Positions 1-64,000 of a stretch of DNA of 64,000 nucleotides are shown here, one piece after another. Position 1 is the stretch's first letter. Every line of letters starts with the position of its first letter. The stretch is from assembly GCA_947168725.1 (NCBI GenBank), contig CAMVNA010000003.1, positions 1-64,000 on the forward strand. The letters run 5' to 3'. The notes beneath the pieces were generated by a model, which saw only the letters and a program-made list of their open reading frames with translations, was not told where the DNA came from and searched no databases. The stretch is from an uncultured bacterium (GTDB lineage: Bacteria > Patescibacteriota > Gracilibacteria > Absconditabacterales > Absconditicoccaceae). Both the position numbers and the translations under genes were made by a program.

Positions 1-2731
1 TAAAACGTTCGATGCACAGTGAAGTGGAAGTAATTGTGCAACAGCAACGGCGACACGGAATAATGTAGTACCAACGTGAAAGATAAGTAATAATGGACCG
101 AAGGATGAGTCGCAAGAGATAACATATACATTTAAAGGAACAGATGCATGAAATGGAAATTTAACATACGTACTATATGAATGAAATAGTTGTGCAGGAA
201 CAACATTAGTAACAGAGAATAATGTATCAGCATGAACAAATAAGACATATAAGAAGACGTTAGCAGAACCAGGAGAATATACAGTAAGTTTGAAAGTAAC
301 AGATGGAAATGGATCATGAAGTACATGTGTAGTAAGTACATGAGTATGGAAGAACACAGCACCAGAGGATGTAAGTATAAGTAATAATGGAGCGGTTGCA
401 GAATGTAAACCTATAACATATACAGCGAGTGCAGTAGATACATGAGCTACATTGAGTTATCAATGGTATTCAGATTCTTCTTGTAATAATTCAATAGCTT
501 GAGCAACAGATGATACATATATATATACATTAAATAATAGTTGAGTACATTCTTTGTATGTGAAAGTAAGTGATAGTCAGTGAAGTGGGACATGTAGTGC
601 AGTAAATACAGCATATTGGACAAATACAGCACCAACATTAACTACAAGTACGTTGACATATAGCACAGTTGTAAGTGGAACGAAAGTATTGTATAGTAAT
701 TTGATAACTGAGATGTGAGCAATAGATGGAGATTGTGGAAGTAGTAAGATTAGTAACACAGGAAATATCAATTGTACAACATGAAGTGCAGAATGGGAAG
801 GAAATGGAATAAGTGTAACTCCACCAACAAATGCAGAGTGAAGTGCAACATGTACAGTAACATTTGCAGATGATGAATGAAGTACAGTACAAGGAACAGT
901 TACATATACATACGATACTACAGGTCCAGAGGTAAATCCTGAACACTGAGCAGCTACATCAGGTTATGTAAATTCAGGAGATACTGTTGAGATTCCATTG
1001 AATGTTACAGAATGAAAATGAATCAATACATCAGATTTTGATGCTAGTGATATACATATTTATGTAAATTGAGTAGAAAAACAGCCAACTAAAACTCTGA
1101 CTTATGATTCTGTAGTATGATGAACATATAAATATACACTTACATTGACCAACTTAACAGGAGATGGAGAATTGAAAATAGTAGTGCCAGCATGATCATT
1201 TACAGATAATGCATGAAATCCAAATATAAATCTTGAATGGACATCAAAAGTAATTGTAGATAATACTATTCCAACATGTGGTATAACTCCGAATACGACA
1301 TCTTGGACAAATGAAGATGTAACATTAACATTGAATTATGATGTAGAATTGAATCAGAATGATGAATGATATAGTTGGAATGGAAATGTATTTAATACTA
1401 ATAAGATAAAAGTTGTAGGTGAAAATGAAAGATACACATGATATGTAAAGGATGCTGCAGATAATGTATGAAGTTGTAGTATAGAGGTAAGTAATATAGA
1501 TAAATGAAAACCACAAATTACATTAACTACAACAGATGCTCAAAAATCTACAACTCAAAGATTGACATGAGTATGTTCAGATTCAGTATGAATTACTCAG
1601 TACTATATTTGAAGTAGTTCTACACCAACATATACAACAATCTCAAGTACTACAAGTTTTACAACATGAATAGATATTACATCAGCATGAACATACTATA
1701 TGTATTGTAGAGATGCAGCAGGAAATGTAGTTAGCGGATCAAAGACATACAATAGTTATGTAGTATATAATATGTTGGAGAAGATAACATGAACAAGCTG
1801 AAGTTATAACACAACTAATTATGATATCGCAAGTAGTGGAACTTATATAGCACCAAAATCTACGCCATTAACATTATCTAGTATATATACTATACCAGAG
1901 AATGCATCTAGTAATACATATAGATGATATTCAACAAGTAATAGTACAAATACACCAAATACATCAGCAACTACAACATTGAATGGAAATAGTACATACT
2001 ATACATGGTTTGATAGAGAGAGATATACATTGAATATGATTATTAATACATGAATAGATATAATATATTATAAGATAAATGGAGCAAGTGGATATAGTAA
2101 TACACAATCTACAGCAAGCAGAGTAGTAAAAGCCTGATCAGATATCTATGTTTATGCAGTAGCTAAGGATGGATATACACATACAGATACTAGTGAAGCT
2201 AATCCACAGGTATGGAATGCGATTACAGAAAGCAAAACATTCTCACCAACAGCTACAGCGAATACAAATACGCAGTATGTAGTATATCATTATGTAAAGA
2301 GGGTATGACAATCTACATATCAATTAACTGAAACAGAGACATGACATTGAATAACGGATGATGTATTAACATTATCATCTCTATCTAAAGAGAGTCAGTA
2401 TCCATGCGCACATTATGATAGATGAAGCTTAACATGAACAGAAAATTGACCATGAGAGATAGTAACAGAAGCAGTAATTAAGTGAGATGGAAGTACAAAG
2501 ATATATCTATACTATACTAGAAATAATTATACAGTGCATTTAAGTGGAGATAAGTGAGTAGATTACTTAGAGATAAATGGAGAGAGAACGACAGAAGCAG
2601 TACGAGAATGTGGAAGTGAAGTACCAGTAAATGCTGTACCTAAACCATGATACCATTTCGTAAGATGGGATAGAGAGGAGACAACAAGGAGAGGATCAGA
2701 AGATAATGAAACATGATGAAACGCAAAATAA
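1..2731 (+). CDS. Large secreted repeat protein, 5'-truncated by window edge
   Basis: The frame with codons starting at position 2 is open from the window edge to TAA at 2729-2731, with many in-frame TGA read as Gly. About 909 residues are visible; the N-terminus is missing. The sequence is rich in Thr, Ser, Asn and Gly. It carries repeated Ig/PKD-like modules near the left end, each opening with an NTAP-type motif and ending in VKVSD or LKVTD strands. Further beta modules with paired Cys follow. A divergent InlB B-type repeat ends in GYHFVRW about 20 residues before the stop. No wall anchor or transmembrane segment is seen at the C-terminus. It is probably a surface adhesin-like protein of the same family as the two genes downstream. 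The specific ligand is unknown. The terminator 10 bases downstream supports the stop. Confidence 0.8.
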
Positions 2732-2740
2732 TATCAGATA

Positions 2741-2776
2741 AACAGGGAGGAATATTTAGATTCTTCCCTGTTTTTT
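2741..2776 (+). terminator. Intrinsic terminator of the first surface-protein gene
   Basis: AACAGGGAGGAA pairs with TTCTTCCCTGTT (one G-U) and is followed by a run of T. Confidence 0.9.
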
Positions 2777-2960
2777 AATCAGATTTATTATATATATGAT
2801 ATTATATAGTATTATATAATAAAAATATAGTAAAAATTTTTGAGTTTTGTTTGCTTTTTTTATACATATTTATATTTTTTTTTATGATTTGGTGTGGCGG
2901 TTTTTTGAAAATGCTAGTTCACAACCACAAAAAAATATACTAAAAAAAGTCCCCAAAAAT

Positions 2961-2988
2961 TTGACAGAAAAAATTTTCTGATTATAAT
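2961..2988 (+). promoter_or_regulatory. Promoter of second surface-protein gene
   Basis: TTGACA (2961-2966), 16-nt spacer, TATAAT (2983-2988). The start codon at 3029 lies 40 nt downstream. The rest of the 2777-3028 gap is very AT-rich. A possible weak stem pairs TGTGG near 2893 with CCACA near 2928; nothing else is recognised there. Confidence 0.85.
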
Positions 2989-3028
2989 TAACGCTGTAAA
3001 TGATATTTTAATTTATTTCTTATTAAAA

Positions 3029-5950
3029 ATGTCCAACTTTAGGAAGTTTATCAGCGTAGCAGCAGTAGCAATGTTGGGGGTGACCAATTTGCTAACACCA
3101 TTGTCTTACGCAAATGCAGCGGATGTAGACAATTATGATTGAGCTACAAACCCAATTTCGACTGCAAAATCTTTTAGTTTTCTTATGCCAGCGCATCATG
3201 TATATCTGTATGCGACAACTGAGGCAAACAAGTATTTCGTAGATTATCATGGAAATGATGGAGCATCATGAACAATGCCAGAACAAATGTTCACTTATGA
3301 TGAATCATGATCTCTAAATCCAAATGCATTCGTGAAAACATGATATACATGGCAATCATGGAATACTACAACAGGTGGAGATGGAACACCATATACATCT
3401 GGACAAGAAGTAAAGAACTTGACCACTCAGGAGAGTGGACACTATCATATCTATGCTCAATGGTGAGCTAATGGATATACTATTGCATATGATTTAAATC
3501 AAGGTAGTTGAACAAGTGTGCCAGTTCATGGAGCGAGCCATCCAACGAGTGCAACATATGATAGTGGATTTACAGTAAGTAATCCATCTAGGACATGATA
3601 TAGCTTCTCAGGTTGGCATATCACAGGAATGGATACTGCATATCCTCATGAGGTTGGATGAGCAGATGTCAATGATACTGTAGCAGATGGAGTAATGTGA
3701 ACATCATTCAACAATCTACGTGCAACAAGTGGAACAGTACACTTCGCGGCTAAATGGAATCCTGATCAAGTAAATTATGTAATAAATTATTATCAACAAA
3801 AATTAGATGGAACTTATCCAGAGACTCCAACAGATACACATACTGGAACAGCTACAGCGGATGATTTCATAACTTGAGATCTTGTTGAATACTCATGATT
3901 TACAACTCCATCAGCACAGGGAACAGGAATTAAACCAGATGGAACAACTGCAATTAGATATGAATATGTTAGAAAATCTTATGACTTAGAATTGATAGCA
4001 GGTAAATGAGTAGAGACAGTAACTGTAAATTCAACTTCTTATAGTAGTGGAGGTACAAATAGTTGAACACATACTTATTCATTCAAATATGATGATGATG
4101 TAGCTTTGAGTTTCAAATTAAAACCATGATATCAAACAGGAACATGGAGTGGATATAGTGGTGATAGTGCTTCATTTAACATGCCTGCAGAAAATATTTC
4201 AAAGACAGCTTATGCAGACTTAATTACATATGACTTAATTATCCATCCTACATGAGGATCTGGAGCTATAAGTACAAGAACTTATAATGTAGAGGATGAA
4301 AATATCCCATTGGGAAATCCAGAAAGAGATCATAGTACATTCGAATGATGGACTGGATGAGTAATTAATGGAACTCAATTAGATTGACCAACAAAAAATG
4401 TAGTAGTTACATGATGAAGTATTGGAAATAGAGAATATACTGCTACATGGAGTTGTGATATTTGATATCATATAGTAGATACAGGTACCAATGCAGAACA
4501 ATGTACAGAGGATACAAATACACAATATAAAGTTAATCATCTATGACAAGATTTAGAGTGAAATTATACTGTTAATCTTGAATCATATACAGGTTACGGA
4601 ACTACTGACACAACAACAGCAGTTACAGGACGTGATTATGTATGATTTGCACCTGATCATATAGATCAGACACAAATTTACTGAGGTGGTACATGAGTAG
4701 TTAATGCTTATTATAATAGAGAAAGTTATAATAGAACAATAGATGTTTCAACAGGAGTGACAGTAACTACTACGGCAGATCACTCTGGAGGTAATAGTTG
4801 ACCATATCTATATCAAGATACAGTAACACTTAATGCTGATGTACAGAGTTGATATACATTTGAGTCTTGGACAGTAACAACTGAGTCAGGTGATATTACA
4901 GTAACTAATCCTACATCACCAGAAGGTGCAACATTTACAATGCCAGCATCAGATGTAACAATTAAGGCAAATGTATCAACAAATACATACCATGTCTCAA
5001 TTAATAAGAAATGATGAGAAGGAGGTACAGATAGTGGATATGCTTATACAGTAGAAGATACTGTTAACTTGTCTAATCCACACAGAGATAATAGTACATT
5101 CGTATGATGGTCATGAACTGATTTAGAAGCAGTAACACATGATGTATCATTTAGTGGAAGAGCATATGATAGTTCTTATGAAGCAGTTTGGTCATGTAAC
5201 ACATGATACCATGATAATAGAGAATGAACAGCTTGTCTTAACAACGCATATACAGTAACAATTAATTATGATGATGATGATAAAGTTCCTCAGACAGTAA
5301 CAACAGGATTTACATACGATGAAACATGACATATTGATATCCCACAGAAATCATGATATACATTTAAGTGATGGTCAATTACATGAATGACTGAATGAGT
5401 AACACACTATATGGGAGATCAAACATCAACAGCAGCAACAGCGAGTGGAGTGGAAGCGACAGAGTTTAAGAATTTAGCTACATGAGGAACAGTAACGTTT
5501 ACAGCAATTTGGGAGGCTAATGAAGATACTAAGTATAAAGTATACTACTTTACTGAAGATACAGATGGAAGTGGATACACATTAGTAGATTCAGGAGTAC
5601 GTAACGGAACTTCTGATGTACAAGTTGCAGTTTCAAGCTTAGTATACGATATTTCATGATATAATACACCTACTCTATGATACCTAGATTGAGGAGCTAG
5701 CGGTCCTAGTGGATCAGGACAAACTGCAATTACAATTGATAGACATGGAACTACAGAAATCTACTTATTCTACGATAGAGGAACATTCCATGTATACTTG
5801 AGTGGAGATGCACATGTAACATCATTGAGTGGAGAATGAAATTATAGATTCTGAGACACAGTAAATGTGAGTGCAACAGTTCAATCATGATATCACTTCA
5901 AAGAATGGCAGAAGAAAAGCAGTTTAGCTGAGCTATGAAGATCAGAATAA
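3029..5950 (+). CDS. Secreted InlB B-repeat (Listeria/Bacteroides type) surface protein
   Basis: This is a 973-residue protein read with UGA as Gly. A clear signal peptide (SNFRK, then a hydrophobic stretch ending LSYANAA) supports the ATG at 3029. The mature part is a chain of beta-rich InlB B-type repeats (YTIAYDLNQG, GYSFSGW, GYTFKGW, GYTFESW, FTAIWEA) joined by Thr/Ser/Gly-rich linkers, with a few Cys-containing modules. Residues just after the signal peptide (SFLMPAHHVYLYATTE) match the start of the next gene, so the two are paralogues. Like the first gene it stops soon after a GYHFKEW strand and has no anchor motif, and a terminator follows 22 bases later. It is likely a secreted or surface-exposed adhesion or attachment protein. 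Function beyond that is inference. Confidence 0.85.
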
Positions 5951-5972
5951 AAGTTTATAACTAACTAAATAT

Positions 5973-6005
5973 AATAGAGAGAGCGGAGGCTCTCTCTATT
6001 TTTTT
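5973..6005 (+). terminator. Intrinsic terminator
   Basis: AATAGAGAGAG pairs perfectly with CTCTCTCTATT around a short loop and is followed by T6-7. Confidence 0.93.
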
Positions 6006-6030
6006 ACAAAAACTTTTTTTGAATTAAGGC

Positions 6031-6058
6031 TTGACTGTGAATAGAATATATTTATAAA
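6031..6058 (+). promoter_or_regulatory. Promoter of SLH-anchored protein gene
   Basis: TTGACT (6031-6036), 16-nt spacer, TATAAA (6053-6058). The leader to the start at 6140 is about 75 nt. Confidence 0.65.
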
Positions 6059-6139
6059 TAATCTGTGTAAATTCTTTGGGAAAACAAAAAAACAAAACCA
6101 GAAGCGGTCTTTTTACCTATTTTTGTACTCCATTGTCGG

Positions 6140-7822
6140 ATGTTTAGAGGGAAGAAATTTCTTAGTTCGATGGCATTTGTGATTGGAGGGTTGATAGGAG
6201 CATCTATGCTTACATATTTTTCGTTTGCTCAAAATTATGATGAGTTGATGGGATCTAATCTGGTTAATAGTATATTCAGCTTTATCATGCCTAAGCATGA
6301 TGTATATTTATATGCTGTAACAGAACCAAATACATATACAATACGTTTTGATGTAAATGGAGGATATTGAGCTATGGATAATTTGGAAATGACTTATGAT
6401 AAAACATGAGTGTATTTACCTCTAAATACACTTGTGAAGGATTGAGCTGTTTTCAATTGATGGAATACTGAACCGTGATGAACATGAACAGGTTTTGCTG
6501 ATTGAGCAGAAGTATTTAATTTGACTACAGAAGATTGAGGAGAAGTACGATTGTATGCACAGCGAGCTGAAGAAATCTCTTATACAATTGAGTATTGTCT
6601 AGAAAATATAGCATGAACGTGATGTGATGTAGTAGAGACATGAGAAGGAACGGCTGCATCTGGTTCTGTCGTAATAGAGACATGAAATGAATATACATGA
6701 TTTACATTGAGGACAGGAAATGCTGTTATTTCTGGTTGAATAGTGCAGTATTATTACACAAGAAATATGTATAATCTGATTGTAAATGATAGAGGTAAGA
6801 TTCCAGTTGATACATGAGTTAAATACGGAGATTCTCTTATATTGCCTGCAGATCCTGAATGGACATGAAATACATTCTTATGATGGTTTGATGGAGATGA
6901 TGAGTATACACATGCATCAACAATGCCAGCTCATAATCTAGAGATAATAAGTAAATGGGATTATGGAGAGCATTCAGTTACGTTTGATACAGATTGATGA
7001 ACTGAGATACCTACGTTCACAGGTAATTATGGAGATCCAGTTCCATATCCAGAAAAACCAACTAAAACGTGATATGAGTTTGTATGATGGGAGCCAGAAC
7101 CCCCAGAAACTATAACTTGAGATGATATTGTAGTTAAGGCTATATGGAAAGAAGTAAGTGGTGGCGGATGATGGAGTGGATGATGATGAAGATGATGAGG
7201 TGGATGAGGATGATGAGATTCATCAGATTCTACGGATTCATCAGATTCACCAGATGAACCTTCATGAGAGCATGGAGCAGCAAAAGATAAAACAGCAGAG
7301 ACAGTAGATAGAAATAGAAATAACATGGAAGTATTGATTGGGTACATGTGGGCACGTAGTAAATGAATTATAGATACAGCGCGAAAAGATTCTGATCCAG
7401 ATGGATATATACCTAGATGAGATATGGCAGAATTAGTAGTAAGGTTTACAGAGAATGTACTAGGAAGAAAAGTTCCACCGATACCTTCATATTGTAAATG
7501 GTGAGATCCAGAAAGAGATTGGTGGAAACCAAATGCGAAAATGTATGCAGAAAAATCTTGTGCATTATGAGTGATGTGAATTAGAATGCAAAACTTCTTA
7601 CCAAACAAAATACTTGATAGGGCTGAATTCTGAACAATCTTATCAAGATTGCTATGGTGAGATAAATATGACGTAGTAGATGCGACAGCAACTAAACTAT
7701 ATTATACGAGGCATCTATGAGCTCTTAATAGAGAATGAATTATGACCCAGATAGACAATCCTGAAGATAGATGGGAGTTGAGAAAATGGGCATGGTTGAT
7801 GTTAATGAGAGTAAAAACTTAA
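6140..7822 (+). CDS. InlB-repeat protein with Gly-rich linker and C-terminal SLH-like anchor
   Basis: This is a 560-residue protein (UGA as Gly). The signal peptide is FRGKKFLSSMAFVIGG then a hydrophobic core to FSFAQ. Residues about 50-340 hold InlB B-type repeats (YTIRFDVNGGYG, FLGWFDGDDEY, GYEFVGWEPE). A linker at about 340-385 is almost pure Gly, then Ser/Asp; many of its Gly codons are TGA. The C-terminal 170 residues (RSKGIIDTARKDSDPDGYIPRG..., then two similar units with ILDRAEF and GIMTQ) look like three S-layer-homology repeats. SLH domains bind secondary cell-wall polymers, so this is probably a wall-anchored surface protein. Its start resembles the neighbour upstream (SIFSFIMPKHDVYLYA). 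Promoter and terminator on both sides make it a single-gene unit. Confidence 0.85.
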
Positions 7823-7831
7823 AATAAAAAG

Positions 7832-7858
7832 GGACTCACGATTATGGGTCCTTTTTTT
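7832..7858 (+). terminator. Intrinsic terminator
   Basis: GGACTCA pairs with TGGGTCC (one G-U) and is followed by a run of T. Confidence 0.85.
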
Positions 7859-7896
7859 GAAAAATAATTTTTATTGAGCAAAAAATAATCAAATTT

Positions 7897-7924
7897 TTGC
7901 ATTATTTTTGTTTGTGTGTATAAT
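7897..7924 (+). promoter_or_regulatory. Promoter of M23 peptidase gene
   Basis: TTGCAT (7897-7902), 16-nt spacer, TATAAT (7919-7924); the start codon is at 7953. Confidence 0.75.
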
Positions 7925-7952
7925 TTTAGTAGATTTATATTAAAATTTACTC

Positions 7953-8771
7953 ATGGAAAGAGCGGATAGAAATCTGGAAAATAGAAATCATAAATCGCCT
8001 GAAGATTTTTGAGTATCTTTTGATGAAAATAATTATGAAGAACAAATGACTAGAATTACAGAAGAAAAAAATTTAGCAAAAGAAGATGCTCAAAATAGGG
8101 CAGAAGACCTGAAATATAAATTATTTGAAAATGTTGATAAACATGAAAAAGTTCAAGAATTTATTAGAGATAATTGTTCAGAGCCAATACCTGGAATTGA
8201 TAAGATAGTTCCTTTTAAAGATTTGGTAGAAATGTTGGTAAAGTGAGCAGAAGAAGAATGAAAGGCAGATGTAAAGAAAAGCATATTAGAAGGTAATGCA
8301 AAAGATAAGAGAATATATGAATTAAAGGCATATAGGAATTTAATTAAAAAATGATTTATATTGCCTTCAGATAATAGAAGTTATAAAAATGAGCAATATC
8401 ATTTATGAGTGGATTATAATGTAAAGGCGTGATTTGAGGTAAGGTCTATTTATAATTGAAAAGTTGTTGCTTCATGATTGGATTGATGACTTTGACATAG
8501 AGTTATTGTTGAACATTCTATGTCGGATTGAATAACGAAATTCTATTCAATGTATGCACATCTTGGACCAGAAAAATTGCCAAAAGTGGGAGATGATATT
8601 AAGACTTGAGATATGATTGGTAGAGTTTGAGATCCTTTTAGTAAAGATAATTGAGATTGGGAAGAGCATTTGCATTTTCAAATTATGGAAAATGTAGATT
8701 CTCCAAAATGATATTCAAATGTTGAAGGAAAATGAAATTATGATGTTTTGAAATCTTTTGGTAAAGAATAA
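7953..8771 (+). CDS. M23-family (LytM-type) metallopeptidase domain protein
   Basis: This is a 272-residue protein. The first 140 residues are charged and helical (acidic/lysine-rich, likely coiled coil), with no signal peptide or membrane segment visible. The C-terminal half is an M23 peptidase fold. HLGVDY supplies the His-x3-Asp zinc ligands, HSMSDGITKFYSMYAHLGPE carries the conserved YxHL element, and HLHFQI gives the HxH motif. The typical VGDDIKTGDMIGRVG lysostaphin-like strands lie between them. M23 enzymes cleave peptidoglycan cross-bridges. With no export signal this one may act from the cytoplasm, be exported by an unknown route, or be non-enzymatic. It converges with the next gene, whose stop is only 2 bases away. 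Confidence 0.8.
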
Positions 8772-8773
8772 AT

Positions 8774-9220
8774 TTATTTATCTAAAATTAATTCATCAAC
8801 TGTGAATGTAGAGATAGTTACATCTCATTGCAGTTGATATTTTGATTTGATTCAGGCGACTGCTTGTTTCATTGAAGTAATTCATTTTGTATTTGGTAGG
8901 ATTATTCATGTTTTTTCTCATGTGATTTCGGCAAGTAATACTCAATTGGTTTTTGGATCCATATTTAGAAATGTATTTATGTCTTTTTGTTCAATAATAT
9001 TATTAACTATATCAATGATGATATGTTTAGTCTTAGATTCTTGTTTCTTTAAAATTCAATTGTATAATAGAGTTATCATTTCCTCTAAAGTTTTATCTGT
9101 AGTCAATACCCCATTAGAAATTAGAAGTTTTCATTTATCATCAAAAAGAGAAAAGAAAAGTCAGATTTTATTTTCGGGTTTATATTTAGTGTAGATTAGT
9201 TTTTTGATTTCTTCTAGCAT
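8774..9220 (-). CDS. Conserved-looking hypothetical protein, 148 aa
   Basis: The minus frame is open from ATG at 9220 to TAA at 8776 with 14 or so TGA-Gly codons, several in short turns ([21 protein letters not shown]). The protein starts [30 protein letters not shown] and ends TVDELILDK. It looks like a single soluble alpha/beta domain with no signal or membrane segment. I do not recognise the family. The opposite-strand 115-codon frame at 8847-9194 has a membrane-like composition and lacks a stop-spanning context, so I take it as the shadow. The gene is divergent from tgt (84 bases between starts) and convergent with the M23 gene. Confidence 0.65.
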
Positions 9221-9303
9221 TTATCTTGAATACAACAACTAAAATCGATTGCTTATTTAAGGGTTTTCTTTATAGTAATCGCAGTTTATCTTATTTAAAA
9301 TCA

Positions 9304-10446
<1,143 letters not shown>

Positions 10447-10452
10447 TTTTAA

Positions 10453-11253
10453 ATGAATATGGAAAAATATCCAGAGTCATATGTTGATGTAAAAAGTATT
10501 TGTCCAAATTGGGTAACTGATAATTTTTTGGATTTTATGGATTTAAAATTAGAAAATCTGAAAGGTAAGAAGATAACGAGTATTGGATGATGATTTGGAA
10601 TTTTTGAAATGGATGCAGCTAAAGCTTGAGCAAACGTGACAATTGTGGATCCAATGTTTGCGGATCAGGATTGAATAGATTGTAAATTAAAGGAAAATAT
10701 TGAGTGGATGTGAAGTAAAATAAGATGAAAATTCGAGAATAGAATTGAGAGAATGAAAAAGGAGATTGTAGAGATTATTTCAAAAAGTAAGGATGATGCT
10801 AAGATATTAGAAGCAAAATGAACTTTGCAGTGGTATAATGATTGTCAATCAAGCATGAGAGAGTATATACGTAGACGTAAAATTTTGATGGAACATTTAA
10901 AAAACTGGGAAGAGAATCAAGGTAAATATTGATTAATTCTTAATCCTTCATCATGAGATAATATTGAGTGAGTTGACACAAATAGTCAGGATTTTGTCAT
11001 TATTTGACATACTCTGTGACATATTTATAGTAAATCTCTATTAGATATAGGTGATTTCTTACATGAAGCGCAAAGATTATTAAAACCAGGATGAAAACTT
11101 TATATTATAGACTATGTATGAGATATATCATCGTTAGAAAGATTACTTGAAAAAACTAAGTTAAAAAAATATTATAAAGTAAATAAATGAAGTTTTGTTT
11201 GTTGCTTTGATAAGGAATGATTATCCGAATTTTTGGAAAAGGAGTTTAAGTAA
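10453..11253 (+). CDS. SAM-dependent class I methyltransferase-like protein
   Basis: This is a 266-residue protein. A Rossmann-type motif I is seen near residue 45 (SIGGGFGIFEMDAAKAG), followed by VTIVDP at the expected acidic residue of motif II. Later FVIIGHTLGHI and LLKPGGKLYIIDYVGD match motifs IV-VI of class I methyltransferases (the xLKPGG loop is diagnostic). A basic helical insert (RMKKEIVEII..., REYIRRRKILMEH) lies between. The substrate is not evident. It lies 6 bases after tgt and 25 before another methyltransferase, which may suggest a tRNA-modification unit, but that is inference. Confidence 0.7.
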
Positions 11254-11278
11254 TATTTATTTTGGTTATGAGACAAAA

Positions 11279-12322
11279 ATGTATTTCGCAGTAGTAGGAA
11301 ATTTCCCAGAAATTACATTAGCAGAATTAAGATTAATCGATGCAAAAGATATCAAAAAAGTTTGAAAGCATTTGATAATTTTTGATACAAAAAAAGAAGA
11401 TCAGATTCCTTCTTTGGCTTCACTGGTGAAATGGTGAAAAATAATTTCAATTTCTGAAATTCAAGGTTACATTTGAGACAAGAAGATATTGTGAATCGAG
11501 GATAAGAATCATGCTGTTAAATTTAAAAAACAGTTTGATCTAAAAAGATACAAGGAAGTTTGACTATTGCATACGGATATTGATGTAAAAAAGAAATGAA
11601 TTGAACTAATCAAAATCTGAGCAGAATGGTGAATTGTGCTATGATATCAGAATATTAAACTTTACGAATTGGCAGATTTTGATAAACCTTGACGTAGCAT
11701 GCAGATGTGAATGATGCCTGCAAAACTTACTCACACAATGATAAATATTGCTTTATCTCATGCTGAAAATAAAAGATTTAAATTAATCTATGATCCATTC
11801 TGTGGAACTGGAACTACATGAATTATAGCCAATTATTTATGATATGATTTTATAGGTTCAGATATTAAACTTTGATTTGCACTCAAAAACCAAGAATGGT
11901 GGAAAAATAATAGAAATTTTCATAATCAGATTTTTGATTTCTTCGACCAAGATATTTCTAAACCCTTAGATGAAAAGCTGTTCGCTCCATTACTAGATCA
12001 TGAAACTTTGATAGTGACTGAGGGATGGCTTTGACCAATTATTAAGCAGTCTACCACAGCTGAGCAAGTTTATGAATATCAGCGTTGGGTAAAAAATTTG
12101 TATTTACAGTTCATTCAGACAATAGCAGATTTTTATGATAAATATGATCAAAAAAGACCAGTTATGGTATTTACGATTCCAGTTTATATTGGTCATGAAA
12201 ATATTATTCAGGATTTGATTACACTGTTATGTGAGAAATTGCAGCGAAATTTAGAGGTGATTGATGAATTATATAAAAGAGAAAATCAAAAAGTCTGAAG
12301 AAAAATCATGATTTTGAGATAG
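11279..12322 (+). CDS. Trm11/UPF0020-family RNA methyltransferase-like protein
   Basis: This is a 347-residue protein. The N-terminal half (MYFAVVGNFPEITLAELR) resembles the THUMP-containing part of tRNA guanine-N2 methyltransferases. The C-terminal half has LIYDPFCGTGTTGIIANYLG (motif I) and FIGSDIKLG (motif II). The usual catalytic D/N-P-P-Y is replaced by VTEGWLGP, as in Trm11-type relatives with modified motif IV. Family members methylate G10 of tRNA; activity here is unproven given the motif change. The start at 11279 was chosen because the frame upstream has no better ATG. It follows the previous gene by 25 bases. Confidence 0.7.
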
Positions 12323-12346
12323 AAAGTAAAAATTAAAAAACAAGTC

Positions 12347-12374
12347 TTGACATTTTTGTCAAATATTTTATTAT
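12347..12374 (+). promoter_or_regulatory. Promoter with overlapping palindrome upstream of ClpP-like gene
   Basis: TTGACA (12347-12352), 16-nt spacer, TATTAT (12369-12374). The -35 box is one arm of a perfect palindrome TTGACATTTTTGTCAA (12347-12362), which could be a repressor operator. The regulatory role is inferred. Confidence 0.55.
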
Positions 12375-12418
12375 AGACTAAAATAAAAGTATGAATAATG
12401 TAAAAAACAAATTAAAAA

Positions 12419-13336
12419 ATGGAAAAAAATGTTAAAATTCCAGATGAGGAAACTGGTTTTCAAAAACCAAAAATCTCTTATGAGCCAATTTTAAAGTTTG
12501 GCTATCCTGTTGTTTCTGATGACGATGATGACGATGATGAAGTGATGTCTCCATTACTGAATATCGGTCAAAAAAGTCCTTTTGATTCCATTTCTGCGGA
12601 TTTATATAATATTGATTACAAAAATCGTATTATAGTAATTAATGAGGGGATTGATCAACGTTGTTTTGTTTATGCGAAGATGATTGAAAATTGGAATCGC
12701 ATTGATAAAAAAGCTCTTGATTTGAAGGCAGAATTTGAATTTCTTCTTAAAAAAGATCCAGATATTGGTGTCTTTCTCGGACTTATTGAAGTCGATTCCC
12801 AAGAAGATGGACAGAAAAAATTTAATGAGCTTGTAGCAAAGTATCCAGTGCTTGCATCTTTATTTGTAAATCTTCAAAATCTGAAGATTCCTAGTAGTGA
12901 TATCTTGGATTATGAGGCAAAACCAATCAAGATTAAATTCAATTCAAATGGTGGTTGGATGTTGGCGTATGAAACTTTGGCAGATGTTATAAAGTTATCT
13001 AAAACCAAAGTGATAGGTATCAACATGGGTATGGCCTATTCTGCTGCGGCATTTCTATTAGTTCACTGCCATGAACGATTAGCTTTGGCTAATTCAAGAA
13101 TGCTAGTTCATCGTGGCTCTGGAGGTAATTATGGAAGTTATGAGGAAACTGAGAGTGCTCAACGAAATTACAAGGAGCGAGTGGATGATATGATTGATGC
13201 TTTCAGAAAGAGAACTAAAATTCCGATGAAGGTTCTCAAGAAGAACATGAATCCAGACTGGTATCTTTCGGCTCAGATGGCTCTCAAGTATGGGATGATT
13301 GACCGTATCGTAACGGATATTAGTGAAATTATCTAA
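12419..13336 (+). CDS. ClpP-like serine protease with acidic N-terminal extension
   Basis: This is a 305-residue protein, longer than a standard ClpP (about 195). Residues 1-150 hold an extension with an Asp run (DDDDDDDE near residue 35) and a helical segment. The ClpP fold follows: KIKFNSNGGWMLAYETLAD, nucleophile Ser in GMAYSAAAFLL, His in NSRMLVHRGSGG, and Asp in NMNPDWYLSAQMALKYGMID. All three triad residues are therefore present, unlike the standard-length ClpP at 47617, where Asp is Asn. The gene has about 16 glycines, none encoded by TGA, in strong contrast to its neighbours. It has its own promoter and terminator. It could form mixed rings with the other ClpP or act alone. Confidence 0.85.
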   Translation: MEKNVKIPDEETGFQKPKISYEPILKFGYPVVSDDDDDDDEVMSPLLNIGQKSPFDSISADLYNIDYKNRIIVINEGIDQRCFVYAKMIENWNRIDKKALDLKAEFEFLLKKDPDIGVFLGLIEVDSQEDGQKKFNELVAKYPVLASLFVNLQNLKIPSSDILDYEAKPIKIKFNSNGGWMLAYETLADVIKLSKTKVIGINMGMAYSAAAFLLVHCHERLALANSRMLVHRGSGGNYGSYEETESAQRNYKERVDDMIDAFRKRTKIPMKVLKKNMNPDWYLSAQMALKYGMIDRIVTDISEII

Positions 13337-13360
13337 AATTGTAAAAACTACTAAAAAATT

Positions 13361-13390
13361 AGACAGAGAATTTTGATTCTCTGTCTTTTT
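13361..13390 (+). terminator. Intrinsic terminator
   Basis: AGACAGAGAAT and ATTCTCTGTCT form a perfect stem with a TTTG loop, followed by T5. Confidence 0.93.
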
Positions 13391-13429
13391 GTTTTTTTGA
13401 ATTCAATTTATATCTTTTTAGCGATTTTT

Positions 13430-13909
13430 TTAAGGGATTTTTTTAGTTTCAGTTGATTTCTTTGCAGTTTTTGTGATCTCAGACTTTCTCTTTAAATTAC
13501 TCTCAGAGTTTACTATAATTCTTTTTGATTTTAATGTATTTGTAATCGCATTTTTTGTATCATTAATTTTGTTTGAATTATTTCATTCAGATTTTCTCTT
13601 AATATTGCCTCTTTGCTCAATCTCTATATTATGAGCAACGCCCAAAAATTCAGATTCAAATTTCTTTTTTACGTTCTTTAGTTGTTTGTTAGATATTACC
13701 GCAAGAATTATCACTAATGTTAGAGGGATTCCATACATTACAGCAAAAATCCAATTTACACTACATGGAGCAGAATATTCTGGATGTAATGGACATTCCA
13801 TAAATGAAGCAAAAACATCAATCGTTCATACAATCAAAATCATAGGTACCATATAAGTAAACAATTCTCTCCAAAAATACCATCGATTTCTTTTTGTTGT
13901 AAGTTTCAT
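13430..13909 (-). CDS. Small membrane protein with basic cytoplasmic tail
   Basis: This is a 159-residue protein from ATG at 13909 to TAA at 13430. It has a basic start (KLTTKRNRWYFWREL), a first hydrophobic segment (YMVPMILIVGTIDVFASF), and a short Cys-containing loop (MECPLHPEYSAPCSVN). A second segment (WIFAVMYGIPLTLVIILAVI) is followed by a long Lys/Ser/Asn-rich tail. The loop with two Cys would lie outside the membrane. No family is recognised. It reads toward, and converges with, the terminator of the ClpP-like gene. Confidence 0.7.
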
Positions 13910-14046
13910 CTAATTTTTATGATATAAACTACTACAATTTGACTATAAAAATATTATTTACGATGTCTAGTGAAAATTTTATCAAAGAAAGGTTTGTTTT
14001 TGAGACTATTTTATTTATAAGAAAATGTTTTAAAGTCAGATTTTTG

Positions 14047-14481
14047 ATGAAAAAAAGACGAATTATTACATTATTACTTTGCATATTACTAATCTGAATA
14101 GATCAATTAACTAAATATTTTTTTTATGATTTAGAAATTTGAAATCAGATTTTTTTCTTAGAACCTTTGTTAAATGATTGAATCTCACGGTGAATGTCCA
14201 TGCCAATGGTAGCAATTCTTTGTGTTAGCATAGCTTGTGTTTGATTGTTCATCTATCTCTTCCATCAAAAATACATTACAACCGTGGAATTTGCACTACT
14301 TTTCGCATGAACAGTGTGAAATCTGATAGATAGAATTTATCTAGGATGAGTGAGGGATTTTTTATCGTTTGGAAGTTTCCCAGTATTCAATATCGCAGAT
14401 AGTTTCTTGACTTGTGGAGTGGCTTGGATCTGTATCAAAGAAATTTTCCACTTGCAAAAGAAAAAGAAAAATCTACCATAA
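14047..14481 (+). CDS. lspA: Lipoprotein signal peptidase (signal peptidase II)
   Basis: This is a 144-residue membrane protein with four hydrophobic segments. Conserved blocks are GIDQLTKYFF, FALLFAGTVGNLIDRIYLG, VRDFLSF and FPVFNIADSFLTCG; the two Asp in RDF and NIAD are the aspartyl-protease pair. LspA removes signal peptides from diacylglyceryl-modified lipoproteins; a candidate substrate is encoded at 39967. An upstream in-frame ATG at 13963 would add 28 polar/basic residues not typical of LspA, so I prefer 14047. It is slightly short of the usual 155-165 residues. Confidence 0.88.
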
Positions 14482-14513
14482 AACTCAGTTTTATTATTAA
14501 CCATTTTTTTGTG

Positions 14514-14819
14514 ATGACAATTGAAGGAACAATTATTTTTATTTCAGAAGAGACAATCGTTGGTCAAAAACAGCTCCCAAAAGTTAGTTTCGTTATTGAA
14601 GAAGATTCTGATAGAGAATTCAAAAACTCTTTGATGATAGACTTATTAGGAGAAAAAACTGAATTAATCAAACAATACAAGGTTGGAGATCATGTAAAGG
14701 TTTTCTTAAATTATAGAGCTAGAGAATATGATGGAAGACGATTCAATAGTATTGGAGCTTGGAAAATTGAATGATGAGAAGGTTCTTCAAATGGTGGAGG
14801 AGATGAGCTTCCTTTCTAA
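14514..14819 (+). CDS. DUF3127-type small OB-fold protein with SSB-like tail
   Basis: This is a 101-residue protein. TIEGTIIFISEETIVGQ, FVIEEDSDREFKNSL, KVGDHVKVFLNYRAREYDG and FNSIGAWKIE match the DUF3127 pattern, a small beta-barrel family. A short Gly/Ser linker leads to the C-terminal DELPF, which resembles the acidic-hydrophobic tip that SSB proteins use to recruit partners. Role in DNA metabolism is inferred from that tail. The start at 14514 is the conserved methionine; an in-frame ATG at 14412 would overlap lspA. It lies 32 bases after lspA and is followed by a terminator. Confidence 0.75.
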
Positions 14820-14840
14820 TTAAAAGTTAAGTTAATTAAT

Positions 14841-14867
14841 AAGCTGACCATAAGGTTGGCTTTTTTG
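14841..14867 (+). terminator. Intrinsic terminator
   Basis: AAGCTGACC pairs with GGTTGGCTT (G-U allowed), followed by T6. Confidence 0.85.
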
Positions 14868-15022
14868 TTATATTGTTTTGTTATTTATCTCTCAACTAAT
14901 TATTATAACAAACCAAAACGTTATTTAATGAATTGGTTCATCAGTAGAGATTTAAACTTCATAATTAATTCGAAAGGCCATTTTACTAAGATGAACAACA
15001 ATTCTATCTTTTTCATACTCCT

Positions 15023-15436
15023 ATGCCAACGAAGAATAAAAAACAATTACAACACTATTTTGATGAAAGAAAAGAAATTGAAAAAGAAAAAAGTGAACTA
15101 AAAAAAGAAAGGAGAGAATTAGTTGATAAATGAGATGGATTACAAAAAAGACTTTTAGAAGTCCAACAAAGGCCTGTAAACTCCGTTGAAGAAGAAATTA
15201 AAAAGCAAGAGGAGATTGCGTCTATTAGGAAAGAAATCAAGAAGGTCTCGGAAGAAATTATTAGAGTAGACAAAGAAATTAAGCAGAAAGATGAGGAAAT
15301 TGATTCGGTTAATGAGAAGATTAACGAAATGGTACAAATTGTTATTGATGATGAACATAAATTAGCACAAAAAGAGCAAGAACTAGAAAAGAAGAGAAAT
15401 GAGGAAAAGGTAGAATCAATGATAGAGAAATTGTAA
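15023..15436 (+). CDS. Coiled-coil protein, 137 aa
   Basis: This 137-residue protein is almost entirely charged: E, K, Q, I and L in heptad-like order throughout (for example EIEKEKSELKKERRELVDK and EIKKVSEEIIRVDKEIKQK). There is no signal peptide or membrane segment. One TGA-Gly interrupts the first third. It is most likely a cytosolic coiled-coil structural or adaptor protein; function not recognised. A terminator follows 25 bases after the stop. Confidence 0.7.
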
Positions 15437-15460
15437 AATTATTTATGTGGCTAAAAATAA

Positions 15461-15486
15461 AAGGACCTCGAGAGAGGTCTTTTTTA
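15461..15486 (+). terminator. Intrinsic terminator
   Basis: GACCTC and GAGGTC flank a GAGA loop, followed by T6. Confidence 0.88.
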
Positions 15487-15616
15487 AATCTAAACATTGA
15501 AAACAATTTTGGCATTTATATAATCATATTATATGTTTAAATTTGTTTATAACTCTATAATTCAAAATGCAGTGGAAATATATAGTCCATGTCCCCTCGA
15601 AAATATAGCCTAAAAA

Positions 15617-15711
15617 GGTCCCCCTTTGGTAAGGGGGAAGAAGCGTAGCGACAGGGGGATTTAATCCCTCTGGTTCACTATGTTCACCACCTCCCTTGCC
15701 AAAGGGAGGCT
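15617..15711. repeat. GC-rich imperfect palindrome, MITE/REP-like
   Basis: About 95 bases form a large imperfect inverted repeat centred on TTTAA near 15661. CCCCCTTTGGTAAGGGGGA on the left mirrors CTCCCTTGCCAAAGGGAG on the right, and AGGGGGATT mirrors AATCCCTC. Each arm holds its own smaller hairpin, with GAAGCGTAGCGAC and a GTTCACTATGTTCAC counterpart between. It is much richer in G and C than its surroundings and lies between the terminator at 15486 and proS. I see no open frame in it. Confidence 0.8.
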
Positions 15712-15738
15712 GTATTTATCTTTCAATAGTCAATAATT

Positions 15739-17253
<1,515 letters not shown>

Positions 17254-17260
17254 AATATAA

Positions 17261-17290
17261 AAGGCTACACTTGATGTGTGTAGCTTTTTA
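17261..17290 (+). terminator. Intrinsic terminator of proS
   Basis: GCTACAC and GTGTAGC stem, followed by T5. Confidence 0.88.
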
Positions 17291-17336
17291 AAAATTCAAG
17301 ACCTAATCGTTAGAATAAAAAATTGTTAGGATAAAT

Positions 17337-17365
17337 TTGATTTTTTTGATAAAAACATATATAAT
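17337..17365 (+). promoter_or_regulatory. Candidate promoter
   Basis: TTGATT (17337-17342), 17-nt spacer, TATAAT (17360-17365), upstream of the gene at 17421. Confidence 0.6.
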
Positions 17366-17420
17366 AATATAAAGTGTGTTAGAAAATAATGATAGACTTT
17401 TATATGTTTGGTACATATCT

Positions 17421-17744
17421 ATGGAAGAATACGATAATATAAAGTGACCTGAGGATATTACTCATGTCCAAGAACGTCCTGATGGTTCATCAGATGGATT
17501 GCCTGAAGCAATGGATATAGATTTGGAAGATGGATATAGAGAATGTTCTAATTGGAATTCTGATATTACTCAAAAGTGAGATTTAGAAGATCTATTTCGT
17601 AAAACAACTGAACCTACAGCAGAACAATTAGTTGAAGTATTCAATAAAGCAAAAGAAGAACTATTCCCAGGGAAATCTGAACTTACACCAAAAGAGGAAG
17701 CTGAAGTATATAAGATGATAAGTAAAAAATGAGAAAATAAGTAG
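17421..17744 (+). CDS. Acidic hypothetical protein, 107 aa
   Basis: This is a 107-residue acidic soluble protein rich in Glu, Asp and Pro (DGLPEAMDIDLEDGYRE, then a more helical second half ending MISKKGENK). Three TGA-Gly codons are present. There is no signal peptide, membrane segment or recognised family. It has its own candidate promoter and a terminator 20 bases after the stop, which support a real gene. Confidence 0.6.
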
Positions 17745-17763
17745 TATTTTTTATACGATTTTT

Positions 17764-17794
17764 AAATCTACATCATAAAGGATGTGGATTTTTC
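17764..17794 (+). terminator. Intrinsic terminator
   Basis: AAATCTACATC pairs with GATGTGGATTT, followed by T. Confidence 0.82.
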
Positions 17795-17821
17795 TTATTC
17801 CTTTAAAATCTTCACAAAAAT

Positions 17822-17850
17822 TTGCAAAATTTTAGGTAATGAGTTATAAT
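17822..17850 (+). promoter_or_regulatory. Promoter of dCMP deaminase gene
   Basis: TTGCAA (17822-17827), 17-nt spacer, TATAAT (17845-17850). Confidence 0.65.
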
Positions 17851-17884
17851 GGTATAAGTTAGATTTTAATCTATAATATTCATT

Positions 17885-18418
17885 ATGGTGTCACAAAAAT
17901 ACATGGAAGAAAATGGATCTATAAAGGATCATTGATATATGGAATCAAAACACATTTCACGAGATGAATATTTTATGGATATTGCCAGAGTTGTGGGAGA
18001 AAAATGTACATGTGACCGTGGAAAATGTGGTTGTGTAATTGTAAAAGATCATTCAGTAATATCATCATGATTTGCAAATGCACCAGAATGATCAGATACG
18101 TGTGATAAAGTAGGGCATCAGATGTTTTCAATGATTAATGATAAGTGAGAAAAGGAAGAACATTGCATGAGAAATAATTGTGCAGAGCAGAATGCAATTG
18201 CTAGTGCGGCTAGAAAATGAATAGCTTTAGAATGAGCGACTCTTTATGTAACAATGACACCATGTACAACTAGACATTGTGCCCATATGATAGTAGCATG
18301 CTGAATAAAAAGAGTAGTTTGTGATAAAAGATATCAACATTGACAAGAAAGTGAAAAAATTTTTAAACATGCCTGAATTGAACTTGTATATTTAAATAAG
18401 TATACAGAAAAATACTAA
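17885..18418 (+). CDS. dCMP/cytidine deaminase family protein (ComEB-like)
   Basis: This is a 177-residue protein of the zinc deaminase fold. Catalytic motifs are NCAEQNAIASAARKG (Glu as proton shuttle) and TPCTTRHCAHMIVACGI (two Cys zinc ligands). The first zinc ligand, usually His in deoxycytidylate deaminases (HAE), is Cys here, as in tetrameric cytidine deaminases, while the length and C-terminal region look like dCMP deaminase. An N-terminal Cys-rich stretch (KCTCDRGKCGCVIV) resembles the extra zinc or allosteric region of phage and bacterial dCMP deaminases. It would feed dUMP to thymidylate synthesis; dut at 52471 converges on the same product. A second in-frame ATG lies at 17903; the first is taken. 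Confidence 0.82.
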
Positions 18419-18435
18419 AGCTCAAATTTAAATTC

Positions 18436-18463
18436 TTGAAATTTTGTAGAAAATCAATATAAT
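18436..18463 (+). promoter_or_regulatory. Candidate promoter of small UGA-free gene
   Basis: TTGAAA (18436-18441), 16-nt spacer, TATAAT (18458-18463). Confidence 0.65.
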
Positions 18464-18515
18464 GTCAACCTACAAATAAACAGATAGTATAAACAAAACA
18501 AAAAAATTAGTAATT

Positions 18516-18809
18516 ATGGAGATTTTTAGTATTGGCGCGGCTTTACGTTCTGAGAGAATAAAGACCGCAAGGAGAATCAATCAATGTGAAAGTTATAAAA
18601 AGCTCGCGATTTGTATGGAGAATATTAGCGAGCCAACGGTCCACGGAAACATAATCACTTTTGAGTGTGATGATGATTTCCAGATCGACAAAAACTACAC
18701 TTCTAAGGGATATGAGAAGGTATTCCCGTACAAAAAACAAGGAAATAGAGTTATTATCAGTGTGCCTGATAGCTACATTCTTTCCAAGCCAATTTTGTAC
18801 GGACAATAA
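18516..18809 (+). CDS. Hypothetical protein, 97 aa, no UGA codons
   Basis: This is a 97-residue soluble protein (SIGAALRSERIKTARRINQ..., ending VISVPDSYILSKPILYGQ) with a central acidic turn. All five glycines use GGN. Codons such as GCG, CTC, CGC and CCG are more frequent than in neighbours. It has a promoter and a strong terminator, so it is likely real. No family is recognised. The minus-strand frame over the same bases is taken as its shadow. Confidence 0.65.
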   Translation: MEIFSIGAALRSERIKTARRINQCESYKKLAICMENISEPTVHGNIITFECDDDFQIDKNYTSKGYEKVFPYKKQGNRVIISVPDSYILSKPILYGQ

Positions 18810-18842
18810 ATTAAAAACTTATCCGCTAAATGATTAACCTTT

Positions 18843-18868
18843 GCCCCAGTTTTTACTGGGGCTTTTTT
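18843..18868 (+). terminator. Intrinsic terminator
   Basis: GCCCCAGT and ACTGGGGC perfect stem with a T-rich loop, followed by T6. Confidence 0.95.
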
Positions 18869-18935
18869 CTTGCTTGAAGATAGTTAGCATTTTGTTACAC
18901 TCAACTTATTATATCAAATAATAAAAATCTGGCTA

Positions 18936-19982
18936 ATGAATTACGAACAATTTAAGCATAAAGATAAATCAATATTTCTTGTAGATATGACCAAAGAATT
19001 GGATTATCATTTTTCTGAACTTGTAAAATCAGCTATTGAAAAACAATTAAACATGAGAAAAAAAATCTGAATTATCGTAAATAAAAAGTGATATGCCCCA
19101 TGAATGATTTGTACAAAATGCGGTCACATTCCATACTGTGAAAGGTGTTCCGTGCCGATTTCATTCCATCAGCAAGCGAATGGAGAATTGATGTGATTAT
19201 GTCATATCTGCAAAATGCAGTATAATTTTTCTACGACTTGTGAAAAATGCTGAGAAAATACTGTTAAAACATATTGACTATGAACTCAGCAAGTGGCTGA
19301 ATATATCCAGAATGAATATAAAGCCAAAACCTTGATAGTAGATTCAGATCATGCGAATTCACCAACGAAAGTAAAGAAACTGATTGACCAGCTAAGGGCA
19401 CAGCAGCCACAAATCGTTATTTGAACTAGTCTTCTCTGTCAGCCAAGTAAAGATTATCCACTCGATATGATTATATTTCTCAATGCAGATTTATGACTGA
19501 ATATCCCAGATTTCAATGTTTGAGAAAAAAACTTCCATTTATTATACGAATGCTTTTCAAAGTATAATTGTAAAAATTTTATAGTTCAGACTTTTAATCC
19601 TATGCAATATTCCATTCGTAATGCATGTAGAATGGATGAGAAGCATTTTCGAGAAGAAGAAAATAGCTTTCGTGAGATGAATAAATATCCGCCATATGCG
19701 GATCTGTGCGTGATTTTATACAAAAATGAAATTGAAGAAAAAGTTTTCAATAAAGTAGATCAGCTTTATAAAGAGCTTCTCTATCTCGCACAGAAATATC
19801 AGATGAATGATTTGGAGATTTATTCAACGCCACCTTTAATTTATAAAATGTTTGGGAAATATCGTTACAATATAATTTTAAAATGAAAAGAAGTCAGAAA
19901 TTTTATGGATATTGTATATACAAAACTAAATCTAAATGCGAAGTGATTCAAGATTAATCGGGATGCTGATAGTATTGTATAA
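18936..19982 (+). CDS. PriA-like protein reduced to zinc and C-terminal lobes
   Basis: This is a 348-residue protein; bacterial PriA is about 730. It begins where the second helicase lobe of PriA begins (FLVDMTKEL..., IGIIVNKKGYAPG). Four Cys pairs (CTKC, CERC, CHIC, CEKC) match the two-zinc primosome domain. KTYGLGTQQVAEYIQNEY and IGTSLLCQPSKDYPLDMIIFLNAD follow the PriA order, then NSFREMNKYPPYADL and the C-terminal domain. There is no Walker A/B lobe before it (only 67 bases separate it from the previous terminator). The motif VI arginine box (GRAGR) is replaced by FSKYNCKNF. It therefore cannot be an ATP-driven helicase. It may still bind forks or load primosome proteins (inference). Confidence 0.85.
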
Positions 19983-20094
19983 AGGTTTTTTTATACTTCT
20001 TGGTAGAAAATATTACAAAAGAATTGATATTTAAGGTGATTTTTTTATTCTGTCGGTGACTTATAATCAGAATTTACAAATTTTTTGTAACTAA

Positions 20095-20940
20095 ATGAAA
20101 ATCTTAAAATCATTGGATACAAGGTTGGATGCAGAAGAATTATTGGAAGCAGTAGATAAGTATGGAGAATGAAATGTAATTTTGATAAAAAGACATCGAA
20201 TTAAATTAATTTGGCCATTATTATTAATATTCATTTCTATTGTGTTGTTGTGAGTTCTATTGTATGTAATATATTCTCATCTTTTTGATGAACATAAAAT
20301 AATTTTTCGAATTTTAACAATATTTTATGTATATACGACATTATCTTGGAGTATTTTTGCGATATATTGATTAATGAGAAATATAATATGACAAATAAAA
20401 GCACCTAAAAAATATATAGATACAATTATAATAGCTAAACGTAAACAAGTAAAATTTGAGAAATTTTTGAAACGTACTCTTTTAACTTTTTTAGCACATA
20501 TTTTAGTGTTTTTATTTAATGCTACGGTTCTTTTTATTGTAATTAAAAGTACATGAATGTGAAGTATAGCAGTAACAGTTTGAGGTTTGATATTGGATTT
20601 TATATTTATACTGATTGTTAATAGGGTTATGTACCGGATTATGGAATATGAAATGAATTTTGATATATGTACTAGGGATTCTTTTACTGCATATAGTCAA
20701 AAGGGATTTTTTAATACAAAAACAATGAATATTTCTACTCCTGCGATTAGAGTGATTCAAGATTCAAAAGAGTGATTAGCATGAGCATTATTACAGTATT
20801 GAAATATATTTATACATACTGATGGAGATTTAGATGCTAAATGATGAAAAGTTTTAGAATTACATTATATTCCGGATCCTAAGTGTTTAGCAAAGAAATT
20901 AAATTCAATAATTGAAGAGACTAGATGAGTATTATCTTAA
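20095..20940 (+). CDS. Four-helix membrane protein with PH-like C-terminal domain
   Basis: This is a 281-residue protein. A cytosolic start (ILKSLDTRLDAEELLEAVDKYGEGNV) precedes two pairs of hydrophobic segments (LIWPLLLIFISIVLLGVLL, FRILTIFYVYTTLSWSIF, LLTFLAHILVFLFNATVLF, and one around GLILDFIFILIVNRV). The last 90 residues (MNFDICTRDSFTAYSQKGFFN, then TMNISTPAIRVIQDSKEGL) have the look of a bacterial PH domain like those of YdbS/YdbT. These proteins are of poorly known function. Assignment to bPH is moderate. Confidence 0.65.
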
Positions 20941-20988
20941 AATAAAAAAGCTTTACGCTAGAGGTAAAACTTCGTTGATTTATCAATT

Positions 20989-21060
20989 TACTCCTGGCCG
21001 GAATCGAACCAGCATCTAACCCTTAGGACGGGCCTATTCTATCCATTGAACTACAGGAGC
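20989..21060 (-). tRNA. tRNA-Arg (anticodon CCU)
   Basis: On the minus strand this 72-base segment folds as a full cloverleaf: acceptor GCTCCTG/CAGGAGT (G-U first pair), D arm GTTC/GAAT, anticodon loop GTCCTAA (anticodon CCT, reads AGG), T arm GCTGG-TTCGATT-CCGGC. CCA is not encoded. It lies just after the PH-like gene on the other strand. Confidence 0.92.
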
Positions 21061-21114
21061 TTAGCGAATACAATATATTAATTTACCACATAAAAAACAA
21101 GTTAAAATTCTGAA

Positions 21115-22209
21115 TTATTTTTCTTTCTCATTAATCCCACTAGCACACACGGCTCCACTAGTTCGACATCGTTGTAAATTAAATCATCAGGTTTTTCATG
21201 TTACATCTACGCATTCTCAAATGAAATAAAGTCATGGAACGTTTTTACATTCAAAATTATCGTTTAGATTTTTAGTTTTTACTCATCATCAACAGACTTT
21301 TGCTTCATCTAATCAACGAACATGTACAATATCAGATGAAATAATATATTCTTTTAGTTTATTCGTGTGAAATCATAAGAAGGCCAAGAGTCTCTTCGTG
21401 ATTTCTTTGTCTGTAACTTTCATTTTTACCATATATTTCGTTCTAGTAGGCGATTCTCTCATAAATAGTGAAGCATTGAAAACAGCAGGACCAGAAATTC
21501 ACCAATGTGTAAATAGAATCGGACTACGTTCAGAATAAATTATATTATTTCATTTTATCACACTTAAGTCTCCGATTACAGAAGAGCCAGACAATAAAGA
21601 AAAATCTTGGTTAGTTTCAAATCCTACTAGTGCAGGGTAAAATGGTGTTGTTTTGAGTTCGAATTTATTTGCAATATCCAAAGCAACGGCACTCGCTCAC
21701 AATTTGGGGAAACTTGGTCATCATGTGGCAATTATAAACTTTCTCGTTTTATAAATTCAATCATTCGTTTTTATTTCAAAAGTATTATCCATCTTTTTTG
21801 CGGTTAAAAATTCTGAGTTATACTTTATTTCCACTCATTTGTCTGTAACAAGCTGTAATAATCTTTCATGAAAATTTTTTACTTTACCGGATTTTAATAA
21901 AACCCTTCCATTGTTTTCTTTTTTGATTTCAATTTTTTCTTTACTTAAAAAATCTAAGAAATTTTTCACTCAAAATTTATCAAAAGCTGATTTTACGAAA
22001 TCTGGCTCATCTGTTGAATAATCCTTTTTTGGATTTATGTCTAGATTAGTTATATTTCACCTTCATTTAGCAGATAATAATAATTTTTGAGCAGGAGATT
22101 CAGATTTCTCCAAAATTAAGATAGATTTTCATCCATTTATTTTATTTACACAAAAAAGTCCTGCTGCTCATGCTCAAAGTATTATCATATCATAAATTTT
22201 ATTCCCCAT
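21115..22209 (-). CDS. HI0933/YhiN-family flavin oxidoreductase
   Basis: This is a 364-residue protein from ATG at 22209. The N-terminal FAD-binding motif is MIILGAGAAGLFCVNKI with the acidic end ILILEKSES. The family signature follows as KLLLSAKGRGNITNLD, and the C-terminal FAD motif GECVDVTGKTGGFNLQ sits near the end. These match the BaiN/YhiN/HI0933 group of NAD(P)/FAD-dependent oxidoreductases. The substrate is not known for most members. Many Gly in the Rossmann motifs are TGA codons. It is slightly short of the usual 390-410 residues. Confidence 0.88.
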
Positions 22210-22335
22210 AACGCCAAAATCGATAAATTCTTACAATAATTTTATATGAATTCTTTTGAAATATGCAATGGTGTATTTTATCTGATTGACAAAATGTTAA
22301 TTTATAAATAAAACACATAAAAAGTCTGTTTTTTT

Positions 22336-22364
22336 TTGACTTTTGAAACATTTCTGAATATAAT
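22336..22364 (+). promoter_or_regulatory. Promoter of paired membrane-protein genes
   Basis: TTGACT (22336-22341), 17-nt spacer, TATAAT (22359-22364); the first start is at 22400. Confidence 0.8.
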
Positions 22365-22399
22365 TACCAGTGAAGACTTTTTATTTATATAAAAACAAA

Positions 22400-23992
22400 A
22401 TGTCAGAAAAAGATTTAAACCTGGAATGAAATGTTGATATAGAAGATTTATCTTCTCTTGATTTAGACGGAGAATCTTTGGAAGGTTTTGATGTAGATGA
22501 TGTATTAGATGGGCCTATTTCATCAGAAAATGATAATAATATTGTTGCTAGTACAGATGATTTAATCTCAGAATCGTCTACACAAAAATCAAATATTATC
22601 GATGAAACTACTTTTTTGGAATCTTGAAATAATATTCAGATAAAGAAAAATGTACTAAAAGATGGAGATAATCTATGAAAATATTTAAGACGATTCTATA
22701 TTTCTTCAGTATTAATATTATTAGGAATCTTAGTTATAGTTGTTCTTTATTTATTCAGCACATATATAAAAGAAAGCAGTAATCCAAGTCCAGATGCGAA
22801 AAAACAGGAATATATTAATAAGTACAAAGATAAATATAAGCAAGTGAAAGGTTTGATGTGAAGTAATAATACCTACGAATCTCCAATTGTATGATCTAGG
22901 AATGAGGCGGAAAAAGTGAACGAAATTATAAACGCAACAGATATAGATTATATAGAAAAGAAAGATTTACTTTCAAATTATGTATCAGATTTGGTACGTA
23001 CAACAGAAGATAATGCCATAAAGGCAGAAAATCTAAAACAAGACATAGCTAAACAGTGATTCTTGCCAGAAGAGTTATGAAGTTTACTTTCTGAGGATCA
23101 GGCAATAGACACAATACAAAGATCTCTAAATGCACTTGAGGTTATCAAGTTCTCTACAGCAACAAGAGTTTTCTTGTACATGAATAGTGCTCTGTCAACG
23201 ATTTCGGAAATGATAAGAGTGAGTTGAGCAAACACAGAAAGTCTTCGTAAGCTTTTTGAAGTGCTTAGTTCAAGATGAGAAAAAGATATATCTTCATACG
23301 TATATATGTGTTACTTAAATCCATTTGAGGTTAATGCAAATTGTGATGCTATATGAGATCTGGATTTATATTATCAAATAGCAAAAGATAATTCTATCGA
23401 TATTAGATTATTCAAAAATGCTATGAATGCAATTAGTCAGCTGCTTGAGAAGGCAGATACAACACTATTCTCAATTACATTCAACTGATTTAATGCAGAA
23501 GACAAAAATATAAAATTCAACGTTGAAGTCTATACAAACCAAGAAGATGAAAAAGCACTAATGGCTCAAGGAAAGAAAAATCCAAATATATTCATTTTAA
23601 CAAGTATTATTAATTTACTTAAGCAGTCTAGTTTTATTATTTGAGCAGAAATAAACACAAAAGAAATAAATGTAAACACAAGAACTTTGACTCAATGAGG
23701 AATTTCAAGACCGGTGAATTATTCAACTATGGATTTTACGGTTCCAATCCAGAAAAACACAGAAAGAGAAATTTTTGATTATATTGATATAGATAGCATG
23801 AAAAAATTATTATCAGATAGATGAATTAGAGAAAAATCTGAAAATATAGATGAAGAAAGTCTAAATATTATCGATGAAGAAATTAATGAAAATTATCAAA
23901 CGAAAGAAAAATCAGATTTAGAAGAGTCTCCCATAGACATTAATGATGAATCCAGCCAAGATGAAGCTACAGAATTTGAGGCAATAGATTAA
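22400..23992 (+). CDS. Bitopic membrane protein with acidic N-terminus
   Basis: This is a 530-residue protein. The first 95 residues are strongly acidic (NVDIEDLSSLDLDGESLEG). A single membrane span follows at about 98-122 (FYISSVLILLGILVIVVLYLFS), then a roughly 370-residue helical domain predicted outside. The last 55 residues are again acidic. No catalytic motif is seen. The gene is 35 bases upstream of another single-span protein and probably shares its promoter; the two may form a complex. The arrangement (two successive bitopic proteins) is reminiscent of PilN/PilO-type alignment proteins of type IV pili, but sequence support is lacking. Confidence 0.7.
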
Positions 23993-24027
23993 AAAATTAA
24001 AATTTTATATTTCTATTTATTATTAAC

Positions 24028-25632
24028 ATGGCAAATGAAAATCAGGTTATAGTACCATGAACAGATGAGAATAATGAGCAACATAGTATTCTATCCAAAA
24101 TTAAATGACGATTCCAAAAGTCTTTGAAGATTGGATGATGAGAAAATAATCAACATCACACTACTGCATTTCACCTTACGCATAAAGATTCGATTATTTC
24201 TGTATGGGTTGCAGTAGTTGTTATTTGTTGAGCTATCTATTATTGAAAGGTTGTATTTGATGAGTATTCAAATATAAATAGTCGTGCGGACGAATTGAAA
24301 AATCTCTCATCTTACAATATTGTTAAACCAAATAATGAAAAATTATCATCATATACAGAATGAGATAGTTTGGATACAATTAATTCCATTATTTCAGTTA
24401 ACAATAGGATTGATGAAGGTTTATCTGAAAATGAGACATTTAAACAAACACAAAGAAATTATTATGAAGTATTATTACAAAATATATATTTACCGTCATT
24501 AAATATATGGAAAGACCCATATACAAAAAATTTCAATATGTCGGTTTTGTGACAAAAATATCTGGAATCAGATAAGTTTCAAGATTTGTACTTGATACAA
24601 TATTGGAGCGATTTTGCGAAATATGTATGAAATGACGCTGATTATAACACAATAAATCAAATTACCGTATGAGAGAAAACTGTACTAGAGTGAAATTCAG
24701 ACTATTTTTATATCCCAATTACAATTTCATTTTCTTCCCCAAATAAACGTTCATTCTTGTTATTAGTAAACAAGCTTTCTATGACATCAAATCAAAATAA
24801 TATAGCATTATTAAACGAGTTTTTCTTTTATTTGTTAAATGCTATTAGGGAAGATAAAAAAGAGTTGATAGATAAGTACATGCAAGAATATTTAAAAGAG
24901 TTTTCATCAAGCTCTAGCTGGGAGTTTGCTAATAACCTTTGAGATATGTCGGAAGAAGATCTTTCAAAATATAGAGATAGAGTAATTGGATATAATCTTT
25001 ATCATTGGATAAATTGATGAGGAATTGGACAAAATATAGGTCAATTAGTAGATGATTCTGTAATAGAAAAAGCTATAAAGAATAGTGCTTTGTGTAGATG
25101 AGAATTAGATCAAAAATGTTTGTATAATTTTAGAGAAAAATACAGAAATTTACCATACTTAGCATATAGAATTTGATTAGAAAGCAAATGAAGTAGAACA
25201 TCAGGATTGTTAGAATTTTTAAAAGATTTACCACCTGCAATAGCAATTACAAGCTTTGGATTCGAAAAATACTCAAATTCTAGTTTCTTGAACAATAAGG
25301 AAGAGGAATATGAATGAAGAATCACATTTAATGCATATGGAAGAAATATATTAGATTCGGAACTAGAAGAAGCTAGTTCAATGCTATGAAAATTGTGTTT
25401 TTGAAACAATTCGGACCAAAAAATATCTCCAGATACGGCAGCACAATATGTGGATAATGCAATAAGTTTATTATGACAAAATCGTGAATATTCAAATGTA
25501 TCATCTTTATTGGAATTACAATCATTATTCGCATCTTTACAAGAATCGTATAATGGTATGTCAAATTATGATAAGATGATTAAATTATTTGAAATTCGAA
25601 GAATGATGAATGATGCAAATCTATGCAAATAA
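24028..25632 (+). CDS. Bitopic membrane protein, partner of preceding gene
   Basis: This is a 534-residue protein. It has about 65 polar residues, then a hydrophobic span near 68-90 (SIISVWVAVVVICGAIYYG) and a short coiled region (DEYSNINSRADELKNL). A large extracytoplasmic domain follows, with three to four Cys (LCRGELDQKCLY, KLCFGNN). The C-terminus ends in a helical segment (MIKLFEIRRMMNDANLCK). It has the same topology as the upstream gene and is followed by the operon terminator. No known family is recognised. Confidence 0.7.
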
Positions 25633-25656
25633 TCATAGTTAATAATACTAAAAATA

Positions 25657-25682
25657 AGTCTTCTCTATGAAGACTTTTTTAC
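25657..25682 (+). terminator. Intrinsic terminator
   Basis: AAGTCTTC and GAAGACTT stem with a TCTAT loop, followed by T. Confidence 0.9.
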
Positions 25683-25742
25683 TTGAAAATTTCAAAAATA
25701 TGGATAATTAGAATAAGTATACATTTATATCAAATTTTAACA

Positions 25743-26687
25743 ATGAAAATATCTGTAGTTTGTGGCTCAAGAGCAAGAGATTTAACGTTATTGTTAAAAT
25801 TTCTTAAAATGTTAGATTTGCAAATTTTTAAAGATTTTGATGTAAATATAGTTTGTGACAGAAATTTTACAGGAAAAGAAGAATTAGATTTTTTTTCTTT
25901 TTTTGAGAAACAGAATTTAGAAATCATAAAACATACAAGTTTTTTTACAAACAATAATAGTGAATTTAATCCAAATCATAGATGATGAGCCAGCTATGTG
26001 CGTAATTTTGGGATTAAAAAAGCGAAAGGTGAATTTATTCAATTATTTGATGATGATAATGAAGTTGATTCAAAATTTCTAGAAAATTGCCTAAAAAAAC
26101 GAGAAGAGCTTACAGAAAAAACTAAGTCTGAGTGTGTGATTTTACCTAGTTTGTATTATAGAGATACTGGTCAAATTCAAAATCAATGATTTTCATACTT
26201 TAACTATCGGCAATCTCGCCCAGTTCTCCATTTGTTAAATTGAAAAAGAAAAGCTCAGATACAAATGTTCAGTTGAAACTGAATTTTTAGTAAATCCTCT
26301 ACCATTGGTAAAGCAAAATATGATGAAAAAATCGCACGAATTAGTGAGGACTTGGACTATACCTTATCTCTACATGAACAATGAATTCAGCTACGAGTAT
26401 TTTCAGATTTGAAGGTAAGTCACCACGAAAGAGATAAAACTAGGCTTGAGCAAGCTCGAATATGATCGTATTCACAAGCAAAACAGAAATCAAGAAATCG
26501 ATTTTTATTTACAAAAAAACACTGAAATAAAAAACAGCTTTTTCAATTCTATATATGCTGATTGCCAGGGTGTATACTTCGATTAAGTACAAAAGCAATT
26601 TTATTTTGAGGGAAAGATAAATTCAAAATCATAAAATGATTGCTAGCTGGAGTGAAGGAGTGATATAAACTCATACATAAAAAATAA
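25743..26687 (+). CDS. Family 2-like glycosyltransferase
   Basis: This is a 314-residue protein. The GT-A fold is indicated by KISVVCGSRARDLTLLLKFLKML at the start, VRNFGIKKAKGEFIQLFDDDNEVD (DxD-type metal/nucleotide site), and RISEDLDYTLSLHEQGIQLRVF (the ED base motif of GT2 enzymes). The basic C-terminal tail has amphipathic stretches that may associate with the membrane. The likely role is transfer of a sugar to a surface polysaccharide or lipid; the donor is not evident. The ATG at 25743 is chosen over 25683, which would add a poorly conserved hydrophobic leader. Confidence 0.8.
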
Positions 26688-26774
26688 ATTTTAAACTAGA
26701 TTTTCCATTGAATTTTGAATACTTTTATCTATTACTGTTATAGTTAAGCTTTTTTACTTACTATTATAAATAAA

Positions 26775-27128
26775 ATGGCAGAAAGTACATTAAATGTCAC
26801 AGAACTTAAAGAAAGATTTGTGGATGTGTCTGAAGTTATGCAAGCTGACATTAAAAAATTGGTACAATACCAAATTACGAATAAATCACAAGCAATTTTA
26901 AAGAAAATTTATGCAAAAAACGCTGATGCAAAAGTAACTATAGAATATACTATTATAAAAAATAAACAGTGAAAATATGAATCTGATTTTGTGTTTGTTT
27001 CAGATTGAGATAAATTTGTTGTAAGTTCTCATCAAGGATTTAAGGTTGCAACAGACCTAATTTCTCATGCATTTGATAAATGGAAAAGACATATTCTTGG
27101 ATTTTGGGGAAAATTATTCAATAAATAG
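26775..27128 (+). CDS. HPF/RaiA-like small protein
   Basis: This is a 117-residue protein. The middle AKVTIEYTIIKNKQGKYESDFVFVSDGDKFVVSSHQ, followed by a helix ATDLISHAFDKWKRHI, resembles the beta-strand/helix order of ribosome hibernation factors (HPF/YfiA). The N-terminal helix (LKERFVDVSEVMQADIKKLV) differs from the classical strand start. Assignment is tentative. It lies 41 bases before greA and may be co-transcribed. Confidence 0.5.
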
Positions 27129-27169
27129 TACAAAAAATTAAAAAACATTTTATTTTTGTTTAAATTATT

Positions 27170-27649
27170 ATGGCAGAAGCAACTAAAACAATCAGTAGGG
27201 AATGATATGAAAAACTAATCGCAGAATTACAGGAACTTAAACAAGATAAACTTCCTGCTGTGTTAGAACAAATAGCAGACGCAAAGGAATTATGAGATCT
27301 TTCAGAAAACTTTGATTATAAAAATGCTCTTGAGGAAAAAGACCTTATAAATTCAAGGATTAAGCAGATTGAAGAACTAATTGATGGAGTAGAGATTATA
27401 GATTCAGACAAGAAATCAGGAGTAAAAACAGTTTGATTCTGATCAAAAGTTATCGTTCAAATTGAAGATGATGATCCTCATGAAGTAACAATTGTTTGAA
27501 CATGAGAAGTGAAATATCAACATGGAGAAACTCTTATTTCATTTGATTCTCCAGTCTGACAAGCAATTAGAGGTAAAAAAGCATGAGACACTGCAAAAAT
27601 GAGATTAAATAATGAAAGAAAAAACGTAAAAATCATTTCAGTTAAATAG
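27170..27649 (+). CDS. greA: Transcription elongation factor GreA
   Basis: This is a 159-residue protein of standard GreA length. The N-terminal coiled coil has the catalytic tip acidic residues in DAKELGDLSENFDYKNALEEKDLINSRI. The C-terminal FKBP-like domain follows (GFGSKVIVQIEDDDPHEVTIVGTGE, then SPVGQAIRGKKAGDTAKMRL). GreA stimulates RNA cleavage by backtracked RNA polymerase. Conserved Gly in ELGDLSEN and GKKAGD are TGA codons. A terminator follows. Confidence 0.95.
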
Positions 27650-27658
27650 TATTTGAAA

Positions 27659-27690
27659 AAGGCGGATCTTGATTAAAAGATTCGCTTTTT
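27659..27690 (+). terminator. Intrinsic terminator of greA
   Basis: AAGGCGGATCTT and AAGATTCGCTTT stem (one G-U), followed by T5. Confidence 0.88.
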
Positions 27691-27719
27691 CAATTAAATT
27701 TTAAATCTGATTCAGGGCT

Positions 27720-28415
27720 ATGTTATTAGATTTCATATTCCCACGTACATGTGCATGATGTTGAAAAAAATGAGATTATTTATGTCAAGAATGTAAAAAA
27801 GAACTTTATGCACATCCAGAAATATGTCCATTTTGTCACCAAAAATCCTCAGATTTTAAAGTTTGTAAATCTTGTTCAGAAAACCAAGTATTAAAATGAA
27901 TTATTATTTGATTCGCATATAAATGAGTGGCAAAAAAACTAATTCTCAAAGCAAAATTTGCTCATAAAAAGGATGTGATTTCATTTTTAGCACAAAGATT
28001 GGCTTTATTAGTGTATACGAACCAACAATTAAAATCAAAATTTGAAAATAATCAGCTTTTTATTTCATATATTCCATCTCATTGGAGGAGACAATACTAT
28101 GAGAAGTGATACAATCAGTCTGAACTATTGGCAAAATCGCTTGCAAACGAACTTTGAATTCCTATGTTAAAACTGGCTTCCAAAAAGAGCTATACAATTT
28201 CTCAATTACATTTGAATCGTGAAGAGAGAAAGAAAAATCTGAAATGAGTATTTCATATTGAAGATTTATCAAAATTACCAAATTGAAGCACGGTTTTGCT
28301 TATCGATGACGTGACTACAACGGGTTCGACATTGTCAGAATTAGCGAAGACAATACATAGTGAAAGAAGTGATTTGGATTTTCGATGAGCTGTAATTGCA
28401 AGAAATATGTGATAA
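27720..28415 (+). CDS. ComF-family phosphoribosyltransferase-like protein
   Basis: This is a 231-residue protein. The N-terminal zinc ribbon has Cys pairs (CAGCGKKGDYLCQECK, then CPFC and CKSC). FAYKGVAKKLILKAKF and SYIPSHWRRQYYEKGYNQSELLAK follow the ComF order. The PRPP-binding loop is VLLIDDVTTTGSTLSEL. ComF proteins support DNA uptake in naturally competent bacteria, which fits the pilus genes in this window. Several Cys-adjacent Gly are TGA. The first ATG is used. Confidence 0.9.
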
Positions 28416-28443
28416 TTTTTAGTTATTGATGCGATAAAAAAAT

Positions 28444-28514
28444 AAGAAGGTGGTGCAATGGTAGCACGCTGGTCTCCGAAGCCGGAAATGCGGGTTCAAT
28501 CCCCGCCCTTCTTG
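28444..28514 (+). tRNA. tRNA-Arg (anticodon CCG)
   Basis: This 71-base cloverleaf has acceptor AAGAAGG/CCTTCTT, D arm GTGC/GCAC, anticodon stem CTGGT/GCCGG with loop CTCCGAA (anticodon CCG, reads CGG), T arm GCGGG-TTCAATC-CCCGC, and discriminator G. CCA is not encoded. A terminator follows directly. Confidence 0.92.
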
Positions 28515-28520
28515 GTTGAA

Positions 28521-28548
28521 TTTCAGGCAATAAAGCCTGATTTTTTTT
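28521..28548 (+). terminator. Intrinsic terminator of tRNA gene
   Basis: TCAGGC and GCCTGA stem with an AATAAA loop, followed by T8. Confidence 0.9.
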
Positions 28549-28570
28549 GTTTAAAAAAGTGGTCGATTTT

Positions 28571-28598
28571 TTGCATTATTTGACATTTTGAATATAAT
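28571..28598 (+). promoter_or_regulatory. Promoter of acidic repeat protein gene
   Basis: TTGCAT (28571-28576), 16-nt spacer, TATAAT (28593-28598). Confidence 0.75.
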
Positions 28599-28629
28599 TG
28601 TAAATGATTTATAGACTAATTTTGAAAAA

Positions 28630-30831
28630 ATGCCTGATGAAAATACAAATCCAGTATGAGTGACTCAAACTTCACAAAATAATCAAACTACAATAAATCC
28701 ATCTTGAGATGATTTTGTGTTAGATTTTTGAGATGGGAAAGTTGAACAAAATGATAAAATTTCAGAAGTAGAAATTAATGATTTAGAAGAAGAAAAGCAG
28801 CAAGAAGAGAGTTGAATAGATGCAGATTTTAATGATAATCTTTTTGATGAAATAGAAGATAAATCAGAACCTAATGATGAAGTTCAAGAAGATAATATTG
28901 GGAAAGAGGAATCTAGTGGTGATTTCGACATTTCATTAGATAATAACGAAGAAATAGAAGACAATAACGAAAAAAAGGAAGACAATAACGAAGAAAAGGA
29001 AGATAATAACGAAGAAAAGGAAGATAATAACGAAGAAATAGAAGATAATAACGAAGAAAAGGAATACAATAACGAAGAAAAGGAAGATAATGACGAAGAA
29101 GTGGAAGACAATGACGAAGAAGCCGGAGACGATGACGAAGAAGTGGAAGACAATGACGAAGAAGCGGGAGACGATGACGAAGTAGAAGACAATGATTATA
29201 ATATTTCATTGGATGAAAATCCAGATTTAGAAAACGAAATTAATAATGAAGCTTCAAATTTCTCAATAGATGAAAATTCGAAAGATGAAGCGAAAGATCG
29301 TACTGATAACGAAATATTTTTATCAGATGATGGTAAAGATTTTTGAGAAGTCACTCAAAATGACGATAACTTAAATTTGAATGAATGAAAATATGCAAAT
29401 GAAGAAAATCATGATACCTATGTTGATTCAGGAATCTTTAATAATTCTGATGTTAGTGATGAAAGTTTTGGTAATGAAAATTCTGATAATTTTTGAGAAA
29501 ATGAAAATGATACAAATCAATGAAATGCATCAGATTTGGAAGAGAATTTTACAAACAATGATTTAAATTATACGATGAATATTTCACAAGAACCATTGAA
29601 TCAACCAGAAATTTGAGATTTATTATGAAATTCTTCTACTGATTTTACAAGGATGGAACCAGAAAATAATACCATAGAGACAGAGAATAATGAATCTTTG
29701 GAAGTAAGTCAAGGATTAAACAATATACAAGAAAATGTTGGTTTTGAGGCAGAGAATAATGAAAACAACAACATAGCTGAAGAATCCCAAAATTTAATAG
29801 GTAGCGACACAGAAAATCAAAGTTTTACTTTAGATTATAATTATGCAGATTGAAATGGATTAGAAAATGGAAATGATAATTCTAATTCTACTGGAAATGA
29901 AATTTCTAATGAAAATATAGAAGAATCTAACAATTCAGAAAACAATGTAGTACCAGAGGAAAATAATATAACTAGTGATACAAATCAAATAGAAAATACA
30001 GATCAAACCGCGATTCAACAAATTTCTACTTTGTCATTAGATCAGATTTTAGATACAGAATTAAATAATAATCCGCAATATGCAGATAACTCAAAAGCAG
30101 TACCAATCAATGTTTCAGACAATAAATGATTGTTTGGTAATAAAAAATTAATATGAGTTATCGCTTGAGTTGGATTGTTTTTACTAGCAGGATTTGCTGT
30201 AATAATTTCTCCATTAGGCTCATCAAACAAAAATTCATGAAATGTAGTAGATACAGGTCAAATTGTAGAAGAATTTGTGGATGATCACCAAGTGGCAGAT
30301 TTGCCAGAAGATATAGAAGAAGACTCAAATACAGATGAAAGAATAGAAGAAGATTTTCAATGAGATACATCAGTTCATGAAAGCAAAGTAACGATTCAAG
30401 ATGATTTCCCAGATGTAGATTGGGATGATGAAAGTAGCAGTAGTACATCATATGATGATTATTGGGATTCTGAGTGATGAGATGTGGAACCATATGTTTT
30501 TAGTGAAGAAGATAATGAAAATCAAACACAAGAACTTAAAATTTGAGACGTTTTACCGATTATCTCAGATTATAAATCACAAGCAGAAATATATCATACT
30601 CAATGAGATGAAATGCAGGATAAGAAACTTATAAAATATTCACTTCAAGCGATGAATCTCTGTGATGATTACCAAGAACAAATCCAAAACGGAGAATCAC
30701 TAGATGAAGAAAGTTTTTCATCATTTAAATCAAAAATTGATAAAATATTAACCAAAATGGAAGAGTATCTTGGTTGAGATAGTTATACGGAATCTTACGA
30801 AAATGATAATTATTACTACGATTTTGAATAA
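28630..30831 (+). CDS. Large acidic membrane protein with Glu/Asp/Asn repeats
   Basis: This is a 733-residue protein. Residues 1-500 are extremely acidic and low-complexity (D, E, N). They include a tandem 7-residue repeat (NEEKEDN type) at about 105-190. One membrane span follows near 506-530 (KKLIGVIAGVGLFLLAGFAVIISPLG). Another acidic, Ser-rich linker leads to a C-terminal helical domain (IISDYKSQAEIYHTQGDEMQDKKLIKYSLQAMNLCDDYQEQI) that resembles the extracytoplasmic parts of other small-tail proteins. No enzyme motif is seen. It has the same plan (acidic start, one span) as the protein at 22400. The acidic part may be a cytosolic scaffold or a long spacer. Confidence 0.75.
28942..29190 (+). 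repeat. 21-nt tandem repeat inside acidic protein gene
   Basis: About 11-12 degenerate copies of a 21-nt unit (AATAACGAAGAAAAGGAAGAT type) encode the acidic heptad repeat. Copies on the right drift to GATGACGAAGAA. The steady unit length suggests replication slippage. Confidence 0.85.
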
Positions 30832-30991
30832 TAATAAAAGTTAAAAGATTATTTACACAAAGAGAATTTTAGAACATAGTCATAAAATCAGAATCGATTT
30901 TATATTTCATAAAAAATTTGTTGTAAGGATTATTAAATTCCTTACATATTAGAATAAAGTTAATCTTTAATTTTTTTGTCAGTAAAAAGAT

Positions 30992-31990
30992 ATGAAGCTT
31001 AAAAAGCTGAATTTAAGCGATAAAAAACAATGATATTCTTTTTCCAATACATTGAGCTCTCATTTAGAAAGATTTATAAATTATCTACAATATACCAAAA
31101 ATGCATCTCCAAAAACGATTGAAAATTATTCACTTTGGGTTAATCGTTTTATTGATTACGTTTGAGATATAGACGCCAGTGAAATTAAGATGATGCATAT
31201 TCAAGATTTTAGAACATATTTAATTAAACAAGGTCTCAGTCCTAAAACAGTGAATTATCATGCAGTCGGTCTAAGATCATTTTTTAAATTTATGCTTCGT
31301 AACGATGTAGAAACTCTTTCTCCAGAAAAAATTGATTTAGCAAAAATACCACCAAGGAGAGTCTCTTATTTATCAGAGCAACAGGTCCAAGATATTTTGG
31401 ATGCTCCATCCATATTTGAAAAAAATCCATTAAAAATTCTGCGTGATAAAGCGGTTTTAGCTACACTATACGGAACATGACTTCGTGTTACAGAATTAAT
31501 TACATTAAAAACTAAAGATATAAGGCTCAGTGAAAATCAGTTCTCAGTTATCTGAAAAGGTTCTAAATTACGCTCTGTATTTTTAACTCAAGACGCCAAA
31601 GAAAAACTCAAAAAATATATTCTTTCTCGCTCTGATGATTCAGAATTTTTATTCATTTCACTTTCTCCTAATAGTTATGGCCAGCCACTGTCAAGAAATA
31701 GTGTAGAAAGTTTAGTTAAAAAATATGCAGAATTAGTCTGAATAACCGAAAAAGTAACACCGCATACATTACGTCATTCATTTGCTACATCACTTTTGCG
31801 TAGATGAGCAGATATACGTTCAGTGCAGGCTTTACTCTGACATTCATCAATACAAACTACACAAATTTATACACATGTAGATGATAAATACTTACAAAAA
31901 GTCCACGATTTATTAGATAAAAAGCCAGATTTTGATAAAAATATTGATGTGGGCGATGAAAAATTTGCAGATGATTTATTTAATGAATAG
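30992..31990 (+). CDS. Tyrosine recombinase, XerC/XerD type
   Basis: This is a 332-residue protein. The N-terminal SAM-like core-binding domain is present (LSSHLERFINYLQYTKNASPKTIENY, then MMHIQDFRTYLIKQGLSPKTVNYH). The catalytic domain carries Arg in YGTGLRVTELITLK, Lys in GKGSKLRSV, HTLRHSFATSLL, GHSSIQTTQIYTHV (nucleophile Tyr). This is the layout of XerC/D, which resolve chromosome dimers at dif; an integrase role is not excluded. No attachment site or cargo is seen nearby. Upstream, 30832-30991 contains a stem (TGTAAGGA/TCCTTACA) without a T-run. Confidence 0.9.
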
Positions 31991-32107
31991 ATATATTTTA
32001 ATAATAATAGGTAATAACCAGCATCTAGGTATAAAAAATCTCTTGCAATTCTAATTTATTTTATTACAAATTAATTACCTTTTTCACAAAAAAGGCTAAA
32101 CAGGGAA

Positions 32108-32143
32108 AAATATCTCGTCTCCTTGGAGGGGAGATATTTTTTA
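32108..32143 (+). terminator. Intrinsic terminator downstream of recombinase gene
   Basis: AAAATATCTC and GAGATATTTT stem, followed by T. Between the gene end and this site (31991-32107) is a possible long-range stem GGTAAT/ATTACC and nothing else recognised. Confidence 0.78.
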
Positions 32144-32153
32144 TTTCCATAAA

Positions 32154-32183
32154 AAAAGGCTAACATTAAAGTCAGCCTTTTAA
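32154..32183 (-). terminator. Terminator of beta-propeller gene (minus strand)
   Basis: AAAAGGCTAAC and GTCAGCCTTTT stem (one mismatch); reads into a T-run on the minus strand just after the stop at 32203. Confidence 0.82.
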
Positions 32184-32202
32184 TTATGTATTTAATATAT
32201 TA

Positions 32203-34464
32203 TTACAAAGAACCTAGAGTGGCTACTTTACCATCCTTATTTAAGAATCCAGCAAATCATCAAACTAAGAAATAATAAACATCATCAATATATCCCACTC
32301 TAGCATCTTCAAAATCTCGACGATAATCTTTATTAACATCTTCAGGATTATTTATGAAATTATGCGATAATACTTCTTTAATCAATGCTGTTGAAGTTTT
32401 CATGGATAATCCTTTTAATCCAAGGAATGCATCATATTTTTCTTTTCGATTATTCTCACGAGTTCATTCTTCAAGGATTTTTGCGATAACCATTGGCAAT
32501 ACTAATTCCTGTTTATTAGATCTCCATACAAATACTCTAGGATTTTCTAATGCGGGAGTATAACTTGTATCTCATGTAAATTCATATGAAGCGATTACTG
32601 AAACTGCTATGTTCTCAGGATTTACTTTAGTTAAACAATCTTCATATAATCTTTGCTCCTCATTACATTTCTTACTATCATTAGCTTTTGTACATGAATC
32701 AGTCAATTCTGGATCCACATTCTTTGTAATCAATGAGCTACATTTAGTTTCAGCAGTTTCATGATCTTTATAATCAATTTTGTATAAATCAACCTTTGTA
32801 TTATCTTGCTTTAATCCACCATATCCATTATCAGTTGTAGAATATCCAAGTCAGATTAAATATTGAACTCCATTTTTAGCATCTGAATATGGATGTAGAT
32901 ATGTAGAATATCCAGGAATCTTTAATTCTCAAATAATCTTTGGTTTACTTATATCTTCCATATCTACTACGAATAGAGGATCGATATTTTGATATGTAAC
33001 TAAATATAATTTATCTCATATATAGCGTGAAGATTTGAAATTCTCTCCTGGTTCTATATTCAAGAGACTTCATTTTAGTTTCAGATTTTTATCAAGAATG
33101 GATAGATGAGTAGCATTTTGATCATACCAAGTAGTAGTCAGAATTCTGAAGTTTCCATTATCATCTTCATCCATTGAATATTGATTTAATGGAGTACCTG
33201 GAATAATAGTAGAATCTTGATATTCTACAGATTTTCATAAATTAAATTTATGAACTAATGTATTTTCATTTCTATAATATCGAGATGAATAACATCATCT
33301 TAGAGTGCATCTTATAGGATTAGAAAAATATATTGGAGATGGTAGATATAAAGAAGACTGACTCATATGGATTTCGTCTACATTTCCAAATACTAGATTC
33401 TGTTTAGGTGTAGCATCTAAATCACTCAAAGAAATCTGAGAAATTAATGTAAAATTAGGATATATTCCAGTCTCTTTCATAGTATTCTCTGATGGTAATA
33501 AGTAGAAAATACTATCACAAGGCATAGAAATTACTTTTTTGTTGTAAGTCTTTTTTGAGTCTGAACTCTTTTTGAGAGTAATATCAGTTATTTTTGGTTG
33601 CATTTCGTTGAATACAACAGGTTCATCTCTTCGTGCTATATCATACCAGCTTAAATTAACAGAAGAGATGAGATAAAGCTGATCATTAATCATTCTAGCA
33701 TCCTGGAAATATCCATAAACTTCAGTCAGCTTTTCTAATTTTAGATTTTCTAAATCACTGATATCGTATACAATTACAATACTACGATTTGATCATAAAA
33801 CAGATTCGGATTTATTTGCATAACGAGTACCTAAAATAACTAATTTATTTCCATTCAAAAATAACTGGATATCATTTAAGCTGTCTGGAATGTTAATTTT
33901 CGCTGCGATTTCAGCATCTGATAAATCACTTTGAGTAGGAGTTTTGATTATTGAAATATATCTATTATTGTATTCTGCTTCTGAATAGTAGAAAAGATAT
34001 TTTCCATTCGATTTTAAAAGTTCTGGCTCATCTACTCAGATTCTTTGAATATTGGTAGTAGAGAAATCTGTAATTTCTCACATGTCAGCTCATTTGATGG
34101 CAGAATTGGATTTATAATTCATATTAGATGTTTCTGCTACAGCAACATCTTCTACAGCAAAATCTCTTGCACCATTTGTATATAAAGTAATAGGGGCGTC
34201 ATACCAGTGCTCAGAACGTTTAGGATTAAGTTTTTTATATGTTTCTAAAAAATCATTCATAACTTTTTCCATAGATTCGCATGAGTTTACTTTCGTAAAA
34301 GTAATTTTTTCACTCAAATCCTGAGCTTTCTGAACCATTTCTTGTTCAGATTTTTTATTTAGCTCATCTTCAATTTGTGAATCAATGTTTATAGCTGATA
34401 CACTAACAAATCATCATAGTGTAACCACTGAAGCAATAGAAAATAAAATGTTTCTGGCTTTCAT
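32203..34464 (-). CDS. Secreted beta-propeller domain protein
   Basis: This is a 753-residue protein from ATG at 34464. The signal peptide is KARNILFSIASVVTLGGFVSVSA. It matches the family of secreted proteins with a C-terminal beta-propeller distantly related to WD40. Supporting segments are FSTTNIQRIGVDEPELLKSNGKYLFYYSE, QLFLNGNKLVILGTRY, ARMINDQLYLISSVN, SRYIGDKLYLVTYQNIDPLFVVDMED, KIPGYSTYLHPY and YLIGLG. The N-terminal 80 residues are a charged helical region. Function in the family is unknown; probably an extracellular or surface binding protein. A terminator follows. Confidence 0.88.
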
Positions 34465-34543
34465 GTAGATATATTAAAAAAATAAAATTACATATAATGT
34501 ATATACATATAAACGAATCGTTTGCAAATATTGTGGCAATATT

Positions 34544-35260
34544 TTACATATTTTTTAAAATCCATCACAAAACTATACTCGCAGTCTCCATTCTAAGCAC
34601 ATTTTCTCATAAATCTATAATTTTAGCTCAATCAAATAATTTCAAATCTTTGGGAGAGAATCATCCCTCAGGTCAAATTACTCCACATAAATCGTTACTT
34701 TCAATTTTACTTAAATCTCAAAGGGGAAGTCAGTTCATATTTGCAATTATTACATCTTTTCAATCCACAAAATTCTTCAATTCATTCTCTGATTTCAAAA
34801 ACTTAATTTCAGGAATTTGAATTCATCGAGATTGTTCTGTAGCTTCACGAGAAATTTTATCTAAACGCTCAGCTTTTTTTTCATTCCGTTGACGAATTAT
34901 ACTGTGCTCACTTACCCAAAAGTAGATATTTTCCACTCAGATTTCAGTCAATTTCTGCACGATTAATTCAGCTTTTTCTCGTTTATTTGGCATTGCAATC
35001 AGCATTGAAATATTTTTTTCAGGAAAAGAAAAAGTCTGACTAGAAATGATTTCACCACTCAAGTCTTTATCGGTCCAATCTTGAATAGAAAGTTCATACC
35101 TCATTGTTCAATTCTTATCAGAAAATTGGATGCAGATTTTATCTCATTTTTTTATGCGAAGAACTTTACGGAGTTGAGAAAGTAATTCTGGCATAGAAAA
35201 AAGTTCTAAATTATTTCATTTTACACGAACTTTATCTGCATCAATATGGAGTAATTGCAT
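34544..35260 (-). CDS. rsmE: 16S rRNA m3U1498 methyltransferase
   Basis: This is a 238-residue protein, the normal RsmE length. RsmE is a SPOUT-class enzyme that methylates U1498 in 16S rRNA. Visible blocks are LRKVLRIKKGDKICI, ISMLIAMPNKREKAELIVQKLTEIGVENIYF, the RSV-like SEHSIIRQR, REATEQSRGIQIPEI, and the C-terminal knot GPEGGFSPKD... with IDLGENVLRMETASIVLGWIL. The start is 10 bases after the gatB stop, so the two form an operon. Confidence 0.9.
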
Positions 35261-35270
35261 ATTATTATAA

Positions 35271-36815
35271 TTATGATTTCAATTGCTTTACCAACTCAGC
35301 ATTAACAGCCTGAGGGTTAGCTTTCCCTTGGGTTTTTTTCATTACTTGTCCAACGAAGAATCATATTACACTTTCTTTTCATCATCTGAATTGTTCAACT
35401 ATTGATGGATTTGCAGCTAAAACTTCACTTACAATTCCGGCTAATTGACTGTCATCCATAGCTGGAGCATCGAATCATTTCTCTTTGATTACTTCTTGAA
35501 CTGATTTACCAGACTGCAAAACTACATCAAATACAATCTTTAATTGATTATCAACCAGTTTTTTCTCTTTTTCTACTTGTAAAAATTCCTTAAATAAAGG
35601 CTGGAATTTAGACAAGAATCATTCTAAGTTTCAGCAAGATTTCAAGAATGCAGTTTTTTCTTCAAATAATTTTTCAGCATCTGTTCACTGTTTTTTAGCT
35701 TCCTCTGAAACAGATTTTAATAATGTTATTTCATCTCATTGAACGAAATCCAAGGCCCATTTCATAGGTCAAACCATCCATTTTGCTACAGTTTTTGGCT
35801 CAAATCATTCATTGACCACTGAGAAGAAGAAATCAAATAACGATTTGTCCAGGAGTAGGGCATTGATATATTCTTTATTAAATCAGAATTCTTTACATTT
35901 AGTGATATAATCAAAAGGACGATCAATCTGAACCTCATCAAATTCTTTTAAATCATTTTCAGATAATTCCAAAGTAGGCATATCTGGCTCAGGAAAATAA
36001 CGGTAATCTACAGCATCTTCCTTGCTTCTCATCATATATGAAGTATTTTCATCATCGGCTCGACGACGAGTTTCCTGTGCTACAGATTCTCACTTAGAAA
36101 TCAAATCCCATTGGCGTTGAGATTCAACTTCGATGGCTCTTTTTATAGCAGAAAAAGTATTGATATTCTTCAGTTCCACTCTAGTTCCAAGTGGATCAGA
36201 TTCATTTTTACGAATTGAAATATTTACATCCACACGCATCTGTCATTTTTCTAGGTCAGCATCTCCCAAATCGTTCCATTTAGCTAAACGCTGTATTTCT
36301 TTTGCAAATTCTACAGCTTCATCAGCACTAGAAAAATCAGGATCAGTAACTATTTCCAAGAGTGGAGTTCATGCACGATTGAAATCTACCAGACTTTTCC
36401 CATTTTCATGGATCATTTTAGCAGCATCACATTCCAAATGAGCCTCGTGAATCGTTACAGTTTTTTGATTTTCATAGTTATTCAAGAAGAAAGAAACTTT
36501 TCATTCAGTGATAATTGGATGATAGAACTGTGTAATCTGGAACCCCATTGGTAAATCTGGATAGAAGTAGTTTTTTCTATCAAATGATGATTTTTTATTC
36601 AAATGTGAATTTAGAGCTTTTGCAAAATGAATAGCTTTCGTGACTACTTCTTGATTCAGAAGTGGTAAAGCTCCAGGTTGTCATGTACAAACCGGACAAA
36701 CATGGGTATTTGGTTTTGCAGAAAAATCCTGTTCGTTTTTACATTTACAGAATATTTTTGCATTTGAATTTAGTTTTAAGTGAATTTCTAGTCAAATCGT
36801 GATTAAATAATCCAT
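35271..36815 (-). CDS. gatB: Asp-tRNA(Asn)/Glu-tRNA(Gln) amidotransferase subunit B
   Basis: This is a 514-residue protein. The start [22 protein letters not shown], then zinc ligands in [21 protein letters not shown] and [10 protein letters not shown] are diagnostic. [17 protein letters not shown], the acidic [11 protein letters not shown] region, [17 protein letters not shown], and MRVDVNISI match the core. The C-terminal helical and YqeY-like tail is present ([32 protein letters not shown]). GatB docks the misacylated tRNA and its acceptor end; gatA and gatC are not in this window. Confidence 0.95.
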
Positions 36816-36936
36816 AATTTTTGCATTCAAAAAATAATAAAATTCTGAATCTAAAATACTATTCTTGACTACAAAATCAAGGAAAGCTTTTTGTAAATTT
36901 TTGCTTGTAAAGGATGTGTTTTTTATTTATAATGAA

Positions 36937-37016
36937 GTCATTCAGAGGCTGATTTATGAGCCGAAGAATCTATTGAATATTATGCTTTCTGGATTCTTCG
37001 CTATGCTCAGAATGAC
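36937..37016. repeat. Palindromic 80-base intergenic repeat, MITE/REP-like
   Basis: GTCATTC at 36937 mirrors GAATGAC ending at 37016, and GAAGAATC mirrors GATTCTTC further in. GAGGCTGA...GAGCC makes a smaller hairpin in the left arm. The right arm contains GATTCTTCGCTATGCTCAGA, a sequence type I recall as a common interspersed repeat in many bacterial genomes. It sits between gatB and rlmE, whose starts diverge. Confidence 0.75.
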
Positions 37017-37046
37017 AAGTATTACATTTATTCTACAAACAAATCC

Positions 37047-37649
37047 ATGACTTACAATCCATACGATTTCTATTTCAAGAAGGCCAAGAAAGAATGATAC
37101 AAAGCCAGAAGTGCATTCAAACTGGAAGAAATTCAGAATAAATTTCATTTAATTGATAAAAACACGAAAACGGTTGTAGATATCGGTTGTGCTCCATGAA
37201 GCCGAATGCAATACACAATTTCTCTGCTTCAAAAAATGCATGTGAAAGATTATAAAGTTATCGGATTTGACCTAAAAAGAGTGGATATGCAGCTTCCATG
37301 AATGTATGCTTATGCCCAAGATATTACTGAGCAGGACAAGGTGGATGCGATTTTCGCTGAAAATGGAGTTGAGCAGGTGGATTTTATTCAATCAGATATG
37401 GCTCCAAACACGATAGGGGATAAAGAAACTGATGCGATCAGGTCAATCTGACTTTTGGAGCAGACTTTATGGGTTTATGATAAATATCTCAAACCTGATG
37501 GGAAATTCTGTACCAAAATATTTATGGGACCATGATTTGATGAATATGTTGCGAATCTCAAAAAAAAATATGGATGAAAAAATATCAAAGTTTTTAAGCC
37601 TGAAAGCTGCAGAAGAGAGAGTAAAGAAACTTATGTAATCAAAATTTAG
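37047..37649 (+). CDS. rlmE: 23S rRNA 2'-O-methyltransferase (FtsJ/RrmJ)
   Basis: This is a 200-residue protein. The YKARSAFKLEEIQNKFHLI start, VVDIGCAPGSRMQYTISLL (SAM site), VIGFDLKRVD, DFIQSDMAPNTIGDKETD and FCTKIFMGPG carry the K-D-K-E catalytic set, with the last Glu in RRESKETYVI. It methylates U2552 of 23S rRNA. CAPGS contains a TGA-Gly. It begins a compact run of three genes (gaps about 21 bases each). Confidence 0.92.
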
Positions 37650-37670
37650 TTTACCATTTGCTATCAATAA

Positions 37671-38639
37671 ATGAAAAACATTGCAGTAATTGCATGAGGG
37701 GACTCATCAGAGTACGAAGTATCATTACAAAGTGCGAAAAATATTTGTGATGCGTTATCATCAGTAGAAGAATATCGTGTTTTTCTGATTTTATGTAAAT
37801 GAAAAAATAAATGGATTTATGAAGCTAATGATTGAGCCTCTGTAGAGGTAGATAAGAATGATTTTTCCATCATAATTTGAACTGAAAAAATATTTTTGGA
37901 TTATGCATATATAACTATCCACTGAACTCCATGAGAGAACTGAGAAATTCAATGATATTTTGATATTCTATGAATTCCATATTCAACATGATGAGTATTG
38001 AATACATCAATATGATTCGATAAATATTTTTCAAAAACTGTTGTACAATCCTGTGGTGTATTTACTCCAAAATGAGTTTATATCAAAAAATGAGATGAAT
38101 TTGATGAGAATAAGATTATATCAGATTTATGATTGCCTTTGTTCGTCAAACCTAATGAATGATGATCTAGCTTCTGAATTTCGAAAGTTAAAGAGAAATC
38201 TTTATTAAAACCAGCTATAAATAAGGCATTCTCCGAAATTGATAATATAATTGTAGAAGAAGCTGTGAATTGAAGAGAATTTACCTGTGGATTATATAAA
38301 ACGAACTGAAAGATAAATGTTCTGCCAATTACAGAGATCATAACCAATCAGGAATTTTTTGACTATGAGGCTAAATACAAGTGAAATTCAAAAGAAATTA
38401 CACCAGCCGATATCCAAGAAGATTTAAAAAATCTGATAGAAGAAACGTCAATTAGAGCTTATGAGAGATTAAACTGTAGCTGAATAGTTAGGATTGATTA
38501 TATTTATGATGGATGGAAACTTTATTTCTTAGAGGTGAATCTAACTCCCTGAATGACAAGTGCTAGCTTAGTTCCACAACAAATTAAAGCAGGATGACTA
38601 TCATTATCCGAAGTGCTGAAAGATATAATTGAATGATAA
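37671..38639 (+). CDS. ddl: D-alanine--D-alanine ligase
   Basis: This is a 322-residue ATP-grasp protein. MKNIAVIAGGDSSEYEVSLQSA is the Ddl start, followed by GTPGENGEIQGYFDILGIPYSTGG. The ATP site (GLPLFVKPNEGGSSFGISKV) and Mg/substrate residues (RIDYIYDGWKLYFLEVNLTPGMTSASLVP) are intact. It makes the D-Ala-D-Ala dipeptide of peptidoglycan precursors, so this cell keeps at least part of its wall synthesis. It is probably co-transcribed with rlmE and the next gene. Confidence 0.95.
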
Positions 38640-38660
38640 TTTAAATTCTATGTTATATAT

Positions 38661-39902
38661 ATGCTACTTATCTGAGATATACACTTAACTTCAAGAATAA
38701 AAGATAAACTCTTGAATTCACTCAAATCTTTTATTCAAGAGCATAACGAAGAAAAAAATCTGATTTTTCTTGGCGATTTTGTATATCATTTCAGTTACGA
38801 TAGAAATGCACTTCTCGAGCTTTATGACTTATTTCTCGAGCTATACACTCAATGAAAAAATCTTTACATTTTGGCATGAAATCACGACCGACTAGGAAAT
38901 ACATTTGTCTTTGAAGAATGAAGAAAAGCCTTTGAAATTTTGTCCATAATGAAAAATTCAGACAACGAAATCTGTTTCATAACCAAGCCATTCGTGAAGG
39001 AAATTGAATTAAAAAATATCTGTTTTTTGCCTGCGATGCTGGAGATTGATGAAAAAGATTTTCCATGAATTGATGAACTAAAAGACCAAAAATATGCTGA
39101 AGAAATGAAAAGTAAAAACAAAAATCTGACTTTTTCAACTCAGTTAAATTTAGTTGTTGAACGGTTCACCAAAAAATATTCAGATTTAACATTAATTCAC
39201 CATTATTACGTGGAATGAGTATCATTTCCGTGACAAAAGGCGAAATTCAGTTTTAGAGATAGAGCATTGTCTCAGCATTGGCTAGACCAGGCGAATTTAC
39301 AAATTATTTCGTGACATTTGCATCAGGCTTTCGCATACAAAAACTACCTTTGCACATGAAGTCTACGAGCTACTTCTCCGCTTGAAATTGATCAGATTAA
39401 ATATTTTTGGACTTGGAATGATGAAAAATTTACAGCTCACGAAACTGGAATAAATTATTATTTCACGATGGAGAGAAAAACAGGAAATGCTGATTTGTTT
39501 ACTCAGTCTTTTCAAGCTATTTCAGAAAATGATATTCTCTCGCATCGAAAATCTTTGCAAAATTCAGACAATTTCAGGGATGCTTCGTTCACGGTGGAAG
39601 CAAATTATAAGGATAGTTTAGATATGAAAAATGTTTCGCTTTCGTTGACAGTGGAAAAGCTTCAATATGATAATATGGATGAGTTTGTGGAGCCAAAACT
39701 CCAGCAATCCCTCCAGAATGTTCAGCTAAAAAAGGATACAAAATCTACAGAGAAGCTATTGGAACAATTAGAAAAACCTGATTTAGCAGGGCAGTTAAGT
39801 TTTGGAAATTGGTTAGAATTGCTCAAAAAGTTTCTTAAAAAGCAATATCCAGATGATTATGAAGAGTATGAAAAGTTGTTACAAGAAATGAAAATTTTGT
39901 AA
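38661..39902 (+). CDS. Calcineurin-like metallophosphoesterase
   Basis: This is a 413-residue protein. The five signature motifs are in order: GDIHL (residue 5), FLGDFVYHF, AGNHDRLG, LIHHYYVEG, and SGHLHQAF. The last 150 residues form a separate helical, Lys/Glu-rich region (TVEKLQYDNMDEFVEPKLQQ... LLKKFLKKQYPDDYEEYEKLL). The N-terminal order and spacing are like SbcD/Mre11-type nucleases, but no SbcC partner is seen and length is short, so the substrate is open. The C-terminal part uses no TGA codon. Confidence 0.8.
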
Positions 39903-39966
39903 TTTGACTTTACTTTTGATTTTCAAATAATAAAAGAAAGCAATTTTATTTTATGTGTTTGCATAG

Positions 39967-40338
39967 ATGAAAAAGATTTATGTATTAATATTGTGTTTAT
40001 TTTGTTTATGTTTAGTTGGATGTTGAAAAACCGAACAAGAAATCTTTGAAATGAAACAATATTGTGCTAGTTTATCAGAAAAGACACTTATGAGCGAACC
40101 TTGGACACGTAGTGATATAGATTATGGAGTATTTTATAGTGAATCTAAAAATACCTGTATATGATATTGAGAATATTGGTATATTTCTGATGAGGAGCCT
40201 GGTTTTAAAGTTACATATCTTATAATCAAGGATGTACTTTCACAAAAAGATATCTTGAAATGTAATGATAGTCAGGAAGATTATGTTGTTAATTGTTGGG
40301 CTAAACGAAAAGACTTGATAGAAAAACTAAGAAAATAG
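39967..40338 (+). CDS. Small lipoprotein, 123 aa
   Basis: This is a 123-residue protein. A lipobox (CLCLVGC, Cys about residue 19) follows a short basic hydrophobic signal (KKIYVLILCLFCL). The mature part has several Cys (YCASL, NTCIGYG, LKCND, VNCWAK). It would be lipidated and processed by LspA (14047). No family is recognised. Confidence 0.72.
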
Positions 40339-40392
40339 TTTGTTTTTATGATTATCCACCCTTGAAAATAGGTAATAAAGTGGGGATTCTTT

Positions 40393-41631
40393 CTATTCAA
40401 TCAATTTCATCAATTCTTCTTTTGCAGTTTCTAACTGATTATCAGTTCCATCTTCTTTATATTTTTCATAATCTCGCTCCACTTCAATATCAGGAGTAAT
40501 TCATTCTTTATCAATATTCACATCATTTGGAGAGTACCATTTTCAAACGGTATATTTCAAACTTGAACCATCCTTGAAATCTTCTACAGCTTGAATGCTT
40601 CATTTTCCGAAAGTCTGCATTCAGATTATAGTTTTTCATTCTTCTTGAAATTTTAGAGCGATAATTTCTCCAGCACTAGCTGTAAGTTGATCCACGAGAA
40701 TTACGATTGGATAATTTCATAGTTCTCATCTTCACTTTGAAACATGATCGATATCTTCATATGCTTTATATTTACTCTTCACGAGTAGAGTGTCTCTTGG
40801 GAAGAAATGTCCGAGCAGTTTTACAGCTTCTTCTAGGTATCCTCCACTATTTCCTCTTAAATCCAAGATAATTCCATCGATTTTTCCAGCTGTTTCTAAA
40901 GCATCTCTGACTTCCTCCAAAAGTAGGGCAGTAGTCTTGTTTGAGATAATAGAAACCTCTAAATAAAGCAGATTTTTTCCGTCTTTTTCGATTACTTCAG
41001 AAGTTACAGATGGAATACTTACCTCATCTCTCACAATAGGCACCCAGAATCTTGAAGGTTCCTCTCATTTTTTTCATTCTCTTTCAATGAAAAGATTTAC
41101 TTCAGTTCATTTTTCTCCTCTGATTAATTGAACTACTTCCTGAGCAGTTAAATCTTCTAAAGTCTGATCTTCCACCATATAAATTCTATCCAAAGGTAAA
41201 AGTCAGGCTCTTGCGGCAGGAGAATTTTTCAAAACTTCAGATATTACTACATAAATTTCTTGCTTTTCAATTACTGCTCAAATACCAGCAAATCCTGCAT
41301 CATCTTCAAGTTCATTCATCAATTCGGTATTGTCTTCTTCTTTCAAATAAACTGTATATGGATCATCAATCGCTCCCACATATCCAACCAAAGCTCATTC
41401 TACCATGTCAGCTTTTGAGCCACTTAATGTTTCTTCATCATAATATTCACTTTCTAATATTTCATCAATCGCTCAAAATTTTATATATCTAGATTCATAT
41501 TTTTCAATTAATTTGTTGAAAAGAGCATTCTGTTTCCACACCATCAATCCTCATCAGATTATCATTCAGAAAACTATGAAAAGCAGAGCATCCAAAACAT
41601 ATATTCTATGTGATTTCTTGTTGTTCATCAT
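40393..41631 (-). CDS. C-terminal processing peptidase (S41, CtpA-like)
   Basis: This is a 412-residue protein from ATG at 41631. An N-terminal membrane span (YVLDALLFIVFGMIIGLVVW) precedes the linker and a PDZ domain (GFAGIGAVIEKQE... NSPAARAGLLPLDRIYMVEDQ). The S41 core has IDGIILDLRGNSGGYLEEAVKLLGHF, catalytic Ser in LVDQLTASAGEIIAL, and Lys in QTFGKGSIQ. These enzymes trim envelope proteins from the C-terminus. The gene may start from the second of two adjacent ATG. It lies 70 bases downstream of the yraN-like gene. Confidence 0.92.
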
Positions 41632-41701
41632 CCTTAATTCTTCAAATAAAATTACAATACTTAATTATAGTATTCCACCATCAAAATACAATTTCAAAAA
41701 A

Positions 41702-42061
41702 TTATCTATTCGTGACATCTTCATAAATCTCCAAAATTTGATTGTTTTTCACAAAAACTACATCCATTCTAATATATTCAATCCAGCTTTCATCTATATT
41801 TTGCAAAAAATTTTCCAAAGTCCTCTGTAAAAATCAGATTTTTTTCTCTGTGATATAATTATCTAGTTCATCCATATTATTCACAGTTTTAACCTCAATT
41901 ACCACTAATTCTCATCATTTTTTCATTAAAAGGTCGATTTCTCATCATCTGATTGTATAATTTCATTTTATCAACTCATATCAATTGCTGAGATAATGTT
42001 GTTTGACTAGCTCTTCATTCTTATAACCGATTTCTTTATTGCTTCACATGCCTTTGTTCAT
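41702..42061 (-). CDS. UPF0102 (YraN)-family endonuclease-like protein
   Basis: This is a 119-residue protein. GYKNEELVKQHYLSNGYELIKGNYTIRGGEIDLLMKKGGELVVIEVKT matches the YraN/UPF0102 pattern. It has the nuclease E...GEIDL...EVK active-site arrangement. Members are putative restriction-like endonucleases, often near DNA-processing genes; the cellular role is not established. The two conserved Gly of GGEID are encoded with TGA. The first 5 residues could be omitted if the second ATG is used. Confidence 0.85.
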
Positions 42062-42140
42062 AAAAAGTCAAAACAAGATTAAAATAAAAAATAAAACAAC
42101 AAAAGCAATAAAATATTACATTAAAAATGTCTCAGATTTT

Positions 42141-42168
42141 TTGCTTTTTAAAAAATTTCGATTATAAT
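42141..42168 (+). promoter_or_regulatory. Promoter of pilB-pilC operon
   Basis: TTGCTT (42141-42146), 16-nt spacer, TATAAT (42163-42168); the start is at 42204. Confidence 0.75.
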
Positions 42169-42203
42169 TGTAACGTCTTTGTATTATATACCTAGATTTG
42201 TAA

Positions 42204-43541
42204 ATGGCAGAAAGTAACGTAGAATCAGTTAATTATAGGGATTTACTCAACAAAGCAATTCTTCAATCTGATATTGTGAAAATTTTTGATTATCTTTTGA
42301 CTATTTGAGTAGAAGAAGGTGCATCAGATATTCACATTGAGCCTTTTGAAAATTATTGTAGAATCAGAATCAGAATTGACTGAGTATTGGAAGAGTTGGT
42401 GCAATATCCAAAGTCTTTTCATGATTCCATTATTTCAAAGTTTAAGATTGAATCTGGACAGATGAGACCCGATGAAAAAAGGTTACCTCAGGATGCCAGA
42501 GTTTCTGCTGTTACACAAACAAATAAAGAAATCGATCTGCGTGCCAATACCTTGCCTACAGTTTGGTGAGAAAAATTGGTAATGCGTATTGTGGATAAAT
42601 CTAAGGAAATCCCACCTCTTTCTTCACTTTGATTAGAGTGATCAAATGGACGTATTATGCAAAAGAATCTAGCATATCCAAACTGAATTATTTTGAATAC
42701 ATGACCTACTGGATCATGAAAAACTACAACACTATATTCAGCTCTTTCTGATATCAACAAAGTTGAGGTAAATATTACAACATTCGAGGACCCAGTCGAA
42801 AATAAAATGCTTTGATTAAATCAGGCTCAGGTTAGGTCAGATATTGGATTTACTTTCCTTTCATGACTAAGATCTGCACTGAGACAGGACCCTGATATTA
42901 TCATGGTGTGAGAGATTCGTGATAGAGAAACTTTGGAAATGGCGATGGAATCTTCCATGACCTGACATCTTGTATTTTCTACAGTGCATACCAATTCGGC
43001 TGTAGAAACTATTACCAGAGTGTCAAAAATGGGAGCAGAACCTTATATGATTGCCGGTACATTCAACCTCGTAATTGCACAAAGACTTTGAAGAAAAGTT
43101 TGTACAAACTGTGGTCAAAAAGTAAAAATCAGACCAGAGGACGAAGTAAAATTTAGAAATGCAAAAAATTCATTCCGTGTATTTGATAAGGATTTATTAA
43201 AAAAGGAGCTTCAATTACGTAACATTTCACAAGAAGAGTGGAATGATTTCTTCGTAAATTGATACGTAATGGAATGATCATGAAAAGATCCAAAAACTTG
43301 AGAAGTGTGTCCAGTGTGTAAATGAACATGATATAAATGAAGGCTTTGAATTTATGAGATGATGGATTATACAGATGATATTAAATGAATGTTAATTGAT
43401 GGGAAATCTGCATTTGAGGTTGGAAAATTTGCGCTCAGTAGATGAATGATTGATTTGGAGAGAGATGGAATATTTAAAGCTATGAAATGAGAGTTTGACC
43501 TACACGAGGTATACAGATTTGTTAAACTTCAAGATCTATAA
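42204..43541 (+). CDS. pilB: Type IV pilus assembly ATPase PilB / GspE
   Basis: This is a 445-residue protein. It has GASDIHIEPFENYCRIRIRIDG, Walker A NTGPTGSGKTTTLYSAL (two of its Gly are TGA), the Asp box TTFEDPVENKMLGLNQ, Walker B QDPDIIMVGEIRDRETLEMAM, and His box TGHLVFSTVHTNSA. A C-terminal zinc motif CTNCGQ...CPVCKGTGYKGRLGIYEMM is also present. PilB powers pilin extrusion from the inner membrane. The usual N-terminal MshEN part is missing, giving a shorter protein. It is 24 bases upstream of pilC. Confidence 0.95.
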
Positions 43542-43565
43542 TGTTTTACTATTTTACATTAATTA

Positions 43566-44660
43566 ATGTGATTCCTTGAAAACTTACAGAAAAAAATCGA
43601 CTGAACAATCATTGAGATTAATAAACCAAATTTAGACGCAAAAGCGAATTTTTTTAGGTTGTTAGCAGTATCTCAAAAAGCTGGTCTGTGAGTTCGTGAT
43701 TCACTAAAATCCCTTCAACAATGAGAAAAAAGTAAGTGAATGTTATTGATTATAAATGATATGATTGATAAATTAACAGAGTGATGATCTTTGGCTGAAG
43801 CTATGGAAGCCCAATCATATTTTTTCAATTCTGATGAAATTGAGTTGGTTAGGTCTACAGAAATTACCTGAAATATGGTGCAAACTCTTGAAGAGATTGC
43901 AGACAGTTTGGAATCATCACAAGAAGTTAATGCAAAAATAAAAAAAGCATCAATGTATCCAATTATGATGATCGGTTTAACTGTGGTGGCTGTAATCGTG
44001 CTTTTGATTAAAGTGTTTCCAACAATTACAGACATGTACTGAGATCCAGAATCTCTTCCATGAATTACGAAGTTTTTCTTATCAGCTTCTGATTATCTTC
44101 AGTGAAATCGGTATAAATTATTAATATGATTTATAATAATAGTTGTTGCATATAATGTGATGTATAGTAGATGGTTATTATTTAAAATATGAATTGATAC
44201 ATTATTATTGAAGCTACCTATTGTAAAGAATGTAGTAAAACAATTTTATATGAGTAGATTTACCTCATTACTTGCTCAATTCTATGAGGCATGAGTGAGC
44301 CCAATTATCTCATTTAAGTTATTGGCATGAATCTTTGATAACTTCAACTACAAGAGAAAAATGATAGAGGTTAGAAATTCAATCAATGCATGATTTTCAA
44401 TTTATGATTCATTAGAATGAACAGATTTGTTTGACCCAATCTTAATCCAGATTATTAATGTATGAGAAAATACATGAGCATTACCAACAGTATTGAGTAG
44501 GATTTCACCATTTTATGAAAGTTCGCTAAAAAATAATATCGATGCATTAATGGCGACTCTCGAGCCTTTATTGATGTGATTTATTGCATGAATAGTATGA
44601 ACATTGCTTGGAGCAATTTATCTACCTATGGCAGATATGGTAAATCAGATTTGAACATAA
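43566..44660 (+). CDS. pilC: Type IV pilus inner membrane protein PilC / GspF
   Basis: This is a 364-residue protein. Two GspF domains are visible: FFRLLAVSQKAGLGVRDSLKSLQQGEK... and FTSLLAQFYEAGVSPIISFKLLAGIFDN, each with the LLxxAG start. A central membrane span sits after each (MIGLTVVAVIVLLIKVFP, LLIGFIIIVVAYNVMY), and a final span is at GFIAGIVGTLLGAIYLPM. PilC is the platform protein for PilB. The start codon is followed immediately by TGA (Met-Gly). A terminator follows. Confidence 0.93.
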
Positions 44661-44675
44661 AGAAAATAAAAAAAC

Positions 44676-44705
44676 AAAAAGCTGATCATCCAAGGTCAGC
44701 TTTTT
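44676..44705. terminator. Bidirectional terminator between pilC and groEL
   Basis: AAAAAGCTGA and TCAGCTTTTT perfect stem; flanked by A-run and T-run, so it can serve both converging genes. Confidence 0.9.
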
Positions 44706-44724
44706 CATAAATTTTAATTAAATT

Positions 44725-46374
44725 TTAGTACATTCACATTCCTCATCACATTCCTGTACCTGCATCTCATCCGTGATTACAGTTACATTTATCTTCAGGT
44801 TTATCTACTACTACAGCTTCTGTAGTCAATAACATTGCAGCAGTACTTACAGCGTTTTCAAGTGAAACTCTGATAACTTTTGCAGGATCGATGATTCCAG
44901 CTTTTTTCAAGTTAGTAAATTCTCCAGTTCTAGCATCGAATCCATAATCCATATCTTTTGATTCTTTGATTTTTTCTACAACCCAGTCTCATTTGAAACC
45001 AGCATTATCAGCAATCTGCTTTAATGGATATTGAATAGCTTGTTGGATAATTTCTACAGCTACTTGCTCTTCCTGGTCTTCCAATTTTAATTCTCAAAGT
45101 TTTTTAGAAAGCTGAACTAAAACACTTCCACCTCCAGCGACAATTCCTTCTTCGATAGCGGCTCTAGTTGCATTCAATGCATCCTCAATCTTGAATTTTT
45201 TATTCTTCATTTCCATTTCAGTAGCAGCTCACACTTTGATTACAGCTACTCATCCAACTAATTTAGCCAATCTTTCAGCCAATTTCTCTTTATCGTAATC
45301 AGATTTTGTGATTCAGATTTGAGCTCTGATTTGATTTGCTCTATCATTGATTTCATCAGTATCTCACTTACCATCAACGATTATTGTTTCATCTTTATTT
45401 ACGATAACTTTGTCAGCTTTACCAAGCATATCTATAGTTGCATCTTCGAGCTTAATTCCTAATTGATCAGTAATCAATGTAGCTCAAGTTACAGTTGCGA
45501 TATCTTTCAAGATTTCCTTTTTTCTATCTCCAAATCCAGGAGCTTTTACAGCAACTACATTGAGCATTCCTCTAATTTTATTCAATATTAATGATGCTAG
45601 AGCTTCTCATTCTACATCTTCAGCTATCAAAAGCATATCTTTTTTTCCAGTAGCTGCCATAGATTCAAGTAGCTGAATAATCTCTTTCATTGATCAGATT
45701 TTTTTGTCAGTTACCAATACATATGGTTTATCGATTACACATTCCATTCTCTGGCTATCACTAACGAAATAAGGAGAAAGATAACCCTGATCAAATTGCA
45801 TTCCAGTTTTGATTTCTTTACTCAATCCGAGAGTATTTCATTCTTCAACTGTAATAGTTCCATCTTTACCGATTTCTTCAAATACATCAGCAATCAAATC
45901 TCCAACTTCTTCATCTTGTGCTGAAATTGTAGCAACTTGTTTAATTTGTTCTCTGCTATCTCCGATTTGCTGAGCAGTATCCTGAATATCAGCTACTAAA
46001 TTGTCTACAGCTTTATGAAGTCATCTTCCAAGAGCGAAAGGATTGATTCATGAATCGATATATCTGAGACCTTCCTTGGCTATTGCATGAGCCAAAACTA
46101 CTGTACTTGTAGTTCCATCTCAGGCTTCTTTATTTGTTTTTTCTGCAGCTTCTTTAACCATTTCTGCTCATACATTTTCTACTTTATCTTCTAATTCAAT
46201 TTCTTTAGCTACACTTACTCCATCGTTTGTGACAGTTGGAGCTCCGAAACCTTTATCCAAAACTACATTTCTTCCTTTTGGTCACATAGTTACTTTAACT
46301 ACATTTGCGACAGTTTCTACTCATTTTAAGAGTTGTTTTCTTGCATCATCTGCATAATGAATATCTTTTTTCAT
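44725..46374 (-). CDS. groEL: Chaperonin GroEL
   Basis: This is a 549-residue protein of normal GroEL length. [76 protein letters not shown] (Mg/ATP Asp), the apical domain [16 protein letters not shown] and [19 protein letters not shown] are all present. The C-terminus ends with a GGM-type tail (MGGMGMY) whose Gly are partly TGA. It folds proteins with GroES. It lies 33 bases downstream of groES. No CIRCE element is visible upstream of groES. Confidence 0.98.
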
Positions 46375-46407
46375 TTTCTTAATTAATTACTGAAATAAAA
46401 ATCTGAT

Positions 46408-46707
46408 TTATTTGCTTTCTTTAGCTAACAAAGAATTTTGCTTAATTACCAAATACTTAGTCTTTTCTCCATTTTCTTCATATTCGATTTCATCAGGAGC
46501 ATACTGTGTGAAATATACGATGTCTCACTCTTTTACATCCATAGCAGATCTGCTACCATCATCCAAAATTCTTCCATCTCCAACAGCAATTACCTCTCAT
46601 TTTCTAGGTTTTTCTTTGCTATCTGGGAGAATAATTCCAGATTTGGTTGTGTTTTCTTCGTTAATAGGTTTGATCAATACATGATCTTCAATAGGTTGTA
46701 ATTTCAT
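46408..46707 (-). CDS. groES: Co-chaperonin GroES
   Basis: This is a 99-residue protein: MKLQPIEDHVLIKPINEENTT, mobile loop KSGIILPDSKEKPRKGEVIAVGDGR, DVKEGDIVYFTQYAPDEIEYE, and KYLVIKQNSLLAK. Length and order are standard. It is first in the groES-groEL operon; the promoter is not evident by eye. Confidence 0.96.
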
Positions 46708-46832
46708 TTTTGCTTATCTTAATAAAATAAAATATCACTTAATTTATTTACGTGCTATTTTTTTACTCAATTATTTTACAAATGCAAGAGATTTTTTAAA
46801 AAGAAAATGTATCGAAAAAAATCTCAAAAAAT

Positions 46833-46860
46833 TTGACAATTCCAATTTTTTATATATTAT
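46833..46860 (+). promoter_or_regulatory. Promoter of hypothetical gene
   Basis: TTGACA (46833-46838), 16-nt spacer, TATTAT (46855-46860). Confidence 0.7.
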
Positions 46861-46896
46861 TATGTGTAAAAATTTTATAATTTAATTAAAATCAAA

Positions 46897-47547
46897 ATGG
46901 CTAAAAATCTAAACAAACCAACAGAAAATTTTGAAGATAAAAGTGAGATACAGAAAAATGTGTTATCAGAAAAAAATGTAGAATTTGAATGAGAAAAAGT
47001 GAAATTTCCTGAAGTTGAACTTGCTAATATTGATGAGGCAATTAATTATTTAAATGCACAGAGAGATCTTTTAATGAAAAAACACAGAGAAAAAAATGAA
47101 AATATTATAAATGAAGTTGATGATATGTTAAAAAAGTGTGTGGATAAATGACTAAAAAAAGAATACTGATGTTCAGATGGGGATATAAAACATTATTATA
47201 CAGATGTTATTGATTTTTTACGTAGTTATAATTGAGAATTAGCGCCATTAATGAAATCTATAATTGATAAATTTAGAGAGATTTGTTCTCAATATTGTGG
47301 ATGGGGGTCTTTTTGTGAGGAAATTTCACATAGAGCTGGTGTACCAATAAATAGAATGAAAGATTTAAGTGATGAACAAATTTTGCAGATTGTTAAAAAT
47401 GATATTGATAATATAGATAAACTTAATAAAGCAACGTGTTGTAATTGAGCTAATGAGGACCTCTGAGTTGCAAGTGTATATCTTTGAGTTATAAAAAATG
47501 TAGTCGATGAATATGAAAAAAATTACAATCCTGCAAAATATTTGTAA
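46897..47547 (+). CDS. Hypothetical protein, 216 aa, helical
   Basis: This is a 216-residue soluble helical protein. An acidic/polar start is followed by VELANIDEAINYLNAQRDLLMKKHREKNEN, a Cys-containing middle (KKCVDKGLKKEYGCSDGD), and FREICSQYCGWGSFCEEISHRAGVPINRMKDLSDEQILQIVKND. The end holds CCNGANEDL. The five or more Cys could bind metal. No family is recognised. It has its own promoter and terminator. Confidence 0.68.
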
Positions 47548-47569
47548 AATCTATTTTGGGATATAAAAA

Positions 47570-47597
47570 GCTCCGACCATTTGGCCGGAGTTTTCAT
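47570..47597. terminator. Terminator shared by converging genes
   Basis: CTCCGACC and GGCCGGAG stem; A-run on the left and T-run on the right. Confidence 0.85.
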
Positions 47598-47616
47598 TTA
47601 TTCAAAATAATTCGTA

Positions 47617-48201
47617 TTACTTAATAATCTTATCAATTATTCCATAATCTTTAGCTTCTTCTGCAGTCATCCAATTATTTCTTTCCATATCTGCAAGACA
47701 TTCATCATATTTTTTACCAGTTCTTTCTGCCATAATTCCAGTCAAAATTTCTTTTACTTTCATCATTTCTTCAGCCTCAATCTTTATGTCAGTAGCTTGA
47801 CCACTGATTCCACCTCATGAAATCAAAGGCTGATGGATCATTACTTTACTATGAGGAAGTGAAAATCTCTTTCATTTAGTTCCTCCAGCCAAAAGAATTG
47901 AACCCATAGAAGCTGCTAATCCTACACAGACTGTAGAAATATCACATTTTACATATTGCATTGTATCGTATAGAGCCAATCCGCTGTAAACTTCTCCACC
48001 TGGAGTATTGATATACATTGTGATATCTTTGTCAGGATTTTGTTTTTCCAAAAATAAAATCTGAGCGATAACTGAATTTACCAAATGGTCAGTTACAGGC
48101 TCTCCGATAAAGATAATTCTATCCTCTAATAATCTAGAATAAATATCATAAACTCTTTCTCAGCTTTTTGATTTTTCGATAACGCTTGGAATTAATGCCA
48201 T
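47617..48201 (-). CDS. clpP: ATP-dependent Clp protease proteolytic subunit ClpP
   Basis: This is a 194-residue protein of standard length. [43 protein letters not shown], catalytic Ser in [15 protein letters not shown], and His in [14 protein letters not shown] are present. The position of the triad Asp reads Asn ([14 protein letters not shown], where most ClpPs have R-D). The same change is known in Listeria ClpP1, which depends on a partner ClpP. A second, longer ClpP homologue with an intact triad is at 12419. It has no neighbour in an operon. Confidence 0.95.
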
Positions 48202-48331
48202 TTTTTGCAAAATATAAATAAAAACTAAATCTGAATATAAGATTAATATTTCAGAATGCAATAAATATTTTCTTGCAACTAAGCACAAAAACATTATTCA
48301 TTTTATATTGAGTTTATTTTCAAATCATCAT

Positions 48332-49468
48332 ATGAAAAAAGAATCAATAAAATATTGAGGATTTACTATAATTGAATTGTTGACGGTAACAGTAATCCTT
48401 GGAATACTTATACCATCTATAATCACGATTTATAGTTTTATGATAAAATCAAATAAAGAATTTAATCTTAGACAGACATCTATTCAGCAGTGATATGAGT
48501 TTTTTGAGAAATTAAATATTTTAATGCAGGATTACACGATAGATTATGAGGAATATTTTAATCGTCAGATGGTATGATGTGTAAAAAGCTGATCAACATT
48601 GTTAACATGAGATAATTTTAAGTGGAATGTTTGATTGTCCTGATATTGTACAGAATTTACTGCATATTGAAATGAAAATTCAACAGAAAGTAAAAGACAA
48701 GATTTTGGAATTATGTCATGAATGTATCATGATATATATAATTGTACATCATTAAATCCGAAAAATATTAGATGACTTCGTAATACTGTACAAGTTTCGG
48801 AGTGTTGAAGGTTTTGAAGCAAACAATCTTTTTGACAGTACGCAGCGCTATTTACAGATGTGAAAGAAGCGACATCAGATGATGACGATGAAGAGCTTTG
48901 ACAAATATTAAACAATAATATTTCTGGAGCGATAGCAGATCCTAATAATATTCAAGAATTATATCTTATTTCACATGACTGAAAAAATCGTCTATTTTTC
49001 CGCAGAAAATTAGTTACACAGACATGAAATGTTGCACAATATAAAATCCAAATGCTAAGACTTAGATGATTCGATGCATGACAAAAACACAGTTTTACTG
49101 AAATATCAGAATGAAGCTATGACAGGCATATAGATACACGAGCTTGTGATACTTCAATGTGATTTTATTGAAGTGGTGCAAGTATTTGATGAGCATATGA
49201 GGAATATAATTTACCAGCAGATGTGGATGATTGTTGGGTAGATTTAACATACTGAAACACAAGTGTACCTACACGAAATTTATCTATTTCACCGTTGAAT
49301 GATCCAGATTTATATTGGGCAGATTCATCTCATCAGATAAATCCATATATGAAAATATTATTGGTAAATGGTGTTTATTTGCCAACATCAAATTCGGATA
49401 GTTCTATAAATAGTTTCAATATCCCAATAGAAACGACAATCAATATGAAGGATTCCTATAAGGAGTAG
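48332..49468 (+). CDS. Large type IV pilin-like (prepilin) protein
   Basis: This is a 378-residue protein. The prepilin leader KKESIKYG is cut before FTIIELLTVTVILGILIPSIITIYSFM, with Glu5 (of the mature protein) conserved and the usual hydrophobic helix. The rest is a 340-residue domain with about eight Cys (CVKSGS, YCTEF, YNCTSL, SECWRFG, RACDTS, DDCWVD), unusually long for a major pilin. It is more like a minor pilin or tip adhesin. It would be assembled by PilB/PilC at 42204-44660. The prepilin peptidase is not in this window. Its stop is 155 bases before the large RNA. Confidence 0.85.
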
Positions 49469-49593
49469 TTATAAATACATACAATAATATGATAAAATCT
49501 AATTTTTTTGTAATTTTTAAAATAAAATTTGTACAAAGTTAGAAATATCAATTTTCCATACGGAAAACTTTATCAAAAAAAGTCTTCAAAAAT

Positions 49594-49621
49594 TTGACAA
49601 AATTTTATTTATGAATATAAT
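49594..49621 (+). promoter_or_regulatory. Consensus promoter of the large structured RNA
   Basis: Perfect TTGACA (49594-49599), 16-nt spacer, perfect TATAAT (49616-49621). The transcript would begin near 49628, exactly at the GTCCA that pairs with the 3' part of the element. Before it, 49552-49567 has a TTTTCC/GGAAAA hairpin that may end the pilin transcript. Confidence 0.85.
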
Positions 49622-49876
49622 AAAGTGGTCCACAAGGAAGGGATGCTTTCTACATCCTGGTGTAGTAGTGCATTATTATTACATATCTTGATATGTTCTG
49701 GTAATGAGTTACATTATTACATCAGCATGTAGGAAGTAGATATTTAATACAATGTATGGAGTTTACTTCTCTTAGTGATATTTAATCACTGAGCTTTTCA
49801 GAGAAATTTATTTCTCATAGAAAAGAGTAAATTTGGTTCTTTACTATTGGTAGTATGAAAGTATTATTCATACTTA

Positions 49877-49910
49877 TCATCACTTGCTTATCTTACGATA
49901 GGTAAAGAAT
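49877..49910 (+). repeat. Duplicated RNA module, copy 1
   Basis: Starts TCATCACTTGC, then a small hairpin with loop ACGAT, and ends GGTAAAGAAT. It is preceded by hairpin GTATGAA/TTCATAC (49853-49873) and followed by hairpin GAAAATG/CATTTTC (49913-49932). It is 31 of 34 bases identical to copy 2. Confidence 0.9.
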
Positions 49911-50717
49911 AGGAAAATGATAACACATTTTCTTTGATATAAAGGATCAACAAGTTAATCTTTCAAATAAGCTAGAACAGCAAATTTGAAAAGTATTTGA
50001 GACTAACCCACGAATCAAATCGTAGGAATATCTCATCTTACAAGTCCCCACATGGAAATGTGCAGAGAGATAACTTGAGAATATTTAAAGGTCAGTTTAG
50101 ATTTTATCTAAAGAAGAGTTAAATATTCCATTACCACCTAAGTATTAAGGATAGCCTTATACTAGGTGATAATGTATTCATACATTGATAAGTATTTGCT
50201 TCCTTTCCTTTTTTCTTGCAATGATGGCAAGATTCCTATATCCTTGTGTTGTAGGACTGTACGGTTATTAAAATATAACCTTAACAACTATTTCATAAGG
50301 ATATAGGAAGTGGTCTTTATCATTCCTTGGAGCATTCATTTGTTTCAATTGGTATATCGAAATAGCAATATTTCTATATATTGCACCTGATTTTTATCAG
50401 ATTTATTTTTCTATCTTCGTTTGGTTAATCCATTCGAAGATGTGAAAATTTTATAAATCTGTATGAAGACACAGGGTATTTGGTAGAAAGAAATTTCTGC
50501 TAAGTGATTGAAACAGTTCATCAGTTGATGAAAAGAATAGATGCATCTATTCTTTTACTCCATAGTTATGGGTGAATTTTATATCTATCCTAGATAGTGT
50601 AAGATCATCTCTAATTCTGAAAGTTTTTGTAAGACTAATCACTTACAAAACTCAATTGATTGAATATATGAGTGTATTGTACTTTAGAAATTGGCTCTAA
50701 ACAACGCTGTTTAGGTG

Positions 50718-50751
50718 TCATCACTTGCCTTTCCTACGATAGGTAAAGAAT
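50718..50751 (+). repeat. Duplicated RNA module, copy 2
   Basis: Same 34-nt motif as copy 1, preceded by hairpin CTAAACA/TGTTTAG (50697-50714) and followed by hairpin ATGAAAC/GTTTCAT. The flanking stems differ in sequence but occupy the same positions, and a C-to-U change in the small stem keeps pairing. Confidence 0.9.
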
Positions 50752-51059
50752 ATTATGAAACTAATATTATGTTTCATGATTGATTTCTAAGGTCGACAAT
50801 ATGTCTTTCAGAATTATTTCCATTATGGAATATTCTGGGCAGATTTAGTAAGCACCATTCAATGCCAAAAGTATTGAAAACTTACACTTCAAACATTTGC
50901 TTGTCAAAAGTATTTGGGGATATATTGGAAAAAGTAATTTATTGCTTTTTCGTCGGTATTATATCATTTAGACAGGCTCTAATATGGTAATACTGATAAT
51001 CCATGGAATTGATGCCTCTTCCTTATTTAACATTTGGACACATTGTTCAAGTGTGAGGA

Positions 51060-51095
51060 AGAGTCAGTCTTATAGATTGGCTCTTTTTCTTTAAT
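51060..51095 (+). terminator. Intrinsic terminator of the large RNA
   Basis: GAGTCAGTC and GATTGGCTC stem (with G-U pairs) and loop TTATA, followed by T5. Confidence 0.92.
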
Positions 51096-51164
51096 TTAGA
51101 TTTTTTTATTGTTTATTATTAGTTAATTTGTAATATACCTATAATTTAAATATCAAAAGAAAAT

Positions 51165-51761
51165 ATGCCACTTTGTATATGAGTCGATTGTGATGAAGTT
51201 CTTTCAGAGACATTAGATGAACTATTAAAACTTTCACCACTTAAAGAAAAATGAATTAAAAAATCTGACATAACATCATATGAGATATATGAAGTAGAAA
51301 AAGTTTGATTAACCAAAAAAGAAGCAATTCAAGCGTTTTATTCATTTTTTGAATCTCCAGAATATCGAGAAGCTCAACCAGTTTCCTGAGCATATGAAAA
51401 GTTATATGAACTAAAAGAAGCATGACATAAATTATATGTGGTGACAGCGAGGAATAAACCTTATGAACAGGAAACTAGGAAACGAGTAGAAACCCATTTT
51501 CCATGAATTTTTTCAGATTATTTGTTTATGAATATACATACAGAAAATGAGATCCCAAAATCTCAACTGTGTAAAGATAAATGAATTCAGGTTTTGATAG
51601 ATGATAGTGCAAGAAATATTCACGACATGAACTGAGTTTGAATGCCATGATTTTTATTAGATAAGCCCTGGAATCAGTGAGTAGAAAACACAGAATTACT
51701 ACATAGAGTTTATTCTCGAGATGAAATAGATTTATCACGGTTTTTCAAGCTTGATAACTAG
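51165..51761 (+). CDS. NT5C-type 5'(3')-deoxyribonucleotidase / HAD phosphatase
   Basis: This is a 198-residue HAD protein. Nucleophile motif is CIGVDCDEVLSETLDEL, motif II is YVVTARNKPYEQETRKRV, and the Lys/Asp end is CKDKGIQVLIDDSARNI. It matches the 5'-nucleotidase C type, which dephosphorylates (deoxy)nucleoside monophosphates. It is the first gene after the large RNA, starting 70 bases downstream of its terminator. Many TGA-Gly codons are present. Confidence 0.82.
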
Positions 51762-51909
51762 AGTAATCTAATCATAAAAATAAATCAAATTTCTCTTGCT
51801 TTTTTATAAATTTGTTATACTATAAATTAATATACACATTTTTTATTTCCTGATCATTTATAGAAAAACAAAAATAATACCAGTTATTTACTCTGTAATT
51901 TTTATCATC

Positions 51910-52395
51910 ATGGCATTGATAAACAATTCTGCAGAATTAGCTTTGGAATGTTCGCTTGATAAATTATGAGTTGATTACGATTGATATTATAAATGAAAAT
52001 GTTTTTTCTTGCACAAAAAATGAACAGATAAATATACCTGCATCTGCATTAGGTATTCCAAATTACACGATATAAAATCTGACAAATATACCCACGAGAT
52101 TTTTCACAAAATCAAAAATACCCAGTTTGACGACGATAAACTGTATTGTTTATTCTCTACTCATGAAAGTGCTCCTGATGTGCCCAGATGTTCACTAATT
52201 TTCACATGAAAAGAAATTAAAGAATTATTATCCAAGACTACCAAAAAAGACTGAACAAAATCTGATTATCTCAAGATTTTGATAGACAGGAGACCGTATT
52301 GGTCACTAAGTGGAAGAAAAAATTGCTGTGATGTTACATGATATCTATGTGTGAAGAGATTAGAGTGGTTGAAAAGTAATTATTTAGATAAATAA
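51910..52395 (+). CDS. Hypothetical protein, 161 aa
   Basis: This is a 161-residue protein, basic and Cys-containing (YYKGKCFFLHKKGTDKYTCICIRYSKLHDI). HEIFHKIKNTQFDDDKLYCLFSTHESAPDVPRC and RRPYWSLSGRKNCCDVTGYLCVKR follow. About eight Cys suggest metal or disulfide. There is no signal peptide. No family is recognised. The upstream frame is closed, so the ATG at 51910 is the first available. Confidence 0.62.
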
Positions 52396-52470
52396 TTATA
52401 ATAACTCACTTGAAACAAACCATGAAAACATTATTTTCATATTCAGAATTTAATTCATTTTTTCTATTTC

Positions 52471-52950
52471 ATGCAAAATATAATATTTTGTTCATATAAT
52501 CAGGATTTACTTCCATACAAGGCTACAGAGTGAGCAATCTGACGAGATTTGAAACTTGCAGAAGATATTATAGTTCCACAGGGTGAAGTGGTCCTGGCTC
52601 CGACATGAATCAAATCAGCTTTGCCATTATGATGGTGAATTAAGGTTTACGCCCGCAGTTCATTACCCATCAAATTCTGACTAATAGTTGCAAATAGTGT
52701 GGGAATAATTGATGCAGATTACCGCTGAGAAATTAAAGTAGAACTTACTTCATTAAACGGAGAAAAGAAACTAGAAGCTTGAACCAGGATAGCTCAATTA
52801 GAAATTTGTCCATATTTCCAAGAGTGAAAATCTTTTCCAACTCAGACTCCAAAAGTTGAAATGATAGTTGATCCAGATATTTACGAAAATTTTGCGGAGA
52901 AATTTCGTAGTGATAGGGGATCGGGAGGATTTGGAAGCACAGCTCACTAA
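52471..52950 (+). CDS. dut: dUTP diphosphatase
   Basis: This is a 159-residue trimeric dUTPase. Motif 1 is near GAIGRDLKLAED, motif 2 is YARSSLPIK, and motif 3 is GIIDADYRGEIKV with the uracil-pocket Tyr. Motif 4 is GTRIAQLEI, and motif 5 at the C-terminus is RGSGGFGST. It hydrolyses dUTP to dUMP, keeping uracil out of DNA. It lies 18 bases before queA. Confidence 0.95.
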
Positions 52951-52968
52951 TTTAAATAATATATAATA

Positions 52969-54153
52969 ATGGAAGAAGATTTTTTATTAGATAGTTATGA
53001 TTACGATTTGCCAGAGGAGATGATAGCTCAGGTCCCTGCTCAACCTGCCGAATCTGCTAAACTTCTCGTTTTTTCACAATCAGATTCATCGATTCAGGAT
53101 TATCATTTTTATGATTTGCCAAATTTGCTTTCTTCAGATGATGTCTTGGTTTGCAATAATACCAAAGTTTTTAAAGCTAGAATTCCGCTCAATCAAACTA
53201 AAATAATTAGAAAAAGCTGACAGAGTCGTTACGTTGATGGAGAAATTTTTGTGTATCAATTGCTTCATGATGGTAGATTAGAATGTTTAGTTTCCGATGA
53301 TAAAAATTTTAAGCCATGAGCTGAAGTTTTTCTCGATGAGGAGAAATGAATTTCACTTACAAGTGATGAATATTCAGAGGATTGAATTATCTTTTCAGTG
53401 AAATGAATCTGAATTTTTGATTTTCTTGAAGTCTACGGTCAGATGCCACTTCCACCATACATCCATTACGAAAAAGAAAAGGAAAAGCGATATCAGACGA
53501 CTTTTGCTCAAGATTTAGGTTCGGCAGCGGCTCCTACTGCATCTCTCCATTTCTCTCAGAAATTACTTTCCGACCTCCGTTCAAAATGAGTGGAGATCAA
53601 TTTTACGACTTTGCATGTTGGACTTGGAACTTTCAAGCCAGTTTATGAGCAGGATATTAGAAAACATAAAATTCATAGAGAACCGATTATTATTGAAAAT
53701 TCACTTTTTCAGCAGATTTATGAGCGAAAAAATGGAAAGAAAAATCTGATAGCAGTATGAACGACAATGGTCAGATTGCTTGAAACTTTGCCATATTTAC
53801 GAGCATCTTTATCTTCCAGTGAAAAAGAATCTATTCTTTCAAACGTTGAAGCTTTCCATTTTCGAGAATCTATTACTTCCGATGTCCAGCCATCCGACTA
53901 TGAAAAATATGTTCATGATGTTTCACTCCAGTCAAACCGTACCGTATGTGAAACTCAGCTTTTTATTTTTCCTGGATGGAAATTTCGTATTATTGATGAA
54001 ATGATTACTAATTTTCATCTTCCAAAATCATCGCTTTTGATGCTCGTTTCTGCATTAATGTGAAGAAAAAATGCTTTGCAGTCTTATGAACATGCAAAAA
54101 AGAATTGATACAAATTCTATAGTTTTGGAGATGGTATGTGGATCAGAAAATAA
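52969..54153 (+). CDS. queA: S-adenosylmethionine:tRNA ribosyltransferase-isomerase
   Basis: This is a 394-residue protein. The start [48 protein letters not shown] and [23 protein letters not shown] are diagnostic. [23 protein letters not shown] and [19 protein letters not shown] follow. QueA builds the epoxycyclopentane ring of queuosine after Tgt (9304). The length exceeds the usual 345 through inserts in the middle and before the C-terminus. Confidence 0.95.
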
Positions 54154-54221
54154 TACCACATAATGTTTTATAAAAAACGCAACAGTATTTAAAAAAATTG
54201 TTGTAAATAGCTTCAGTTTTT

Positions 54222-54249
54222 TTGCTTTTTTTTGGAAATTGAATATAAT
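54222..54249 (+). promoter_or_regulatory. Promoter of VirD4-like ATPase gene
   Basis: TTGCTT (54222-54227), 16-nt spacer, TATAAT (54244-54249). Confidence 0.72.
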
Positions 54250-54276
54250 AAGTACGTGTTTTATATCACAGCAGAG

Positions 54277-56754
54277 ATGGGCGATTTTGGAATATTCTTA
54301 CTTAGCTTAATATGTGCATGAGGTTTGATGGGAATCTGACGGTTTTTCCGAAGATTTTTTATTGTACGTAGAATTAAAACACACAGATATGGTCAAAGTA
54401 AAAAAATCAGATTTTTGCAAGTTCGTGTACCCAAAAATGCAGTAGCAAGGAGTGCAGATATCGAGGCAAGTGATCATGTTTCTACAATGAAAGATAATAT
54501 CGCTCTTATGAATCAAGTTTATAAAAATTTTTATGCAATCTCTGATTCAAAGTTATTAAAAAAGAAACTTTGAGATAATTATATTTCCATGGAAATTGTA
54601 GTGGAACATGAAGTTATCAAATTTTTTGTATGAGTGCCAGAAGACCATGTTCTAACGATGCAAAAAATGATTGCATCATTTTATCCGTGAGCATTAGTAG
54701 AGATTGTTTCCCAGCCAAAACTTCTCGAAGCATGAAAATTTATGGCAGGGGGGGAATTTACCCTTACAAAAGAAAGTGTTTATCCGATTAAAACATATGA
54801 AAGCTTTGAAGCAGACCCGATGGATAGTTTGTTATCTGCTTTTTCTCAGGTATGAAAACAAGAAAAAGTCTGTTTTCAAATTCTAGCCGAACCACTATCT
54901 GAAAAATGGTTAAAGAAAATGAGAAAACAATGAGAAAAGATTAAAAAGAACGAAAAAATGTGATTCGCTAAATTTATGCATGATTTATTTACTAGTGAAA
55001 AGAAAAGAGAGCAGGAAAAAGATAAAGAAAACAAACATAATTTTTCTCAGCAACAGCTTTCAGACTTTGATAAAAAGATGGATGATGAGCTATTCAAAGT
55101 AAAAATAAAAGCTATAGCTACATCCACAGAAAGGAATAGACCAAAAAGAATGTTGGATGATTTGAGCAGACTTTGCAATCAATACAATTATTTAGGTCTT
55201 AATGCTTTAAAATTTGAAAAAGTTAAAGATAAAGATTTGGATTTGTTTGCTAGAAATTTTGTTTGAAGAATCTTTTATACACAGAAAGATTTTTTAAATA
55301 AAATTATTCACCCAGCTAAAAACAATGTTTTGAATATTAAAGAGCTTTCATCATTGATTCATTTTCCACATGGAAGATTTAATCAGAATCCTAGAATTGC
55401 TCGACAGAAATTTAAAATTGTTCCAGCTCCAGATGATATCCCATGAGATTGAATTTTGGTTTGATATAATAATTATGGATGAGTACAAAGAGAACTTAGA
55501 GTAACAGATGAAGACAGATTTAGACATATCTATATTCTGTGACAAACTGGTACATGAAAATCAACTTTAATGCTTTCACAGGCAATTGATGATATGGATC
55601 ATTGAAGATGATTCTGTTTTATTGATCCACATGGAGATGCTGTTGAGTTCTTGTTGAAACACTTTCCAAAGGAAAGAATTGATGATTTGATTTATTTTGA
55701 TCTTTGAAATACTGCATATCCAATTTGATTAAACCCATTAGAAGTTTCTCCCGACGATCCAGACGAACAAGATGTAGTAACAAACGATCTCGTAGAAATG
55801 TTTATTCAAATGTATGGTCCTGAAATATTTGGGCCGAGAATTCAAGATTATTTCCGTAATGCATGTTTCCTATTAATGGATCAGCCAGAATGATGAACGA
55901 TTGTGGATATTATGAGGCTTTTTACAGATGATGCATTTGCAGAAGCAAAAATTAGAAATATTAAAAATCCAGTGGTTGCAGCTTGGTGGAATAAAACGTA
56001 TAAAAAAATGTGAGATAGAGAAAAAGCAGAAATTATACCATTTATTCAGGCCAAATTTTGACCATTTACAACTGGTATATATGTCAGAAATATTATCTGA
56101 CAACCAAAGTCTGCATTCAAAATGTACGATGCTATGCAGGAAAATAAAATTATTCTTATGAATTTAGCGAAATGAATCGCAGGAGAAGAAACTTCTAAAT
56201 TAATTTGAAAAATCATTTCTATGCAGGTTAAACTTTCAGCCTTAAAAAGGGCTAAAATTCCAGAGTCCGAAAGAAGACCATTTTATTTATATGTGGATGA
56301 GTTTCAAAATTATGTTTCTCAATCTTTTGAGTCAATTCTTTCAGAAGCCAGAAAATATAGGTTATGACTATGTGTAGCACACCAGTATGTTGATCAATTA
56401 AAGCAAGAAGGATTATGATGAAATATGGATCTTTCAAAAACAATATTCGGTAACATAGGTACAATGTTTGTGTTTAAAGTCTGAGCCCCAGATGCAGAAT
56501 TCTTAGCTAAGGAATTTGAGCCAGAGTTTACTCAGACTGATTTAACAAGTACGGAAAAATTCATGTGAGCTTGTAAAATATCAATTCATAATCAACAATC
56601 ACGTCCCATGACATTTAAAGCAAAAGTTCCATATTCTATTCCTCCCAAGAACTCTCCAGAAAAAGTACAAATTATTAAAGAAATATCATCTTTAAAATGG
56701 TGAAGTAAGAGAGAAATTGTAGATAAGGAAATTTATTTCAGAGTTGGAGTGTAA
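54277..56754 (+). CDS. VirD4/TraD-like membrane ATPase
   Basis: This is an 825-residue protein. A short N-terminal membrane span (GIFLLSLICAGGLMGIG) precedes a roughly 400-residue non-catalytic part with coiled, Lys-rich stretches. The ATPase core has Walker A ILGQTGTGKSTLMLS, GFCFIDPHGDAVEFLL and Walker B FYLYVDEFQNY. C-terminal sensor regions follow (GLCVAHQYVDQLKQ, GNIGTMFVFKVGAPDAEFLAKEF). These match the VirD4/TraG/TraD coupling ATPases and HerA-type pumps. No relaxase, VirB4 or other secretion gene is nearby, so it may be a stand-alone DNA translocase, as reported widely in Patescibacteria. Confidence 0.85.
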
Positions 56755-56868
56755 TCATTTATGGATATTTTATAGAAGAGATTAATCCTTTCTAAAAGGG
56801 AATGTCTATGATTCTTGGAAGGAGAAATTCAAAAAGAATATAATATTTAATATGATTAATGACTTAAT

Positions 56869-57660
56869 ATGATGAAAATAAAAACTACATCAAATAAATT
56901 ATGATTATTTGTTGCATGTATGTTGGGGATGGTTTTTGCTATAGTTTGAGTAACGGCTCTTTATAAAGGAATTTATTATGGAACCGTGATATGGCCAATA
57001 GTTTACGATGGATTTCAATCTTGAGAATTAGAATGACCATTGCCAATTCTGATAATTTGATTTCCGCTGTTAATGTTTGTATTGTTCGTTTTTGTGTTTC
57101 TTGGAACTTGATTGTCGGTACTTATTGTGTGTATAAAATGATGGATTAATTTATTTAAAAGACAAAATATAAAAAGGAATAAAGAATGAATGAGAAAAAT
57201 AGATGCAAAAGTTATCTCATTTAAATTGTGTTGAGAGGTAAATAAAAATGGACAACATACATCATCTATTTACTATTTTACAGCTTCTGATTGATCAGAA
57301 AAATATGATAGTGAAGAATTTAATGCTATAGTTACGTGACGATGCTGAGATATAAGAGAAACTCTCGAGCTAATGAAAATTCATTATAGTCCTCAGAATA
57401 AGGAAAACACAATTAAAGCCTTGAATGAAAGGTTACAAACAATAGAAATTGGATTGCAAGAAACTAGTTGAATAAAAGAGACTCTCCTTAGGTGAGCCTA
57501 TGCAGCTACACAACAAGTGAAAGAAAATATAGAAAGCGGAATGGTTTCATATATGGAGTTTAAATGACATAAGCTATTTATTGGGGACAAAGTGGAAGTA
57601 TATATAGATCCAAATAACCCTAAAAAATATTGGATAGATACAAATTTTTTATATTCTTAA
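56869..57660 (+). CDS. Two-span membrane protein with DUF3592-like C-terminal domain
   Basis: This is a 263-residue protein. The first span is KLGLFVACMLGMVFAIVGVTAL and the second is MFVLFVFVFLGTGLSVLIVC. A C-terminal region (RKIDAKVISFKLCGEVNKNGQHTSSIYYFTASDGSEKYDSEEF..., ending KVEVYIDPNNPKKYWID) resembles DUF3592, whose members carry such a soluble beta domain. Function is unknown. Two ATG codons are adjacent; the first is taken. Confidence 0.72.
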
Positions 57661-57685
57661 TATGTTCAATAATAAATATTGCTAA

Positions 57686-57716
57686 ATCGTCCTTGAATTT
57701 AGGGGACGTTTTTTTA
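57686..57716 (+). terminator. Intrinsic terminator
   Basis: CGTCC and GGACG stem (one extra G in the loop), followed by T7. Confidence 0.82.
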
Positions 57717-57746
57717 ATTTATTAGGTATTTAATAGTAGAAAATTA

Positions 57747-58775
57747 ATGCTAGAAAATCAAACAATAATTACAATTGATGAAAATAGTTCAAACCAACGT
57801 TTTGATCGTTTTTTACGTAAATATTGCAAAAATTACCCAACTGTAAAATTGACCGATATTTATTCTGCTATTCGTAAGTGAGAGATTACTATAAATTCCA
57901 GAAAATCCAAAGAAGAGTATCGTCTCCAAGTTTGAGATCAAATTTCTTTTCCTGCTGATTTATTTGGGAAAAAAGAACAAGTTCAGTGAATCTCTTTCAA
58001 GCAAAAACAGATGAAAAAACTGACTAAAGAGGAGATTCTTTCACGAATTTTGTACGAAGATGCTGAATGGGTGGCTTTTAATAAACCTGCATGAGTGGTT
58101 GCTCATGAGAGTAATAAACATCGAAAAGATTTGTCGATGAATGATTATCTTGCTTGCTATACCAAAGAATATGAAAGCTTAACTTTTAAGCCGGCATTTG
58201 GATATAGATTAGATAAAGATACTTCGTGAGTGCTTATAGCAGCCAAAACGTATGAAGCTTTACAATATTTCAATCAGATTATTCGTGATCGTGAAATAAA
58301 CAAAGAATACCTTACAATTGTAGTTTGAAAAACTCCTGAACATTTAATCATAAATAAACCACTCGAAAAAAGTTATAATGCACATTTTGATCGTGCGCAA
58401 ATGAATATAGCAAAATTCTGATGACAAGAATCCAAGACTGAAATATACACAGTGAAAACTTTTTTTCATCATGATTTAGGTCAGCTTTCCTTACTTCGTG
58501 TAAAACTTTATACAGGTAGAATGCACCAAATTCGCATTCATGTTGCTAGTGAATGATATCCAGTAGTGGGGGACTTGATTTATTGAAATCCTGCTGTAAA
58601 TAGAAAATGTAACAAACTCTTGCATATTCAAAGACAATTACTACACTGTTACAGATATAGTTTTTCTGATAGAAATGAAAAACTGATAAAAGTTTGTGCT
58701 CCAATGCCAGAAGATTTTCAACTAGTTCTTTGAGCTCAGATGAAACAGGTTTCCAGTCTATTAGAGAAAGAATAA
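57747..58775 (+). CDS. RluC/RluD-family pseudouridine synthase
   Basis: This is a 342-residue protein. An S4-type N-terminal RNA-binding domain (NQRFDRFLRKYCKNYPTVKLTDIYSAIRKGEITINSRKSKEEYRLQVGDQI) precedes the catalytic domain. WVAFNKPAGVVAHE is followed by the active site GYRLDKDTSGVLIAAKT (catalytic Asp), KEYLTIVVG, and LYTGRMHQIRIHVASEGYPVVGD. These enzymes modify uridines in 23S rRNA. The exact member (RluC or RluD) is not settled. The next gene starts 27 bases downstream. Confidence 0.93.
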
Positions 58776-58802
58776 AAGATTTTATTTCTTACAAAAACAA
58801 AC

Positions 58803-59279
58803 ATGAAAACTTTTCTTTGGACAACTTTGTTCTGGATTGTTGTAGCTATCGCTGGTGTTCTTTGTCTAGGTTTTGGAAATTTAGGAACTCAGGTTTTAGA
58901 TAATGAATGGTTGGCTTCGGTCATGCCAGAGAATCTTCAGACTAAGGTTTGTGACCCAGTTATTGCAACTGCTATGGAAACTGTTGATTGGTGCGAAAAA
59001 GCTCAAGAAGCAGAATGTAGTTTAGTGACTTCAGTGGAAACTTGAGATTTACAATGAATTCAAGATGCTATAAACGATTTAGTGACAAAACAAACATTAA
59101 TGCAAAGTGAAATCAAGGATGCATTTGCTTCACTTGAAAGGAGAATGTGATGATTAAACGGGGACATGGTTCCAGCTGAAAACTCATTGGAACAACAATT
59201 GATACAGCAAAGAGAACAACAGAAAAAAGAATTACAAGCTCAAATAGAAGCATTACAAGCTCAAATGGCAAGTTTATAG
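58803..59279 (+). CDS. Membrane-anchored coiled-coil protein, 158 aa
   Basis: This is a 158-residue protein. An N-terminal hydrophobic anchor (FLWTTLFWIVVAIAGVLCLGFG) is followed by a Cys-containing segment (KVCDPVIATAMETVDWCEKAQEAEC). A C-terminal coiled coil (EQQLIQQREQQKKELQAQIEALQAQMASL) ends the protein. No family is recognised. The first 80 codons contain no TGA. A strong terminator follows. Confidence 0.7.
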
Positions 59280-59300
59280 TATAGATTTGGTTATATAAAA

Positions 59301-59326
59301 TAAGGAGTCGAAAGACTCCTTTTTTA
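59301..59326 (+). terminator. Intrinsic terminator
   Basis: GGAGTC-GAAA-GACTCC tetraloop stem followed by T6. Confidence 0.95.
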
Positions 59327-59345
59327 AGATTTAAAATTATCTTTG

Positions 59346-59987
59346 TTATCCAATTTTTAAACTACCATTGCTAGATTCAAAAAGCTCCTTCTCAAAATCA
59401 GAAAGTAATCATTGATTTATAGTCAGATTTTTTTTTGTTTTTTCATCGCATATTTCTCCAATTAATTTTACGTCATATTTTTCCATTAAATGAGCAACTA
59501 AAGAAGTCTGACTATATTCATGAACTAGTTCAAAATTCTTCAAAATTTCTTTTTCTATAATATTACAATTTAAAATTGCATCCTTTGTAGCTCGTGTATA
59601 AGCTTGAATTAATCATCCAACTCATAATAAAGTTCAACCAAAATATCTGACAACAATAGCCAAAACATTCAAAAGTTTTTCTCACTCTAACACATTTAAA
59701 ATTGGTTTTCATGCGGTATTTGTTGGTTCTCAATCGTCATTAGCTTTCGTAGTTTTCGGATCTATCAAAATATTTCCAAACAAGTCTTCATGAACTTGGA
59801 TTCATAGTCTCCAAGCAGAACAGTGGTGAGTCGCAGAAAAATGCTCTTTTTTGATTCACTCTAATAAAGTTTCGGCATTTTCTTTATCTTCACATGGGAA
59901 AATATATGTTAAAAATCTAGATCATTTAATTTTTGGAATTTCATGTTGAAAATCGGTTTCTATTGTGCGATAGGTTAATTTAGGCAT
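59346..59987 (-). CDS. YigZ/IMPACT-family protein
   Basis: This is a 213-residue protein. FSATHHCSAGRLGIQ, NDDGEPTNTAGKPILNVLEGEKLLNVLAIVVRYFGGTLLGVGGLIQAYTRATKDAI is the hallmark of the YigZ/Impact N-terminal domain, with a smaller C-terminal domain after it. In bacteria it is of unclear function; eukaryotic IMPACT links to translation control. Many Gly in the hallmark are TGA. It is 21 bases downstream of rnhA on the same strand. Confidence 0.9.
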
Positions 59988-60008
59988 TTTAAAATACAAT
60001 ATAAATAA

Positions 60009-60644
60009 TTATTTTCTTCAAAAATCAGCAGGGATTTCTCACCACTCTTCCGTATTTCGTTTTAAAATTTTGTTTTTAATTCAGTTCTCTTTCAGCCAAA
60101 TTTCTGCATTTTCAACTGCTTTAAAAAGTTCTCCAAAATCAAAATTTCAATCTTTTATTTTCAACTGTGTTTTACATTTTCACTGATTTACTCGAGATAT
60201 TGCAATTCTAGAATCACTATAAATCACTTTATCTTTTTTATTCTGTAAATATTTTAATCAATGAACAATGGCGAGAAATTCTCAAACATTGTTCGTTCAA
60301 ATAGCGAATTTTTCATGGAAAATTTCATCTCATGTTTGCAAATCGATTCATCTATATTCCATTTCTCATGGATTCCCAGAACAAGCCGCATCAACAGCTA
60401 TACTTTTAGCAAAAAACGGAATATCTTCATTTTTCACTTTTTCTCTTTTTGTTACACCTTTGACTTCATAATAGTTTTTCCATCACTCTTGAAACGCAAT
60501 TTCAGCATCTTTTTTGTTTTCAAAACTTTTATATTTAGCATCTGAAAATCAATTCACGTTTTCTTTGCACTCATCTCGTGAATCAAAAATTCAGATTTTT
60601 TTTCATTTTCGAACTACATAAAACTTTTTCTCGTTTTTTCACAT
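60009..60644 (-). CDS. rnhA: Ribonuclease HI with N-terminal hybrid-binding domain
   Basis: This is a 211-residue protein. The N-terminal 45 residues (KKFYVVRKGKKIGIFDSRDECKENVNGFSDAKYKSFENKKDAEIAF) are the RNA:DNA hybrid-binding domain typical of eukaryotic and some bacterial RNase H1. The RNase H fold follows, with the four acidic residues in AVDAACSGNPG, GTNNVGEFLAIVHG, KVIYSDSRIAI and IPADFGRK. It removes RNA from hybrids in replication and R-loops. It is the first gene of the rnhA-yigZ unit. Confidence 0.93.
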
Positions 60645-60787
60645 TTTCTGACAACTTAATAAATCTGATTTCAATATAGGATTTGTGGCTTTTTATGCAA
60701 GGAATTTTTAATTAATTATATAATTTAAAAATATCATTAAAAGGCAAGAGAAAAAGATAATGGAAACATGTTTTTCTAGCAGATTTT

Positions 60788-60816
60788 TTGACTTTTTGAA
60801 ATATTTTGAATATAAT
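60788..60816 (+). promoter_or_regulatory. Promoter of PKD-domain surface protein gene
   Basis: TTGACT (60788-60793), 17-nt spacer, TATAAT (60811-60816). Confidence 0.8.
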
Positions 60817-60854
60817 TAGAGGTGAATTATATTTATTATGTATTTATTATATTC

Positions 60855-63800
60855 ATGAAAAAATTTGTAAGACCACTAATCTCATTAACTATAGTAGTTA
60901 TTGCAGGTTTTGCATCTTTAGTTTTGGCTCAAGTAATATCCTCCAGAAATTCTACACATAATAAAGTACCGGATTATTACTATGCAAACTATAAATTTAA
61001 TGATGATTGGGAGGGTATTTTGGATTGGTTTACAAAAGCTAAAGCAAAATATAGTATTGGTCAAGATTTTTCAAGTTCAGAATTCGCTGAACTATCAAGG
61101 CATTTTGACAGAGTTTTCCCGTATTTAACAAAGGATTATTCAACAGTTTATGAAAAATGTTCCATATTAGCAAAAAGTTTAGCTAATAATTATTCATACA
61201 TAAACATGGAAGCTTTAATGTGAAATTCATGTTATAATTCCCTTACACAAGCTATTAATAGAATAAACTCTTCATATACAGTGCAGCCATCAGTAACTTC
61301 AAATCCAGCAGGATGAATGGCTCCATTGACTGTGACATTTGATGCTAGAAATAGTTCTGATCCATCTCAAGAGACAATCCCTGAGAATAATTTCTACCGG
61401 TATTATAGAGACGAAAAATGAGTAGATACTCCCATTTGAGAAAAACAGGTTTTAAGTTATACATTTAAAGAAGCAGGAAAATTTATAGTACATCTTGTGG
61501 TACGTAGCTCAAATGTAGATAAATGAATTTTGGATTGAGAAAGAAATTTAACCATTAATGTAACACCAAAAGCAGCAGATATAGTAGTCTATGCAAATAC
61601 AAGGAGAATGGTATCAACAACTCCATTAAAAATCTGAATTTCCGAATGAGAAAAATGAGTTGTTTTTGATTGATCATTGACACAACCAAGATGATGAAGA
61701 AAAATTCTAAAACATAGATGGACAATTACAAATTCTTCTGCTGGATTTTCATATGATTCCAAAAATATAGACGGAACGCCAAGTTATATAAATGTTCCAC
61801 TTAATGGAAATTGATTATTTAAAGTAACTCTTACAACCGTAGATAATGAAAATAATACGGTATCAGAAAGTTTTGATCTATATATGTCAGATCCAGTTAC
61901 TGTAATAAGACAAACTCCAGAGAGTTGAACAACTTCCACTATCTTTAACTTTGACGGAAGTGCATCTTATTCACTAACAAGTAGGTTAAATACTTATATT
62001 TGGGAAGTTTTTGATTGAAATTGAGATTCTAACAACGGAAATAAAGTAATGATGGTACAAGGAAAGGAAATGAGATTAAACGAAAATAGGAAATTAAAGC
62101 CAGGGAATTATCTAGTTAGACTTACAGTTACAGATGTAGCTTGAAATCAAAACGTTGAGACAAAATACCTAAATCTCGAATCAACAACTCCGACTCCTCA
62201 ATTTACGGTTACTCCAACTAGTAAACGAACAAATCCATCTGAATTTACACTGGATGCAAGCAATACATCCGATATAGACGTAGATAATTGAGTAGATTCA
62301 CTAGAATATTCACGAAGTTTCTCCACATCAAATGATAATGTTGAGATACTTTCTACGAAAAATAACAATCAAAGAATAGTTGTCAGATTTGACGAAAAAG
62401 GGAAACATACAATAAATCTTACTGTAACAGATCAATATTGAAAATCTGCAACAATTTCTAAGGACATAGATGTAAATTCAACGCTTAGACCAGAGCTTAA
62501 ACTAATACCATGACCTATTACATGGCAACAAATGCTACAGTTCAAATCAAGTGTTAATAGGGAAGTATGGAATTATTCACGAGATTTTTGAGATGGAACT
62601 GTCCCTTTAGAAAGCAAGATTGCAACAGAAACAGAGCATAAATACAGCAAAAAATGAATTTATGCAGTTAGATTAACAGTCACAGATCAAGATGAAGATA
62701 CCAATACTGTATTAGAAAAAGCTTTTATATGAGAAATTAATCATCCAATTGTAGCATATCAAGTTACAAATAATGAATGATTTCAGATTCAATCAACAGA
62801 GTTATGTACAGTCAAAAATGAATCATGAGTTTCTAACGACGAGATGGCATATCCAGTTGATAGATATTCTAAAGTTACTATCAATCCATCGACTTCCGTG
62901 AATACAAAATGAACATCAAATTGATTGGAATATGTTTTTGAAAAGGAATCAGTAGCATGAGTAGAAAAAGCACAAATCACCAGTCAACTCACAACAAGTT
63001 TTAATGAAACGGGGTGTCATTATGTGGACCTTACTGTAAAAGATTCTAATGTATGAAAGCAAGATAAAACCAGAATATGGTTTTATGTGAAAAATGCACT
63101 ACCTACAATTGGGAATGTAACAGTTAGTTACCCACAAGCATCGGATAATTATAATTCAAATCCATTCGCATCTGATACTAATTCAACTCAGCCAATATTC
63201 GGGTGTTCAGGAACAAGTAATATCACTGTAAGAGTAGCAGCGGAGGATATAAGTGATTCAGATTGAAATGTTTCTAGATTAAGATTTTATTATTATAACA
63301 CAGATGATCCAAGTAGAATACTAGAATATAAAGAATCATGGTATGAGGTTCCATACGTTTATTTTGTTATACCTAAAAGAGCAGGAGAGTACAAATTTGG
63401 AGTTATGGTATATGATAATGATGAGTGAATGGTAGATAGTAACGAGTATTTGGCAAGCAACCCATCTTTATACATACCAGCAGTATGTGAAGATACTAAT
63501 GTCCCAATAGTAACATTAAGAGTTGATCATAATAATATCCAAGTTTGAGATGAAATAACATATAGTATAGTATCAAAAATATCAACGGAAAATGATGATT
63601 TTAAAACAGACAGAACATTTTATTATGATTTTACATGAGATGGAATACGGGATTTAGTTACAAAAAAAGATTCTGTTACTCATACATTTACAGAAGCATA
63701 TGAAGATTGATTCACGCCTAGAGCCGGAGTAGAATACAGATGAAAATTATGACAAGCAAGATGAGCAACTATTTTTGTAAAAAATGGTATAAGACCAGCT

Positions 63801-64000
63801 CTTTTGTATAATGCTATCTGAAATGTCGTGATTTTCAGAGATTTAAGTGTGTGAATAATGCAAAGAAGAGAGATATGTTTCGAAAAGTCAGAATGTGAAG
63901 CATGAAACGTAAAATTTAGAAGAACCCATATTTCTCCAATAAAGCCAGAAGAGATGACATGAGGTACTAGCACTCCAATTACAGAACATGATTGTTTTAT
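60855..64000 (+). CDS. Large PKD-domain surface protein, 3'-truncated by window edge
   Basis: About 1048 residues are visible and the frame is open at the window end. The signal peptide is KKFVRPLISLTIVVIAGFASLVLA. A helical module with Cys follows, then a chain of PKD/Ig-like domains. Clear PKD signatures are SNPAGGMAPLTVTFDARNSSDPS, SYTFKEAGKFIVHLVV, FNFDGSASYS..., NYLVRLTVTDVAGN, RDFGDGTVPLE and HKYSKKGIYAVRLTVTDQDED. The start at 60855 is chosen over 60822 because the signal peptide begins there. It is probably an exported adhesion protein. Function beyond that is inferred from domains. Confidence 0.88.

Follow-up and report, generated by a model that had tools for sequence, protein, structure and literature searches.

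The locus and its neighbourhood

Within the window, i.e., the whole stretch of 64,000 nucleotides that was analysed, the interval 49594-51095 of the + strand begins with a sigma-70-type promoter (49594-49621; TTGACA, a spacer of 16 nt and TATAAT, with a match of 12/12) and ends with an intrinsic terminator (51055-51095), which consists of a 16-bp stem (51055-51089) followed by T-rich sequence and is preceded by a further hairpin at 51030-51054. The giant structured non-coding RNA assigned to this interval occupies 49628-51095 (+), its 5' end being inferred from the -10 box and its 3' end being set by the terminator. Both promoter hexamers are retained in homologs from three other species (G003, G004, and G005), the spacer being divergent, and the terminator is retained in the two complete ones (G004 and G005). 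The first-pass annotation of this stretch, made from the sequence alone, had claimed perfect promoter boxes, an intrinsic terminator, and a size of about 1.47 kb; the first two claims held, and the size is backed by the complete homologs, in the absence of transcript data. As a separate observation, the promoter context AAAAA...AAAATTTGACAAA recurs at many loci in many genomes of the bacterial family; it apparently represents a strong promoter in common use, with an upstream element rich in A.

In the window genome (G000) the RNA gene is present in a single copy and lies between a pilin-like gene and a nucleotidase gene, the latter starting about 70 nt past the terminator on the same strand. 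The pilin-RNA-nucleotidase order is found in G000 and G005, and different genes flank the RNA in G003, G004, G002, G006, and G001, with those downstream of it in G004 being convergent. Because the neighbouring genes differ between genomes, the RNA is not the leader of one gene. BLAST searches of phages and plasmids and pattern scans of viral contigs returned chance matches only and no convincing relative, and the scan of genome contigs returned, besides single chance matches, only the G004 and G005 records. Being single-copy, without a counterpart in the phages, plasmids, and viral contigs that were searched, and with neighbours that change, the RNA is neither a one-gene leader nor an evident mobile element.

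The pilin-like gene that adjoins the RNA in the window is located, in G001, G002, G006, and G007, directly upstream of an apparent GspE/PilB-type ATPase gene (assigned by eye; L014-L017), and the gene order is rearranged in the lineage with the window-type RNA. The in-frame TGA counts of the pilin gene range from 2 to 24 within the genus, and to judge by these counts the use of UGA as a glycine codon is apparently very variable between sister species.

Folding, conservation, and the absence of a coding signal

The MFE of the + strand (1468 nt) is -487.9 kcal/mol, compared with -315 ± 10 for dinucleotide shuffles, which corresponds to a z of about -17, and the reverse strand of the same region gives a z of -12. 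In windows of 300 nt, the + strand shows a mean z of -7.1 inside the RNA versus -0.3 ± 1.3 elsewhere in the window, and the sense strand folded better than its complement in 10/10 of the RNAs compared. The helix-by-helix table lists about 45 helices of at least 3 pairs, many of them with compensatory changes. One is a perfect palindromic hairpin of 26 nt at 50531-50556, the loop of which is UGCA in the window and a GNRA tetraloop (GCAA, GCGA, or GAAA) in three homologs; GNRA tetraloops are generally regarded as a sign of tertiary contacts. The unpaired junction motifs AUCAC and AGAAU are invariant. The sequence UAUGG...CCUAAG was considered as a tetraloop-receptor and dropped, as it is not conserved. 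Other unusually stable 300-nt folds (z -4.4 to -5.6) occur in the window at 7601-7900 (+), 18601-18900 (+ and -), 15401-15900 (+), 6201-6500 (+), and 32001-32300 (-).

By BLAST, three further species of the genus have homologs, with identities of 77, 75, and 73%, those of G004 and G005 being nearly full length and that of G003 being cut by a contig end. When the MFE structure of the window RNA was placed on these homologs, 86% of the cells paired, and 85 two-sided compensatory cells were counted, where random complementary pairs gave 20 ± 5. Most helices are kept, together with the promoter, and the homologs folded singly recovered the same branch order with z values of -10 to -13.5. Several helices, among them 50318-50331/51000-51014 and 50561-50619, are poorly kept. 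These secondary structures are free-energy predictions for a sequence rich in AT, the homologs are few and the genomes of MAG quality, and the E-values of the covariance models are rough, having been obtained with a short calibration.

The possibility of a UGA-recoded protein gene was rejected, in that the substitutions relative to G004 lack a third-position excess (95/100/99 by codon position, compared with 87/66/147 for the pilin control) and 18/20 internal gaps relative to G004 are not multiples of 3. The longest internal ORF, read with table 25 (UGA=Gly), encodes 91 aa and has no Pfam match. Comparison thus shows the RNA to be non-coding and conserved, with stems that covary and are under selection. 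A repeat element was likewise rejected, the sequence being single-copy in the genome.

No Rfam family accounts for the RNA. A cmscan of the window with Rfam release 15 at the gathering threshold gave no match at 49594-51095, and a scan of 49000-51500 with E up to 10 gave sub-threshold hits only, e.g., McaS at the terminator, which were judged to be chance; the divergent relatives described below likewise have no Rfam match. The window RNA and its relatives have no covariance-model match to ROOL, GOLLD, OLE, raiA, or other Rfam families, and there was no match to the Rfam models of group I or group II introns. An identity as RNase P RNA or tmRNA was rejected, as both genes lie elsewhere in the genome, the former at G000:C6:77371-77723 (E 1.4e-31; 99.4 bits, slightly below the 100-bit cut-off) and the latter at G000:C3:74442-74815 (above the cut-off). 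The first-pass annotation had stated that the stretch holds no plausible protein gene, carries more than twenty hairpins, some of them perfect, and shows no recognisable feature of RNase P RNA or tmRNA, and each of these statements held. It had also named beforehand what would refute its proposal, including an Rfam hit, a conserved protein frame, and a lack of homologs with covarying stems, and none of these three occurred.

Two units in tandem and the divergent relatives

The RNA is shown by comparison to consist of two homologous units in tandem, and their origin by duplication has strong support, sequence homology having been demonstrated for the leader hairpin and the four-way-junction module only. 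Unit 1 (D1, 49628-50210) comprises a leader hairpin, a closing helix, and five branches, and unit 2 (D2, 50211-51014) has the branch order of D1 with the first arm enlarged. Both halves run in the same order from the leader hairpin through the closing helix and an arm to the four-way module, and from there through the three-branch module and two successive hairpins to the closing strand.

The D1 leader hairpin (49646-49736) is homologous to the D2 leader or unit-junction hairpin (50233-50309), which contains a 16-bp helix and is preceded by a small hairpin (50214-50232) with the conserved loop AANGAUG. A covariance model built from the D2 central hairpin region 50211-50342 only (R2) detects the D1 leader, at the 5' end of the molecule, in 4/4 genomes, with E values of 1.4e-7 to 1.3e-3 at the scale of a whole genome; 92/103 of the D1 cells are paired, with 15 two-sided compensatory changes between the copies. 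The D2 leader hairpin is followed at 50312-50331 by the invariant sequence GGUCUUUAUCAUUCCUUGGA, the core of which, GGUCUUUA, is seen again in the divergent relatives. The closing helix of D1 is formed by 49737-49760 with 50177-50198, and that of D2, which is one of the poorly kept helices, by 50318-50331 with 51000-51014. The first arm of D1 (49761-49832) has as its counterpart in D2 an arm of 344 nt (50332-50675).

The four-way-junction module is present at 49836-49947 and 50681-50793, with a 35-nt repeat as its core. An nhmmer profile made from the copy-1 region picks up copy 2 with E values of 1e-9 to 1e-7, and a covariance model built with both copies included (R1) scores copy 1 at 104 bits and copy 2 at 110 bits. 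The pairs of this module covary within copies and between copies, with 96% of the cells paired and two-sided change in 11/22 pairs, a count that 0/500 shuffles reached. For the three-branch modules that follow (49951-50077 after copy 1 and 50797-50927 after copy 2), sequence comparison detects no likeness between D1 and D2, so that the equivalence of these last modules rests on topology.

A narrow distribution, inferred from R1 and BLAST alone (4/8 genomes of the genus), proved to be wrong, because a borderline R2 match in G002 (E 0.05) led to divergent relatives in G002, G006, and G001, three of the four remaining genomes. The RNA of G002 is a non-coding tandem of 1.82 kb (z -7.9), the halves of which are 72% identical, with three tandem promoters and a terminator-like hairpin at its 3' end. 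BLAST with this RNA led to relatives in G006 and, at two loci, in G001, as well as to a promoter at a contig edge in G007. The four-way motif occurs twice in the G006 RNA, which also has a junction hairpin, and the RNAs of the two G001 loci, G001a (about 0.9 kb) and G001b (0.76 kb), are single units. The three promoters of G002 (TTGACA-16-TATACT, 91 nt apart) lie on the minus strand of L060 (G002:C6:62500-69500) at 3933-3906, 3842-3815, and 3751-3724, which gives the impression that duplication has raised transcription.

In both one-unit RNAs a predicted duplex links the 5' strand to the strand that immediately precedes the terminator, at -39.2 kcal/mol in G001a and -27.5 kcal/mol in G001b, the minima of 500 shuffles being -20.9 and -18.8, respectively. 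The end-helix sequences of the two are unrelated to each other. By its position this end-closing helix, predicted to join the 5' and 3' ends, matches the unit-junction hairpin of the tandem forms, and in G001a it also does so by sequence (AAGGAUAUAGGA / UCCUAUAUCCUU). Complementary ends, which the first-pass annotation had claimed for the window RNA, are a property of the single-unit relatives and not of the whole window RNA, where the predicted partner of the 5' end lies in the middle of the molecule (50201-50210 and 50310-50315). The tandem-duplicated two-unit architecture and the one-unit relatives had been missed altogether in that annotation.

Each window-type unit seen contains the motif TCACTTG...TAAAG(A/G)A; G002 and G006 have two occurrences each, G001a has one, and G001b has a variant. 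The motif has zero occurrences in 124 kb of other window sequence on both strands. A model specific to the G002 type (R3) gives no match to the window type, and R1 gives no match to the G002 type even with the filters off. The homology of the window type to the G002, G001, and G006 types accordingly rests on R2 matches that are weak genome-wide, on short signatures, and on the shared layout. Comparison shows that the family is fast-evolving and has one-unit and two-unit members within one genus, with the end closure of the one-unit forms being predicted.

Structured non-coding RNAs of 560-626 nt with the same promoter type, 79-86% alike, were observed in two genomes of another genus of the same bacterial family (L095 rc 2126-2752 in G040 and L090 rc 1550-2110 in G032), with a second locus in G040 (G040:C11:411090-411791, 65% identity). 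They have no Rfam match, and their membership of the family is plausible and has not been shown. Two further structured non-coding stretches with the same promoter type, similar 5' motifs, and no Rfam match, L077 1574-2244 (G014, z -8.8) and L082 1540-1920 (G039, z -7.4), could be distant relatives or other unknown RNAs.

Interpretation and rival explanations

The reading that we prefer is that the gene stands alone, has its own promoter and intrinsic terminator, and encodes a giant structured non-coding RNA that most likely acts in trans. We place the probability of this overall reading at roughly 0.6, in the absence of transcript, probing, or biochemical data. The general criteria of a giant ornate bacterial RNA, i.e., non-coding, several hundred nucleotides or more, and with many covarying conserved helices, are met, and it is very likely that the RNA represents an undescribed class that exceeds the best-known giant RNAs of bacteria in size. 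The conserved promoter and terminator are only indirect evidence of transcription as an abundant, discrete RNA, and the end-pairing and the duplication are no more than suggestive of a homo-oligomer of the kind formed by OLE, ROOL, and GOLLD. The evidence supports the first-pass proposal of such a class, possibly larger than those known, and the open-access literature searched (open-access text only) holds no description of such an RNA in this lineage.

Like GOLLD, the window RNA is a bacterial RNA of very large size and many helices that stands alone and has no known function. GOLLD forms a homo-oligomeric RNA-only cage in vitro and has "many members exceeding 800 nucleotides" (PMC12286853), whereas the RNA described here is 1.47 kb long, is chromosomal and absent from the phage sets searched, and has no Rfam match; an internal tandem duplication is unreported for GOLLD in the relevant literature sections. 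With ROOL (Rumen-Originating, Ornate, Large) it shares an ornate multibranched architecture, and the ROOL assembly by kissing loops and A-minor contacts (PMC12286853, PMC12515178) serves as a model for the mechanism inferred here. In contrast to the 16 helical regions of the ROOL monomer (PMC12515178), the window RNA has more than twice as many, and it does not match ROOL in Rfam. OLE (Ornate Large Extremophilic), as a large structured RNA that forms dimers (PMC12286853), is the nearest parallel to a built-in pseudo-dimer, but its dimer is made from two molecules and it has protein partners, whereas the window RNA, again without a match in Rfam, carries two homologous units in one molecule.

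Since OLE, ROOL, and GOLLD form RNA-only dimers, octamers, and 14-mers (PMC12286853; PMC12515178), a scaffold role for the RNA, probably in the form of a built-in pseudo-dimer, is plausible. This part of the reading is inferred by analogy and is tentative, with the balance tilting slightly against it. In this model, each unit would fold into one ornate domain, and D1 and D2 would pack as a pseudo-dimer via loop-loop, tetraloop, and A-rich junction contacts, in a manner resembling the assembly of OLE, ROOL, and GOLLD from separate copies. The one-unit relatives could use the same helix either for self-closure or for joining head to tail, and in the latter case the 3' strand of one molecule would pair with the 5' strand of the next, leading to the same assembly. 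A bolder version, which we would sooner doubt than accept, holds that the basic element of a new class of giant RNA is an end-closed unit assembling head to tail, of which a covalent dimer was made by tandem gene duplication in some lineages, perhaps repeatedly.

The main rival, which remains possible, is that the RNA is the core of an RNP, i.e., a lineage RNA with one or more dedicated protein partners instead of an RNA-only assembly. It would fit a single-copy gene with promoter and terminator, and OLE and HEARO are examples of large RNAs of bacteria with protein partners (PMC12286853); against it, no protein gene is constantly beside the RNA across genomes, although a partner encoded elsewhere is not excluded. 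A trans-acting regulatory RNA, which would bind, e.g., RNA polymerase, ribosomes, or other RNAs and owe its size to repeated binding modules, could draw on the strong conserved promoter, the duplicated modules, and the invariant unpaired AUCAC and AGAAU at the junctions. It is considered unlikely, in that regulatory RNAs seldom need some 45 helices and no known regulatory family matches. About equally unlikely is a selfish passenger borne by a phage or mobile element, after the manner of GOLLD or ROOL. In its favour, GOLLD is described as residing in prophages and phages (PMC12286853), and the copy number and position of the RNA do vary, with two loci in G001 and in G040, but no convincing match was found in the viral contigs, phages, and plasmids searched, the flanking genes are ordinary, and G000 has a single copy.

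Two further explanations are all but excluded. A cis-acting leader or attenuator of the nucleotidase gene is suggested by the proximity and shared strand of that gene and by its recurrence after the RNA in G005; it is largely refuted by synteny, since other, convergent genes lie downstream in G004 and the RNA moves between neighbourhoods, and 1.4 kb far exceeds known leaders. The many perfect inverted repeats could also point to a decayed protein gene or a hairpin-rich DNA repeat without RNA function, for which direct transcript evidence to the contrary is lacking; it is otherwise refuted by the even spread of substitutions over codon positions, the gaps that break the frame, the strand-specificity of folding in all relatives, the compensatory changes, and the absence of other copies.

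On the preferred reading of a stand-alone giant structured RNA, the undescribed class would join a very short list of giant bacterial RNAs, at a size well beyond that of the best-known ones. The genome of its host, an ultra-small, uncultured bacterium in which UGA is recoded, measures about 1.1 Mb, and an RNA of 1.5 kb would hardly be kept in it without a use. The one-unit and two-unit forms constitute a natural experiment on whether large RNAs assemble and in what way. Proteins are well known to have turned quaternary into tertiary structure through gene fusion, and the bolder reading, if true, would mean that RNA has taken the same course, with the monomeric and the fused forms existing in one genus.
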